Below are positions 1 to 64,000 of a stretch of DNA of 64,000 bases, one piece after another. Within the stretch, counting starts at the first letter, position 1; each line of letters starts with the position of its first letter. The notes under the pieces are model-generated. The model saw only the letters and a program-made list of their open reading frames with translations, was not told the DNA's origin and did no database searches. This DNA is from Methylotenera oryzisoli (GTDB taxonomy: Bacteria; Pseudomonadota; Gammaproteobacteria; Burkholderiales; Methylophilaceae), in contig CAMDTL010000007.1 of the NCBI GenBank assembly GCA_945907735.1, positions 1-64,000 of the forward strand, read 5' to 3'. The translations under genes and the position numbers were made by a program.

Positions 1-801
1 GTAAAAATCAAAAATTGATCGCTCACCCTGGTAATGATAAAGCGGCTGCACCGCCTTTGCCACGTAGAGCTCGGCAAATTCTTTTAGCTGCTCATAAGTC
101 GCTTTGGAATCCACGCGTATGCTCACCGTTTGGTCATTCACCACATCTCGCAACATTCTTCTAGGTAAGCTTAAATCGTAAAAAACCAACGATCTTTCAT
201 CGGAATTTTTACTATCCCGCTGAATTTTTTTCCACACTTTTTGCAGATACTCAATATCAGCCAGCAACTCGGCATCACTCGCGGCTTCACTCATGGTGCG
301 GATAATAAAACCGCCTGTTCGCTGCTCTGGTAACAGCCCCAGCAGGCGGTTACGCAAGTGCTCGCGCTCTTCTTCATTTTCAATGCGCTGTGAAACACCG
401 ATGTGATTATGCTGCGGCAAAAATACTAAAAATCGCCCCGCGATGCTAATTTCCGTAGTTAAGCGCGCACCCTTGGTGCTAATCGGCTCTTTAATCACCT
501 GCACAATGATAGATTGCCCTTCGCGCAACACTTCTTGAATCGGCCGCTCAGTTTGCGGCTCACCATCGATATGGCACTCCATAATATCCGTCGCATGCAG
601 AAATGCCGCGCGTTGCAGGCCGATTTCCACAAACGCCGATTGCATGCCTGGCAACACGCGACACACGGTGCCACGATAAATATTGCCGACCATGCCCAGC
701 GACGAGCTGCGCTCAATATGCAGCTCTTGCGCGATACCGCGCTCCATCACCGCAACCCGCACTTCTTGCGGCGTGACATTAATTAAAATCTCTTGTCCCA
801 A
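1..801 (-). CDS. rng: Ribonuclease G (N-terminal part, runs off the left window edge)
   Basis: Reverse-strand open frame starting TTG at 801: (L)GQEILINVTPQEVRVAVMERGIAQELHIERSSSLGMVGNIYRGTVCRVLPGMQSAFVEIGLQRAAFLH..., the RNase E/G S1-domain signature; follows maf by 2 nt. Missing from the supplied ORF track (no ATG, no stop in window). Confidence 0.93.
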   Translation of the reverse strand, partial: MGQEILINVTPQEVRVAVMERGIAQELHIERSSSLGMVGNIYRGTVCRVLPGMQSAFVEIGLQRAAFLHATDIMECHIDGEPQTERPIQEVLREGQSIIVQVIKEPISTKGARLTTEISIAGRFLVFLPQHNHIGVSQRIENEEEREHLRNRLLGLLPEQRTGGFIIRTMSEAASDAELLADIEYLQKVWKKIQRDSKNSDERSLVFYDLSLPRRMLRDVVNDQTVSIRVDSKATYEQLKEFAELYVAKAVQPLYHYQGERSIFDFY

Positions 802-803
802 AT

Positions 804-1379
804 TTACACCTTAAATTTTTCTAAAAGCAGCGCTGTTTCGTGTACTGGCAAACCCATCACACCCGTATAACTACCCTCAATGCGTGTTATCCAATTGCCC
901 GCCAAGCCTTGTATGGCATAGCTTCCCGCCTTATCTTTCGGCTCACCTGTTGCGATGTATTGCCTTATCATAGCATCGGTGAGCGGCATCATCGTCACTT
1001 GTGTAGTATTTAATGCGCACTCAATTTTGCCATTAAACGCTAGTGCAACCGCTGTGTGCACTTGGTGTGTGCTGCCAGATAATTTTTTAAGTATATTGAG
1101 TGCGTCTGCGTTAGACTCAGGTTTACCGAATATTTGCATGCTCAATGCTACTGTCGTATCTGCCGCCAAAATGGGCAAATCTGCATGTTTTCCTTGCAAA
1201 TTTTTAAGCGTAGCCAGCGCTTTTTGCTCGGCCAAACGCAGCACATAATCAGTGGGCGATTCATTCGCATATACCTGCTCATTAATATCGGCAGGCACTA
1301 CAAGGCAATCAATATGCATTTGTTTTAAAATCGTAACGCGACGTGGGCTTTGTGAAGCCAATATAATCTTCTTGAACAT
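804..1379 (-). CDS. maf: Maf family nucleotide pyrophosphatase
   Basis: MFKKIILASQSPRRVTILKQMHID... LASQSPRR motif of Maf proteins. Confidence 0.93.
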   Translation of the reverse strand: MFKKIILASQSPRRVTILKQMHIDCLVVPADINEQVYANESPTDYVLRLAEQKALATLKNLQGKHADLPILAADTTVALSMQIFGKPESNADALNILKKLSGSTHQVHTAVALAFNGKIECALNTTQVTMMPLTDAMIRQYIATGEPKDKAGSYAIQGLAGNWITRIEGSYTGVMGLPVHETALLLEKFKV

Positions 1380-1486
1380 CCGCTTACTTTAATTGACTAG
1401 TTGAGTTTTTCAAAACGGAAAGTGTCTTATTCCCGCAACTCGTAGCTTAGCGTAAAATAGACACATTAATCCAAAAGAATTTTTCA

Positions 1487-1939
1487 GTGAAAAAAACACA
1501 ATTCAAGCCCAATACCACCGTCGCGGCAATTATCGAGCAAAACGGCAAGTTTTTGCTGGTGGAAGAAAGCACCGACCGCGGCAACCGATTTAATCAACCT
1601 GCAGGGCATTTAGAAGATGGCGAAACCATCATTCAAGCCGTCATCCGCGAAACCATGGAAGAATCGGCTTACCAGTTCACGCCCGAATATTTATTGGGCG
1701 TTTACCACTGGAAGCACCCGCACAACGACACCACTTATTTGCGCTTTGCCTTTGTTGGTAAGGTGGGTTTGCATTACCCCATGCAAGAACTGGACGACGG
1801 CATTGTACAAGCGGTATGGATGGATATGGACGAAATTCGTGATAAGCAAAACTTGATGCGTAGCCCGCAAGTGTTGGCCTGTTTTGAAGATTATTTAGCA
1901 GGTAAACGCTATCCGCTTGAAGTGATGACGCATCTATGA
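1487..1939 (+). CDS. nudJ: NUDIX hydrolase, NudJ-like phosphatase
   Basis: Nudix box [21 protein letters not shown]; overlaps the mnmA start by 4 nt (ATGA). Confidence 0.85.
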
Positions 1940-3027
1940 AAAAACGCGTAGTGGTTGGACTATCGGGCGGCGTCGACTCTAGCGTCACCGCCATGTTACT
2001 CAAGCAACAAGGTTATGAAGTCATCGGCCTATTCATGAAAAATTGGGAAGACGATGATGACGATGAATATTGCTCGTCCAAACAAGATTTAATTGATGCA
2101 GTTTCGGTAGCTGATAAAATTGGTATTGATATTGAAGCGGTGAACTTTAGCAAGGAATATAAAGACCGTGTGTTTGCCAATTTTTTAAGCGAATATGAAG
2201 CTGGGCGCACGCCCAACCCAGATATTTTATGCAATGCCGAGATTAAATTTAAAGCCTTTCTCGACCACGCCATGAGTTTGGGCGCAGATTTAATCGCCAC
2301 TGGCCATTACGCGCAAGTGCGTGAAAATCCGCTAAAACCTGGGCTGTTTCAACTGATGAAAGCTGACGACGGTAGCAAAGACCAAAGTTATTTTCTCTAT
2401 CGTCTAAACCAAGCACAGTTGAGCAAGACTTTGTTTCCATTGGGGCAATATTTAAAAACAGAAGTGCGCGAAATGGCGCGCAAAGCGGGTTTAATCAACG
2501 CCGAGAAAAAAGATTCCACTGGTATTTGTTTTATCGGTGAGCGGCCGTTTCAAGAATTTTTACAACGCTATTTACCAAAACAACCTGGCGACATTAAAAC
2601 GCCAGAAGGCAAACTGGTTGGCGCACACGACGGTTTAATGTATTACACCTTAGGTCAACGCCAAGGCTTAAAAATCGGCGGCAGCCGCGAGAGCAATGGC
2701 GAGCCGTGGTTTGTGGCGGCTAAAGACATGCATAAAAATGAACTGATTGTGGTACAAGGTCATGCACATCCGCTGCTGCAAAGCGATGGCTTAATTGCCA
2801 GTCAACTGACGTGGATAGATGACACAGACCCAAAAACCAACTGGGTATACGCTGCTAAAACGCGCTACCGCCAACCTGATGCGCCATGCGAAATTGATGC
2901 TTTAGATAAAGAAAATGTCACTGTAAAATTTGGCCAAAAACAATGGGCAGTGACTCCCGGGCAAAGCGCTGTGGTGTATGAAAGCAATGTGTGTCTAGGC
3001 GGTGGTATTATTACGGCTTCAATTTAG
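1936..3027 (+). CDS. mnmA: tRNA-specific 2-thiouridylase MnmA
   Basis: [41 protein letters not shown]..., PP-loop SGGVDSS. Confidence 0.96.
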
Positions 3028-3030
3028 TGA

Positions 3031-3140
3031 AGGTGCTAGTCGGGAGTAACCCGACACCTAATTACACCCTGCGCCGATGGCTTTCAGCGGCGCTAAGACC
3101 GAAGGAAACTAGCGGCAGCGGGCTAGCTTTTTTATTTTTG
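3031..3140 (+). ncRNA. Candidate structured small RNA or mnmA 3'-UTR RNA with intrinsic terminator
   Basis: Three consecutive inverted repeats (AGGT..GTCGGG-AGTAA-CCCGAC-ACCT; GCGCCG-N11-CGGCGC; CTAGC-N8-GCTAG) ending in CTTTTTTATTTTT. Confidence 0.4.
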
Positions 3141-3169
3141 TACTTTCTATCAATTAATCATCTTTATTC

Positions 3170-3778
3170 TCATACTGCTGGCATCGTCTGCTTAAAACTC
3201 GGTCTTTTCACCAGCAAACTATAATGCTTCGCCAAGTTAGGATAACTATCTTGCCAATTCAATTGTTTAAAGCGCAAATCCACATAACCCAACATACAGC
3301 CAACCGCAATATCCGCCAGGCTAAACGTCTCATTCACGCACCATTTTTTCTTATAAATATCCAAATTCATCACTTCTAAACCAAGCATCACTTTGCCAAG
3401 TTGCTTGTCAATATTGGCTGGAGATTGCTGCTCTGGCGGACGACGACCTTCTAACATAGCGGCGATGGCCGCGTCACTTATACCATCTGCCAAAGCTTCC
3501 CAGCGGCGCACACTCACTCTGGCGTTATGATCTTGCGGAATTAAACGCGCAACTGGTGTATGAAAATCTAAATATTCCACAATCACGCGCGAATCGTACA
3601 AACTATCACCATCGTCCAAAATAAGCACGGGGATTTTGCCGAGCGGATTGTGCGGCTTAAGGGGCGAATCGGGCGCACCTAACACCACCTCTTGCAACAC
3701 TAAATCGATATGCTTTTCGAGCGCAACAATGCGTACTTTTCGGGCGTAAGGGCTGTTTGGCGAATATAAAAGTTTCAT
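3170..3778 (-). CDS. Glutathione S-transferase family protein
   Basis: MKLLYSPNSPYARKVRIVALEKHIDLVLQEV...; GST N-terminal thioredoxin fold pattern; start taken at 3778 rather than the ORF-track 3835. Confidence 0.88.
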   Translation of the reverse strand: MKLLYSPNSPYARKVRIVALEKHIDLVLQEVVLGAPDSPLKPHNPLGKIPVLILDDGDSLYDSRVIVEYLDFHTPVARLIPQDHNARVSVRRWEALADGISDAAIAAMLEGRRPPEQQSPANIDKQLGKVMLGLEVMNLDIYKKKWCVNETFSLADIAVGCMLGYVDLRFKQLNWQDSYPNLAKHYSLLVKRPSFKQTMPAV

Positions 3779-3825
3779 AAGATTTGTGTGCGTTCCTAGT
3801 GGTTTATCTGCATTATAATAGAAAC

Positions 3826-4725
3826 ATGCGCTCATCTACATCCGCACCCTTATTCACGCAACAATATCCACGCGGCGGACAGGCTTTTAATGAGCTAGTT
3901 AGCCGCAATGTGACGCTAGCATTGGTGGAAGACATTGGGATCGGCGATTTAACTGCACAGCTTATTCCCACGAATCAAAACGCTGAAGCGACGATTATTT
4001 CGCGCGAAAATGCGATTATTTGTGGGCAAGATTGGGTGAACACGTGTTTTCACCAACTCGATAACAACATGCAAATAAAATGGCAGGTGAGCGAAGGTGA
4101 AAAAATCGCTGCCAACCAATTGCTGTGCGAGATTTCTGGCAATGCGCGTGCATTATTAACAGCCGAGCGTTGCGCTTTAAATTTTTTGCAAACGCTTTCT
4201 GCTGTCGCCACACAAACGCGCGCCTATGTAGATGCGATTGCTGGCACAAAAACGCAAATTTTAGATACCCGCAAAACGTTGCCTGGCTTGCATTTGGCGC
4301 AAAAATACGCAGTCACCGTGGGCGGCGGATTTAATCAGCGGCTGGCTTTGTATGATGGCATTTTAATTAAAGAGAATCACATTGTTTCTGCTAAAGGCAC
4401 TGCCATGCAGACCAATATCCATGCGGTTATCAGACATGCTTTAACATTAAATTCTGGCGTAAATATTCAAATTGAAGTTGAAAATTTAGATGAACTCACG
4501 CAGGCTTTAGACGCAGACGCAACCAGTATTTTGCTGGATAACTTCACATTATCTGATATGAAAAAAGCTGTGAAAATCAACGCTGGGAAAGCGCTACTTG
4601 AAGCTAGCGGCAACGTGGATTTAAACACCGTGCGCAGCATTGCAGAAACAGGCATCGACCGCATTTCTGTCGGCAGCCTCACAAAAAATATCCACGCCAT
4701 TGATTTGTCGATGCGGATCAAATAG
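3826..4725 (+). CDS. nadC: Nicotinate-nucleotide pyrophosphorylase (carboxylating)
   Basis: ILDTRKTLPGLHLAQKYAVTVGGGFNQRLALYDGILIKENH...ISVGSLTKN QPRTase signature; start taken at MRSSTSAP. Confidence 0.95.
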   Translation: MRSSTSAPLFTQQYPRGGQAFNELVSRNVTLALVEDIGIGDLTAQLIPTNQNAEATIISRENAIICGQDWVNTCFHQLDNNMQIKWQVSEGEKIAANQLLCEISGNARALLTAERCALNFLQTLSAVATQTRAYVDAIAGTKTQILDTRKTLPGLHLAQKYAVTVGGGFNQRLALYDGILIKENHIVSAKGTAMQTNIHAVIRHALTLNSGVNIQIEVENLDELTQALDADATSILLDNFTLSDMKKAVKINAGKALLEASGNVDLNTVRSIAETGIDRISVGSLTKNIHAIDLSMRIK

Positions 4726-4727
4726 CA

Positions 4728-5080
4728 TGGATGCAAATATGAAGCCAAACCAAGCCGCCAGCCTCGCTAAATCTAAAACCAAGCTCGGTTTGGTCGATGT
4801 GCTGCGTATGCTGGTGAATGACGGCCGACTGGATAAAGTGCAGGCTGAAAAGCTATATAAAGACCGCAAATTGGATAGCTCGACTCTGCATCCGATTATT
4901 ATTGGCGAGAAAAAATGGAAAGATTTGATCACGCCACATAAATTAATGAATGCAGATTTTTTATCACGCCGGCTAGGATTGATTTTTACCACATCGATCC
5001 GCTAAAACTCGATTTCACCTCGGCCGCGCAAATGGTTTCAAAAGTTTACGCAGAGCATCTCTCTTTAGTTGATTTTGTGC
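4728..5080 (+). pseudogene. Relic of the N-terminal domain of a GspE/PilB-type secretion ATPase
   Basis: TKLGLVDVLRMLVNDGRLDKVQAEKLYKDRKLDSSTLHPIIIGEKKWKDLITPHKLMNADFLSRRLGL then, after an apparent 1-nt deletion at ~4980, DFYHIDPLKLDFTSAAQMVSKVYAEHLSLV; no ATPase domain follows. Confidence 0.7.
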
Positions 5081-5194
5081 TTAAATTAACTTTTCGCGCA
5101 TTTTTTTTGGCACCTTCTATCCCATATCAGCAAAATCCAACCAGAACTTGAGTCTAATTAATCGACCAATTCATTAATTTTTTGTTAATTTTTA

Positions 5195-5280
5195 ACGGTT
5201 TACCAACCGCCTACCTTGACCAAATGCCGTCAAACGGTTAAGGTCTAGGGTTGAACAATAAACCGCAAAAAACCTAGGTA
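5195..5280 (+). promoter_or_regulatory. Structured 5' leader of the ilvBHC operon (candidate attenuator/riboregulator)
   Basis: CGGTT-TACC-AACCG hairpin (5196-5209); CCTA-CCTTGACC (5210-5221) pairs with GGTTAAGG-TC-TAGG (5236-5249); CTAGGGTT (5245-5252) can pair with AACCTAG just upstream of the ATG. Confidence 0.45.
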
Positions 5281-5282
5281 TT

Positions 5283-7022
5283 ATGGATTCACAAGTAAAA
5301 AATACAGCCATCACCGGTGCAGAAATCGTCATTCGCTGCTTAAACGAGGAGAAAGTCAAATTTGTATTTGGCTATCCTGGTGGCGCGGTGCTACACATTT
5401 ACGACGAAATTTATAAGCAAAATGGCTTTAAACATATCCTCGTGCGTCACGAACAAGCGGCTGTGCACGCGGCAGATGCGTTCTCACGCGCAACTGGCGA
5501 AGTAGGTGTAGCACTTGTAACCAGCGGCCCAGGCGCCACCAATGCGGTGACTGGCATCGCTACCGCTTACATGGATTCAATCCCTATTGTAGTAATTAGT
5601 GGTCAAGTGCCGGTGCCTGCAATCGGCATGGATGCTTTTCAAGAAGTCGATATGGTGGGTATAACACGTCCATGCGTAAAGCATAACTTTTTGGTAAAGG
5701 ATGTTAAAGACATCGCCGCAACCATTAAGAAAGCGTTTTATATCGCGGCGACTGGTCGCCCTGGCCCAGTAGTGGTAGATATTCCTAAAGATATTACGGC
5801 GCACTTGGCTGAATTTATTTACCCAAAAACGGTAGAGATGCGCTCGTATAATCCAGTACTGAAAGGCCACAGCGGACAAATTAAAAAAGCCATTAAATTA
5901 CTACTAGAAGCCAAACGCCCGATGATATACACAGGCGGCGGCTTGGTGCTGGGCGATGGCGCTGAGGAGTTAATTAAGCTCGCCCAAACTTTAAATTATC
6001 CAGTGACCAATACACTGATGGGCTTGGGCGGTTACCCCGCTACAGACAAGCAATTTGTCGGCATGTTAGGCATGCACGGCACTTACGAAGCCAATATGGC
6101 GATGCAAAATTGCGATGTACTCATTGCCATTGGTGCGCGCTTTGACGACCGTGTGATTGGCAACCCGACGCATTTTTTAAGCCAAAAACGCACGATTATT
6201 CATATCGATGTTGATCCATCTAGCATCTCGAAACGAGTAAAAGTAGATGTGCCGATTGTTGGCCACGTCAAGTCCGTGCTGCTTGAAATGAACGAAGTTT
6301 TAAAGGCAGAAGACACTAAAAACGATATTAGCAAATGGTGGAAACAAATCGACGAATGGCGTGGTGTAAAATCGCTGCTGTACAAAAATTCTGACACCGT
6401 CATCAAACCACAATACGTGATTGAAAAACTGTGGGAAGTGACCAAAGGCGACGCTTACGTCACCTCTGACGTAGGACAACACCAAATGTGGGCAGCACAA
6501 TACTATAAATTTGATAAACCACGTCGCTGGATAAACTCTGGCGGCTTAGGCACCATGGGCGTGGGCTTGCCTTATGCTATGGGTTGCCAATTTGCAGATA
6601 AAAATGCACAAGTGGCATGCGTGACAGGCGAAGGTAGCATCCAGATGAATATTCAGGAGCTTTCAACCTGCGCGCAATATGGCTTGCCGATTAAAGTGAT
6701 TTTATTAAACAATCGCTACTTAGGCATGGTACGCCAATGGCAAGAGTTCTTTTACGAGAACCGCTACTCAGAATCGTACATGGATAGTCTACCCGACTTT
6801 GTTAAGTTGGCAGAATCTTACGGCCACATTGGTATGCAAATCACCAATCCATCAGACGTGGAAGGTGCATTGAAAGAGGCGTTTGCCAAAAAAGATAAAT
6901 TTGTGTTTATGGATTTTATCACCGACCAAGACGAAAACGTGTTCCCGATGATTGCGAATGGTAAAGGATTGTCGGAAATGATTATGGGCAAAGACAACAA
7001 GCACAGAGAGGAGTTGGAATAA
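5283..7022 (+). CDS. ilvB: Acetolactate synthase large subunit
   Basis: TPP-dependent AHAS: GAEIVIRCLNEEKVKFVFGYPGGAVLHIYDEIY... Confidence 0.95.
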   Translation: MDSQVKNTAITGAEIVIRCLNEEKVKFVFGYPGGAVLHIYDEIYKQNGFKHILVRHEQAAVHAADAFSRATGEVGVALVTSGPGATNAVTGIATAYMDSIPIVVISGQVPVPAIGMDAFQEVDMVGITRPCVKHNFLVKDVKDIAATIKKAFYIAATGRPGPVVVDIPKDITAHLAEFIYPKTVEMRSYNPVLKGHSGQIKKAIKLLLEAKRPMIYTGGGLVLGDGAEELIKLAQTLNYPVTNTLMGLGGYPATDKQFVGMLGMHGTYEANMAMQNCDVLIAIGARFDDRVIGNPTHFLSQKRTIIHIDVDPSSISKRVKVDVPIVGHVKSVLLEMNEVLKAEDTKNDISKWWKQIDEWRGVKSLLYKNSDTVIKPQYVIEKLWEVTKGDAYVTSDVGQHQMWAAQYYKFDKPRRWINSGGLGTMGVGLPYAMGCQFADKNAQVACVTGEGSIQMNIQELSTCAQYGLPIKVILLNNRYLGMVRQWQEFFYENRYSESYMDSLPDFVKLAESYGHIGMQITNPSDVEGALKEAFAKKDKFVFMDFITDQDENVFPMIANGKGLSEMIMGKDNKHREELE

Positions 7023-7514
7023 ATGAAACATATTATTTCAATTCTTATCGAAAACGAGGCAGGCGCCTTGTCACGCGTGGCGGGCTTATTTTCGGCACGC
7101 GGTTATAATATTGAATCGCTCACCGTAGCCGCAACCGAGGATGCCACCATGTCGCGCATGACTATTGTCACCAGCGGATCGGATGAAGTCATCGAGCAAA
7201 TTATCAAGCAGCTCAATAAATTGGTCGACGTGGTTAAAGTGATAGATTTAAATGACGGCAAATTTATTGAACGCGAACTGATGCTGGTGAAAGTAAAGGC
7301 CACCGCGCAATACCGCGAAGAGATGAAGCGTATGTGCGATATATTCCGTGGCCGTATTATCGACGTGGCGGACGGCAGTTTTACCATAGAGCTTACCGGC
7401 TCTGGCAGCAAATTAGATGCTTTTATCGAGAGCTTAGACAACACCGCGATTTTAGAAACCGTACGCACAGGCGCGTCTGGCATAGGTCGCGGCGACAGAA
7501 TTTTGAAAGTATAA
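7023..7514 (+). CDS. ilvH: Acetolactate synthase small regulatory subunit
   Basis: MKHIISILIENEAGALSRVAGLFSARGYNIESLTVA ACT domain. Confidence 0.95.
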   Translation: MKHIISILIENEAGALSRVAGLFSARGYNIESLTVAATEDATMSRMTIVTSGSDEVIEQIIKQLNKLVDVVKVIDLNDGKFIERELMLVKVKATAQYREEMKRMCDIFRGRIIDVADGSFTIELTGSGSKLDAFIESLDNTAILETVRTGASGIGRGDRILKV

Positions 7515-7527
7515 TTTTAATAAGTAA

Positions 7528-8565
<1,038 letters not shown>

Positions 8566-8599
8566 CTTGTAGTCGTTAGACGTTAGTTTTGAGTGAATT

Positions 8600-8636
8600 A
8601 AAAAAGGGCAATTCGTTAAACGCTTTGCCTTTTTTT
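8600..8636 (+). terminator. Rho-independent terminator of the ilv operon
   Basis: AAAAAGGGCAA-N13-TTGCCTTTTTTT. Confidence 0.75.
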
Positions 8637-8645
8637 ATATCTCAC

Positions 8646-8673
8646 TGTCATTCCGACAAAAGTCGGAATGACA
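8646..8673. repeat. Short palindromic intergenic repeat (TGTCATTCC type)
   Basis: TGTCATTCCGAC-AAAA-GTCGGAATGACA, perfect 12-bp stem. Confidence 0.8.
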
Positions 8674-8691
8674 AGAGCCTGGAAAATATAA

Positions 8692-9543
8692 TTGAAAATC
8701 AGCATCATCTTACAATATCCGCTCCCCAAGCAAGCATTGACGGTGCTTGCAGGCAAGCTTGCACAAAAAAAATGTGGCAGCTTAACTACTGCTGTGATTG
8801 GCTGGTTTGTGAGGCGTTACCAGGTGAACATGGCAGAAGCGGCAAATGCAGATATTGCAAGCTACGCCAGCTTTAACGAATTTTTCACTCGCCCACTAAA
8901 AGACAACGCCCGCCCACTCGCCAAAGCTGAATTTATCTGCCCGGTGGATGGCGCAATCAGTCAATTTGGCGCAATCGAAAAAGACCAAATTTTTCAAGCA
9001 AAAGGTCACAGCTATTCAACATTGGCAATGCTTGCAGGGCAAAAAAACTTAGCAAAAAAAATTGAAAATGGCAGCTTTGCATGCCTCTATTTAAGTCCTA
9101 AAGATTATCACCGCATTCACATGCCGTGCACTGGTACCTTAAAAAGCATGACCTATGTGCCAGGTGATTTATTCTCCGTTAACCCAAGCACTGCCGCCAA
9201 TGTACCCAATTTATTCGCACGCAACGAGCGCGTAGTGTGTGAATTCGAATCTAAAAAACACGGTACTTTTGTGATGGTGTTGGTTGGCGCAACCATCGTC
9301 GGCAGTATGGCGACAGTTTGGCATGACGCGCCCAATCAAACTGTTAATCCGCCGCGCACTAAAAAAATTCGTACTTGGTCTTATGCTGACAAAAATATCG
9401 TTCTAAAACAAGGTGAGGAGATGGGACACTTTTTACTAGGTTCTACTGTAGTGATGTTGTTTGAAAAGGGCGCATTGCAATTTAATGCCGATTGGCAACC
9501 CGCACGCACGGTCAGCTTGGGTGAAATGATGAGCGCAAACTGA
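8692..9543 (+). CDS. psd: Phosphatidylserine decarboxylase proenzyme
   Basis: Contains FFTRPLKDNARPLA, VDGAISQFG and C-terminal GHFLLGSTVVMLFEKG (processing motif GST); TTG start. Confidence 0.93.
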   Translation: MKISIILQYPLPKQALTVLAGKLAQKKCGSLTTAVIGWFVRRYQVNMAEAANADIASYASFNEFFTRPLKDNARPLAKAEFICPVDGAISQFGAIEKDQIFQAKGHSYSTLAMLAGQKNLAKKIENGSFACLYLSPKDYHRIHMPCTGTLKSMTYVPGDLFSVNPSTAANVPNLFARNERVVCEFESKKHGTFVMVLVGATIVGSMATVWHDAPNQTVNPPRTKKIRTWSYADKNIVLKQGEEMGHFLLGSTVVMLFEKGALQFNADWQPARTVSLGEMMSAN

Positions 9544-9555
9544 ACTATCCCCTCC

Positions 9556-9651
9556 TGTCATTGCGGGCTTGACCTGCAATCTTACCCATTTAAACCAGTC
9601 TAGATGATAAATCAAGTTTCCCTGTACCACGATATGGGGTTCAGCATGGCA
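9556..9651 (-). repeat. TGTCAT...ATGACA bipartite dispersed element (copy A)
   Basis: Reverse complement CATGCTGAACCCCATATCGTGGT...GATTGCAGGTCAAGCCCGCAATGACA aligns with the 11237-11327 element. Confidence 0.7.
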
Positions 9652-9656
9652 GAGAC

Positions 9657-10184
9657 TTACACCAGCTTGGATTGATTTTCTGCTTTTTTAGCATACGAAT
9701 TAGGTTTAATTTTATGATGCAAGTGTGTCGATAACTCATTCAACGCCGTTTTATACACATCGCGCTTAAACTCAATAACATCATCCAGCGGCACCCAATA
9801 ATCGCTCCAGCGCCAAGCGTCAAACTCAGGGTGATCGCTCGCTCGTAAGGAGACATCGGTATCGCGACCGACCATGCGCAATAAATACCAAATTTGTTTT
9901 TGGCCTTTATAGCTACCGCGCCACTCGCGCTTTACCCAGCCACTCGGCACCTCATAGCGCAACCAATCACGCGTGCGCCCTAAAATCTGCACGTGTTGTG
10001 GCTCTAAACCAATTTCTTCCATCAACTCGCGATACATTGCCTGCTCTGGGCTTTCACCGTGATTAATTCCGCCTTGCGGAAACTGCCAAGCATGCTCTCG
10101 TATTCGTTTACCCCAAAAAACTTGGTTGTGTGAGTTACAAAGAATAATCCCCACATTCGGGCGAAATCCATCACGATCTAACAT
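9657..10184 (-). CDS. rppH: RNA pyrophosphohydrolase (Nudix)
   Basis: [60 protein letters not shown]. Confidence 0.95.
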
Positions 10185-10267
10185 TTTGCTGCACCTAAAC
10201 TATTTTTTTATTTAATGCCATTTTTTCATATTTTAAGCACTATTGGAAGCACGCATTTGTATCTACA

Positions 10268-11230
10268 ATGTTAAGCATGAAAAAATTAATCCTTACTTTG
10301 CTGTTTACGCTGTGTGCGTGCGCACCCTCCCCTAAGCCAAATAGTATGGCCTATATCACCAATCAAGGCGACAACACGGTTTCTGTCATCGATATTTCAC
10401 AAAATAAAGTGGTCGACACCATCAAAGTGGGAAAAGCACCTGTGGGCGTGGCGATTTCTGCCAAGCTAAAACGCGTGTTTATTAGCAATGTAGAAAGCAG
10501 CAATATTTCAGCAATCAACACGAAAACAAATAAAATTATCGAAAATATTGCTCTGCAAGGCGCACCAGTAGGGCTTGCCATGGCACCTAATAGCAAAACT
10601 TTATACGTAGCCGACTGGTTTAGCGACCGCATTATTTCGATTAACACGGCGGATTATAAGCAGCACCGCGAAGTCATCGTCACCAAAGCGCCAGCGGGTT
10701 TGGTGGTGAGTCCAGACAGCAAGACTTTGTATGTTGCTGCGCGCGACAGTAATGAAATCGCGATTATAGACACGACGACTTTAACTGTCAGCAAGCGCAT
10801 TGCCGTTGGTACGCACCCGTTTGGACTTTCTTTAAGCACCGATGGCAGTTACTTATACGTAGTGAATGTGTACGACAACACGATATCATCGATTAACACT
10901 CACACATGGGCAGAAACCACAATAAAAGTGGGTGAACACCCCTATTGTGCCGTGCCCAGTGCCGACAATAAAACACTATACGTCACCAATACGCAAGATG
11001 ATACGGTTTCAGTAATTGATTTAGCCACCAAAAAAATCATCATCACCATAGAAGTTGGCATGACACCAGAAGGCATTAGCTATGACGCGGCTAGCAAGCT
11101 AGTGCTGGTTGCTAACTGGGGTGAGAATAAAGTGAGCGTGATTGATGCAACGACAAACAAGCTAAAAAACCACATCAAAACTGGCGATAAAAGCCGTGCC
11201 TTCGGACAATTTATATTGTCCGAACAGTAA
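10268..11230 (+). CDS. YVTN/YncE-family beta-propeller lipoprotein
   Basis: Lipobox LCAC after signal peptide; repeated YVAD/YVTNTQDDTVSVIDLATKK motifs. Confidence 0.85.
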   Translation: MLSMKKLILTLLFTLCACAPSPKPNSMAYITNQGDNTVSVIDISQNKVVDTIKVGKAPVGVAISAKLKRVFISNVESSNISAINTKTNKIIENIALQGAPVGLAMAPNSKTLYVADWFSDRIISINTADYKQHREVIVTKAPAGLVVSPDSKTLYVAARDSNEIAIIDTTTLTVSKRIAVGTHPFGLSLSTDGSYLYVVNVYDNTISSINTHTWAETTIKVGEHPYCAVPSADNKTLYVTNTQDDTVSVIDLATKKIIITIEVGMTPEGISYDAASKLVLVANWGENKVSVIDATTNKLKNHIKTGDKSRAFGQFILSEQ

Positions 11231-11236
11231 GAATAT

Positions 11237-11327
11237 TGTCATGCTGAACCCCGTATCGTGGTGCGCGACATGCTTGATTCAGCATCTAATAAAATTGAAT
11301 AGATTGCGGGTCAAACCCGCAATGACA
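11237..11327 (+). repeat. TGTCAT...ATGACA bipartite dispersed element (copy B)
   Basis: TGTCATGCTGAACCCCGTATCGTGGT...TTGATTCAGCATCT...GATTGCGGGTCAAACCCGCAATGACA. Confidence 0.75.
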
Positions 11328-11458
11328 TTGGGCTGCGTCAACGCAATTATAAACATCTCGTTACTCAAAGCATGGGTTTATTGGCGTAACTGATTTATAA
11401 TACGACTAGCCTAGTTTTTATTAAACGCTTTTTAATTGTTTTATACGGAGAATATGGA

Positions 11459-11998
11459 ATGAACAAATTTTTGGCAATGTTAGCATTAGCCGTTTTACCA
11501 AACCTAGCTTTGCTTCCTTTAGCCTTTGCGCACGGCCCTACACCACAAAAAGTAGAAAAATCTGTTGTCATTAAAGCCGCCCCAGCTAAAGTTTGGATTG
11601 TGGTAAAAGATTTCGGCAACTTGCACACATGGCATCCTGCCATTGCCAGCACTAAGTTAGAAAAAAAAGGCAACGAGATTCATAGAACGTTAACATTGAA
11701 ATCTGGTGGCGAAATCAATGAAAAGCTACGCAGTGCTGATGACAAAGACATGAAATTAAAGTATGAAATTACAGGTGGCGTCGCACCAGTGGCTGATTAT
11801 AATTCAGTGATGACAGTAACGGCTGGCCCAGGCGCTGGTGAAACCACCGTCACATGGGTTGGACGTTTTTATCGTACTTATAAGTTAAACCCACCCATCC
11901 CAGCAGGCCAGGATGACGAAACCGCCTTTAATTTTGTCACTGGCGTTTACGATAGTGGCTTGGCCAATTTGAAAAAGGTGCTTGAAGCTTCAAAGTAA
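11459..11998 (+). CDS. SRPBCC family periplasmic protein, MxaD-like
   Basis: Signal peptide ...LPLAFAHG; KVEKSVVIKAAPAKVWIVVKDFGNLHTWHPAI...; resembles MxaD proteins of methylotrophs. Confidence 0.75.
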   Translation: MNKFLAMLALAVLPNLALLPLAFAHGPTPQKVEKSVVIKAAPAKVWIVVKDFGNLHTWHPAIASTKLEKKGNEIHRTLTLKSGGEINEKLRSADDKDMKLKYEITGGVAPVADYNSVMTVTAGPGAGETTVTWVGRFYRTYKLNPPIPAGQDDETAFNFVTGVYDSGLANLKKVLEASK

Positions 11999-12106
11999 AT
12001 AGCTAGGTAGCTGGCACAACAGCCAAAAAACCATGGTGGATATTTTTCGGCAGAACGAGCTGACATGAGTAGTAAGTTGTGACGCTTTTTGTCAGTTAAA
12101 TTGTTT

Positions 12107-12133
12107 AAAAGCGGCGTCAAACCCGCTTTTTTG
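12107..12133 (+). terminator. Rho-independent terminator
   Basis: AAAAGCGG-CGTCAAAC-CCGCTTTTTT. Confidence 0.65.
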
Positions 12134-12203
12134 CTATCCTGCATTCAAAAAATATGCTTTTTCTTGCCATTTAACTTTATTTATCATTAAAAACAATAAG
12201 TTA

Positions 12204-12391
12204 AGTAAATTTAAGTTAGCATCCTTATTGCTTATACTATCTCAAACACTGGCATCACCGACGCTACAGCTATGACAGCAGCAACTTTGACAGATATTAC
12301 TGCCACCGCCAACCTTCCAGGTGATGCAGCAGTTACCTGCGCCACTGCCGATGGTGGTACATGTGCTTATACAAGTGCTAGTGGTAACTGA
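12204..12391 (+). pseudogene. Orphan fragment of a secreted, pilin-like or surface protein C-terminus
   Basis: Frame reads ...VSILIAYTISNTGITDATAMTAATLTDITATANLPGDAAVTCATADGGTCAYTSASGN*; Thr/Ala-rich with a Cys pair, no credible start. Confidence 0.35.
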
Positions 12392-12401
12392 TTTTTTAGC
12401 A

Positions 12402-12440
12402 AGCAAGCGTAGCCTCGACGCAATGAAACGTAATCGAGGT
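12402..12440. repeat. REP-like palindromic repeat
   Basis: GCAAGCGTAGCCTCGACGCAATGAAACGTAATCGAGG; stem CCTCGA/TCGAGG. Confidence 0.6.
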
Positions 12441-12449
12441 TTAATGTAA

Positions 12450-12484
12450 CAGCAAAACTCCTGCAAATTGCAGGGATTTTGCTG
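12450..12484. terminator. Strong inverted repeat / possible bidirectional terminator
   Basis: CAGCAAAA-CT-CCTGCAAATTGCAGG-GA-TTTTGCTG. Confidence 0.5.
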
Positions 12485-12532
12485 TTGGGTAACCAGTCTC
12501 AATTATCATCGAGACTAAAAAATCCTTGGATT

Positions 12533-13918
12533 TCATTTCACTCTATCGAGGCTAGCTACTTTTTTAACCACCTCTGCAAGCTCTTTCACCAGCTTTTGCA
12601 CCAATTTTCCATCTTGGCCTTCTACCATCACGCGGATTTTTGGCTCAGTGCCAGAGGCGCGCAGTAGCACGCGGCCAGTATTATTTAGCTCTGTTTCTGC
12701 GTTTTTAACGGCGTTTTGAATTTGCGGCATATTCAAATCCAGCTTTTGTTTTCCAGTCGTAGCTTTATAAGTAACATTTATCAACACTTGCGGATACAAC
12801 ACCAGCGCTGCGCTCATTTGCGTGAGCGTTTTGCCGCTTTGTTTTATGGCGTGCAGCACTTGCAGCGCAGCGATAATTGAATCACCGCTGGTGTGTTTAT
12901 CTAAGGTAAGAATGTGTCCAGAATTTTCGCCGCCCAGCTGCCAACCTTTTTCGTTCAGCAGTTCTAGCACGTATCTATCGCCAACTTTAGCGCGCGCGAA
13001 AGGAATTTTTTGTTTTTCAAAAGCATGTTCCAGCGCAAGATTGGTCATTAAAGTTCCAGCCACGCCGCCTTGCAGCTTGCCGCTAGCTTTTAAGCCGCAA
13101 GCGATGATATATAGCAGCTGGTCGCCATCCAACAAATTACCTTTGCCATCCACCATCATCACACGGTCGCCATCGCCATCAAACGCAATGCCTAAGCTCG
13201 CCTTGTGTTCCAGCACGGCCTTTTGCAAGGCTTGAGGATGCGTAGAACCCACGTCCAGATTAATGTTCAGGCCATCTGGCTTGTTGCCAATACAAATAAC
13301 TTCTGCCCCAAGTTGTTGAAAAACTGACGGCGCGACGTGATAAGTGGCGCCGTGTGCGCAATCAAGCACAATTTTTAATCCACTCAAATTTAAATGTGCT
13401 GCATTAGAAGCTTGTGGGAAAGTGCTTGTACAAAACGCAATATACTGATCAGCCGCATCATCTATGCGGCGCGCCTTGCCGAGCGACTCCATCACCTGCA
13501 TGGGCTTGTCTAATTCAGCTTCAATCGCATACTCAATGGCATCGCCCAACTTTGCGCCTTCTGCCGAGAAAAATTTAATGCCGTTATCAAAATAAGGATT
13601 ATGCGAGGCGGAAATGACAATGCCCGCTTGCGCATGCAATTTTTTGGTTAAATAGGCTACAGCTGGTGTCGGCATTGGACCAGTGAGGTAAACATCTACG
13701 CCTGCGGAAGACAATCCTGCCTCTAGCGCGGCCTCGAACATATAGCCAGAGATGCGTGTGTCTTTACCAATCAATACGGCGGGACGATTTTCGTTTTTGC
13801 CCACAGCAGCCAACACTCGCCCAGCAGCATAACCTAAGCGCAACATAAACTCTGGCGTAATGGGGTGCTCTCCCACTTTGCCGCGAATGCCATCGGTACC
13901 GAAATATTTTTTACGCAT
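12533..13918 (-). CDS. glmM: Phosphoglucosamine mutase
   Basis: [24 protein letters not shown]...[19 protein letters not shown]. Confidence 0.97.
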
Positions 13919-13929
13919 GCTCTCTCATT

Positions 13930-14751
13930 TTACTGTATTGAAGCCACAACCTTTAATGCTTCCACTGTGGCCTTCACATCGTGCACTCGCAGTATTTTAG
14001 CGCCTTTCATAGCAGAAAGCACTGAAGCGGCAATACTCGCATGCAATCTAGCATCAATGTCGTTGCCTGTTATTTGACCAAGTACGGATTTACGCGATAA
14101 ACCGACCAACAAAGGTTGGCCTAAATCGGCAAAACTTTCCAAATTTTGTAGCAGTAAGATGTTATGTGCACGTGTTTTACCAAAGCCAAAACCAGGGTCA
14201 AGCAGAATACTAGCCGGCCTACAACCAGCATGGATGCTAGCTTGCAGACGTGTTTTTAAAAATGTTTTTACTTCGTTAACCACGTCATTATAGTGCGGAT
14301 TATTTTGCATGGTCGCAGGCAGGCCTTGCATGTGCATCAAACACACGCCTACGTTGGTTTTTTCTACAACTTCCAGTGCGCCAGCTTCTTGCAGCGCACG
14401 TACATCATTGACCATGCTAGCCCCAACTTGAATCGCCGCTCGCATCACTTGTGGTTTGTAAGTGTCGATCGAGAGCGGGATATTCACTTGCTTTACCAGC
14501 GCCTCAATCACGGGGATAACACGGTCTAGCTCTTGTTGCAGACCAACTGGCGAGGCGTTTGGGCGTGTGGACTCGCCCCCAATATCGAGAATATCTGCGC
14601 CTTCTTCCGCCAAGGTTAAGGCATGCTCAATCGCCATGTTGGTCGCGGAAAATTTTCCGCCATCCGAGAATGAATCTGGCGTGACGTTGACGATGCCCAT
14701 CACACGCGGTGTGGTTAAATCGAGCTGGAATTTTCCGCAGTTAAATATCAT
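13930..14751 (-). CDS. folP: Dihydropteroate synthase
   Basis: PRVMGIVNVTPDSFSDGGKF...DIGGESTRPNA. Confidence 0.96.
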   Translation of the reverse strand: MIFNCGKFQLDLTTPRVMGIVNVTPDSFSDGGKFSATNMAIEHALTLAEEGADILDIGGESTRPNASPVGLQQELDRVIPVIEALVKQVNIPLSIDTYKPQVMRAAIQVGASMVNDVRALQEAGALEVVEKTNVGVCLMHMQGLPATMQNNPHYNDVVNEVKTFLKTRLQASIHAGCRPASILLDPGFGFGKTRAHNILLLQNLESFADLGQPLLVGLSRKSVLGQITGNDIDARLHASIAASVLSAMKGAKILRVHDVKATVEALKVVASIQ

Positions 14752-14810
14752 AAAAAAGGGTTGACCAAAATAATATTGGTATCCGCCCTAATTCTAACCT
14801 ATTTTAACAA

Positions 14811-16703
14811 TTAACTTTTAGCGGTTGGCTGCGGCACTGCTGTTGCCGTGTTGCCACTAGAAGTGCCAGTGTCGCTCGGCTTGATTTTGGACTGGCGCGG
14901 TTTTGGCTCACGCACTGGTTGACCCGCCATAATGTCGTTGATTTGGTCAGCATCGATAGTTTCATATTCCATCAAGGCCGCAGTCATCGCCTCTACTTTG
15001 TCTTTATTGCTTTCTAGCAATTTGCGCGCAATGGCATATTGTTCATCCAAAATACGACGAATTTCCGCATCTACTTTTTGTTGCGTCACCTCTGAAACGG
15101 TTTTGGAGCTCATGCTGCCAAAGAACGAATCTTGCTCGTCGCCCGCATATACCATAATACCCAACGCATCGCTCATGCCGTACTTGGTGACCATAGCGCG
15201 CGCCAATTTTGTTGCGCGCTCAAAATCGTTCGAAGCGCCAGTAGACATTTGATGCATAAAGATTTCTTCGGCAATACGGCCGCCAAACAGAATCGAAATC
15301 TCTTCCAACATTTTGTCTTTGTAATTGCTGATACGATCAAACTCGGGCAATTGCCACGTTAAACCAAGCGCCCAGCCACGCGGCATAATGGTCACTTTGT
15401 GCACAGGGTCAGCTTTCGGCAATAGTTTGGCAACAACTGCATGACCAGATTCATGGTACGCCGTATTTTTGCGCTCTTCTTCGCGCATCACCATACTCTT
15501 ACGCTCAGGGCCCATGTAAATCTTGTCTTTGGCGTCCTCAAAATCTTCCATATCTACCGTGCGTTTGCTGCGGCGTGCGGCAAATAAGGCTGCCTCGTTC
15601 ACCAAATTAGCTAAATCTGCACCGCTAAAACCCGGCGTACCACGTGCGATAATGTCGGCTTTTACATCAGGGTCAATCGGCACTTTGCGCATGTGCACAA
15701 GTAAAATTTGTTCACGGCCTTTAATATCGGGCAGCCCGACCATCACTTGCCTATCGAAACGGCCTGGGCGCAATAAAGCTTTATCCAGCACATCGGCTCT
15801 ATTAGTTGCGGCAATCACAATCACGCCAGAATTCGCTTCGAAGCCGTCCATCTCAACCAATAATTGGTTGAGTGTTTGCTCGCGCTCGTCATTACCACCG
15901 CCAGTACCCGCACCACGGCTACGCCCCACCGCATCGATTTCATCAATAAATATGATGCAAGGTGCGTTTTTCTTGGCAGTCTCAAACATATCACGCACAC
16001 GCGACGCGCCTACGCCAACAAACATTTCCACGAAATCTGAACCTGAAATAGTAAAAAATGGTACTTTTGCTTCGCCAGCGATTGCGCGCGCCAACAGGGT
16101 TTTACCTGTGCCTGGCGGGCCAACTAGCAACACGCCGCGCGGCATACGGCCGCCCAATTTTTGAAATTTTGTAGGTTCGCGCAAAAAATCCACCAGCTCG
16201 ACCACTTCTTCTTTGGCCTCATCGCAACCCGCCACATCGGCAAACGTAGTTTGATTGACACTTTCGTCTAACTGACGCGCTTTACTCTTACCGAATGAAA
16301 ATGGTCCGCCGCCCTTGCCGCCACCTTGCATTTGGCGCATAAAAAATATCCACACAGCAATGAGCAAAATCATCGGGAACCATGACATAAAAATTTCGAG
16401 CAGCACAGAACGCTGTTGTTCTGCCTTCGCTTCTACCGCGACATTGTACTTAAGCAAGTCGTTCACCATCCACAAATCATTGGGTGCATAAGTGCTAAAT
16501 TCTTTGCCATCTTGCGTTTTACCGCGCACGACGTGACCGTCGATTTGCACACTAGCCACTCGGCCGTCTTTAACTTCTTGCATAAATTGTGAGTAAACAA
16601 TTTGGTTATCCGCTTTTCCTTGGCCAGTAAACTGGTTAAACACTGTCATCATCACCAGTGCGACAAGCAACCAAATTGCGATACTTTTTGCGATATTATT
16701 CAA
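14811..16703 (-). CDS. ftsH: ATP-dependent zinc metalloprotease FtsH
   Basis: [28 protein letters not shown] zinc site. Confidence 0.98.
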
Positions 16704-16748
16704 TTACATTCCTTAACCTACACAGGTATTTTAATTTTATACCTAATT

Positions 16749-16769
16749 GGTAGCGCGTGTCGCGTTACC
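16749..16769 (-). terminator. Hairpin between rlmE and ftsH
   Basis: GGTAGCGCGTGTCGCGTTACC. Confidence 0.4.
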
Positions 16770-16773
16770 ACAT

Positions 16774-17391
16774 TTATTTACGACCTAACCCCAACAAATA
16801 AACTTCACTACTTCTATCTCTAGAGGCTTTTGGCTTGCGAGTGACGACTTTATCAAACCGCTGCCGCATGGTTTTTACAATGTCATCGAATCCGCTACCA
16901 ACAAAAACCTTGACCAGAAAGTTGCCGCCTGGTTTCAACCATTCACTACTAAACTCCAACGCCAGCTCGGTTAAATACGCCGCACCTGCTTGATCCACAT
17001 CTTTTACACCGCTTATATTGGGCGCCATATCCGCAATTACAAGGTCTGCAGCTTGATTATTTAACGCTGCTTCTAATAGTTTCAGCACAGCTTCTTCGCG
17101 AAAATCACCCTGAATAAACGTGACACCTGCAATGCCTGTCATGTCTAAAATATCCAGCGCGATGATTTTGCCGTTACCTTTTATGCGCTGCACCGCCACT
17201 TGGCTCCAACTGCCAGGTGTGGAACCTAAATCGACGATGGTCATGCCAGGTTTAATGAGCCTATCTTTGTCATCAATTTCTATCAACTTGTAAGCAGCGC
17301 GAGCGCGATAACCCTCTTTTTGGGCGCGTTTGACGAACTCGTCATTGAGGTGTTCTTGCATCCAAGCTTTACTGGTTCGTGTAGGTTTCAT
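16774..17391 (-). CDS. rlmE: 23S rRNA (uridine-2'-O)-methyltransferase RlmE
   Basis: MKPTRTSKAWMQEHLNDEFVKRAQKEGYRARAAYKLIEIDDKDRLIKPGMTIVDLGSTPGSWSQ; start taken at 17391. Confidence 0.95.
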   Translation of the reverse strand: MKPTRTSKAWMQEHLNDEFVKRAQKEGYRARAAYKLIEIDDKDRLIKPGMTIVDLGSTPGSWSQVAVQRIKGNGKIIALDILDMTGIAGVTFIQGDFREEAVLKLLEAALNNQAADLVIADMAPNISGVKDVDQAGAAYLTELALEFSSEWLKPGGNFLVKVFVGSGFDDIVKTMRQRFDKVVTRKPKASRDRSSEVYLLGLGRK

Positions 17392-17426
17392 GAAGCTTCG
17401 TGTTAAAATGGTGACTATTAAAAAGG

Positions 17427-17741
17427 GTGACGATGAAACTAAATACCAAACAAATCGCGCATCTGCGCGGCTTAGCACACAGCTTAAACCCTGTCGTGAT
17501 GATAGGCAATAACGGGCTCACAGAAAATGTACTAAAAGAAATTGAGCTCAATTTAAACGCGCACGAGCTCATCAAAATACAAGTGGCGGGCGATGACCGC
17601 GATGCGCGTAAAACGATGCTTGCGGAAATCTGCAAAAAAACCAATGCAGTTGCGGTGCATCACATTGGCAAACAGTTAGTGGTGTATCGCGCCAGCGAGA
17701 CGGTAAAAGAAAAAGCTAAAGTGGTTATTCCGAAGCTCTAA
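17427..17741 (+). CDS. yhbY: YhbY family RNA-binding protein (CRM domain)
   Basis: LNTKQIAHLRGLAHSLNPVVMIGNNGLTENVLKEIELNLNAHELIKIQVAGDD; divergent from rlmE as usual. Confidence 0.92.
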   Translation: MTMKLNTKQIAHLRGLAHSLNPVVMIGNNGLTENVLKEIELNLNAHELIKIQVAGDDRDARKTMLAEICKKTNAVAVHHIGKQLVVYRASETVKEKAKVVIPKL

Positions 17742-17747
17742 AACGAT

Positions 17748-17786
17748 GACATGCAGGCCAATATCCATGCGACTTCCAGACCTGCC
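17748..17786 (+). repeat. Dispersed ~38-bp repeat (family N), intergenic copy 1
   Basis: GACATGCAGGCCAATATCCATGCGACTTCCAGACCTGCC; matches 4401, 27991 and 44539 copies. Confidence 0.65.
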
Positions 17787-17826
17787 CTCGAACGTTTTAA
17801 TCGGGTGGCATCTACTTTAAATATTT

Positions 17827-18267
17827 TTAGCGCGCTTTTAACACCAAAACGAAGCCCAGCAAACATTCTACCAAATACGCCACGCTGACCACGCCGTGCC
17901 AAGTTCTAAATCTATCCGCAAAAATGCTTTGCATGACATCATTGGGCAGTGCATCAGTTTTAAGTTGCGCTAACAATGGCTGAATGCCAAAATGGCCTGC
18001 CAGTACTAATAAAAGCATGGCAAATACCGCCCAAAAAAAACTTTGTTTCAACGCGCCAGTACCGTAATCCAGCAAGCGTTGCATCAGCAAATAAAGACCA
18101 CTGGTCATGCCGATATAATTGACAATGGTAAGTAATTTTCCAGCCAAACTGCCTGCTAATTGCTTATCTTGCAGCGTGTCGAATATTAAATAGGCGCTAA
18201 CACCCGTTGCCCACAACGCGCCGACCCACAAGGTAATCACAATAAGATTTAATCGGCTAAGCATCAT
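17827..18267 (-). CDS. DUF4149 domain-containing membrane protein
   Basis: MMLSRLNLIVITLWVGALWATGVSAYLIFDTL..., four TM segments. Confidence 0.8.
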   Translation of the reverse strand: MMLSRLNLIVITLWVGALWATGVSAYLIFDTLQDKQLAGSLAGKLLTIVNYIGMTSGLYLLMQRLLDYGTGALKQSFFWAVFAMLLLVLAGHFGIQPLLAQLKTDALPNDVMQSIFADRFRTWHGVVSVAYLVECLLGFVLVLKAR

Positions 18268-18749
18268 TAGATATAAAGCACGTCGAGCACTTCGTATTCT
18301 TTAACACCGCCTGGCGCAGCCACTTCCGCCACATCACCCGCAGATTTACCAATTAACGCACGTGCGATTGGCGAGCCGACAGAGACTTTCCCGCCTTTAA
18401 TATCGGCCTCGTCTTCGCCCACAATTTGGTAAGTTTTATTGTCGCCAGACTCCAAATCTTCAATATTCACCGTTGCACCAAACACCACGCGACCTTCGGC
18501 ATTCAGCATTTTAGGGTCAATCACAAATAAATTTGAAAGTTTGGATTCTAGTTCTGCAATACGGCCTTCAATAAAGCTTTGCTTTTCTTTGGCGGCTTCA
18601 TATTCCGCATTTTCAGATAAATCACCCTGTGCACGTGCCTCCGCAATCGCTTGAATCACGCCGGGACGATCAACGCTACGCAGGCGCTGCAACTCTTCTT
18701 TAAGCAGCTCTGCGCCTTTAATGGTAACGGGGATTTGATTTAATGCCAT
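18267..18749 (-). CDS. greA: Transcription elongation factor GreA
   Basis: IPVTIKGAELLKEELQRLRSVDRPGVIQAIAEARAQGDLSENAEYEAAKE. Confidence 0.96.
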   Translation of the reverse strand: MALNQIPVTIKGAELLKEELQRLRSVDRPGVIQAIAEARAQGDLSENAEYEAAKEKQSFIEGRIAELESKLSNLFVIDPKMLNAEGRVVFGATVNIEDLESGDNKTYQIVGEDEADIKGGKVSVGSPIARALIGKSAGDVAEVAAPGGVKEYEVLDVLYI

Positions 18750-18771
18750 GCTTTTACTGCCTATCTATTAT

Positions 18772-18813
18772 ACTAAAAAAATAAACCACACCCGATAATG
18801 AGCGTGGTTTTAA
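18772..18813 (-). terminator. Rho-independent terminator between carB and greA
   Basis: Minus strand AAAACCACGCTCATTATCGGGTGTGGTTTATTTTTTT. Confidence 0.6.
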
Positions 18814-18829
18814 AAGATTGAAGTGTATT

Positions 18830-21800
18830 TTAAGAAAGCTTTTTATGCAAGTCTTGAATTGACTCTACATTCAGATCTTGCATATGCGCCATACCAATAC
18901 ACGCCGCCTTTGCGCCCGCCAGCGTGGTGTAATAAGTGACTTTATTTTGTAGCGCGCTACGGCGAATTTCGTAAGAATCCACCACCGCTTTTTTGTCTTC
19001 GGTCACATTCACAATAAAGCTAATTTCATTGTTTTTAATCATATCCACCACATGCGGGCGACCTTCAGCCACTTTGTTCACGGGCGTTACGCTTAAGCCA
19101 TTTGCCATAAGCGCTCTAGCCGTGCCTTTGGTGGCCACCAGAGCAAACCCCAGCTTGGCTAAATCTTGCGCAATATCCACCACCTTTTGGTGATCTTCAT
19201 TGCGCACGCTAATAAACGCGCGGCCGCCTTTGGGTAGTTTTGCTGATGCCCCAAGCTGTGCTTTTACAAACGCCTCGGCAAAAGTGGCGCCTACGCCCAT
19301 CACTTCGCCTGTGGATTTCATCTCAGGACCTAAAATCGTATCGACCCCTGGGAATTTGATGAACGGAAACACCGCCTCTTTCACCGAATAATAAGTTGGA
19401 ATGACTTCTTTAGTCACGCCTTGCGATTTCAAGCTTTGCCCCGCCATGCAACGCGCAGCGATTTTTGCTAATTGCAAACCACACGCTTTGGATACAAACG
19501 GCACTGTTCTTGAAGCGCGTGGATTCACTTCCAGCACGTAAACCGTTTCACTTTGAATGGCAAATTGTACGTTCATCAAACCTTTAACACCTAGTGCCAA
19601 AGCCATTTGCACGGTTTGTTCACGCAACACATCTTGCAATTTTTTGCTTAAACTATACGGGGGCAATGAGCAGGCCGAATCGCCAGAGTGCACGCCTGCT
19701 TGCTCTACGTGTTGCATAATGCCGCCGATGAGCACTTCGCTGCCATCGCAAATAGCATCCACATCAATCTCAATCGCATCGTTCAAAAAACGATCTAACA
19801 ACACGGGCGAATCATTCGACACTTTCACCGCTTCTCGCATATAACGCTCGAGCTGGCTTTGTTCGTGCACAATTTCCATGGCACGGCCACCAAGTACATA
19901 ACTTGGCCGTACGACGAGCGGGTAGCCAATTTCATTGGCGGCGATTAAAGCCGCCTCAGGCGTACGCGCAGTGCGGTTTGGCGGCTGTTTTAAACCTAAG
20001 TCTTGGATTAATTTTTGAAAACGCTCGCGATCTTCAGCGCGGTCAATCGCATCGGGCGTGGTGCCGATAATCGGCACACCCGCTTTTTCTAACGCGCGTG
20101 CGAGTTTTAGTGGCGTTTGGCCGCCATATTGCACAATCACACCCACTGGCTTTTCAATATGTACAATTTCCAATACGTCTTCCAGTGTGACTGGCTCGAA
20201 ATATAGTCTGTCAGAAGTGTCGTAATCAGTTGAAACGGTTTCTGGGTTACAGTTCACCATAATCGTTTCATAGCCGTCATCACGCATGGCAAAGGCGGCG
20301 TGTACGCAGCAATAATCGAACTCAATGCCTTGACCAATTCTGTTGGGTCCGCCACCCAGCACCATGATTTTTTTCTTATCACTTGGTTGTGATTCACATT
20401 CTTCTTCATAGCTGGAATACATATAAGCGGTATTGGTAGCAAACTCCGCCGCGCAGGTATCCACGCGCTTATACACAGGGCGTATGTTCATCGCTTGGCG
20501 ATAGACGCGTACCGCATGTTGATCGGTATCTAAAAGCTTGGCTAAACGCCTATCCGAAAAACCACGGCGTTTAAGCTGGAACAGCACGTCTTTATTGAGG
20601 TCAGCGATATGTTTGCCTTTTAAGGCAGCTTCGCGATCGATAATGTCTTTAATCTGCGCCAAAAACCACGGGTCTATTTTCGAAATATTGAACACTTGTG
20701 CTATTGTCATGCCGCATCTAAACGCATCGCCCACATACCAAATGCGCTCTGAACGAGGCTCACCAAGCTCTTTGGTGATAATGTCTAAATCCGTGGTCAG
20801 CTCATCCAAACCATCGACACCGATTTCCAAACCACGCAGCGCTTTTTGGAAACTTTCTTGAAACGTACGCCCAATCGCCATCACTTCGCCGACCGACTTC
20901 ATTTGTGTGGTTAAACGCGAATCGGCTTGTGGAAATTTTTCAAAGGCGAATCTTGGTACTTTGGTGACCACGTAATCGATGCTCGGCTCAAAGCTGGTGG
21001 GCGTTGCACCACCAGTGATTTCGTTACGTAACTCATCCAACGTAAAGCCCACCGCCAGCTTTGCCGCCACTTTGGCAATGGGGAAACCAGTCGCTTTTGA
21101 CGCCAGCGCAGATGAGCGCGACACGCGCGGATTCATCTCAATGACAATCATACGGCCATCATCGGGATTAATGGCAAATTGCACATTCGAGCCGCCTGTA
21201 TCCACACCCACTTCGCGTAGCACTGCCAAACTAGCGTTACGCATAATTTGATATTCTTTATCCGTCAGCGTTTGTGCAGGCGCCACAGTGATGCTGTCGC
21301 CCGTATGCACGCCCATTGGGTCAAGATTCTCAATCGAGCAAATGATGATGCAATTGTCCGCCTTGTCGCGCACCACTTCCATTTCGTACTCTTTCCAGCC
21401 GAGCATGGATTCTTCGATGAGCAACTCTTTAGTGGGAGACGCATCTAAACCACGCTCGCAAATGGTGATGAATTCTTCGCGGTTATACGCAATGCCACCG
21501 CCGCTACCGCCCATGGTGAATGAGGGGCGAATAATAGCGGGATAACCAATCGCAGCCTGCACTTGCAAGGCCTCTTCCATGCTATGCGCAATGGCAGATT
21601 TGGCTGACCCCAGCCCAATTTTTGTCATCGCCTCTTTAAATTTTTGTCTATCTTCGGCTTTATCAATCGCTTCTTTGCTGGCACCAATCAGCTCAACCTT
21701 GTATTTAGCCAACACGCCATGTTTATCTAAATCCAGCGCACAATTCAACGCAGTTTGCCCGCCCATGGTGGGCAGCAGCGCATCGGGCTTTTCTTTGGCA

Positions 21801-22033
21801 ATGATTTTTTCTACTACTTGCCAAGTAATTGGCTCGATATAAGTCGCGTCCGCCATTTCAGGATCGGTCATAATGGTGGCAGGATTGGAGTTGACCAAAA
21901 TCACGCGGTAACCCTCTTCACGCAAGGCTTTGCAAGCTTGCGCACCAGAATAATCAAACTCACAGGCTTGGCCAATCACAATTGGGCCTGCACCAATAAT
22001 TAAGATGCTTTTAATGTCGGTACGCTTAGCCAT
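18830..22033 (-). CDS. carB: Carbamoyl-phosphate synthase large subunit
   Basis: [44 protein letters not shown]. Confidence 0.98.
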
Positions 22034-23169
22034 TAAGCTGCTTTCCTATTCTGCATAAGCGTTATAAATTGATCAAACAATTCACTCATTTCGTGCGGCC
22101 CTGGGCTAGCCTCTGGGTGACCTTGAAAACTAAACGCGGGCTTGTCGGTGCGCGCAATGCCTTGCAAGCTGCCGTCAAACAAAGATACATGCGTAATTTT
22201 TACATTTGTAGGTAAAGTGTTTTGGTCAGCCGCGAAACCATGATTTTGACTGGTAATGAACACGCGCTTAGTTGCGACATCTTGCACGGGATGGTTAGCG
22301 CCATGATGACCAAATTTCATTTTCATAGTTTTTGCACCCGAAGCCAATGCCAACAATTGATGTCCCAAGCAAATACCAAATATGGGAATGCCAGTTTCTA
22401 CCAACGTTTTAATCGCGCTAACCGCATAATCGCAAGGTTCTGGGTCGCCTGGCCCGTTGGATAAAAAGATGCCGTCTGGTTTATAACTTAAAGCCTCTTC
22501 CGCTGTAGCTTGTGCTGGCAAGACGGTGACCTTGCAGCCGCGCGAAACCAGCATGCGCAAAATATTGCGCTTAACACCGTAATCAAACGCGACCACCTGG
22601 AATTGTTGCGCTGGCGCTCGCGTGTAACCTTTACCCAGCACCCATTCGCCATCCGTAAATTCATAGGCCTTTTTGCAACTTACCACTTTGGCTAAATCCA
22701 TACCAGCCAAGCCAGGAAAAGCTTTTGCTAATTTTAAAGCCTCAGCCTCATCGACTTTTCCTGTCATAATGCAGCCTGCTTGCGCGCCTTTTTCGCGCAA
22801 AATTCGCGTGAGTTTGCGTGTATCAATATCGGCGATGGCGACGATGTTATTGGCTTTTAAATAAGCACTTAAATTTTGGCTATTGCGGAAATTACTCTCC
22901 AACAATGGCAAGTCACGAATAATTAAGCCTGCCGCATACACCCTGCCAGATTCAACATCTTCAGTATTCGTGCCAGTATTGCCGATATGCGGATAGGTGA
23001 GCGTAACAATTTGTTCGGCATAAGAGGGGTCTGTGAGAATTTCTTGGTATCCCGTCATGCTAGTATTAAATACCACTTCGCCAACGGTGTTGCCTAAGGT
23101 GCCGATTGCAATGCCTTTAAAAGCAGTTCCATCTGCTAACACTAACACCGCTGGAATTGTTTTTGACAC
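22033..23169 (-). CDS. carA: Carbamoyl-phosphate synthase small subunit
   Basis: [15 protein letters not shown]...[17 protein letters not shown] class I amidotransferase. Confidence 0.97.
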
Positions 23170-23194
23170 CTTAAAGCTCCTTAAATTTCGTGAG

Positions 23195-23262
23195 GCACAT
23201 CTCTAAATCTGCTAATTAAGTAGATGTGCAAAACGGGAGGAGTTTGTGAACTCTTCCCGTTT
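23195..23262 (-). promoter_or_regulatory. Two stacked hairpins in the carAB leader (terminator/attenuator candidate)
   Basis: GCACATCT-N19-AGATGTGC (23195-23229) and AAACGGGAGGAGTT-TGTG-AACTCTTCCCGTTT (23231-23262). Confidence 0.5.
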
Positions 23263-23292
23263 CAGAATTGGTGAATTATAGCGGAATTTAGC

Positions 23293-23919
23293 TTAAGATT
23301 CAAGCTGTCCTTGTAGAGTTAACAACTGCTTATCGTGCAAATCTCTTAACAAAATTTGTGCAGAAATCGCGCCCATTAATGCCAAAAGCATATCCCACTG
23401 CGTATCCCATATGTCGCCTTGCGTGCCCAAAAAATCCTCCGCCGTCCCGCCTGAGACTGCTGCCACCCACCATTCGATAAACTCGTAACAGGCGCTGATA
23501 CTTAAGCAAATACAGCACACCACAAAAAATAACCAAGCACCAGTTCTGACCACGCAGTTTCTGATTAAAATTTCGCGCGCAATGATGGCCGGCACAAACC
23601 CCTGTACAAAATGCCCAATGCGGTCGTAATAATTCCTATCCAAATCAAATGTGTCTCTAAGCCAGCTGAATAGAGGTACTTCTGCATACGTATAATGTCC
23701 ACCCACCATAAGAATAATGGCATGGATGAGTATCAAGATGTACAAAAGACGGGTGAGCGGAAACTTTTGATGCGTAAAAAACAAAATGGGAAGCGCAATA
23801 ATGACAGGCAATACCTCTAGGAGCCAGGTAAAAAAATCATGCGGCTTAATAGCAGACCATACAAACACCACGCCCAATATGACTAGCAAGGTATTAACAA
23901 ATGTCTTTTTATTGACCAA
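23293..23919 (-). CDS. yjdF: DUF2238/YjdF family membrane protein
   Basis: DRNYYDRIGHFVQGFVPAIIAREILIRN...FLGTQGDIWDTQWDMLLALMGA. Confidence 0.85.
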   Translation of the reverse strand: MVNKKTFVNTLLVILGVVFVWSAIKPHDFFTWLLEVLPVIIALPILFFTHQKFPLTRLLYILILIHAIILMVGGHYTYAEVPLFSWLRDTFDLDRNYYDRIGHFVQGFVPAIIAREILIRNCVVRTGAWLFFVVCCICLSISACYEFIEWWVAAVSGGTAEDFLGTQGDIWDTQWDMLLALMGAISAQILLRDLHDKQLLTLQGQLES

Positions 23920-23977
23920 ACTTTAATTTTCCAATGCGCCTGATTTGAGCTTTTAATCTGGCTTCATTCAAAAAAAA

Positions 23978-24787
23978 CTATCTCAAATGTAACACATCCT
24001 GCATGTCAAACAGGCCTGTAGGATGGTTTTGCAAAAACTTGGCCGCACGCAAAGCACCCAGCGCAAACGTTGCACGACTACTGGCTTTGTGCGTCAACTC
24101 CACGCGCTCACCAATGCCTGCAAATACCACCGTGTGGTCGCCCACCACATCACCACCACGCAAGGTAGCAAAGCCAATTTGGCCCGCTTCACGCTCACCC
24201 ATCACGCCTTCGCGCGCATAGATAGCGCGATCTTTCAATTCGCAGCCCAAACCCTGCGCTGCTGCCTCGCCCAAGCGCAGTGCGGTACCTGAGGGCGCGT
24301 CCACTTTATGGCGATGGTGCATTTCCACCACCTCAATGTCGTAGTCCTCATTAAGCGTTTTGGCTGCTTGCTCAACTAAGTTAATCAGCAAGGTCACGCC
24401 CACGCTCATGTTGGGCGCGAATACAACAGCAATATGCTTGGAAGCCTCATGGATATGGATTTTTTGAGCATCGCTAAAACCCGTCGTGCCGATAACATGC
24501 TTCACGTTGGCTTTTTTGCAAGCTTCCAAATACTGCAAACTGGCTTCTGGGCGTGTGAAATCGACCAGCACATCCGCACCTTTAAGCGCGGCATCAACAT
24601 CACTACTAATTTTTACGCCAGTATTTTTACCGAATTGCGCGCCTGCATCTTGGCCAATTTGCGGACTATCAGCACGGTCAATCGCAGCGTGCAGTGTCAA
24701 CGCTTCGTCAGCTAGCACACCCTCTATCAACGTCTGCCCCATGCGCCCAGTAGCGCCCGCAATCACAATGTTAGTTTTCATAACCAA
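23978..24787 (-). CDS. dapB: 4-hydroxy-tetrahydrodipicolinate reductase
   Basis: NIVIAGATGRMGQTLIEGV...EVVEMHHRHKVDAPSGTALRLGEAA. Confidence 0.97.
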   Translation of the reverse strand: MVMKTNIVIAGATGRMGQTLIEGVLADEALTLHAAIDRADSPQIGQDAGAQFGKNTGVKISSDVDAALKGADVLVDFTRPEASLQYLEACKKANVKHVIGTTGFSDAQKIHIHEASKHIAVVFAPNMSVGVTLLINLVEQAAKTLNEDYDIEVVEMHHRHKVDAPSGTALRLGEAAAQGLGCELKDRAIYAREGVMGEREAGQIGFATLRGGDVVGDHTVVFAGIGERVELTHKASSRATFALGALRAAKFLQNHPTGLFDMQDVLHLR

Positions 24788-24793
24788 TAATCC

Positions 24794-25708
24794 CTAAAAC
24801 CCAATTTTCTCTAGCATCTTCTCAAAATAGCCCAATTCTTCTTCTGGCAACGGTGGCGCCACCTCTACTTTTTTAACTTTAACCTCAGGCACTACTTCTA
24901 CAGGCGCAGTATTAATAGGCTCAGCAGGCTTAATTGGTAAGGCTTTCGGCGGCTCTACTTTAGGTGCTTCTACTGGTGGCGTTGCTACTTTGTTCACTTC
25001 AACGACAGGAGCCTCAACTGGCGCTGCGACCGCAGGCTCGGGGGTGTTTGGTGTTGGCACTTCCACAATTGGCGCAACGCCACCAATTGGCACCTCAAGC
25101 ACATTGCCTACAGGCTCGTCGTTATTGACTTCCAGAGCATCATTTGCAGGTTTTATCAAATTGATTTCTGGCTTATCTTCTAGCACTGGTGCAGCTTCTG
25201 GTTTAGGAGCTTCAGGCTTTACTGTTTCAGGCGTGACGACCGATTTTTCATCACCTTTCCAAAATTTAAGCTTGTCTAGCAAGCCTTTTTCTTTTGGTTT
25301 TGGCTCTATCGATTTTGGCAAAGACACTACGCCCGCTTCTGTGCCAGAAGCTGCGCCAGCCATACCCTCTGGCACCACATCGCCGCGCACTCTGGCGAGC
25401 AGATCTTTTTCAAATTCTAACATCACCCGCCGCTGTTCTTTAATTTTCCCCGCTTGGCGCATTTGGTAAAAATAATCCCAGCGATTGCTATGAAAGCTAT
25501 CCACAATGAGTGGCGTGCCCATAATAAATTTCACTTGCGATTTAGTCATGCCAGGTTTTAATTGCAGCAACATTTTAGAAGTCACCACATTGCCCTGCTG
25601 AATGTCCATTTTAAAGGGCTTGACCGTAGGCACGGTCGAGCCGCAACCCGTTAAAAAAGCACTGCAAATGAGCAACAAAACAAATAACAACTTAAAAAAT
25701 TTATGCAT
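24794..25708 (-). CDS. bamE: BamE/SmpA/OmlA outer-membrane assembly lipoprotein with a long Pro/Val/Glu-rich C-terminal extension
   Basis: Lipobox LTGC; KPFKMDIQQGNVVTSKMLLQLKPGMTKSQVKFIMGTPLIVDSFHSNRWDYFYQMR; ~180-aa low-complexity tail. Confidence 0.9.
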   Translation of the reverse strand: MHKFFKLLFVLLLICSAFLTGCGSTVPTVKPFKMDIQQGNVVTSKMLLQLKPGMTKSQVKFIMGTPLIVDSFHSNRWDYFYQMRQAGKIKEQRRVMLEFEKDLLARVRGDVVPEGMAGAASGTEAGVVSLPKSIEPKPKEKGLLDKLKFWKGDEKSVVTPETVKPEAPKPEAAPVLEDKPEINLIKPANDALEVNNDEPVGNVLEVPIGGVAPIVEVPTPNTPEPAVAAPVEAPVVEVNKVATPPVEAPKVEPPKALPIKPAEPINTAPVEVVPEVKVKKVEVAPPLPEEELGYFEKMLEKIGF

Positions 25709-25816
25709 GATTTTTGCGACGAATGACTTATTACTGAATTGGCGTTAATATAACACGATGACACACAGGCTAAAACCACAAAAGTTGTTTCAACCTAATT
25801 ATTATTGAGCAAAATT

Positions 25817-26242
25817 ATGCATGATCAAAAAGATTTAAAGAACGCCGGCCTTAAGGCAACCTTGCCTCGGTTAAAAATTTTAGAGTTATTTGAGAACAGC
25901 AAAGAGCGCCATTTATCGGCCGAAGATGTCTATAAAACCTTAATCAATACCAGCGAAGATGTTGGCCTGGCGACAGTTTATCGCGTGTTAACGCAATTTG
26001 AAGAAGCGGGATTATTGGTGCGCCATCATTTTGAAAGCGGCAAAGCCGTATTTGAGCTAAATGAAGGCACACACCACGACCATATTGTGTGCGTTAAATG
26101 CGGCCGCGTAGAAGAATTTTACGACGAAGAGATTGAAAAACGCCAACAGCAAGCCGCCGAATCACGCGGCTTTGTCATGCAAGAACATTCACTAATGATT
26201 TATGGTGTTTGCGCCAAGCAACCCTGTGGACCTAGAAAATAG
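25817..26242 (+). CDS. fur: Ferric uptake regulator
   Basis: [22 protein letters not shown]...[16 protein letters not shown]. Confidence 0.96.
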
Positions 26243-26309
26243 CCATCCTTTTTTGCGAGCAAAACGTTTCTATTTGAAGTTGAAATCAATCTAGCTTGGG
26301 GAGCGCAGC

Positions 26310-27884
26310 ATGTTAAAAAGCCGTGCCTTACAAAAATACGCTTCATTACTCATTGCAGTACTCATCAGCTTCACTTTTACCTCCTGCGGCACCAACCCTG
26401 TCACCAAGAAAAAAGAAATTCAGTTTGTCTCGCAAGAAAAAGAAATCACCATTGGCAAAGAGAATTATTCACCTGCGCGCCAATCACAAGGCGGCGATTA
26501 CATTATCGACCCCGAACTCAGCGCCTATGTACAAGGCATTGGCAAGCGCTTAGGCGCAGTGTCTGACCGCCCAGAATTGCCGTATGAATTTATAGTGCTG
26601 AATGATTCTGTACCCAATGCCTGGGCAATGCCAGGCGGCAAAATCGCCTTTAATCGCGGCTTGCTTTATGAACTGAATAGCGAAGCTGAATTAGCCGCTG
26701 TGATGGGTCATGAGATTGTGCATGCGGCCGCACGCCACGGTGCCAAAAGCATGGAGCGCGGTATATTTATGCAAGGCGCGATGATAGCCGTGGGCATTGG
26801 TACCCAAAATACCGATTACGCCAACTTGGCGGTAGGCGCATCGCAACTTGGTGCGCAGTTAATTGGCAGCAAATATGGGCGCGATGCCGAAAGCGAATCA
26901 GATTACTACGGAATGCAATATATGAAAAAAGCGGGTTACAACCCCGCTGCCGCAGTGACCTTGCAAGAAACCTTTGTACGCTTAAGTGCAGGCCGCGAAA
27001 GTAACTTGATTGCGGGCTTGTTTGCTTCGCACCCACCATCACCCGAACGCGTAGCCGCCAATAAAGTGACTTTGGCTAAGTTGGGTGCGGGCGGTGAAAT
27101 GGGCAAAGAGGCCTACGCGCAAAAAGTGGGTAAGCTTAAAGCCACGCAACCCGCCTACAAAGCCTATGACGACGCCGTTGCTGCGCTAAAGAAAAATGAC
27201 ACCGCAACCGCAACTACCTTGGCGCAAAAAGCCATTGCAGGCGAACCACGCGAAGCAAGATTTCAAGAACTCTTAGGAGATATTGCACTAAGCCAAAAGA
27301 AAAACCAAGAGGCGCTGGCCTATTACGACAAAGCCATTAAAATGCAGCCAGATTACTTTAAACCGCACGTGCAAAGCGGCATTGCGCTGTATAACATGGG
27401 CAAAAAATCTGAAGCTGAACCTTTTCTGAAGCGCGCAAACGAGCTACTCCCCACCGCACCAGGCCACACATTACTTGGAGAGATTGCTGAAGCGCGTGGT
27501 GAGACTGATGCCGCATTGCAACACTACCAAATGGCAGCAAGCTCTAACTCTGAAATGGGAAAACAAGCTGGCGAACGTGCGGTGCGCCTTGATTTACCGC
27601 GCAACCCAAGCAAATACATCCGCTCTGGTGCGCAAGCCGATAGCGGTGGCACTTTATTTGCGGTGGTGGAAAACGCCACCAGCCTGCCCGTTGGGCGCGT
27701 TCAAGTGCGCGTGGTGAAATACGATGCCAAAACTGGCCGCGCCATTGCACAAAGCCAACCCATGATTATTAACGGCGTACAGCCAGGCAAACGCAACCAA
27801 ATTGCTGTGGGCGAAAAAGTGAAAACACCGCAGGAAGCGCAGTTGTATAAAGTGGTGGTGGAAGCGGCGGAGTTGGCGAAGTAA
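26310..27884 (+). CDS. M48 family periplasmic metalloprotease with TPR repeats
   Basis: Lipobox TSCG; HEIVHAAARHGA (HExxH); TPR-like repeats in the C-terminal half. Confidence 0.9.
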   Translation: MLKSRALQKYASLLIAVLISFTFTSCGTNPVTKKKEIQFVSQEKEITIGKENYSPARQSQGGDYIIDPELSAYVQGIGKRLGAVSDRPELPYEFIVLNDSVPNAWAMPGGKIAFNRGLLYELNSEAELAAVMGHEIVHAAARHGAKSMERGIFMQGAMIAVGIGTQNTDYANLAVGASQLGAQLIGSKYGRDAESESDYYGMQYMKKAGYNPAAAVTLQETFVRLSAGRESNLIAGLFASHPPSPERVAANKVTLAKLGAGGEMGKEAYAQKVGKLKATQPAYKAYDDAVAALKKNDTATATTLAQKAIAGEPREARFQELLGDIALSQKKNQEALAYYDKAIKMQPDYFKPHVQSGIALYNMGKKSEAEPFLKRANELLPTAPGHTLLGEIAEARGETDAALQHYQMAASSNSEMGKQAGERAVRLDLPRNPSKYIRSGAQADSGGTLFAVVENATSLPVGRVQVRVVKYDAKTGRAIAQSQPMIINGVQPGKRNQIAVGEKVKTPQEAQLYKVVVEAAELAK

Positions 27885-27940
27885 TAGATGGAAATACACT
27901 CACCGCGCGAGATCGGCTTGATTCAAACTTAACCAGCTCG

Positions 27941-27975
27941 CCCTCTCTCTAACTCTCCCTCCCAAGAGGGAGAGG
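27941..27975. repeat. Intergenic palindromic repeat
   Basis: CCCTCTCTCTAACTCTCCCTCCCAAGAGGGAGAGG, stem CTCTCCCT/GAGGGAGAG. Confidence 0.5.
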
Positions 27976-27985
27976 ATTGAAGTTG

Positions 27986-28024
27986 AATGCTCTACCGCCA
28001 AATATCCATGCGCCTTCCAGGCCA
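27986..28024 (+). repeat. Dispersed ~38-bp repeat (family N), diverged intergenic copy 2
   Basis: CCGCCAAATATCCATGCGCCTTCCAGGCC vs GGCCAATATCCATGCGACTTCCAGACC. Confidence 0.5.
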
Positions 28025-28037
28025 ATTATTTTTATCA

Positions 28038-29684
28038 TCAAGAAACCCCTAACATTTCTTTTGCATGTTGCCGCGTGGTTTCAGTAATTTGAATACCGCC
28101 CAACATGCGTGCAATCTCTTCTATGCGTTCGGTTTTACTCAACACTTGAATGTGGCTTAAAGTCGCGCCGTTGCTTTGTGTTTTGTTTACTTGTAAATGC
28201 TGCGTGGCCTGCGCGGCGACTTGTGGCAAATGGGTAATCACTAACGCTTGGCGCTCTGCGCCAAGTTGTTTGAGCAACTGCCCGACCACCTCTGCTACAC
28301 CGCCGCCAATACCTACATCCACTTCGTCAAAAATCATGCAAGGTACACTACCCTGCGCTACCGTTGTTACATGAAGAGCGAGGCTAATACGCGACAACTC
28401 CCCACCAGAAGCCACTTTATTCAAGACGCGTGGCTCGACGCCCGCATGACCAGCCACTAAAAATTCCACTGTTTCTAAACCATTGCTAGAAGCCTCGCAC
28501 GGCTGCAAAGCAACTTCAAATTTGCCACCGCTTAAAGAAAGTCGCTGCATTTCTGCGCTGATTTTTTGGCTTAATGTGTTAGCCGCCTGCTGGCGGATGC
28601 TGCTTAATTGCTTGGCCGAAGCTTGATAATCCCCCAGCGCTTCTGCCTCTTGTTTAGCTAGCGCGCCATCGTTGGCAAAACTTTCCAGCTCGGCCATGCG
28701 CACTTGGCAAGCGCTTAATATATCAGCCAATTCCTCAGGTTTAGCGCGATATTTTCGCGCGGCATTATGCACGGCCTGAATACGACTTTCTACCTCTGCA
28801 AGCCGCTCTGGATCTAGCTCAGCGCGTTGTAAATAACGGTTCAACGCACGCGATGCTTCCTCTAATTGGATGATTGCAGAATCTACTCCATCGGCAGCTT
28901 CTTTCAACTGCAAATCAAATTCTACCAAGCCAACAAGCTTGCTTTGCACCTGCACGAGCATGCTTTCAATTGCGGGCTCGTTTTCACTTAAAGTCGCAAT
29001 ACAAGCTTCCAAGCCGCTTAGCAAACTAGCGCTGTTGGCTAGCTTATAATGTTCTGCTTGCAACTCTTGCCATTCTTCAGCCGCAAAATTGAGCTGCTTT
29101 AATTCACGCGTTTTATCGCGCAATTCGGCCAGTTCATCGGCGTATGCCGCTGCATTTTTTTCAACTTCTAGCCGTTGCTGATGTAAGTTAGCCCAAGTTT
29201 TATATTGCTTAGCAACTTGGTTAGCCAATTCCAATCTGCCAGAAAACTCATCTAAAATCTTCCGTTGCGTGCTGGTTTTAAGCAGCGAGTGATGCGCGTT
29301 TTGGCTATAAATATCTACCAATAATTCACCCAATTCTTTTAACTGACCAATGGTGACTGCAATACCGTTAATGAAACCGCGACTGCGACCATCGGCATAA
29401 ATCACTCGCCTGAGAACCAATATCGACACTGTCTCTAAGGCATTATTTTCGAGAAATATTGTGGCATTTTCGTTATTTGAAAATGTCGCGCTGATGTCTG
29501 CCCGCTCGGCACCCGTGCGTATCACAGCGCCATCGTTACGCTCACCCAGCGCCAGTGAAAGCGCATCGATTAAAATAGATTTACCCGCGCCCGTTTCACC
29601 CGTGAGCGTGGTAAAACCGCTCGAGAATTCTAAATCGAGCGCTTCGACAATAATAAAATCGCGGATAGATAAGGCTTGCAGCAA
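28038..29684 (-). CDS. recN: DNA repair protein RecN
   Basis: MLQALSIRDFIIVEALDLEFSSGFTTLTGETGAGKSILIDALSLALG. Confidence 0.97.
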   Translation of the reverse strand: MLQALSIRDFIIVEALDLEFSSGFTTLTGETGAGKSILIDALSLALGERNDGAVIRTGAERADISATFSNNENATIFLENNALETVSILVLRRVIYADGRSRGFINGIAVTIGQLKELGELLVDIYSQNAHHSLLKTSTQRKILDEFSGRLELANQVAKQYKTWANLHQQRLEVEKNAAAYADELAELRDKTRELKQLNFAAEEWQELQAEHYKLANSASLLSGLEACIATLSENEPAIESMLVQVQSKLVGLVEFDLQLKEAADGVDSAIIQLEEASRALNRYLQRAELDPERLAEVESRIQAVHNAARKYRAKPEELADILSACQVRMAELESFANDGALAKQEAEALGDYQASAKQLSSIRQQAANTLSQKISAEMQRLSLSGGKFEVALQPCEASSNGLETVEFLVAGHAGVEPRVLNKVASGGELSRISLALHVTTVAQGSVPCMIFDEVDVGIGGGVAEVVGQLLKQLGAERQALVITHLPQVAAQATQHLQVNKTQSNGATLSHIQVLSKTERIEEIARMLGGIQITETTRQHAKEMLGVS

Positions 29685-29687
29685 GAA

Positions 29688-30566
29688 CTAACCCCAGTTT
29701 AACTTGTTTCGGAGCATTTCGAAGTAACAGTACTCAGATGGATGCAGCAGCGTTATGTCTTTGCTGGCGCGCTGCACTAACACTTTATCGCCAATCTCTA
29801 AAGCCAGCTGAAACTGGCCATCGTAGCTAATTTGCGCGTCATCCACCTGCACTAGGCGCACTTCAATTTTGCTCGCGCTACTCAGCACAATCGGCCGATT
29901 ACTCAAGGTGTGAGGGTTGATCGGCACCAAGACGATTGCATCTAAATTGGGGTGCAAAATAGGTCCGCCCGCAGACAGCGAATAAGCAGTCGTGCCTGTC
30001 GGCGTGCCTAAAATAAGACCGTCACCACGCTGTTTGTGCATAAATTTGCCATCGATTTCAACTTCCAATTCAATCAAACGCAAACCGCTTTTAACGACGA
30101 TATCATTGAACGCAATGCCTTGATGCACTTGCTTGCCAGCGCGCATGATGCTGGCGCTGAGCAGCATGCGCGTTTCGGTTTGATACGCGCCACCGAGAAT
30201 ACTATCAATCGCCACCAACATATCCTCAGCACGCAAATCGGTAAGAAAACCAAAGCGGCCGCGATTAATGCCGACCAGCGGAATGTCGCTTTCCATCAAC
30301 GCTCTAGCCACGCTGAGCATGGTGCCATCGCCGCCCATTACGATCGCCAAATCGACTTTTTCACCAATTTCTTCTAAGGCACAGGTGTTAACCCCAGTGA
30401 GTTCTGCGTGTTGCGCGGTATGTTTTTCTACCCAAAGCTTGATATTTTTAGCGCTCAAATGCCGCGCCAAATCCGCCAAATCCGTTTGCATTTGCTGCAA
30501 CGCAGATTGATTCATATATTTGCCAATAATGGCGATTGAAGAAAAAGTTGGCAATGTTTTTTGCAT
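29688..30566 (-). CDS. nadK: NAD kinase
   Basis: DLAIVMGGDGTMLSVARAL...LGTPTGTTAYSLSAGGPILHPNLDAIVLVPINPHTLSNRPIVL. Confidence 0.96.
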   Translation of the reverse strand: MQKTLPTFSSIAIIGKYMNQSALQQMQTDLADLARHLSAKNIKLWVEKHTAQHAELTGVNTCALEEIGEKVDLAIVMGGDGTMLSVARALMESDIPLVGINRGRFGFLTDLRAEDMLVAIDSILGGAYQTETRMLLSASIMRAGKQVHQGIAFNDIVVKSGLRLIELEVEIDGKFMHKQRGDGLILGTPTGTTAYSLSAGGPILHPNLDAIVLVPINPHTLSNRPIVLSSASKIEVRLVQVDDAQISYDGQFQLALEIGDKVLVQRASKDITLLHPSEYCYFEMLRNKLNWG

Positions 30567-30670
30567 GGTTGAATTAAATCACAGTTTGCGCCTCGCTAAA
30601 AGTGCTAACTTGGAGCAAGCCACAATTGCAGCTATTCCACCCGCGCTAATTCAGGCAAAATAGCAATATC

Positions 30671-31693
30671 TTGGATAAACGCGCGCAAATTCTGCTTAAA
30701 ACGCTAGTGGAACATTACATTAGTGATGGTCAGCCGATAGGTTCGCGTACTTTATTGCAGCACAGTGGTTTAGATGTCAGCGCCGCGACGATACGCAATG
30801 TGATGTCGGATTTGGAGCATTTGGGCTTTATCACCAGCCCACACACTTCGGCTGGGCGCATCCCCACGCAAAAAGGTTATCGGCTTTTTGTCGATACTTT
30901 ACTCACGGTGCAGCCACTAAAGAACCAACAAATTCAACAACTTAAAATCGGATTGTCTTCACCCAACCAAAACGAGCTGATTGCAAGCGCGGCGGATATG
31001 CTATCGCAACTGACTCAATTTGCTGGATTGGTGATGATTCCCAAACGCAAAACCTTAAGTTTTAAACATTTGGAGTTTTTACCGCTGAATGGAAAAAGAA
31101 TTCTGGTGATTATTGTCACATCTGACGGCAACGTGCAAAACCGCATTATTTTGACCGAAAAACCTTATTCCGTCGGCGAATTGACGCAAGCCAGCAATTA
31201 TTTTAATGCCAATTTTTCTGGCCAAACCTTTGAAGAAGTGCAACAAAAGCTACATTTAGAACTCAAACAAATGCAAACTGACATGAAAAAACTAATGGCT
31301 GATGCCATGGATGCTAATATTCATGCTGGTGCTGGCACCAGTTCTAAAGAAGGCGTTATTATCGCAGGTGAACGTAATTTGCTGAATATTGACGAGCTTT
31401 CCACCAACGTCAACAGCCTGCGTAAACTGTTCGAAGTTTTTGACCGCAGGACCTCACTGATGCAATTATTAGACAATAGCCAACGCGCTGAAGGCATCCA
31501 AATTTTTATTGGCGGCGAAAGCGGTTATTTGCCGCTGGATGAATGTAGCATGGTCACCGCGCCCTACGAGGCAGATGGCCAAGTGGTCGGCACGCTCGGC
31601 GTCATCGGCCCAACTAGAATGGCCTATGAACGCGTGATTCCGATTGTGGATGTGACCGCGAAATTACTCTCCAACGCATTATCGAATAACTAA
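30671..31693 (+). CDS. hrcA: Heat-inducible transcription repressor HrcA
   Basis: LDKRAQILLKTLVEHYISDGQPIGSRTLLQHSGLDVSAATIRNVMSDLEHLGF; TTG start. Confidence 0.95.
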   Translation: MDKRAQILLKTLVEHYISDGQPIGSRTLLQHSGLDVSAATIRNVMSDLEHLGFITSPHTSAGRIPTQKGYRLFVDTLLTVQPLKNQQIQQLKIGLSSPNQNELIASAADMLSQLTQFAGLVMIPKRKTLSFKHLEFLPLNGKRILVIIVTSDGNVQNRIILTEKPYSVGELTQASNYFNANFSGQTFEEVQQKLHLELKQMQTDMKKLMADAMDANIHAGAGTSSKEGVIIAGERNLLNIDELSTNVNSLRKLFEVFDRRTSLMQLLDNSQRAEGIQIFIGGESGYLPLDECSMVTAPYEADGQVVGTLGVIGPTRMAYERVIPIVDVTAKLLSNALSNN

Positions 31694-31698
31694 ATCTT

Positions 31699-32808
31699 AT
31701 GCGCTATTACAGCCCAGAACCAAAATACAGACACGGTGACCAGCTTAAAGTCGGCATTCTGCTGGCTAATTTAGGCACGCCAGAAGCACCTACTAGCGCG
31801 GCTTTGCGGCCATATCTTAAGCAGTTTTTAAGCGATACGCGCGTGGTAGAAGTTCCACGCGTGATTTGGTGGTTTATTTTAAATTGCGTCATTTTATGGA
31901 CGCGCCCGAAAAAATCGGCCGCAAAATACGCACAAGTGTGGATGAAAGAAGGCTCGCCGCTATTGGTTCACGCACAAAAACAAACACAGCTTTTACGCGG
32001 CTTTTTAGCCCAAAAAATCAAATCGCCATTCGCGGTAGAGCTGGGTATGAGTTACGGTAACCCGAGCATGCAAAGCGCGCTTAAGAAGCTGAAAGCTGCG
32101 CATTGCGACCGCATTTTGGTGTTTCCTCTGTATCCGCAATACGCGGCCAGCAGCACTGGTTCTGCTTTAGATGCGGTGTTTCGCGTATTGCTAAAAACGC
32201 GAAACCAGCCTGCCATTCGCAGCATTCGCCATTATCACAATCACCCTGAATATATCTCAGCATTGGCGCAAAGTGTGCAAAAACATTGGAAAATCAATGG
32301 CGGCAAGCCGACAAAGCTGGTGATGAGTTTTCACGGCGTGCCAAAGTTCCACTTGATGAGCGGCGACCCCTATCACTGCCAATGCCACAAAACAGCACGA
32401 CTTTTGGCAGAAAAACTAGAGCTAAGCAAAGATGAATTTACCGTTGCATTTCAATCGCGCTTTGGTAAGCAAGAATGGCTAAAGCCTTACTTGGCAAGCA
32501 CTTTAGAAGAGTTAGGCAAAGCCAAAATCGCTAGAGTTGATGTCATCTGCCCAGGCTTTAGCAGCGATTGCTTAGAAACGCTGGAGGAAATTGCCATAGA
32601 AGGCAAAGAAATTTTCACCCATGCAGGCGGCGGCGCATACCATTATATTCCCGCGCTGAATGAAAACGATGCTTGGATACACGCCATGACAGCAATTGCA
32701 CTGGAAAACTTACAAGGCTGGGTGAGCGGCGAGTGGGATAATGCGCAAGCCAAAAAAGATGCGGCATTGACCAAGCTCCGCGCACAGGCTTTGGGTGCGA
32801 AAGAATAA
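31699..32808 (+). CDS. hemH: Ferrochelatase
   Basis: KVGILLANLGTPEAPTSAALRPYLKQFLSDTRVVEVPR; SFHGVPKFHL. Confidence 0.96.
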   Translation: MRYYSPEPKYRHGDQLKVGILLANLGTPEAPTSAALRPYLKQFLSDTRVVEVPRVIWWFILNCVILWTRPKKSAAKYAQVWMKEGSPLLVHAQKQTQLLRGFLAQKIKSPFAVELGMSYGNPSMQSALKKLKAAHCDRILVFPLYPQYAASSTGSALDAVFRVLLKTRNQPAIRSIRHYHNHPEYISALAQSVQKHWKINGGKPTKLVMSFHGVPKFHLMSGDPYHCQCHKTARLLAEKLELSKDEFTVAFQSRFGKQEWLKPYLASTLEELGKAKIARVDVICPGFSSDCLETLEEIAIEGKEIFTHAGGGAYHYIPALNENDAWIHAMTAIALENLQGWVSGEWDNAQAKKDAALTKLRAQALGAKE

Positions 32809-32824
32809 GCGTTATAATTCACAC

Positions 32825-33793
32825 ATGATAATTATTACTGGCGGCGCGGGTATGATAGGCTCTATCATCGCTTGGCACTTAAATACTAAACTCGATCGAG
32901 ATGACTTGGTCATTGTTGACCATATCACGCACGAAGCGCAATGGCAAAACTTGGTGCATCGGCATTATATTGAGTATCTAGATAGAGATCAACTATTTGA
33001 TTTTATTGAAGATAATGATGAAGTGGATGCGATTATCCACATGGGTGCCATTAGCGCGACCACCGAGCGCGATTTTAATAAACTGGTTGAAGCCAATATT
33101 CATTACAGCCAAGATTTATGGGGTTGGTGCACAGAAAACAAAGTGCCCTTCTTTTACGCCAGCTCTGCCGCCACTTATGGCGATGGCAGTGCAGGCTACG
33201 ACGACGCTAATATAGACAATCTGCGTCCACTCAATGGTTACGGCTATTCCAAACACTTTTTCGACCAATGGGTGTTGCGCCAAACGCCTGAAAATTCGCC
33301 GCCAAGCTGGGCAGGCTTTAAATTTTTCAATGTCTACGGCCCTAACGAACATCACAAAGAGCGCATGGCCAGCGTGGCTTTTCACACCTTTAACCAGTTT
33401 ACCGAAACTGGCACCATGAAATTATTTAGAGGCACTAAAACAGGTATTAAAGATGGTGAGCAACAACGCGATTTCGTCTATGTAAAAGATTGTGCGGCAA
33501 TTGTCGCGCACTTTTTCCAACATAAAAGTGCCAATGGCATTTACAACGTTGGCACAGGCCAAGCACGTAGCTTTAAAGATTTGAGCGAAAATGTGATGAA
33601 AAGTATGGGCAAAACGCCGCATATTACCTACATTGATATGCCCGAAGATTTACGCGGAAAATACCAATACTTCACCGAAGCCAATATGACCAAACTGCGC
33701 GCGGCTGGGTATTCTACACCATCCACCAGTTTGGAAGACGGTGTAAAAGATTATGTGCAGAATTATTTAATGAAAAGCGATGCGTATTGTTAG
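32825..33793 (+). CDS. hldD: ADP-L-glycero-D-manno-heptose 6-epimerase
   Basis: MIIITGGAGMIGSIIAWHLNTK...; start set to 32825. Confidence 0.95.
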   Translation: MIIITGGAGMIGSIIAWHLNTKLDRDDLVIVDHITHEAQWQNLVHRHYIEYLDRDQLFDFIEDNDEVDAIIHMGAISATTERDFNKLVEANIHYSQDLWGWCTENKVPFFYASSAATYGDGSAGYDDANIDNLRPLNGYGYSKHFFDQWVLRQTPENSPPSWAGFKFFNVYGPNEHHKERMASVAFHTFNQFTETGTMKLFRGTKTGIKDGEQQRDFVYVKDCAAIVAHFFQHKSANGIYNVGTGQARSFKDLSENVMKSMGKTPHITYIDMPEDLRGKYQYFTEANMTKLRAAGYSTPSTSLEDGVKDYVQNYLMKSDAYC

Positions 33794-33812
33794 AAAAGGA
33801 CAGTAGTTGCTA

Positions 33813-34376
33813 ATGAAATACGTTAATTACTTAAGAGGCGAATACACTGCCCACATGAGCATGTTTGAAGCCCTGCCAAGCCTATTTCCACAAATTTCTA
33901 CCGTGGGCGAGTTACTACAAAACTGTATTAAAAACGGCGGGAAAATATTGCTTTGTGGCAACGGCGGTAGCGCGGCGGATAGCCAACATATCGCAGCTGA
34001 AATCGTCGGACGCTTTAAAAAAGAACGTAAAGGCATGCCAGCAATTGCGCTGACAACGGACACCTCAATCTTAACTTCAGTAGGCAACGATTACGGCTAC
34101 GATTACATTTTCGCGCGCCAAGTCGAGGCGCTATGCACACCAAAAGATGTGCTGATTGGCCTGACTACCTCTGGCAACAGTGCGAATGTAGTGCGGGCAA
34201 TTGAGGCCGCCAATGCCATGGGTGCAACGACAATTGGCCTAACTGGCGGCACGGGCGGCAAGCTGAATGCGCTCTGCAAGCACAACATCATCGTGCCGAA
34301 CGATGTTACCGCGCGTATTCAAGAGGCGCATATTTTTATCGGCCACAGTCTGTGTGAAATTATCGAGAGTGATTGA
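33813..34376 (+). CDS. gmhA: Phosphoheptose isomerase
   Basis: [59 protein letters not shown]. Confidence 0.95.
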
Positions 34377-35827
34377 TGCTGCAACTGATTGAAACCGTTA
34401 AACAATTTGGGGGGGGATCTAATCGTATTCTAGTCATTGGTGATGTGATGTTAGATCGTTATGTGATGGGCGAAGTCGGTCGCATCTCACCTGAGGCTCC
34501 CGTGCCAGTAGTACTCATCAAAAGTGAAGAAGTGCGCGCAGGCGGCGCGGCCAATGTCGCAGCCAACCTAGCGCTTTTAGGCATTAGCACGCATTTAGTG
34601 GGCTGTGTAGGGGTGGATGCTGAAGCAAAGACGTTAAGTCAATTAATCAAAGCCAGCGGAGTTAAGCCCAATTTAATTGCCAGCAAAGTGCGCCCCACCA
34701 TTGCCAAAACACGCATTTTAGGTGGACACCAGCAAATGCTGCGGTTAGATCAAGAAGACAGCGCAATTTTTTCTGCTGCCGAAAACACCAACTTACTGCA
34801 AGTGATTAAAATAGAGCTGGCCGAAAAACCCAGCGTGGTGATTTTGTCGGATTACGCCAAAGGTTTGCTCAGTGAAACGATTTGCCAGCAAATTATTGCC
34901 CTGTGCCAAACACATAAAACACTTGTTTTAGTGGATCCAAAAGGCTCAGACTACAGCAAATACAAAGGTGCGACCGCACTCACCCCCAACAAAAAAGAAG
35001 CTGCGGAAGCCTGCCATACTAACGGTCAAGACACAGACTTAATCAGCAAAGTCACAGCGCTAAAAACAAAATTGGGTTTAGGTTTTATGGCCGTGACGCT
35101 CGGCGAAGAAGGTATCACGCTCATCGACAAAATCGCGCATCATTTACCCGCCGCTGCACGCCAAGTGTTTGATGTTTCTGGAGCAGGTGATACGGTAATT
35201 GCAACCTTAGCCGCAGGCTTGATGCACGATTTAACTCCATTACAAAGCCTAGAACTCGCCAACATTGCTGCTGGCGTGGTGGTGGGTAAAGTGGGCACGG
35301 CTCCTATTACGCAGGCCGATTTACTAGAAGCGCTCACTGCTAAACAAGGCAATGAACAAGCCCATAAAATCTGCGACCTAGCCGAATTGCTTAGCAAAGT
35401 GGATGTATGGAAAAAAACCAAGCAGAAAATCGTGTTCACCAATGGCTGCTTTGATTTGCTACACGCTGGCCATGTGACTTACTTGGAAGCCGCTAAAAAA
35501 TGTGGTGATAAACTAATTCTTGGCTTAAATACCGATCGCTCGGTGAGCGCGATTAAAGGCCCGACGCGGCCTGTTGTGCACGAAAACGACCGCGCGCGCG
35601 TGCTGGCGGCGCTGGAAAGCGTGGATGCAGTGATTTTATTTGATGAAGACACGCCGCTCAATTTAATCAACGCGATTAAACCAAATATTATCGCCAAAGG
35701 TAGCGATTACGCTGCGAACCAGGTAGTGGGTGGCAAAGAGGTGCAAAGCTGGGACGGCGAAGTCGCGCTGATCGATTTGGTAGAAGGACGCAGCACCAGC
35801 AACATCATTAAAAAAATGAATATTTAA
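34373..35827 (+). CDS. hldE: Bifunctional heptose-7-phosphate kinase / heptose-1-phosphate adenylyltransferase
   Basis: Ribokinase-like [28 protein letters not shown] plus cytidylyltransferase [26 protein letters not shown]. Confidence 0.96.
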
Positions 35828-35853
35828 TCCGTGCAAAGGACTATACCCTCACC

Positions 35854-35919
35854 TGTCATGCTGAACTTGATTCAGCATCTCGCCAAACGCTTAGATTGCA
35901 GATCTAGCCCGCAATGACA
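35854..35919 (+). repeat. TGTCAT...ATGACA bipartite dispersed element (shortened copy C)
   Basis: TGTCATGCTGAACTTGATTCAGCATCTCGCC...TTAGATTGCAGATCTAGCCCGCAATGACA. Confidence 0.7.
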
Positions 35920-36966
35920 GATGTTAAAAGTCGCATTTTAGTCCTTGGTCCCGCTTGGGTAGGCGATATGGTGCTGGCACAAAGCTTATTCAAAACCCTA
36001 AAAATCAAGCAGCCAAATTGCAGCATCGATGTCGCCGCACCTGCTTGGACATTGCCGCTGCTGGCACGTATGCCGGAAATCAACGAAGCGATTGCGCTGC
36101 CTTTTAAACATGGCGAATTGGCATTTTTTGAGCGCTTGCGATTTGGCAAAAGCTTAAAAAACAAAGGCTACACGCAAGCCATTATTCTGACCAATTCGTT
36201 TAAATCTGCGTTGCTACCTTGGGCGGCTGGCATCAAAAAGCGCACTGGTTTTTTGGGTGAAATGCGTATTGGTTTAATCAATGATACTCGTCCCTTGGAC
36301 AAAACAAAACTCAAAAAAACCGTGGAGCGTTTTGTGTGTTTGGGGTTAAATAGGGACGAAGCCTTACCAAAAAACATTCCCAACCCTCAATTAAATAGCG
36401 CCCAAGAAGCCGCATGGATATTGGCTTGCAGGCATGGTGTTTTGAATAATAAAAGTAAGATTTTAGGGCTTTGCCCAGGTGCAGAATACGGCGAAGCCAA
36501 ACGCTGGCCAGCCGAATATTACGCTGAAGTGGCGAACCACGCCCTGAAAAATGGCTGGCAAGTGCTACTGTTTGGCGCGTACAAAGATGTGCCAGTGACC
36601 AGTCAGATTAACTATCTCACGCAAAATAAATGCATTGATTTAGTCGGTAAAACCAAATTAGGCGAGGCCATAGATTTGATGTCGATTTGCAACACCGTGA
36701 TTAGTAACGATTCTGGCTTGATGCACATCGCCGCCGCACTGGACAAAAAAGTAATCGCGATTTTTGGCAGTAGCGACCCCTGCCACACGCCACCCATGCA
36801 TCCAGATGCAGTGATAGAATATCTAGGCTTAAGTTGTAGCCCTTGCTTTAAAAGAGAGTGTCCATTAGGTCATCTGAACTGCTTGAAACAAATTCAACCC
36901 GTAAAAATTAGTGCTTACCTAACAAATCGAACCAGTCAAAAAATTAAGGATTCTGTAAGATGCTAG
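35914..36966 (+). CDS. waaF: Lipopolysaccharide heptosyltransferase II (GT9)
   Basis: RILVLGPAWVGDMVLAQSLFKTLKIKQPNCSIDVAAPAWTLPLLARMPEINEAI; SCSPCFKRECPLGHLNCL. Confidence 0.95.
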   Translation: MTDVKSRILVLGPAWVGDMVLAQSLFKTLKIKQPNCSIDVAAPAWTLPLLARMPEINEAIALPFKHGELAFFERLRFGKSLKNKGYTQAIILTNSFKSALLPWAAGIKKRTGFLGEMRIGLINDTRPLDKTKLKKTVERFVCLGLNRDEALPKNIPNPQLNSAQEAAWILACRHGVLNNKSKILGLCPGAEYGEAKRWPAEYYAEVANHALKNGWQVLLFGAYKDVPVTSQINYLTQNKCIDLVGKTKLGEAIDLMSICNTVISNDSGLMHIAAALDKKVIAIFGSSDPCHTPPMHPDAVIEYLGLSCSPCFKRECPLGHLNCLKQIQPVKISAYLTNRTSQKIKDSVRC

Positions 36967-37133
36967 ATATTAAATTATTCAATAATCCAAACTACTGACT
37001 ATGCGTGTTCACGCATTTGGTCGGCTAGCTTTTTTATTTTTCCAAACACACAATGGGTCATTAATCTTACTTACATTGTACTTCTGGCTCCAACATTGCT
37101 TACCATTAAGATAAGTCAAATTAAAAAAATTTT

Positions 37134-37917
37134 GGTCTTAGGAAGTTAAGCACATTTAAAATGGGTGATAACTTACTGAGATGATTGTAAAAATAGATAT
37201 TATCGCCGTTCTAGAATTAGCGAAGCTAAATTTAGGCAGCTTGTTCGGTGTTTTGCGCTTGATTTTACTGCTACTAGCACGGCAGAATTGATTGGTATTT
37301 CAATGCGCTCCGTGAATGCGGTTTATCTCAAGATGCGTGCCCGTACCGCAGAGAGTTGTGAGCTTGAATCGCCTTTGCAAAGTGCGGTAGAAGTTGATGA
37401 ATCTTAATTTTGCGAGCTTTGGGCTTCGCCTAAATGCCTGCTAAAAGCAAATTGGTGCACATCGGGTTAGCGGTAAACGTGGATGTGGTGCTTATGGAAA
37501 AACAATAGTGTTTGGTTTGCTGAAACGTCTCTCAGGGTAAGGTTTATACCGAGATTGTGCCTGATTGCTCTAAACCTACGTTGCAAGGTATTATCCGTAG
37601 GCATGTGGATGCCGGAACTGTCATTCACTCGGATGACTGGCGCGGTTATGATGGGTTGGTGGATATTGGCTTTGATAAACATTTTAGAGTGAACCACGGC
37701 GAGAATGAATTTACTAATGGTGAGCATCATATTAACGGGATTGAGTCTTTTTGGAGTTATGCTAAGCGACGATTGGCAAAGTTTAACGGCGTGGCTAAAC
37801 ACACGTTTTATTTGCACTTGAAAGAAACTGAGTTTCGCTTTAATCATCGTCGTGATAATCTATACCTTAGAACTGCTCAAATTATTAAGAAATATACCGC
37901 TTTAACTTCCTAAGACC
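37134..37917 (+). mobile_element. Degenerate IS1595 (ISXO2-like) insertion sequence
   Basis: Terminal inverted repeats GGTCTTAGGAAGTTAAGC (37134) and GCTTTAACTTCCTAAGACC (ending 37917). Confidence 0.75.
37220..37913 (+). pseudogene. IS1595-family transposase, interrupted by stops/frameshifts
   Basis: FRQLVRCFALDFTATSTAELIGISMRSVNAVYLKMRAR...VEVDES*; 3' ORF TLQGIIRRHVDAGTVIHSDDWRGYDGLVDIGFDKHFRVNHGENEFTNGEHHINGIESFWSYAKRRLAKFNG. Confidence 0.8.
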
Positions 37918-37932
37918 CTTAATTTATTAAAA

Positions 37933-38889
37933 ATGCTAAATTCTTCACAAAAAATAATTGTTAACATCTGTACATTTAAACGCCCAAAAATGCTTAAGTC
38001 CTGTTTAGATTCAGTACTCGCACAACAATTACCAGAGAATTGGCAACTGGAAGTTCATATTGTCGACAATGCTTCAGATTCCACGCTCGCAGAAGACGTG
38101 CAAATATGGGGAACGACTACCCCTGTTCCACTGCGATACTGGATTGAGCCAAGACGCGGCATCCCCTATGCCAGAAATACCGCCTGCGAACAAAGTCTCA
38201 AACATCAAGCAGACTGGGTAGTCTTTATTGACGATGACGAGCTGGCTTGTAAAGGCTGGTTAAATGCTTATGCCAAAGCTGTTTCACAATATACTGCTGA
38301 CGCTTACACTGGACCAGTGAAATACATATTTCCTAGCGATAGCGCTGATTGGCTTGCCAATAAAAACAAATATGGCACGGCTGATGGTGCGAATCAGACG
38401 CGCGCAGCAACAAATAATGTCATGATAGCTAAGCATGTTATATCAACTGATGGAATGAACCTGTCTTTCGATAATCAAATGACCATGACGGGTGGTAGCG
38501 ATAGCGATTTTTTCAAGCGAGTTGTTGCAGATGGCGGGAAAATCGTTTTTGTAAAAAATGCGCTAGTTTCTGAGGAAGTATTGCCAAATCGCATCAGTAT
38601 TTTCTGGCGACTCAAACGCAAACATCGTTCTAGCAGTAACCGCATCTACATCTATATCAAACTTTATGGATTCAAAAGAACCATCTTAATTTCTCTAAAA
38701 AAGTCAGTTGAGCATCTATTACACGGCACAATCGGACTTATTTGCTCGCCCTTATTCTTAGTAGCAGGCAAAAATAAATTCAAAAGGCGCTTTTATCATG
38801 CACTCAGGCATTACGCCGAGCTCAGTGGCATCCTATTCGGCTTATTTGGCAGGCACCCTCAACCTTACCGCGTGACTGATGGCTATTAA
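37933..38889 (+). CDS. Glycosyltransferase family 2 protein
   Basis: KIIVNICTFKRPKMLKSCLDSVLAQQLPENWQLEVHIVDNASD...WVVFIDDDELA. Confidence 0.85.
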   Translation: MLNSSQKIIVNICTFKRPKMLKSCLDSVLAQQLPENWQLEVHIVDNASDSTLAEDVQIWGTTTPVPLRYWIEPRRGIPYARNTACEQSLKHQADWVVFIDDDELACKGWLNAYAKAVSQYTADAYTGPVKYIFPSDSADWLANKNKYGTADGANQTRAATNNVMIAKHVISTDGMNLSFDNQMTMTGGSDSDFFKRVVADGGKIVFVKNALVSEEVLPNRISIFWRLKRKHRSSSNRIYIYIKLYGFKRTILISLKKSVEHLLHGTIGLICSPLFLVAGKNKFKRRFYHALRHYAELSGILFGLFGRHPQPYRVTDGY

Positions 38890-38934
38890 TTGCTCGAATA
38901 AGCATCTGATAGATTTCATCTAGGAGTAACGATT

Positions 38935-39108
38935 TTGATCAAGTTATTTATCGGCTACGACCCAAAAGAAACAGTGACATTCTACGTGATGAGTCACAGT
39001 GTTGTCAGAAATTTGGATAATTTAAAGAAATGCAAATCAGGAAAAATATTGGGAAATTGGCGCAATTTTGCTTGCATTTTAGCAAAACGAATTTTATCGC
39101 GAATCTAG
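38935..39108 (+). pseudogene. Truncated glycosyltransferase N-terminus
   Basis: TTG-initiated LIKLFIGYDPKETVTFYVMSHSVVRNLDN then unrelated tail and stop; resembles the IFIGYDPRE..V.HVLSHSI start of GT8-like proteins. Confidence 0.5.
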
Positions 39109-39586
39109 TCCAATGCCTTGAAGCAAATTCGTTCTTAGTTCATCTGTGCTATTTGGAAAAGCTAAGAAAGTAAAGTAGGCTGATTGTATCGCTTCTACTT
39201 GAATACCTGAGTTGACAACAGCGCGCACCATGCGCGGACCAATGACACAAAGCACACCAAAATGTGCATCATCATCACGAATCTGTTTGGCCGTTTGCGT
39301 GGCATTGGCACCCGTAAACACCATGTATTTATTGGGCTTAAACCGTTTTAGAGTACTCCGATAAGGGACACACGCGAGCATCAAATGCTGACTGTTGTAT
39401 TAAGTCATACCCATGCGAGAATCTTCCAAGATTCTTGGTATGCCTCTCAACGTTAACATCAGAATAAGTTTTTTTAATCGCTTTTATAGTACTGCCTCGC
39501 GTGCTGACGAACACGCCACCCAGCTCACGATAAATCGCCATCAATGCAGGCAGTGCTTGCAACTGTTTAGTAAAATAACTAATCAT
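39094..39586 (-). pseudogene. Frameshifted envelope-glycan gene fragment
   Basis: Two overlapping out-of-phase ORFs (39338..39586 then 39094..39384), both protein-like (YFTKQLQALPALMAIYRELGGVFVSTRGSTIKAIKKTY / KYMVFTGANATQTAKQIRDDDAHFGVLCVIGPRM). Confidence 0.45.
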
Positions 39587-39604
39587 TTTTTAACTCTATA
39601 ATAC

Positions 39605-40927
39605 TTAGCGTCCAATTGGATAATAAGTAAAACCTAATTGTCGCACTAGCTTTGGATCAAACAAGTTACGCCCATCAAATATCACGCTCGACTTAAGATG
39701 TTGCTTGATAGCGTCAAAATCTGGGCTACGAAATTCTTTCCACTCGGTAGCGATTATTAAGGCATCCGCATTTTTTAGCGCTGCCACTTGGTTATTGGTA
39801 AGTGTCACTTTAGTATCCGCAGCGTATATGCGTTTTGCTTCGTGCGTAGCAACTGGATCATAGGCAGTGATGGTTGCTCCAGCGCTCAATAAGCCATGAA
39901 TAAGAAAACGGCTTGGCGCCTCACGCATGTCATCTGTATTCGGCTTAAATGCTAAACCCCAAATTGCAAAATGTTTACCTGCCAGATTCTGACCAAAATG
40001 TTTTTTAATTTTCTTCGTTAACACTTGTTTTTGCACATCATTTGCCGCCTCAACTGCATTTAACACTTTTAAATCGTAGTCGCTATCTTTTCCCATTTTA
40101 ATCAGCGCTTTCACATCCTTAGGAAAACAAGAACCGCCATAACCGCAACCTGCATATAAAAAATCGTAGCCAATACGTGGGTCTGAACCAATGCCTTTGC
40201 GTACCGATTCAATATCCGCGCTTAAAATTTCTGCCAAATTTGCCAGCTCATTCATAAAACTGATGCGCGTCGCCAACATTGCGTTAGCCGCATATTTGGT
40301 CAGTTCAGCCGAGCGCACAGACATCAGCACCAAACGTTCATGATTGCGCTGAAAAGGGGCATACAGTGTGCGCATAATCTCTATGCTTTGCTCATCTTCC
40401 GCGCCGATCACAATGCGGTCTGGCCGCATAAAATCTTCCACTGCAGCACCTTCTTTTAAGAATTCTGGGTTAGAAATTACGCTATAGGGGGCATCAACAT
40501 TACGTTTTGCTAATTGCTCCGCAATGGCAACTTTCACTTTATCAGCAGAGCCAACTGGTACAGTAGACTTATCAACCACCACCTTATAGCTTGTCATGTA
40601 TTTGCCAATATTTTTAGCAGCAGCTAGCACATATTGTAAATCGGCAGCGCCATCTTCATCGGGCGGGGTGCCGACGGCGATAAATTGCACATCGCCAAAT
40701 TCCACCGCTTTTTTAACATCCGTAGTAAATTTTAAACGCCCTGCAGCCACATTGCGGCGCACTATCTCAAGCAGCCCTGGCTCGTGAATCGGAATATCAC
40801 CGCCTTCTAATATTTTAATTTTAGCGGCATCAACATCTAAGCAAAGCACGTTATTGCCCACTTCGGCCATACAGGCTCCACTCACCAATCCCACGTACCC
40901 TGTACCTACAATGGTAATTTTCATCAT
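39605..40927 (-). CDS. ugd: UDP-glucose 6-dehydrogenase
   Basis: [32 protein letters not shown]...[14 protein letters not shown]. Confidence 0.95.
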
Positions 40928-40993
40928 CCACTCTTTGAAATACTAATGTTTATTCAGAAATTGATTTTACGTTAACACATACTATATCCATAA

Positions 40994-41707
40994 TTACTTA
41001 TTGCCCCAAGTTTGCATAGTGGCGAATTTCGCTTTTAACAATTGCTGAATATTTGCCATTTCTAATATATGATGGATTTGACAATACGCTTGCCAATCGT
41101 GCACCTCAGTCCAATCGCTGATAAAAATAAAATCTAGGCCAGCACCCGTCGCAGCTTGGTGATCATATTTGCTATCGCCTAAAAACAAGGCCGGGAACTG
41201 TATATTGCCGTTAGTTTTTTCGCGCGACAGTACCTCTTCTTTTTGATCTGGTCCACCAAAAATACCTGCTTCGAACATTTGGGCTAAGTTATTACCTGCT
41301 ATGTTACGGCGCGAAAAAACTCTTCTTAATTCAGTTTGATCGCCTCCAGAAAGCAGCATCCATGAGGCATGTGGCGTTGCCGCTTTTAGCGCTAACAATG
41401 CAGGTGCAATTTCACATTGCATCAAACTTTTATCTAAAATATCTTCAAACGCCTCTAGATATTGTTGTACTATTTCAGTGGTAACCGGCTGCTTTACAAT
41501 CTCTTTTAAGTAATACTCAATTTTCCCATTGCGCGGAAAGCTGCCCTTCGCCACATGATGATCCACAAAAGCCTGCGCATGAGTATCCGAGCCGCCCATG
41601 CGTTTAGACACATTAAAATAAGCGTCAATCTTGGTTTGATTGCTGTTGAGTACCACGCCATCGCAGTCAAACACAATGGTTTTATATTTTGTTAAGTCCA
41701 AGTTCAA
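40994..41707 (-). CDS. HAD family hydrolase
   Basis: KTIVFDCDGVVLNSNQTKIDAYF...FLGDSKYDHQAA. Confidence 0.85.
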   Translation of the reverse strand: MNLDLTKYKTIVFDCDGVVLNSNQTKIDAYFNVSKRMGGSDTHAQAFVDHHVAKGSFPRNGKIEYYLKEIVKQPVTTEIVQQYLEAFEDILDKSLMQCEIAPALLALKAATPHASWMLLSGGDQTELRRVFSRRNIAGNNLAQMFEAGIFGGPDQKEEVLSREKTNGNIQFPALFLGDSKYDHQAATGAGLDFIFISDWTEVHDWQAYCQIHHILEMANIQQLLKAKFATMQTWGNK

Positions 41708-41722
41708 TGCTAAATCTCAATA

Positions 41723-41750
41723 AATAAGGGCTGCAAAAACAGCCCTTATT
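41723..41750. terminator. Perfect inverted-repeat terminator
   Basis: AATAAGGGCTG-CAAAAA-CAGCCCTTATT. Confidence 0.7.
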
Positions 41751-41766
41751 GTAATCTAAAGATGAC

Positions 41767-42408
41767 TTATGCTGGCTTAATAGCGCTGGCTTCTTTGGCC
41801 AATTTGGTAATATGCGTCCAATCCTTACGCGCCACTGCATCGACTGGCGTAAGCCAAGTGCCGCCGCACACCACGACGTTTGGCAGGCTCAAAAATTGCG
41901 GTGCAGATTCAACCGTGACGCCGCCCGTTGGGCAAAATTTCACATCCCCAAATGGCCCAGCAAAACCTTTTAGCAAATTAATACCGCCCACCGCCACTGC
42001 CGGGAACAGTTTTAAAAAGAAATAGTCATCTGCATTCGCCATCATGATTTCTGAGCCTGTCGAAATACCAGGCAACAATGGTAACCCGATTTTACGCGCA
42101 AACTGACCTAGCTCGCTAGTGTAGCCTGGACTGACGGCAAATTTGCAACCTACATCCAATGAGTTTTGTACATCTTTTAAATTGCGCACCGTGCCAGAGC
42201 CCAGAATCGCTTCAGGCACGTGCTTGGCGATTTGCTCCATAGCTTGCAGCGCGCAGGCTGAACGCAATGTGACTTCTAATACTTTGATGCCACCCGCCAG
42301 TAAAGCTTCAGCCATGGGCACAGCATCTTCCACTTTGTTGATAACGATAACGGGGATTACTGGACCTTCTTTAGCCAAGTCTATAGTTTTTAAGCCTAGT
42401 GTGTTCAT
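41767..42408 (-). CDS. eda: KDPG aldolase (2-dehydro-3-deoxyphosphogluconate aldolase)
   Basis: PVIPVIVINKVEDAVPMAEALLAGGIKVLEVTLRSACAL...FCPTGGV. Confidence 0.95.
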   Translation of the reverse strand: MNTLGLKTIDLAKEGPVIPVIVINKVEDAVPMAEALLAGGIKVLEVTLRSACALQAMEQIAKHVPEAILGSGTVRNLKDVQNSLDVGCKFAVSPGYTSELGQFARKIGLPLLPGISTGSEIMMANADDYFFLKLFPAVAVGGINLLKGFAGPFGDVKFCPTGGVTVESAPQFLSLPNVVVCGGTWLTPVDAVARKDWTHITKLAKEASAIKPA

Positions 42409-42456
42409 GTTTCTATTTTACCTGTGATATTAATTGAATTTTGAAGTTATAAAATG

Positions 42457-42480
42457 GATTTCCGCCGGCGCGGAATGACA
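42457..42480. repeat. Partial TCATTCC-type intergenic repeat
   Basis: GGATTTCCGCCGGCGCGGAATGACA. Confidence 0.5.
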
Positions 42481-42583
42481 ACCTAAGCTTTGATAATCAA
42501 ACGAGTATGCAACGCACGAGCGCAGACAGTACATTTCTGTACGACAGGCGAATGCCACAAGGTGATCGGTTGATTTACGAAAC

Positions 42584-44398
42584 TTAGAGCCATGTGATTG
42601 CGCCTTCTTCGGCGGAAAGTACATTTTTACGCATCCCACCAAACAACTCGCGCCCAATCCCATGCGAATTATGATGGCGTTTGGTATCAGATAATTCTAC
42701 CGCTTCGCGCTCCGCCCAAGTATCCTCATCCACCAGCACGTTCAATGTGCCTACCGTCGCATTTAAACGAATAATATCGCCATCGCGTATTCTGGCAATC
42801 GCGCCGCCAGCGCTGGCTTCTGGGCTTAGATGAATCGCGGCAGGAATTTTGCCAGACGCGCCGCTCATACGACCATCGGTGACAAGGGCCACCGTAAAAC
42901 CTTGGTTTTGTAGCACCGCAAGCGGCGGCGTTAATTTGTGCAGCTCTGGCATACCGTTAGCTTTTGGCCCTTGAAAACGCACCACTGCGACAAAATCACG
43001 CGCCAATTCGCCACGATCAAACGCTTGCAGCAATTCCTCTTGGCTATCGAACACAATGGCAGGCGCCTCAATAATGTGGCGGTCTTCAGGCACAGCAGAA
43101 ATTTTAATCACACTGCGGCCTAAATTACCTTTTAGCAAACGCAAGCCACCAGATTCGTTAAACGGACGCGCAACGGTGCGCACAATGGTTTCGTCGCCGC
43201 TTTCCACTGGATAAGGCTTCCAAACCAACTTATCGCCTTCTTTAACAAGTTGTTTGCCATATTCATGTAAGCCACCTTTGGCGACGGTATAGACATCTGG
43301 ATACATGTAACCGCCTTCAATCAACTCGCGGATTACAAAACCTGGGCCGCCAGCGGCTTGGAATTCGTTTACATCTGCCTTGCCGTTGGGGTATATACTC
43401 GCCAATAAGGGCGTGGCTTTGGCAAGATAATGGAAATCAGTCCAATCAATAATAATGCCCGCAGCACGCGCCACAGCTACCCAATGAATGAGATGATTAG
43501 TTGAGCCGCCAGTCGCCAACAAAGCCACCATAGCGTTCATGATTACGTGCTCGTCCACCAATTTACCAATTGGCGTAAAGTTTTTTTGTTGCGTGTTATT
43601 CAACACTAAGCGCACCGCCTCACGCGTTAAATCTTCACGCAAGCCATCATGCGGATGAATAAAGGCCGCGCCAGGCACGTGTAAGCCCATCGCTTCTAAC
43701 AGCATTTGGTTGCTATTGGCTGTGCCATAAAACGTGCAAGTGCCCGCGCCGTGATAAGCGGCATTTTCTGAAGCCAACAGTTCTTCACGCCCGACCAAAC
43801 CTTGCGCGTATTTTTCGCGCACTTTAGATTTTGAGGTGTTGTCGATGCCGGTGCTCATTGGGCCTGCCGGCACAAACACGCAGGGCAAATGACCAAAATG
43901 CAGTGCACCTATGAGCAAACCTGGTACGATTTTATCGCATACACCGAGCAATAATGCGGCATCAAACACATCGTGCGACAGCGCAATAGCCGTACCCATG
44001 GCAATGTTATCGCGGCTGAAAAGACTTAACTCCATGCCCGCCTCACCTTGCGTAATACCATCACACATCGCTGGCACGCCGCCAGCCACTTGCGTGGTAG
44101 CACCCAATTTGCGCGCTTCGTCGCGAATAATATCGGGGAAAGCCACATAAGGCTGATGCGCCGAAAGCATTTCGTTATACGCCGTGACTATGCCAATATG
44201 TGGTGGTTTTTCGGCAAAAATGCGTAATTTATCATTCGTTGGCATGCCCGCAAACGCGTGTGCTACGTTGGCGCAACCTAGGCGATCTGGTCCTTTTGGG
44301 CGCTTAATAATTTCATCGACGCGATGCAAATAAGCCGTGCGAGTGGGTCGGCTGCGCTCGATAATGCGTTCGGTCACTTCTACATGCGATTGTTTCAT
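42584..44398 (-). CDS. edd: Phosphogluconate dehydratase
   Basis: [19 protein letters not shown]...[16 protein letters not shown]...[22 protein letters not shown]. Confidence 0.96.
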
Positions 44399-44538
44399 AG
44401 GTGTTTAGTTTGCTTATGCTTTAAGTTACTTAGGAAATAACTGCTTAAAAGAAGAATTCACTGCCTCAATTATCGCTAATTGAGCGGGTTCAGTCAAATT
44501 TAACTCCTACATGATAATAGTAGGCTCTGTAGCGAATC

Positions 44539-44576
44539 GGTCTGCAGACATCATGGATATTGGTCTACATGGCAGG
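44539..44576 (-). repeat. Dispersed ~38-bp repeat (family N), intergenic copy 3
   Basis: Reverse complement CCTGCCATGTAGACCAATATCCATGATGTCTGCAGACC. Confidence 0.6.
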
Positions 44577-44603
44577 TTAATTTGAATATTATTTTCTAGT
44601 CAA

Positions 44604-46337
44604 TTATTTCTTAGTAACGAGAATGTCTTCCAGCATCAAATACTCCAAATCACAGCCGTAGAACATATTGAGCGCGTCGGTTGGCGAGCAAATCATCGGT
44701 TCACCGCGCCGATTAAGCGACGTGTTCAATACCACGGCGCTGCCACGCAGCTTTTCTAAATGTGCTATCAACTCATAATAACGCGGATTCGTCTCATACG
44801 TCACCACTTGCGCGCGCGCCGTGCCATCCTCGTGCACAACTTCTGGAATACGCGATTTCCACGCGGGGTTCACGTCAAACGTAAACGTCATATAAGGCGC
44901 GGGATGCGCAGTTTGCAAAATATCTTCTGCCACTTTATCGAGCATGCTCGGGCAAAACGGCCGCCAACGCTCGCGATATTTAATTTGCGCGTTAATGCGA
45001 TCGGCCACGCCAGGAAAACTCGGATCACCCAAAATACTGCGACAACCCAGTGAGCGCGGACCAAATTCCATACAGCCTTGAAACCAAGCCAACGGATTCC
45101 CTGCCGCAAGCAATTCAGCGGCTTTTTTTGGTGCCGCTGCAACCCGCTTAAATACTGGTTTGGCGGGGTGCTGTTTACAAGCTTCTGCACATTCCTCAGA
45201 AGTAAAACTTGGGCCTAAATAGGCATGTTCCATTTTGTGGATGGTTTCACCCGCCAAATGTGCCGCGTAAGTCGCCGCGCCCAAACTTGTACCGTTATCG
45301 CCAGACGCTGGCTGCACGAATAATTCTTTCACATGCGGCATGGCGATAATGCGCTGATTCAGCTTCACATTCAGCGCCACGCCACCCGCCATGGCAATCT
45401 TGCCAGTTTCCTTGATAATGTCGCCCAAATAATAGTCAATCATCTGTAGCGCCAAATCTTCCAGCAGCTTTTGCACGCTGGCGGCGTAATGAATGTACGG
45501 GTCGTCAATCTCATCACCGCTGCGCTTGGGGCCTAGCCAATCGATGAGTTTTTGCGTGAAATAAAAGCCCCTAGACTTTCCATCTGAGTCATTTTCTTTA
45601 TAGCGCCGCAAACCGACGACGTTGACGTATTCGGTGTTCACAATCAGCTCGCCATTTTCAAACTTGGCGAGACGCGATAAATCGTACTTGGTCGCATCGC
45701 CATACGGCGCCATGCCCATCACTTTAAATTCGCCGTCCAGCATATCAAAACCCAAAAACTCGGTAATCGCGCCATATAAGCCGCCGAGCGAATCGGGGTC
45801 ATAAAACTCTTTAATTTTATGGATTTTGCCATGTTCGCCATAACCAAAAAACGTGGTGGCGTATTCGCCTTTGCCATCGATGCCGACAATCGCCGTTTTT
45901 TCGCTGAAACCGCTTAAATGATAGGCGCTAGAAGCATGCGCTAAATGGTGTTCTACTGGCACGAATTTAGCCTTACTTAAGCCTAATGCTTGCATAAGTT
46001 TCAATGACTGATCCCGATTGCGTCTAAAACGTCTATTCCCATTAAAAATCGCATCCAAGGCACGGTCTGGCGCATACCAATGGCGTTTGGCATAATGCCA
46101 ACGCGCATTGGTGCTGAGTGGAATTTCCGCATACGGAAACGCCACAATATCGACGTCTTCAGGCTTTATACCTGCCTGTTTCAAGCAAAATTTCGCCGCT
46201 TCATACGGAAATTTATTTTTCGCATGTTTATCACGAATAAAGCGCTCTTCTTCCGCCGCCGCGATAATCTTGCCATCGATTAAAATCGCCGCAGAAGCGT
46301 CATGGCCTAATGCGCCCGCAAGTCCTAATACAATCAT
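44604..46337 (-). CDS. Carbamoyltransferase (NodU/CmcH family), probable LPS-core or glycan carbamoylation
   Basis: MIVLGLAGALGHDASAAILIDGKIIAAAEEERFIRDKHAKNKFP...VPVEHHLAHASSAYH. Confidence 0.9.
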   Translation of the reverse strand: MIVLGLAGALGHDASAAILIDGKIIAAAEEERFIRDKHAKNKFPYEAAKFCLKQAGIKPEDVDIVAFPYAEIPLSTNARWHYAKRHWYAPDRALDAIFNGNRRFRRNRDQSLKLMQALGLSKAKFVPVEHHLAHASSAYHLSGFSEKTAIVGIDGKGEYATTFFGYGEHGKIHKIKEFYDPDSLGGLYGAITEFLGFDMLDGEFKVMGMAPYGDATKYDLSRLAKFENGELIVNTEYVNVVGLRRYKENDSDGKSRGFYFTQKLIDWLGPKRSGDEIDDPYIHYAASVQKLLEDLALQMIDYYLGDIIKETGKIAMAGGVALNVKLNQRIIAMPHVKELFVQPASGDNGTSLGAATYAAHLAGETIHKMEHAYLGPSFTSEECAEACKQHPAKPVFKRVAAAPKKAAELLAAGNPLAWFQGCMEFGPRSLGCRSILGDPSFPGVADRINAQIKYRERWRPFCPSMLDKVAEDILQTAHPAPYMTFTFDVNPAWKSRIPEVVHEDGTARAQVVTYETNPRYYELIAHLEKLRGSAVVLNTSLNRRGEPMICSPTDALNMFYGCDLEYLMLEDILVTKK

Positions 46338-47848
46338 TAAGTCAACTCTTTATTGTTAAAAATGCCCGCTTTTTCAAGTGGCTCGAGGTCTTCGTAAACC
46401 ACTCTAAATGTTTTCACAAACGCATTATACAGCGCATTGTCGTTTTGCCAGTTTTGCATAAAACGGCGCAAGTCGCGCACATGTGTACGCTCGAAAAAGA
46501 AGGCACTTTGATGTTGGCGCATGCTGTCCAAATCAATCAGAACAGGCTGAGAGCCGCTTATTTTAAGGTTGCTAGCCTTCATGTCACCATGCGAAATTTG
46601 TAGCAGATATAATTTATAAAACAGCGTAACAATATTTTTTATCGCTTTCGCACGTTGAGTTTTATCACGTGTTTTTGCAAAAAACTGTGCGGCATCGAGC
46701 GCATCGACATACTCTGCTAAAAAGTAAGCTTTAGATTTAAATAAACAAAAGTTTCTCTGCTCAATCAAGGCGATAGGTTTTGCCGTCACAACACCCAACA
46801 ACTTTAGCCGATGTGCATTTGCCCACGAAACTGCTGCGCGGGTTTGCCTAAACGCACGGCTGATACCATGCCAAAAGCTTTTAATGTTATAGCGCTTAAT
46901 GACGATTTTTTTACCGTCAATTTCAGATAGTGCCACCGTGCAAGTGTTGCCATTTTTAAGCAGATTCTGCGCGGTAAGTAATGTATCCAAATTGCCAGAA
47001 AAGTTGATATTTTCATATTCCCTACAAACCAATATCCATAAGCATCCCAAAGTATACTTTTTTACGTCTGTACATGACCTAAATACTTTTTTCTCTGCGT
47101 AATTACTGGCTACTTTTTGGCGATACGCATTCGTTAGAGCTTTAATTGATCCCACATCTGGCAACGCTACCCAGCCTCTTTTTTCTGCGTAAACATTCAG
47201 CAAATCAGCCAACCAAATCTCTACTTCCAACACATCAAATTTTGACAATAAAACACACAAATTTTGCAGCGCTTGCTGCTGGCTTAAGCGCGTAAATTTG
47301 CGAATACCATCACCATCTAGCGTATAAATCTTATTGTCAGAAACAAGAAAGTTTTTAAGGTACAAATCAGTCTGTAACAAACCTGCGTTATGGTGCTTGG
47401 CGAGTTCATTCACTAAATTTTTAGCTAAGGCAAAACGCGTCTTAAAGACTAAATTCTGCCAAGCTTGCTCGGCATTTAGTGCATTTACAATGGCTTCGAA
47501 CACAAGAATATAAGCATTATCTTGTGTTCGACCCTGAAACAACAACGCTGGCGAGGCGATTTTTGCTACGACTAAATCAGTTACGCCAGCCAAATCACGG
47601 GCGAAATATTGCGCCGCGCGTACGCCGATAAATAATTTTGCATAGACTGTTTTTTGCTGCCAAACGCCCTTGCAAACCAATCGCTTATTGGAGATGACGC
47701 GCACAACCGCATCACATAGCAGATTTGAGCCATCACTCAAACTCAAGCTCAACACCAATTTTCCAGGTGCTGTAATTTCATGTAAGTCAGTCTGTTGCAA
47801 GACGCGGAAATCTTTCCAGTAAATCGATGACAGATACAACCACTTCAT
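46337..47848 (-). CDS. Tandem double Kdo/WaaP-type LPS kinase-like protein
   Basis: Two kinase-like catalytic segments: KHHNAGLLQTDLYLKNFLVSDNKIYTLDGDG and QISHGDMKASNLKISGSQPVLIDLDSM. Confidence 0.75.
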   Translation of the reverse strand: MKWLYLSSIYWKDFRVLQQTDLHEITAPGKLVLSLSLSDGSNLLCDAVVRVISNKRLVCKGVWQQKTVYAKLFIGVRAAQYFARDLAGVTDLVVAKIASPALLFQGRTQDNAYILVFEAIVNALNAEQAWQNLVFKTRFALAKNLVNELAKHHNAGLLQTDLYLKNFLVSDNKIYTLDGDGIRKFTRLSQQQALQNLCVLLSKFDVLEVEIWLADLLNVYAEKRGWVALPDVGSIKALTNAYRQKVASNYAEKKVFRSCTDVKKYTLGCLWILVCREYENINFSGNLDTLLTAQNLLKNGNTCTVALSEIDGKKIVIKRYNIKSFWHGISRAFRQTRAAVSWANAHRLKLLGVVTAKPIALIEQRNFCLFKSKAYFLAEYVDALDAAQFFAKTRDKTQRAKAIKNIVTLFYKLYLLQISHGDMKASNLKISGSQPVLIDLDSMRQHQSAFFFERTHVRDLRRFMQNWQNDNALYNAFVKTFRVVYEDLEPLEKAGIFNNKELT

Positions 47849-49523
47849 CCACTGAAATATCGGTCATCTCATCTCTTTTAATGACTTTGTGTTGTGGCTT
47901 AATGGGGAAAGGTCCAGTTGCAATGGGGCGGGTAGGGCCATAAAGCCCGACAATGGGCACACTTGACGCAGCCGCAATATGAAAAACGCCACAATCATGC
48001 GCGATAAACAGATCCCATCGTTTCATTAAAGCGCTTAAATCTGCAACCGTGGTTTTACCTACCAAATTGATAGTATTAGGGACATTTTTCTCGAATTTTT
48101 TCGCCAGAAAAGCTTCATTATTGGTGCCAGTAATTGCAATTCTCAGATCAGGAATATGCGTCTGCAAAGCCTTGCCCAGCGCGATGTAGGCGTCGATAGA
48201 CCACAACTTTTTATCGTCCGCCCGGCGCGAATAAAAAAACTTCCAGCCGTGCAATAAAGTCGTGCCGCAGCCCAAGTGAATATTGATTAAAACCGCATCT
48301 TTAGCCAGTGCATATTTTGCTAGCAGATTCTCAGCCGTTTGCGGCGTTTCTATCACATAATGTCGATCCGCATCAGTCACTTCCACTTTAAGCCACGCTG
48401 CGATAAACCGCAGCAAATGTTCAGCGTGATGAATAGACTCTGTTGAAGGCGGTACCAAGGTGAACGCGGTTTTGATGTTGTCTAACTTTTTAAGTGCATT
48501 TTTGTTGAGCACAAAAACGTTTGTGTAATTTTTTGCCAAGTCATCAAAAACACGGCTTTTACGGATGATATAGGCCTGCCCAATATCAGGATTGTTCTCA
48601 AACACTTCAGCGCTCAATTTATTTAGTGCAACCACGTCAATCTTGGCTTGCGGCAGATGTTTGCGTAATAGTCGAATTGCCGGCGTGCAAAATACATTAT
48701 TGCCTGTGCTGCTGGAGGTTAAAATTAAAATTTTTTCTGTATTAGCAATCATCATATTGTGCGTATTTTTCTGTGATTTTTTAACAATATAACGACATAC
48801 CCATTTATGCCAAAGCGTTAAGCGCTCAATTTCGAAATATTGTTTAAAAAAATGTAATCGTTGCGTGCGGGTAAAGTTGTGGGTTCGATAATTAAGTGTA
48901 ATTAAATCAGAAAATTTGAGACATGGAATAAAAGGCGTGACACGTGACTTTTCAAAATCAATCAACGAGACTTCTAATTTTTTGTTAATAAATAAATGCT
49001 TATCGTAAAGTGAGCGGTGTTGTACCTGCGCTTGATGCATGTTACGCACCGCACTTGCCAGCTGACTAATCAACTTACGCTTTGGCGTGTTGCCCTGCAT
49101 TTTATCGAGCGAAACAAATCCTTCCAGCGCTTCCAGCAACAAAATGGTCTGTGCATTTTTACTTGCAAAGTACACTATATTTGGCGTACTCACATTGTGT
49201 TGCTTCAAGTGTTGAATAATTTCAAATTCGCGCAAAAATGTTGGTTCGCCTACAGCGGGATGTCGCCAACTACGGCGCATGTGGGCCTGTTGACGCTTAA
49301 GATAAAAGCCCTGTTTTTTGCCAAACTCATCCGTTAACTCAATAAAATTAACGCCACTCCAGCCGCCCCGCTCACGATTTGGCGGCTCGAACCAGTCGCC
49401 CGCATAACCCCAAAGTTGCTCAAAGCTCGCAAGCTTATGCTGTGTGAGTAAAGCCAAATGTTGTGGAGAAATACTGCTTTGCAAAAAATTTCCTTTAAAC
49501 TGTCGAAGTATGCTCAAACTCAT
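47787..49523 (-). CDS. Fusion: InaA/WapP-type LPS kinase domain + GT9 heptosyltransferase domain
   Basis: N-terminal YLKRQQAHMRRSWRHP...VQHRSLYDKHLFINKKLEVSLIDFEKSR; C-terminal KILILTSSSTGNNVFCTPAIRLLRKHLPQAKIDVVALNKLSAEVFENNPDIG...IAHDCGVFHIAAASSVPIVGLYGPTRP. Confidence 0.85.
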   Translation of the reverse strand: MSLSILRQFKGNFLQSSISPQHLALLTQHKLASFEQLWGYAGDWFEPPNRERGGWSGVNFIELTDEFGKKQGFYLKRQQAHMRRSWRHPAVGEPTFLREFEIIQHLKQHNVSTPNIVYFASKNAQTILLLEALEGFVSLDKMQGNTPKRKLISQLASAVRNMHQAQVQHRSLYDKHLFINKKLEVSLIDFEKSRVTPFIPCLKFSDLITLNYRTHNFTRTQRLHFFKQYFEIERLTLWHKWVCRYIVKKSQKNTHNMMIANTEKILILTSSSTGNNVFCTPAIRLLRKHLPQAKIDVVALNKLSAEVFENNPDIGQAYIIRKSRVFDDLAKNYTNVFVLNKNALKKLDNIKTAFTLVPPSTESIHHAEHLLRFIAAWLKVEVTDADRHYVIETPQTAENLLAKYALAKDAVLINIHLGCGTTLLHGWKFFYSRRADDKKLWSIDAYIALGKALQTHIPDLRIAITGTNNEAFLAKKFEKNVPNTINLVGKTTVADLSALMKRWDLFIAHDCGVFHIAAASSVPIVGLYGPTRPIATGPFPIKPQHKVIKRDEMTDISVDEVVVSVIDLLERFPRLATD

Positions 49524-50361
49524 TTTTAAATTTTTCGCAATTTTATCACTTCCCACCCTGCATAAATTAGGTTCAGCGTTGGGCTGGGCGATTTATTTCT
49601 GCTCACAAAAATCTGCAAAAATAATTAAATATAATATAAAAAACAGTAAGTTAGCCATAGATGATGCGCATTTAAAGCAAATTCTAAATAAAAATATCGC
49701 CGAAACTGGCAAAAGTATTTTAGAAACTTTTGCCATATGGCAAAAAAAAGAACCCGAATTACTAACCTCAATTAAGCAAGTACACAACTGGGATGTCGTC
49801 GAAGACGCGCTAAAACAAGGCAGTGGCATCATTTTTCTCACGCCACATTTGGGTTGTTTTGAAATCACTTCGATCTACTATGGCAGCAAAAATCCCATCA
49901 CGGTGCTCTACAGGCCGCCTAAAATAAGGGCGCTGGAGCATTACATTTTAATTGGCCGCGCGCGCACTGGCGTAACGCTGGCAGAAGCCAATACCAACGG
50001 CGTGCGCAAGCTGATGCAAGCACTCAAAAAAGGCGAAGCCATTGGTATTTTGCCCGATCAAATCCCCTCGGCTGGTGAAGGTGAATGGGCTGATTTTTTT
50101 GGGCTTCCTGCCTACACTATGACCTTAGCCAGCAAACTGGCCGAAAAAACTGGTGCAACCGTGATTATGGGTTATGGTGAACGGCTTGCAAATGGTGCAG
50201 GTTATGACCTGCATTTAACGCAGCTTGATAATGGCGCAATTGCCACGCCAGCCCTATTAAATAAAGCAATTGAGGCACAAATTGCACAAAAACCAGAACA
50301 GTATTTATGGCAATATAACCGCTACAAAGCAAGGCGCCATGCAGAAATTAAACGCCCCTAA
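49510..50361 (+). CDS. Lipid A biosynthesis lauroyl/myristoyl acyltransferase (LpxL/HtrB family)
   Basis: GSGIIFLTPHLGCFEITSIYYGSKNPITVLYRPPKIRALEHYI...GILPDQIPSAGEGEWADFFG. Confidence 0.92.
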   Translation: MLKLIFKFFAILSLPTLHKLGSALGWAIYFCSQKSAKIIKYNIKNSKLAIDDAHLKQILNKNIAETGKSILETFAIWQKKEPELLTSIKQVHNWDVVEDALKQGSGIIFLTPHLGCFEITSIYYGSKNPITVLYRPPKIRALEHYILIGRARTGVTLAEANTNGVRKLMQALKKGEAIGILPDQIPSAGEGEWADFFGLPAYTMTLASKLAEKTGATVIMGYGERLANGAGYDLHLTQLDNGAIATPALLNKAIEAQIAQKPEQYLWQYNRYKARRHAEIKRP

Positions 50362-50364
50362 ACA

Positions 50365-52365
50365 CTAATTAATTAGATCCACAGCTTCTTTTTCGGCCCT
50401 CACCCGCCTCTGGAACTTATCGCTATTAAACTTAGTATATAACTTGTTAGCACGCTTGTATGCTTGTTGCCAGAATTTTGCATCTTGCGGAAAATAGTGA
50501 GTTTTAAACACCTCCCAGTCCTGCGCGGTAAAACCGTAATTCATACACGAGAACATCAAACCCGCAATATCTTTACGTACTGCACTGCCATGAACGGGTT
50601 GGTGATGTAGCACGCGATGCAAATCTAATAAATAGAATTCAGTATCAGCTGTCACGATAACATCGCGTTGTAATGCAATATGACAAAGGTAAAAATCGCG
50701 GTGGCTTAAGCATGCGCCATGAAAACGTTTAGCTAGCTTAGCAACCGCAATCAACATAGCCTGACGCTGTGCTTGACTAGGCGGATGCGTCACCCATGTT
50801 TTACAAATGTCCTCTAATGAAACAATGTCACCTAAATCTTCGGTCAGTAAAAATGAATGCTGAGTAGCGGCACATCGTCCTTTTACACCATAAGCGGCAA
50901 TGGGTGTCGTGCGAATACCTAACGCAGTCAGTGTTTGTATCGCATACACTTCTGTCATCGCGCTAATCACAGGACGCTTTGCACTTAAATAGTTTTTAAT
51001 GATCTCTTTCCAGCCTACACCACCATGCTGTTTAACAAAATAAGAGCGGTCTTTAAGACCCACACGCATGGTTTTACGGTTTGCAGCAGCGCGTACAGCA
51101 AACCCACTTAGCGCCATAAAATCGTCAAAAGACATGCCCTTTAATTGCGTGTCGTGCTCAGGTGCAATCCATAGCAAAAGGCTTTCACTGGTTGCATCAG
51201 GAGTTACTGTGAGTGGTTGTGTGTGTTTCATTGTTTCTACGATATTAGTCAACATATGTGCCTCAGCATAACCCAAGTTACCCTGCATGAGTTGTTGTGC
51301 ATAACGCCGCCCTGCCTCTTGGTAGGCATGACAATCACCTTGCAATAAATTAAGTAACGCCACATTAAGGTCGTCTTGTGAGAATGGCGACTTTAGGACA
51401 ACACCAGCCTGCGCTTGTTCAATATGCGATGCATAACCACATTGATCGGTAGTGATCACTGGCAAACCACAAGCCATTGCTTCTAACAGCACGTGTCCAG
51501 CCAGTTCACGTCTCGCTGGGTGTATCAGCACATCACTTGCCTGCATGAGTTGAGGAATATCATCACGCCCATCCAACACTTTAACTTGTGCATCTAAACC
51601 TAACTCAGCAATCTGCTTATTCAAATGCTGCGCTGAGTCTTGTCCAATAATTAGTAATTTCACCTGCTGACGTAGCGCATCAGGCAAGGCATATACTGCT
51701 AGCACCGCACGGTCGGCGCCTTTAGTTTTAAAACCAGATCCAACTAATAATAGAACTTGGTCTTCAACGTTAAAACCAAAGTTTGCGCGCATTTCTAACC
51801 GCAACGCTTGACGCTTATCAACATCCACATCACTAGACATACCAAAGCGCTGTTGCGATAAAAATGGTGGTATTAAGTGAAAGCGTGAGTCTGGAGTATG
51901 GTACCAGCGCTGGAATAAAGATTGCGCGACTTTTGTTAGCGTTAAAATATGACATTGACCATTCATATTAAAAATAGCATCTTCTACCCGTTGAAACCAC
52001 TTAAACCTAGGGGTATAGCGATACCACCAAGGTCTCTCTTCATGAGCTTTGGCGACAAAGCAAGAATCGGCCGCAAAATACACATCTAATCCAGCCATCC
52101 GATTGAAGCCTACAATCAAATCCATATGACTAGCGTTTATTTCTTGCTGAATATTTTGAATCAAATTTTCATGCTTCTGATGATTCAGCCAACCCATGCT
52201 GTCACATATCACGACTTTTAAATTGTCAGGTTTTAACCCTTGCCATTGCCCAGTAAAAATGGTCACTTCGTGACCTAGTGCAAGGCAATCTTGTGCGATG
52301 CGTAACATGTCGCGCTGCACACCACCATAGGGAAAGTATTTAAATATAGTAAAGGCAAACTTCAT
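50365..52365 (-). CDS. Fusion: WaaG-type GT4 glycosyltransferase + WaaP LPS core heptose kinase
   Basis: MKFAFTIFKYFPYGGVQRDMLRIAQDCLALGHEVTIFTGQWQG (WaaG) ... RSYFVKQHGGVGWKEIIKNYLSAKRPVISAMTEVYAIQTLTALGI...LSHRDFYLCHIAL...FYLLDLHRV (WaaP); start set to 52365. Confidence 0.92.
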   Translation of the reverse strand: MKFAFTIFKYFPYGGVQRDMLRIAQDCLALGHEVTIFTGQWQGLKPDNLKVVICDSMGWLNHQKHENLIQNIQQEINASHMDLIVGFNRMAGLDVYFAADSCFVAKAHEERPWWYRYTPRFKWFQRVEDAIFNMNGQCHILTLTKVAQSLFQRWYHTPDSRFHLIPPFLSQQRFGMSSDVDVDKRQALRLEMRANFGFNVEDQVLLLVGSGFKTKGADRAVLAVYALPDALRQQVKLLIIGQDSAQHLNKQIAELGLDAQVKVLDGRDDIPQLMQASDVLIHPARRELAGHVLLEAMACGLPVITTDQCGYASHIEQAQAGVVLKSPFSQDDLNVALLNLLQGDCHAYQEAGRRYAQQLMQGNLGYAEAHMLTNIVETMKHTQPLTVTPDATSESLLLWIAPEHDTQLKGMSFDDFMALSGFAVRAAANRKTMRVGLKDRSYFVKQHGGVGWKEIIKNYLSAKRPVISAMTEVYAIQTLTALGIRTTPIAAYGVKGRCAATQHSFLLTEDLGDIVSLEDICKTWVTHPPSQAQRQAMLIAVAKLAKRFHGACLSHRDFYLCHIALQRDVIVTADTEFYLLDLHRVLHHQPVHGSAVRKDIAGLMFSCMNYGFTAQDWEVFKTHYFPQDAKFWQQAYKRANKLYTKFNSDKFQRRVRAEKEAVDLIN

Positions 52366-52393
52366 TTTCAGAATTGTATGCGAAAATAATGCC

Positions 52394-53356
52394 ATGAAAC
52401 GAATCTTGCTGGTTAAAACCTCTTCACTAGGCGACGTCATTCACAACTTACCCGTTGTGAATGACATCTTGCAACATTATCCTGAGGCAATCATTGATTG
52501 GGTGGTAGATGAAAGTTTTGCCGACATTCCGCGCCTTCATCCACAAGTCAATCAGATTATCACAGTTGCGCTACGCCGCTGGCGCAAGCAGTTATTCAGG
52601 CGCAAAACTTGGTGTGAAATCTGCCATGTAATTAGAAGACTCTCGACGAATCAGTACGATGCCGTAATCGATACGCAAGGTCTAATTAAAAGTGGAATCA
52701 TTACAAGCCTAACCAAGGGAATCACACATGGCTACGATAGACAATCCATACGTGAACCACTGGCCAGTTGGTGCTATCAGCAAAAACATCACATTAGTTA
52801 TCAGCAACATGCCGTCAGCCGAAACCGCTCACTAGCCGCCTTGAGCCTAAATTACGCCATACCCAATCACGCACCAGACTATGGCATTAAAGCTTCAGCC
52901 TGCACAGACATAGTCATCAATCAGCCCTATATTATTGGCTTACACGGCACTAGTCGCGCAAGCAAATTGTGGTCAACAGATAACTGGGTGGCGTTAGGTA
53001 AAACATTGACTCAGAAAAATTTGAATTTGGTGTTACCTTGGGCAAACGATGCGGAATTTAAACGTGCCAACGAAATCGCAAACCAGCTACAAAATGCCAC
53101 CGTGTTGCCCAAATTAAATATTGCAGAATTAGCCAGCGTAATCGCCAACGCACAAGCGGCAATTGGTGTGGATACTGGTTTATCGCATTTGGCGGTTGCC
53201 TTAAGTAAGCCCACCATTGCAATTTATACGGACACCGACCCTGCACTTACGGGCGTGATGGCGGGCAATATTGTGCCAGCCGTTAATCTTGGCGGGAAAG
53301 GCCAACTTCCTTCAGTTGACGCGGCTTTTCAACATGCATTAATTAATATGATTTAA
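52394..53356 (+). CDS. waaC: Lipopolysaccharide heptosyltransferase I
   Basis: MKRILLVKTSSLGDVIHNLPVVNDILQHYPEAIIDWVVDESFADIPRLHPQVNQII. Confidence 0.95.
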   Translation: MKRILLVKTSSLGDVIHNLPVVNDILQHYPEAIIDWVVDESFADIPRLHPQVNQIITVALRRWRKQLFRRKTWCEICHVIRRLSTNQYDAVIDTQGLIKSGIITSLTKGITHGYDRQSIREPLASWCYQQKHHISYQQHAVSRNRSLAALSLNYAIPNHAPDYGIKASACTDIVINQPYIIGLHGTSRASKLWSTDNWVALGKTLTQKNLNLVLPWANDAEFKRANEIANQLQNATVLPKLNIAELASVIANAQAAIGVDTGLSHLAVALSKPTIAIYTDTDPALTGVMAGNIVPAVNLGGKGQLPSVDAAFQHALINMI

Positions 53357-53357
53357 C

Positions 53358-53441
53358 TGGCAGCCCAAATATGCCGATTTAGCCACCATTATCCAACATG
53401 CGTGGACTGGGAAGTGGCAAGACAGAAATAATTTCATATAA
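53358..53441 (+). pseudogene. Relic of a GalE-type UDP-glucose 4-epimerase C-terminus
   Basis: Frame reads WQPKYADLATIIQHAWTGKWQDRNNFI*, like the GalE tail LGWxPxYxDLxTIIxxAWxWxxxxx. Confidence 0.55.
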
Positions 53442-53470
53442 AATTTATAGTCTAAAAATTCCTGCGCCCT

Positions 53471-53498
53471 CTTGAAATAATAGGATCAACCACAATCT
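53471..53498 (+). promoter_or_regulatory. Candidate sigma-32 heat-shock promoter upstream of grpE
   Basis: CTTGAAA-N13-CACAATCT. Confidence 0.5.
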
Positions 53499-53535
53499 AC
53501 ATAATGTTATTAAAAAAGATTTTCAGGGAAAACAC

Positions 53536-54048
53536 ATGCAGGACGAAAAAAAACACCAACAATCCGAACAAGAAGTGCAGCCAGAAGTTGCAACTGAGCC
53601 AAGCTCTGAAGAAAAAATTGCCACGCTAGAAGCCGCACTTGAAGAAGCGAAAGCAAGTGTGCTTTATGTAAAAGCGGAAGGCGAAAACATCCGCCGCCGT
53701 GCATTTGAAGACATCGACAAAGCGCGTAAATTTGCGCTAGAAAAATTTAGTGGCGAGCTTTTGGCAGTGAAAGATAGCCTAGATGCAGCGCTGGCTGTGG
53801 GCAATGCCGATGTGGAAAGCTACAAAAATGGTGTAGAACTTACCTCTAAACAACTTTCTCAAGTGTTCGAAAAATTCAATATTGCAGAAGTAAATCCAGT
53901 GGGCGAAAAGTTTGATCCAAATAAGCATCAAGCAATCTCAATGCTAGAAAATAGCGGTGAGCCAAATACGGTCACTAGCGTGCTGCAAAAAGGCTACACA
54001 CTGAATGACCGCGTACTGAGACCAGCATTGGTCATGGTGGCAAAGTAA
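53536..54048 (+). CDS. grpE: Nucleotide exchange factor GrpE
   Basis: [25 protein letters not shown]...[49 protein letters not shown]. Confidence 0.95.
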
Positions 54049-54059
54049 GCTTGCTAAAT

Positions 54060-54086
54060 AATAGCCTTCATTATTTTAAGGCTATT
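54060..54086 (+). terminator. Hairpin after grpE
   Basis: AATAGCCTT-CATTATTTT-AAGGCTATT. Confidence 0.45.
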
Positions 54087-54111
54087 GAAAAGATAAAAAC
54101 TTACCCCACAT
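54084..54111 (+). promoter_or_regulatory. Candidate sigma-32 promoter upstream of dnaK
   Basis: ATTGAAA-N13-CCCCACAT. Confidence 0.5.
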
Positions 54112-54173
54112 TAAATTCATACTTCAACCGAACACGTTGATTAAACTTTAAAGATTGATTAAGGAAAAGTAAC

Positions 54174-56096
54174 ATGGGCAAAATTATTGGTATTGATTTA
54201 GGTACGACAAACTCTTGCGTCGCCGTGATGGAAGGCGGCAAGCCACGCGTGATTGAAAACGCGGAAGGCACACGCACCACACCTTCAATTATCGCTTACC
54301 AAGAAGATGGCGAAATTTTAGCAGGCGCACCCGCTAAACGCCAAGCGGTGACTAACCCAAAAAATACGCTATATGCAGTTAAACGTCTAATTGGTCGCCG
54401 TTTTGAAGAAAAAGAAGTGCAAAAAGACATCAAGCTAATGCCTTACACCATTACCAAAGCCGACAACGGCGATGCATGGGTAGAAGTGCGTGGCCAAAAA
54501 ATGGCACCTCCACAAATCTCGGCTGAAGTATTACGCAAAATGAAAAAAACTGCCGAAGATTATTTAGGCGAAGAAGTGACCGAAGCGGTGATTACCGTAC
54601 CCGCTTACTTTAACGATAGCCAGCGCCAAGCCACTAAAGATGCGGGGCGTATTGCAGGCCTAGACGTAAAACGTATCATCAACGAGCCAACTGCAGCTGC
54701 ACTGGCATTTGGTTTGGATAAACAAGAAGGTGATCGCAAAATTGCCGTGTACGACTTAGGCGGCGGTACATTTGATGTGTCGATTATTGAAATCTCCAGC
54801 ATTGATGGTGAGCATCAGTTTGAAGTACTTTCAACCAATGGCGACACCTTCCTAGGTGGTGAAGACTTTGACAACCGCATCATCGACTTTTTAGCAGATG
54901 AATTTAAAAAAGAAAACGGCCTAGATTTACGCAACGATTTATTGGCTAAACAGCGCTTAAAAGAAGCGGCAGAAAAAGCCAAAATCGAATTATCTGGCGC
55001 GACGCAAACTGAGGTGAATTTGCCTTACATCACGGCCGATGCGACTGGACCCAAACATTTAGTGGTAAAAATCACCCGCGCCAAACTGGAAAGCTTGGTC
55101 GATGATTTAATTGAGCGCACGATGGCGCCTTGCAAAACGGCGATTAAAGATGCCGGCGTTAAAATTGAAGATATTACCGATGTGATTTTGGTTGGCGGTC
55201 AAAGCCGCATGCCAAAAGTGCAAGAAAAAGTGCAACAAATTTTTGGTAAAGAGCCACGTAAAGACGTGAACCCTGATGAAGCGGTGGCGGTTGGCGCGGC
55301 CATTCAGGGCGGCGTGCTGCAAGGCGATGTGAAAGATGTGTTGTTGCTTGATGTAACACCATTAAGTTTAGGCATTGAAACGCTAGGCGGCGTGATGACC
55401 AAAGTGATTAAGAAAAATACCACGATTCCTACCAAAGCATCGCAAACATTTTCAACCGCCGATGACAACCAAAATGCGGTGACGATACAGGTGTTGCAAG
55501 GTGAGCGCGAAATGGCCAGCGCCAATAAATCGCTCGGCCAGTTCAATTTAAGCGATATTCCACCAGCGCCACGTGGCATGCCGCAAATTGAAGTGACATT
55601 TGATATTGATGCCAACGGTATTTTGCATGTTTCTGCCAAAGATAAAGCCACTGGTAAAGAAAATAAAATTACCATTAAAGCAAATAGTGGCTTGAGTGAA
55701 GCTGAAATTCAGCAGATGGAAGAAGATGCGATTAAATATGCCGATGAAGACAAAAAGTATCGCGAACTAGTAGATGCACGTAACGCGGCGGACGGCATGG
55801 TGCACAGCGTGAAAAAATCGATGACTGAACATGGTGACAAGTTGGATGAAGCTGAAAAAACCGCCATTGAAACAGCCATTAAAGAGGTTGAAGATGTGTT
55901 GCAAAGTGACGACAAAGAAACCATCGAAGCCAAAACTAATACCCTAATGGAAGCCTCGCAAAAACTAGGCGAAAAAGTATATGCGGCGCAACAGGCCGAA
56001 CAAAATGCACAAAATGCGCAACCGAGCCAAGAAGGTGAAAAAACGGTGGATGCTGAAGTGGTAGATGCTGAGTTTGAAGAAGTGAAAAAAGAATAA
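54174..56096 (+). CDS. dnaK: Molecular chaperone DnaK
   Basis: [39 protein letters not shown]. Confidence 0.99.
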
Positions 56097-56121
56097 AAAA
56101 GCAGCTGATAGACCTTAGTCA

Positions 56122-56200
56122 TTAGTCGTTAGTGTTGCAAAATTGCACTAGCGACTTTTGGCTATTCACCTCCAACTAACAACCACAAACTAACGACTAA
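56122..56200 (+). promoter_or_regulatory. Alternative-pairing dnaK-dnaJ intergenic structure
   Basis: AGTCGTTAGTG(56124-56134)/CACTAGCGACT(56146-56156)+TTTT competes with TTAGTCGTTAGT(56122-56133)/ACTAACGACTAA(56189-56200). Confidence 0.4.
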
Positions 56201-56203
56201 ATT

Positions 56204-57328
56204 ATGGCAGCAAAAAGAGATTATTACGAAGTATTAGGCGTAAATAAAGACGCCTCTGTAGAAGATATTAAAAAATCTTATCGCAAACTGGCGATGAAGT
56301 ATCACCCTGACCGTAACCCGGACAATCCGAAATCAGAAGCGCAATTTAAAGAGGCAAAAGAAGCCTATGAAATGCTTTCTGACGACCAAAAACGCAGTGC
56401 GTACGACCAATATGGACACGCGGGTGTTGAGCAAGGCGCAGGCGGGGCGGGTGGCTTTGGTAGTGCGGGTTTTGGCGATGCATTTGGTGATATTTTCGGC
56501 GATATTTTTGGTGGCGGACGCGCGGGCGGGCAACGCAATAATGTGTATCGCGGTGCCGATTTACGCTACAACATGGAAGTTAGCCTAGAAGACGCAGCCA
56601 AAGGTACTGAGACTAAAATCCGCATCCCTGTGCAAACCACTTGCGAAACTTGCAAAGGCAATGGCGCGCGCCCTGGCACACAGCCCGTTACTTGCACCAC
56701 CTGCGGCGGACACGGCCAAGTACGCATGCAGCAAGGCTTTTTCTCTGTGCAACAAACCTGCCCCAAATGTCACGGCAATGGCAAAATGGTGAAGGAGCCT
56801 TGCCCTACTTGCCACGGTGCTGGCCGCGTAAAACAGAACAAAACTTTGTCTGTCAAAATCCCCGCTGGCGTAGATGAAGGCGACAGAATTCGCCTCACTG
56901 GTGAAGGGGAAGCTGGCGTCAATGGCGGCCCAACAGGCGATTTGTATGTGGTGATTCACCTAAAAAATCACGCAATTTTTCAACGCGATGGCGGAAATTT
57001 ACATTGCGAAATGCCGATTAGCTTTAGCACGGCAGCGTTGGGTGGCGAGATTGAAGTACCAACACTAGGTGGCTCTGCCAAGATGAAAATACCGGCAGAA
57101 ACCCAAACAGGTGGTGTATTCAGGCTAAAAGGCAAAGGCATTAAACCATTAAGACAATCTGACCATGGCGATTTAATGGTGCATGTGGTGGTAGAAACAC
57201 CAGTGAAACTGACTGAAAAACAAAAAGATTTACTACGTGAATTTGACATCAGCACCCAAGCCGATGCCGGCAAACACAGCCCAAAAAACAAAAGCTGGGT
57301 AGATAAAGCGAAAGACTTTTTTGGTTAA
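56204..57328 (+). CDS. dnaJ: Molecular chaperone DnaJ
   Basis: [40 protein letters not shown]; four CxxCxG zinc repeats. Confidence 0.98.
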
Positions 57329-57515
57329 ATCAAAAGAACTTTTCAAGTAAATTCGCTGTCGAAACATGGTAATAATGATTTATGCGGGTGGGCGTTGATG
57401 CTTGCCATATGCGTTTCAAAGACAGATGCGGAACTGAATTTTTACGGCCTGTCTCTCACCATTTGGCGCTATCTTGCGCAGCCTTTACTTAACGTGCTGA
57501 TGGAGGAGAATAATC

Positions 57516-58022
57516 ATGAAACGCATGTATTTTTTAGTCCCCGGGATTGGAATCACCAAAAAAATTGTCGATGTTCTGTTGCTGGCGCGGGTTGATCAGC
57601 GCCACATTCATGTATTAGCCAAACGCGATACCCCACTTAAAGACCTGCCAGAAGCGTCGTTGCTGCAAAAGAGCGATTTCGTGCCTGCGCTAGAACGCGG
57701 CATGGTATTTGGTGGGCTGACTGGCATTGTGTTGGGTGCTATTGTGATGGCGTTTCCAGGTGAATTAGTGCTGAGTGGCGGCACGATTTTAGCTACGTTT
57801 TTAATTGGCTCTGGCCTTGGCGCATGGATATCGAGCATGATAGGCAGCAGTGTTGACAACAGCCAGATTGCACGGTTTGCACCAGCCATTGAAAGCGGTA
57901 AGTTTTTGATGATGGTAGATGTACCGCGCAGTCGCACAGAAAGTATTGAGCAACTGGTAAAAAATCGCTATCCACAAGCGATATGCGAAGGAACAGAGCC
58001 AACCATGCCTGCCTTCCCTTAA
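57516..58022 (+). CDS. DUF1269-like membrane protein
   Basis: Two glycine-rich TM segments (GMVFGGLTGIVLGAIVMAFPGE, GGTILATFLIGSGLGAWISSMIGSS). Confidence 0.65.
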   Translation: MKRMYFLVPGIGITKKIVDVLLLARVDQRHIHVLAKRDTPLKDLPEASLLQKSDFVPALERGMVFGGLTGIVLGAIVMAFPGELVLSGGTILATFLIGSGLGAWISSMIGSSVDNSQIARFAPAIESGKFLMMVDVPRSRTESIEQLVKNRYPQAICEGTEPTMPAFP

Positions 58023-58048
58023 TCATTAGCACGCTTAATTTGTAAGGC

Positions 58049-58087
58049 ATGCCCTGCAATCCAATTTCCATGCTGGTTGCAGGGCAT
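58049..58087. terminator. Bidirectional terminator hairpin
   Basis: ATGCCCTGCAA-N17-TTGCAGGGCAT, between convergent genes. Confidence 0.7.
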
Positions 58088-58094
58088 ATATTTA

Positions 58095-58340
58095 TTATAT
58101 TAAGCTATTTTGAATCGTTTTTAGCTCTGCAGCTGTATCATTAAAGTCATCATAACTTTTGCCCGCAGTGCGTGCATACCAATATTGGCTGTTCCACACA
58201 TCTCCTTCAATTTTGTGCAACACAGCATGAATCCAGTTGGCAGTGTTGTCTGAGTAATCTTGCGCGATGTTGTGCGATTTATGCCAATCACCATCCAGTG
58301 CGGCTTGCACGGCAATTTTGAGTTGTTCGGTATTACTCAC
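58095..58340 (-). CDS. Small conserved hypothetical protein
   Basis: MSNTEQLKIAVQAALDGDWHKSHNIAQDYSDNTANWIHAVLHKIEGDVWNSQYWYARTAGKSYDDF; globular, coding-like. Confidence 0.7.
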   Translation of the reverse strand: MSNTEQLKIAVQAALDGDWHKSHNIAQDYSDNTANWIHAVLHKIEGDVWNSQYWYARTAGKSYDDFNDTAAELKTIQNSLI

Positions 58341-58346
58341 TTCGCG

Positions 58347-58751
58347 TCATTCCCGTGGATATTCAATCGTGCCCTTTTGGATGAATTCTATCTTGTAGCC
58401 ATCTGGGTCTTCAATAAACGCGATAACTAGCGCGCCATGCTTCATCGGCCCAGCTTCGCGCACCACTTTGCCGCCCTTTTGTTTCACCTGCTCACAAGCT
58501 TGGTAGGCATCATCCACCTCTATCGCCATATGGCCATAAGCGCCACCTAGTTCGTAACTCGGTTTACCGTAATTGTAGGTGAGCTCGAGCACCGTGTTGT
58601 CGTATTCGTTGCCGTAACCCACAAACGCCAACGTAAATTCGCCATCGGGATAATCGCTGGTACGCAACAATTTCATGCCCAACACATCGGTGTAAAAATT
58701 AATAGAACGTTGTAAATCACCGACGCGTAGCATGGTGTGTAACACTCTCAT
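58347..58751 (-). CDS. gloA: Lactoylglutathione lyase (glyoxalase I)
   Basis: [47 protein letters not shown]. Confidence 0.96.
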
Positions 58752-58775
58752 ACGTTTTCCTTAGCTGTCATTTGA

Positions 58776-59060
<285 letters not shown>

Positions 59061-59168
59061 TCACTCACTCCTAGCCTATACAAGGCAATATGTCTGCGTC
59101 GTTCGTTCCGCGGCTTCTTGCGCTTCATCTCGCAAGAACAAATGCCTATCGTATTAATCAATTTATTT

Positions 59169-59657
59169 TTATCTTCCTAGTTTGTTCTTAATCGCCGCTT
59201 CCACCGTGGGCGAGACGAACTGGTGCACGTCGCCATCCAATATAGCGACTTCGCGCACCAGCGTGCTTGATACAAACATATATTGTTCAGAAGGCGTAAA
59301 AAATATGGTCTCTAATTTAGAGTAGAGCTTGCGATTCATGCCGGCGAGTTGAAATTCATACTCAAAATCGCTGGCCGCGCGTAAGCCGCGCACCACAATT
59401 TGCGCGCCCTGCTCTTGCACAAATTGCATCAATAAGCTATTGAAACCGACCACTTTCACGTTATCTGCTTTTTTTAAAACACTGTGCGCCAACAATACGC
59501 GCTCTTCTAGGCTAAACAACGTGCGCTTATTGGTGCTGCCCGCCACCGCCACGATGACTTCATCAAACAAATCGGCGGCACGGCGCACAATATCCTCGTG
59601 CCCCAAGGTGATGGGGTCGAATGTGCCAGGGTAAACAGCAATGCAGTTTTTACTCAT
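59169..59657 (-). CDS. coaD: Phosphopantetheine adenylyltransferase
   Basis: [33 protein letters not shown]...[15 protein letters not shown]. Confidence 0.96.
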
Positions 59658-59713
59658 AGAAATAACCTCAAATTTTCACTATGCTCATTTTAAACCTAAA
59701 AACTCACAATTTC

Positions 59714-59850
59714 GTCATTCCCGCGCAGGGGCGTAGCAGGGGTTTCGCACAGCATGCTGTGCGCCTGCGTAACGGTTGCCAGCACGCCCTGCAAGGGGAA
59801 TCTAGGCGATTTTCTTAAGTGAACTGAATTCCCACCTGCGCGGGAATGAC
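59714..59850. mobile_element. MITE-like element with 16-bp perfect terminal inverted repeats
   Basis: GTCATTCCCGCGCAGG ... CCTGCGCGGGAATGAC. Confidence 0.75.
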
Positions 59851-60414
59851 AAACGAGAGTAAATGATAAAACACATTGCCCGCTTTGCTTTGCTTTTTCA
59901 CTAGCCAATGTTCATTCGATTTTATCTCAAACTCTGCCTCAACATACACCACGCCATTCTCGCTAACATGCTGATTTAAAAGTGGTAGTAACTTATCTAG
60001 CCAAGTTTTATGATAAGGCGGATCACAAAAAATAATATCAAATCTTTGTGTATTCTGACTTAAAAAAACTAAGACATCTTGGTTGAGAGTTTGACAATTA
60101 TCCGCTTTTAAAAGCGTTTGATTTTGCACAAGTGATTGGTAAGCTAAATTAGAACTTTCAATCATCACTACATTTTTGGCATTGCGTGATAAGGCCTCAA
60201 ACCCAAACGCACCCGTGCCTGCGAACAAATCTAAACAGGTTTTGCCTGTTAAATCTTGTCCCAGCCAATTAAATACCGTGATGCGCACGCGCTCTGGCGT
60301 AGGGCGTAAACCTTCAACAGTCGGGAATTTTAATAATCGACTGCGCCAAACACCAGCATTGATGCGGACTTGGTTGGTGGTGCTGGTTCTTTTTGTTGAT
60401 TTTGAAGATGGCAA
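59815..60414 (-). CDS. rsmD: 16S rRNA (guanine(966)-N(2))-methyltransferase RsmD (C-terminus repeat-encoded)
   Basis: RVRITVFNWLGQDLTGKTCLDLFAGTGAFGFEALSRNA...IIFCDPPYH; ends ...SFVIPAQVGIQFT*. Confidence 0.93.
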   Translation of the reverse strand: MPSSKSTKRTSTTNQVRINAGVWRSRLLKFPTVEGLRPTPERVRITVFNWLGQDLTGKTCLDLFAGTGAFGFEALSRNAKNVVMIESSNLAYQSLVQNQTLLKADNCQTLNQDVLVFLSQNTQRFDIIFCDPPYHKTWLDKLLPLLNQHVSENGVVYVEAEFEIKSNEHWLVKKQSKAGNVFYHLLSFVIPAQVGIQFT

Positions 60415-60466
60415 ACTATTAAATAGTGCAAATTAAAGGTAACAGCTTAACTAAATATCTATCCAT

Positions 60467-60602
60467 TGTCATTCCGATGAAATGAGATTAGCAGACAAGC
60501 CACGAAGTGGATACTCGCAAAGTCGGAATCTAGTGACTTTAAAGACGCTGGATTCCCCTGTATCGCCGTACGGGGCAGGCTCAGAGTCAAGCACAGAATG
60601 AC
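60467..60602. repeat. Degenerate TGTCATTCC...AGAATGAC element
   Basis: TGTCATTCCGATGAAATGAG...AAGTCGGAATCTAGTG...GCTGGATTCCCCTGTATCGCCGTACGGGGC...AGAATGAC. Confidence 0.55.
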
Positions 60603-60609
60603 GGATTAT

Positions 60610-61905
60610 TTACTGCGCGGCGACAGTAATGGTCACGAAATTTTCAGGTTTTACGCGTCGTTGAAACGCATCTTGAATTTTCCTAGCGGTCACTTTTGAA
60701 ATTTCTTTATTAAAATCATCAAGATAAGTCATTGGCAATTTATAAAAACCAATCACGCTCAAGTAATCCAAAATCTTGCCATTACTATCAATCCGCATAG
60801 GGAAGCCCCCAGTAATATTATCTTTTGCCGCTTTAAGCTCTTTCTCCGTTACCCCATTTTGCATAAATCTAGCCAAAGTAGCGTTCACCACTGTGAGCGC
60901 CTCGCTCGCTTGTTCTTTTTTGGTTTGCAAACCAATTTGAAATGGGCCCAGCTCGGCCATCGGCATAAAATAGCTGTACACGCTGTAAACCAACCCACGT
61001 TTTTCGCGCACTTCCTCAGTCAGCCGCGAAACAAAACCGCCACCACCCAAAATATAGTTGCCGACATAGAGTGAAAAATAATCCGCGTCGCCACGCTTAA
61101 GGCCTGGGTAGCCCAGCAAAATGTGCGCTTGTGAAGCAGGATGCTTAATATTTTGTACGCGGGCAGAAGTTGGTACAAGCACCTCTGAAATCTTTGTCAA
61201 TGTTGGCCCATGGGGCAGATCTTTTGAGATTTTTTCGGCAGTTTCACGCGCTTGTGGCTCTGTCATGTCGCCAATCAGCGCAATGACCGCACTTTTGGCG
61301 GTATAGAAAGTTTGATAAAAACTGACTAAATCGTCACGCTTCATCGCCATAATGGTGTCAATCTCGCCATTTTCATCCAAGCCATATGGATGATTTGGGT
61401 AGAGTGCCTGCATAAACGCTTTGTTCGAGATGCTTTCTGGTTGCATTGCGGCTTCTTTTAATCCTGCCACAATGCGCGTTTTTTCACGTTCCAAAATAGC
61501 CTGCGGAAAGTCTGGTTTATGCAAAATTTTATTAAAAGTTTCCAGTGCTTTTGCTTGCTCGCTAGTGAGTGTGCGCAACTTAAACGCGGCGCGATCTGCA
61601 TCCAACTCACCGCCAAAAATTGCGCCAATATCGGCAAATTTGTTAGTAATCACTTCTTCTGACATGGCTTCTGTACCTAGCGTCATCATATAACGTGTCA
61701 CCCCTGCTACACCCGATGTCGCTTTGGTATCGCGCGCACTGCCAGCGGGGAAATTCACCGCCAAATCGATAATCGGCAGGTCGTGATTCTCGACAAAATA
61801 CACTTCTGAACCGCTGCTGGTTTGCCAGTGTTGGATTTTAACTGCGGCGTTTGCTGTAAAGCCATACACAACAAAAAGTAAGGTAAGCACAATTTTATAA
61901 AACAT
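60610..61905 (-). CDS. M16 peptidase family protein, non-catalytic partner
   Basis: VKIQHWQTSSGSEVYFVENHDLPIIDLAVNFPAGSARD...TRYMMTLGTEAMSEE (HxxEH absent). Confidence 0.88.
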   Translation of the reverse strand: MFYKIVLTLLFVVYGFTANAAVKIQHWQTSSGSEVYFVENHDLPIIDLAVNFPAGSARDTKATSGVAGVTRYMMTLGTEAMSEEVITNKFADIGAIFGGELDADRAAFKLRTLTSEQAKALETFNKILHKPDFPQAILEREKTRIVAGLKEAAMQPESISNKAFMQALYPNHPYGLDENGEIDTIMAMKRDDLVSFYQTFYTAKSAVIALIGDMTEPQARETAEKISKDLPHGPTLTKISEVLVPTSARVQNIKHPASQAHILLGYPGLKRGDADYFSLYVGNYILGGGGFVSRLTEEVREKRGLVYSVYSYFMPMAELGPFQIGLQTKKEQASEALTVVNATLARFMQNGVTEKELKAAKDNITGGFPMRIDSNGKILDYLSVIGFYKLPMTYLDDFNKEISKVTARKIQDAFQRRVKPENFVTITVAAQ

Positions 61906-61924
61906 TTTTATTCTCTGAATTTTC

Positions 61925-63349
61925 TTAATGCGTGTGGGGTTGTCCGATGGGTTTCGCATTCGGATCAATCGGTTGCGGGTCTAGCGTTGCCACCGTCATA
62001 TTATCTTTAATCAGGTATTTCTTCGCCACCGCCTGAATTTGCGTTGAAGTCACCGCCTTCAATTTCTCAGAATATTCATCCAATAAGCGCCAACTGTAGC
62101 CCATGGTTTCAAGCTGACCGATTTGCATGGCTTGGTAAAACATCGAATCACGTTGGTAAATATCGGATGCAATCACCGCCACTTTTACGCGATCCAGCTC
62201 TTGCTGCGTCACACCGCCCGTTTTAATCAACTCAACTTGTGCAAGTAATGCAGCTTCTAATTCCGCCACGGTTTTGCCTTCAGAAGGCGTACCCACAAAC
62301 TCAAAAAGTGATTCACGTCCGCGTGAGGTACTGTCGTAACCCGCACCGACATCCACCGCCAAGGCGGTTTCGCGCACGAGTTTTTGGTTTAATCTAGCAG
62401 AATCATTACCACTGAGCACCCCCGCTAGAACATCCAATGCATAAGGCTCCCAGTCCTGTTCTGGCGTGATTGAAGCACTGGATAATTCAAACCCCACTAG
62501 CGTAGGCACATGGAAACCCATCGTCAAATACGGCAACTTGCCTGGTGCTTTTACCACCACGCGGCGCTCGCCAATTTGCACTGGCTCAGTTTGCGGTTTA
62601 CGCATAGGCAAAATATGCGACTTTAATGGGCCAAAATATTGCTTAGCAAGTTTTAAAACATCAGCCGTTTTTACATCACCAACCACCACAATCGTCGCGT
62701 TATTAGGCGCATACCACGTGCGATACCACTCACGCGCATCGGCGGCGGTCATGTTTTCCAAATCGTTCATCCAGCCCACCACTGGCCGTGCGTAAGGGTG
62801 CGCTTTAAACGCGGTCGCTTGAAATTGCTCATTCACCTTGGATTGCGGCTTGTCTTCGGTGCGCCAGCGACGCTCTTCCATCACCACTTGAATTTCTTTA
62901 ACAAACTCTGCATCAGTAATTTGTAAATTCACCATGCGGTCAGCTTCTAACTTGAATGATAGCGGCAATCTAGATTTTTCTAACTGCTGAAAATAACAAG
63001 TGTAATCTTGCCCAGTAAACGCATTTTCTTTACCGCCAGCGGCTGCAACCATGCGAGAAAACTGCCCTGCTTTCACTTTTTTTGTGCCTTTGAACATCAT
63101 GTGTTCCAGCACATGCGCCACGCCCGTTTTGCCATTCACTTCATCCAGCGCCCCTGCGCGATACCACACTTGCGACACCACGACTGGCGCACGATGATCT
63201 TCTTGCACCACAAGCTTTAAGCCATTGCTGAGCTTAAATTCTTGAATTTCTGCTTTTACCAATGCAGGCATGAGCATGCAAAACCCTAGCAGCAGGCTTG
63301 TTTTAAAATGTGTAAATTGCAAAATTTTTCCTATTATTTCCAAAGTCAT
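61925..63349 (-). CDS. M16 family zinc peptidase, catalytic partner
   Basis: Inverted zinc motif HVLEHMMFKGT; RLVVQEDHRAP-type N-terminus. Confidence 0.93.
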   Translation of the reverse strand: MTLEIIGKILQFTHFKTSLLLGFCMLMPALVKAEIQEFKLSNGLKLVVQEDHRAPVVVSQVWYRAGALDEVNGKTGVAHVLEHMMFKGTKKVKAGQFSRMVAAAGGKENAFTGQDYTCYFQQLEKSRLPLSFKLEADRMVNLQITDAEFVKEIQVVMEERRWRTEDKPQSKVNEQFQATAFKAHPYARPVVGWMNDLENMTAADAREWYRTWYAPNNATIVVVGDVKTADVLKLAKQYFGPLKSHILPMRKPQTEPVQIGERRVVVKAPGKLPYLTMGFHVPTLVGFELSSASITPEQDWEPYALDVLAGVLSGNDSARLNQKLVRETALAVDVGAGYDSTSRGRESLFEFVGTPSEGKTVAELEAALLAQVELIKTGGVTQQELDRVKVAVIASDIYQRDSMFYQAMQIGQLETMGYSWRLLDEYSEKLKAVTSTQIQAVAKKYLIKDNMTVATLDPQPIDPNAKPIGQPHTH

Positions 63350-63416
63350 CCTAATGACCCATTCTAATTTGCTTTAGTTCGTAGCAGCAATGTGAGATTA
63401 CGATTAAAATAGCACG

Positions 63417-64000
63417 ATGTTTGATTTTTTAAAAAAGAAACCCACCGAAGAAGCTGCAAAACCTGCGGAAACCACTACAACAAAGCCAGAAGAAGCAACG
63501 CAACCCGCTAGTTTTACGCAGCGACTTAAGCAAGGACTCTCCAAAACCCGCAATCTGCTTGGCTCACAGCTAAATAATTTATTCGGCGGCGGTAAAATTA
63601 ATGCGGAAACGTACGAAGAATTAGAAACGATTTTGCTAACCAGTGATATTGGCGTTGCCGCTACGCAAAAGCTTTTAGATAACTTAAAAAAACGCGTAAA
63701 GCGTGAGAATTTGGAAGACACTTCCGCACTAAAAGCAGCGCTGAAAGCTGAATTATTAAACGTTTTAACACCATTAGAAGTGCCGCTACAGACCAATACT
63801 CATACACCTTGCGTAATCATGCTGGCAGGTGTGAATGGCGCGGGTAAAACCACCACTATCGGCAAACTCGCCAAGTTATTTCAAAGCCAAGGCAACAGCG
63901 TGTTGATTGCCGCAGGCGATACATTTCGCGCCGCCGCCAGAGAGCAATTACAGGTGTGGGGCGAACGTAACAATGTACATGTGATTGCGTCCGAAGGCGG
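63417..64000 (+). CDS. ftsY: Signal recognition particle receptor FtsY (N-terminal part, runs off the right window edge)
   Basis: MFDFLKKKPTEEAAKP...VIMLAGVNGAGKTTTIGKLAKLFQSQGNSVLIAAGDTFRAAAREQL; absent from ORF track because no stop in window. Confidence 0.96.
   Translation, partial: MFDFLKKKPTEEAAKPAETTTTKPEEATQPASFTQRLKQGLSKTRNLLGSQLNNLFGGGKINAETYEELETILLTSDIGVAATQKLLDNLKKRVKRENLEDTSALKAALKAELLNVLTPLEVPLQTNTHTPCVIMLAGVNGAGKTTTIGKLAKLFQSQGNSVLIAAGDTFRAAAREQLQVWGERNNVHVIASEG

Follow-up and report, generated by a model that had tools for sequence, protein, structure and literature searches.

A single-lineage gene fusion links a WapQ/InaA-type kinase-like domain to a GT9 glycosyltransferase in the LPS-core cluster of one Methylotenera genome

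The Pseudomonas LPS-core cluster has the gene order waaF-waaC-wapG-waaP-wapP-wapQ-PA5006-wapO (PMC8005017). Growth of P. aeruginosa requires residues K51, H161, D163, Y165, H168 and D188 of the heptose kinase WaaP, and WaaP carrying D163A is non-functional and gives no growth (PMC6147952). For the heptosyltransferases, Asp13 is the proposed base and, according to a review, is found in all of them; in WaaC, the substitutions D13A, D261A and K192A reduced activity 4688-fold, 2027-fold and 926-fold, respectively (PMC5713226). WapQ/InaA is a widely named, little-studied family. Deletion of wapQ altered the colony surface of P. syringae and was otherwise mild, and P. aeruginosa, too, tolerates deletion of the gene (PMC8982409), in keeping with WapQ being accessory.

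The window analyzed here is the whole stretch of 64,000 nucleotides from Methylotenera oryzisoli (contig CAMDTL010000007.1, positions 1 to 64,000). An earlier note on this DNA had described a single open reading frame (ORF) joining an "InaA/WapP-like kinase" to a GT9 heptosyltransferase. The features of the locus are as follows.

44604..46337, minus strand: carbamoyltransferase, WapO-like, 70-71% identical to its homologue in pseudomonad-type clusters
46337..47800, minus strand: double-kinase gene, PA5006-like; its TTG start at 47800 overlaps the end of the GT9 half, and it is the conserved next gene in relatives
47787..49478, minus strand: probable extent of the WapQ/InaA-type kinase and GT9 fusion gene (TTG start at 49478, stop TGA at 47787-47789)
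47790..48755, minus strand: C-terminal GT9 domain, Methylophilaceae subfamily (TGNN ... HGWKF ... DCGVFH)
48753..48755, minus strand: ATG equivalent to the GT9 gene start in relatives by nucleotide alignment, a possible internal start
48759..48761, minus strand: CAC codon at the junction, aligned with the in-frame TAA that ends the kinase gene of congener G014 (nucleotide alignment and frame check)
48762..49478, minus strand: N-terminal kinase domain, WapQ/InaA-type (Pfam, alignment, motif table and predicted fold)
49510..50361, plus strand: LpxL/HtrB-like acyltransferase, oriented away from the fusion gene and probably starting at an ATG (at its longest, the ORF begins at 49444)
50365..52440, minus strand: GT4 (WaaG/WapG-like) and WaaP heptose kinase fusion; its kinase half scores above the cut-off of the RfaP equivalog and retains the HRD motif
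52394..53356, plus strand: WaaC heptosyltransferase I, an ordinary GT9 protein with a GD motif

Read from right to left, the order in the window is waaC (plus strand), GT4+waaP, the LpxL-like gene (plus strand), kinase-GT9, double kinase, carbamoyltransferase and edd. In the same class, the genomes G372 and G624, which belong to one family, carry waaF-waaC-GT4-waaP-kinase-kinase-double kinase-carbamoyltransferase, an order that matches the published Pseudomonas cluster. In both gene order and profile scores, the window cluster matches the Pseudomonas segment waaC-wapG-waaP-wapP-wapQ-PA5006-wapO. The LPS-core context proposed for the fusion is borne out.

The kinase-GT9 ORF runs on the minus strand from 49556 to 47787 and comprises 589 codons from GTG 49556, with an ATG also at 49523. 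Translation is predicted most likely to begin at TTG 49478, giving a product of ~563 amino acids; AAAGGA lies just 5' of this codon, and the congeners G007 and G008 share the TTG with near-identical upstream sequence. Residue numbers refer to the 589-codon ORF unless stated from the TTG. A frame check of the window sequence found neither a stop nor a frameshift between the halves, and each half has its own Pfam match, so the reading of one uninterrupted frame holds. The kinase half scored 112.4 bits against Kdo/WaaP (PF06293; cut-off, 21.3; E 2.5e-32; residues 47-240) and the GT9 half 71.3 bits against Glyco_transf_9 (PF01075; cut-off, 22; E 1e-19; residues 448-562), both in excess of the curated cut-offs.

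Assignment within these families was narrower than the earlier note had suggested. Against the NCBIfam InaA equivalog PRK09902 the kinase half reached 67.4 bits, under the cut-off of 235; by its sequence it belongs to the InaA superfamily and is not E. coli InaA itself. The kinase profile scored 215-219 bits on the gene in the WapQ position of two pseudomonad-type clusters versus 50-58 bits on the gene in the WapP position, and on this ground the kinase half is classed as WapQ/InaA-type and not as WapP. The InaA likeness thus stood, while the WapP likeness gave way to WapQ. The GT9 half fell under all heptosyltransferase equivalog cut-offs (66 bits against 135 for II, 63 against 185 for I and 51 against 170 for III). 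It could be aligned end to end with 14 relatives and was modeled well, as a complete GT9 protein, with WaaF 1psw (Foldseek E 5e-18) and WaaC 2h1h as the best PDB matches, in agreement with the earlier description of a complete C-terminal domain.

The model of the kinase domain has a protein-kinase fold (pLDDT 93.8), and its best solved relative by sequence profile is WaaP (PDB 6dfl; E 3.9e-19). The kinase half was poor in a joint model of both domains because the alignment contained few full-length rows, some of them built by reading through stops in relatives. The linker at ~235-243 (numbered from the TTG) was disordered and the packing of the domains was of low confidence. Given the disordered linker and the poor kinase half, we claim no interface between the kinase and GT9 domains.

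As the earlier note had implied for described LPS systems, the kinase and GT9 proteins are separate elsewhere: they are encoded by tandem genes in nine Methylophilaceae genomes (G007, G008, G014, G108, G109, G123, G124, G161 and G205), the first three of which are congeners. The pair occupies the corresponding position there and precedes the double-kinase and carbamoyltransferase genes, with the double-kinase gene next to it wherever the contig reaches that far. Since the two genes are adjacent in nine relatives, chance joining of the domains is excluded. In G014, G008 and G007, the GT9 ATG comes just a few bases after the kinase stop. The spacer places the two genes in different frames in G007 and G008; in G014 they share a frame, and nucleotide alignment sets CGA TAA ACC ATG of G014 against ACG CAC AAT ATG of the window. 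The genes are adjacent but convergent in G025, and other genomes carry just one of the two.

A strict-pattern scan placed the GT9 subfamily of the fusion at 12 loci inside Methylophilaceae and found none outside. This subfamily, with its invariant TGNN and HGWKF insertion, stands in tandem with wapQ, alone or convergent, depending on the genome. Between the wapQ-like and double-kinase genes, G153 and G122 have a GT2 gene and a 2-oxoglutarate oxygenase gene, not a GT9 gene, and G102 has nothing. Because its contents differ among Methylophilaceae in this way, the slot looks like a variable, core-decorating position. Replacement of the GT9 gene by GT2 and 2OG-Fe(II) oxygenase genes in other Methylophilaceae is seen at L068:5754-7456 and L069:7767-9454.

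No second kinase-GT9 fusion was found among 187 genomes of the family, in samples of the order (399) and the class (369), or among the matches listed for a phylum sample of 399 searched by Pfam family. The fusion was seen only in the window genome and in no further species. Apparent fused matches in G014 (which contains TAA) and in G108, G109 and G123 (which have stops inside the matches) were rejected, as was a phage origin, for which phage records gave one weak match only, to a Salmonella LPS kinase. The architecture was also unreported in the open-licence papers searched. The suggestion of an undescribed architecture is therefore right in that the genome samples hold no second case, but what is new is a stop loss between neighboring genes in a single lineage and not a widespread family. 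By these results the fusion is genuine: two known neighboring LPS-core genes were joined by stop loss in a single lineage, as a one-off variant of a known cluster.

Both halves of the fusion depart from the residues known to matter in characterized enzymes. By alignment, the kinase half retains the WaaP equivalents K87, E110 (for E78), H180, Y184, H187 and D200; the HRD Asp is replaced by Ser, with S182 (HRSLYDKH) at the position of WaaP D163. This position is Ser, Ala or Cys in all kinase relatives, including pseudomonad-type WapQ and E. coli InaA. Across every WapQ/InaA-type sequence examined (the A2 alignment, E. coli InaA at L034, and loci L113 and L114), the HRD Asp is absent and the other kinase residues are present. 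The GT9 half has N286 of the TGNN motif at the position of Asp13 and keeps the equivalents of Lys192 and Asp261. Asn occupies the Asp13 position in all members of the subfamily (15/15). None of the GT9 invariants was lost in the fusion, and the two conserved positions altered in the kinase half lie outside the active site. For both halves, dN (0.19-0.34) was well below dS (~2 or more, saturated), a pattern indicating purifying selection. A degenerate gene was rejected on the basis of these dN and dS values and the intact GT9 invariants. Because the missing residues are family-wide and both halves are under purifying selection, the domains are atypical as families rather than decayed in the Methylotenera lineage that carries the fusion.

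The best explanation, and in our judgment a probable one, is a lineage-specific stop-loss fusion in a conserved LPS-core cluster that would tether two accessory LPS-core enzymes. The ancestor would have had a WapQ/InaA-type kinase gene and a GT9 gene as neighbors, the end of one and the start of the other a few bases apart, with overlapping genes for the double kinase and carbamoyltransferase further downstream. In a Methylotenera-type lineage, the kinase stop would have given way to a sense codon in the GT9 reading frame, yielding a single polypeptide of ~563 amino acids. At the cytoplasmic membrane, on its inner face, both domains would act on the same lipid A-core intermediate, presumably a shared substrate. 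The GT9 domain would add a core sugar from ADP-heptose or another nucleotide sugar. The WapQ-type domain, working beside WaaP, the double kinase and the carbamoyltransferase, would bind nucleotide and modify, perhaps as a kinase, or position a phosphorylated inner-core heptose. The fusion would thereby link partners that acted together before it arose, possibly with some benefit from the tethering. The fusion is known from one genome, an 88% complete draft, and the retained GT9 start codon could still allow GT9 to be produced as a protein of its own.

Two alternatives question the fusion protein itself. It is very improbable that an artefact of assembly or sequencing removed the stop from the consensus of what are in fact two genes. 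Such an artefact would agree with a fusion seen once, in a draft assembly, with the genes separate in every relative. However, the change from TAA to CAC in frame represents two substitutions relative to G014, which makes a single base error an unlikely cause. In a comparison with the complete congener G007, 442 of whose ORFs map to ~430 kb of the window genome, no convincing broken conserved gene appeared: two apparent opposite-direction splits were low-complexity, apparently antisense shadow ORFs, and just two pairs were fused here, kinase-GT9 and GT4+WaaP, both in the LPS cluster. Fused homologues of the neighboring GT4-WaaP gene, moreover, occur independently in six genomes. A change of the genetic code and a general loss of stops were rejected because only these 2 fusions were present among the mapped ORFs. 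Rather unlikely, too, is a read-through frame with no functional fusion, in which most GT9 synthesis would start at the old ATG 48755, leaving the fused product minor or neutral. Retention of this ATG at its ancestral position is consistent with such a reading, as is an ancestral layout that implies translational coupling. Against it, no clear Shine-Dalgarno sequence was found upstream of the internal ATG, and termination-reinitiation is no longer possible there since the kinase stop is gone.

Other alternatives concern what the protein does. The earlier note had proposed that the fusion couples transfer of a core sugar to its phosphorylation. In a classical bifunctional enzyme of this kind, ADP-heptose transfer by the GT9 half would be followed by phosphorylation of the same heptose by the kinase half. 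The family names, the cluster context and the retained K192-like Lys, D261-like Asp and DFG-like Asp favor this reading, but Ser in place of the HRD Asp, invariant Asn in place of Asp13, the severe effects of D163A in WaaP and D13A in WaaC and the low heptosyltransferase equivalog scores make it unlikely. With HRS in the kinase half and TGNN in the GT9 half, neither phosphorylation nor heptosyl transfer can be assumed, and the enzymatic part of the fusion is uncertain because each domain is without a residue essential in characterized relatives. As stated, the proposal was unsupported, and coupled heptose transfer and phosphorylation by the fusion is no more than possible. Just as possible is that the WapQ domain, with nucleotide bound, serves the GT9 step as a holder or regulator. 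A broader form of this idea seems quite doubtful: the atypical nucleotide-binding WapQ domain (no HRD Asp), permanently tethered to the atypical GT9 domain (no Asp13), would regulate that domain or hold its substrate, and WapQ/InaA "kinases" in general would be pseudokinase partners of core glycosyltransferases.

Gene fusions indicate proteins that work together. The stop-loss fusion links a WapQ-type "kinase," whose activity is doubtful by sequence, to a specific glycosyltransferase and so provides a testable partner for WapQ/InaA. The catalytic Asp missing across the WapQ/InaA family is a broader lead. Core-LPS kinases have also been fused to transferases more than once within one cluster. 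The GT4+WaaP gene at 50365-52440 is one 691-amino-acid ORF, and its counterparts are separate genes in most Methylophilaceae. This fusion is very likely real because it is also a single ORF in six further genomes (G154, G159, G188, G110, G115 and G017), the homologues in the first three being 85-86% identical. Elsewhere, a WapQ-like kinase and a sulfatase/LTA-synthase-type domain share one 959-amino-acid ORF (L117:1222-4101, in G206), and a Kdo transferase (KdtA) and a Kdo kinase-type (KdkA) domain share one of 690 amino acids (L110:1627-3699, in G687). These three fusions likewise tether a PF06293 kinase to an envelope-assembly enzyme, with different partners.

Among known systems, the kinase half resembles WapQ (PA5007) and InaA in its family match, its N-terminal EPN..RGG.S.V motif and its lack of the HRD Asp, and WapQ also in its cluster position ahead of a PA5006-like double kinase and WapO. 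It differs from them in being fused to GT9 and in having HRS where pseudomonad-type WapQ and E. coli InaA have HGC. With the GT9 heptosyltransferases (WaaC, WaaF, WaaQ and Veillonella 3tov), the other half shares the GT9 domain, the GT-B fold and the K192, D261 and His equivalents; unlike them, it has an invariant Asn (TGNN) for Asp13, an HGWKF insertion of ~14 residues and scores far under the equivalog cut-offs. The closest counterpart is the tandem pair of wapQ-like and GT9 genes of Methylotenera, Methylophilus and Pseudomethylobacillus, which has the same proteins, order and downstream genes, but as separate and not fused genes.
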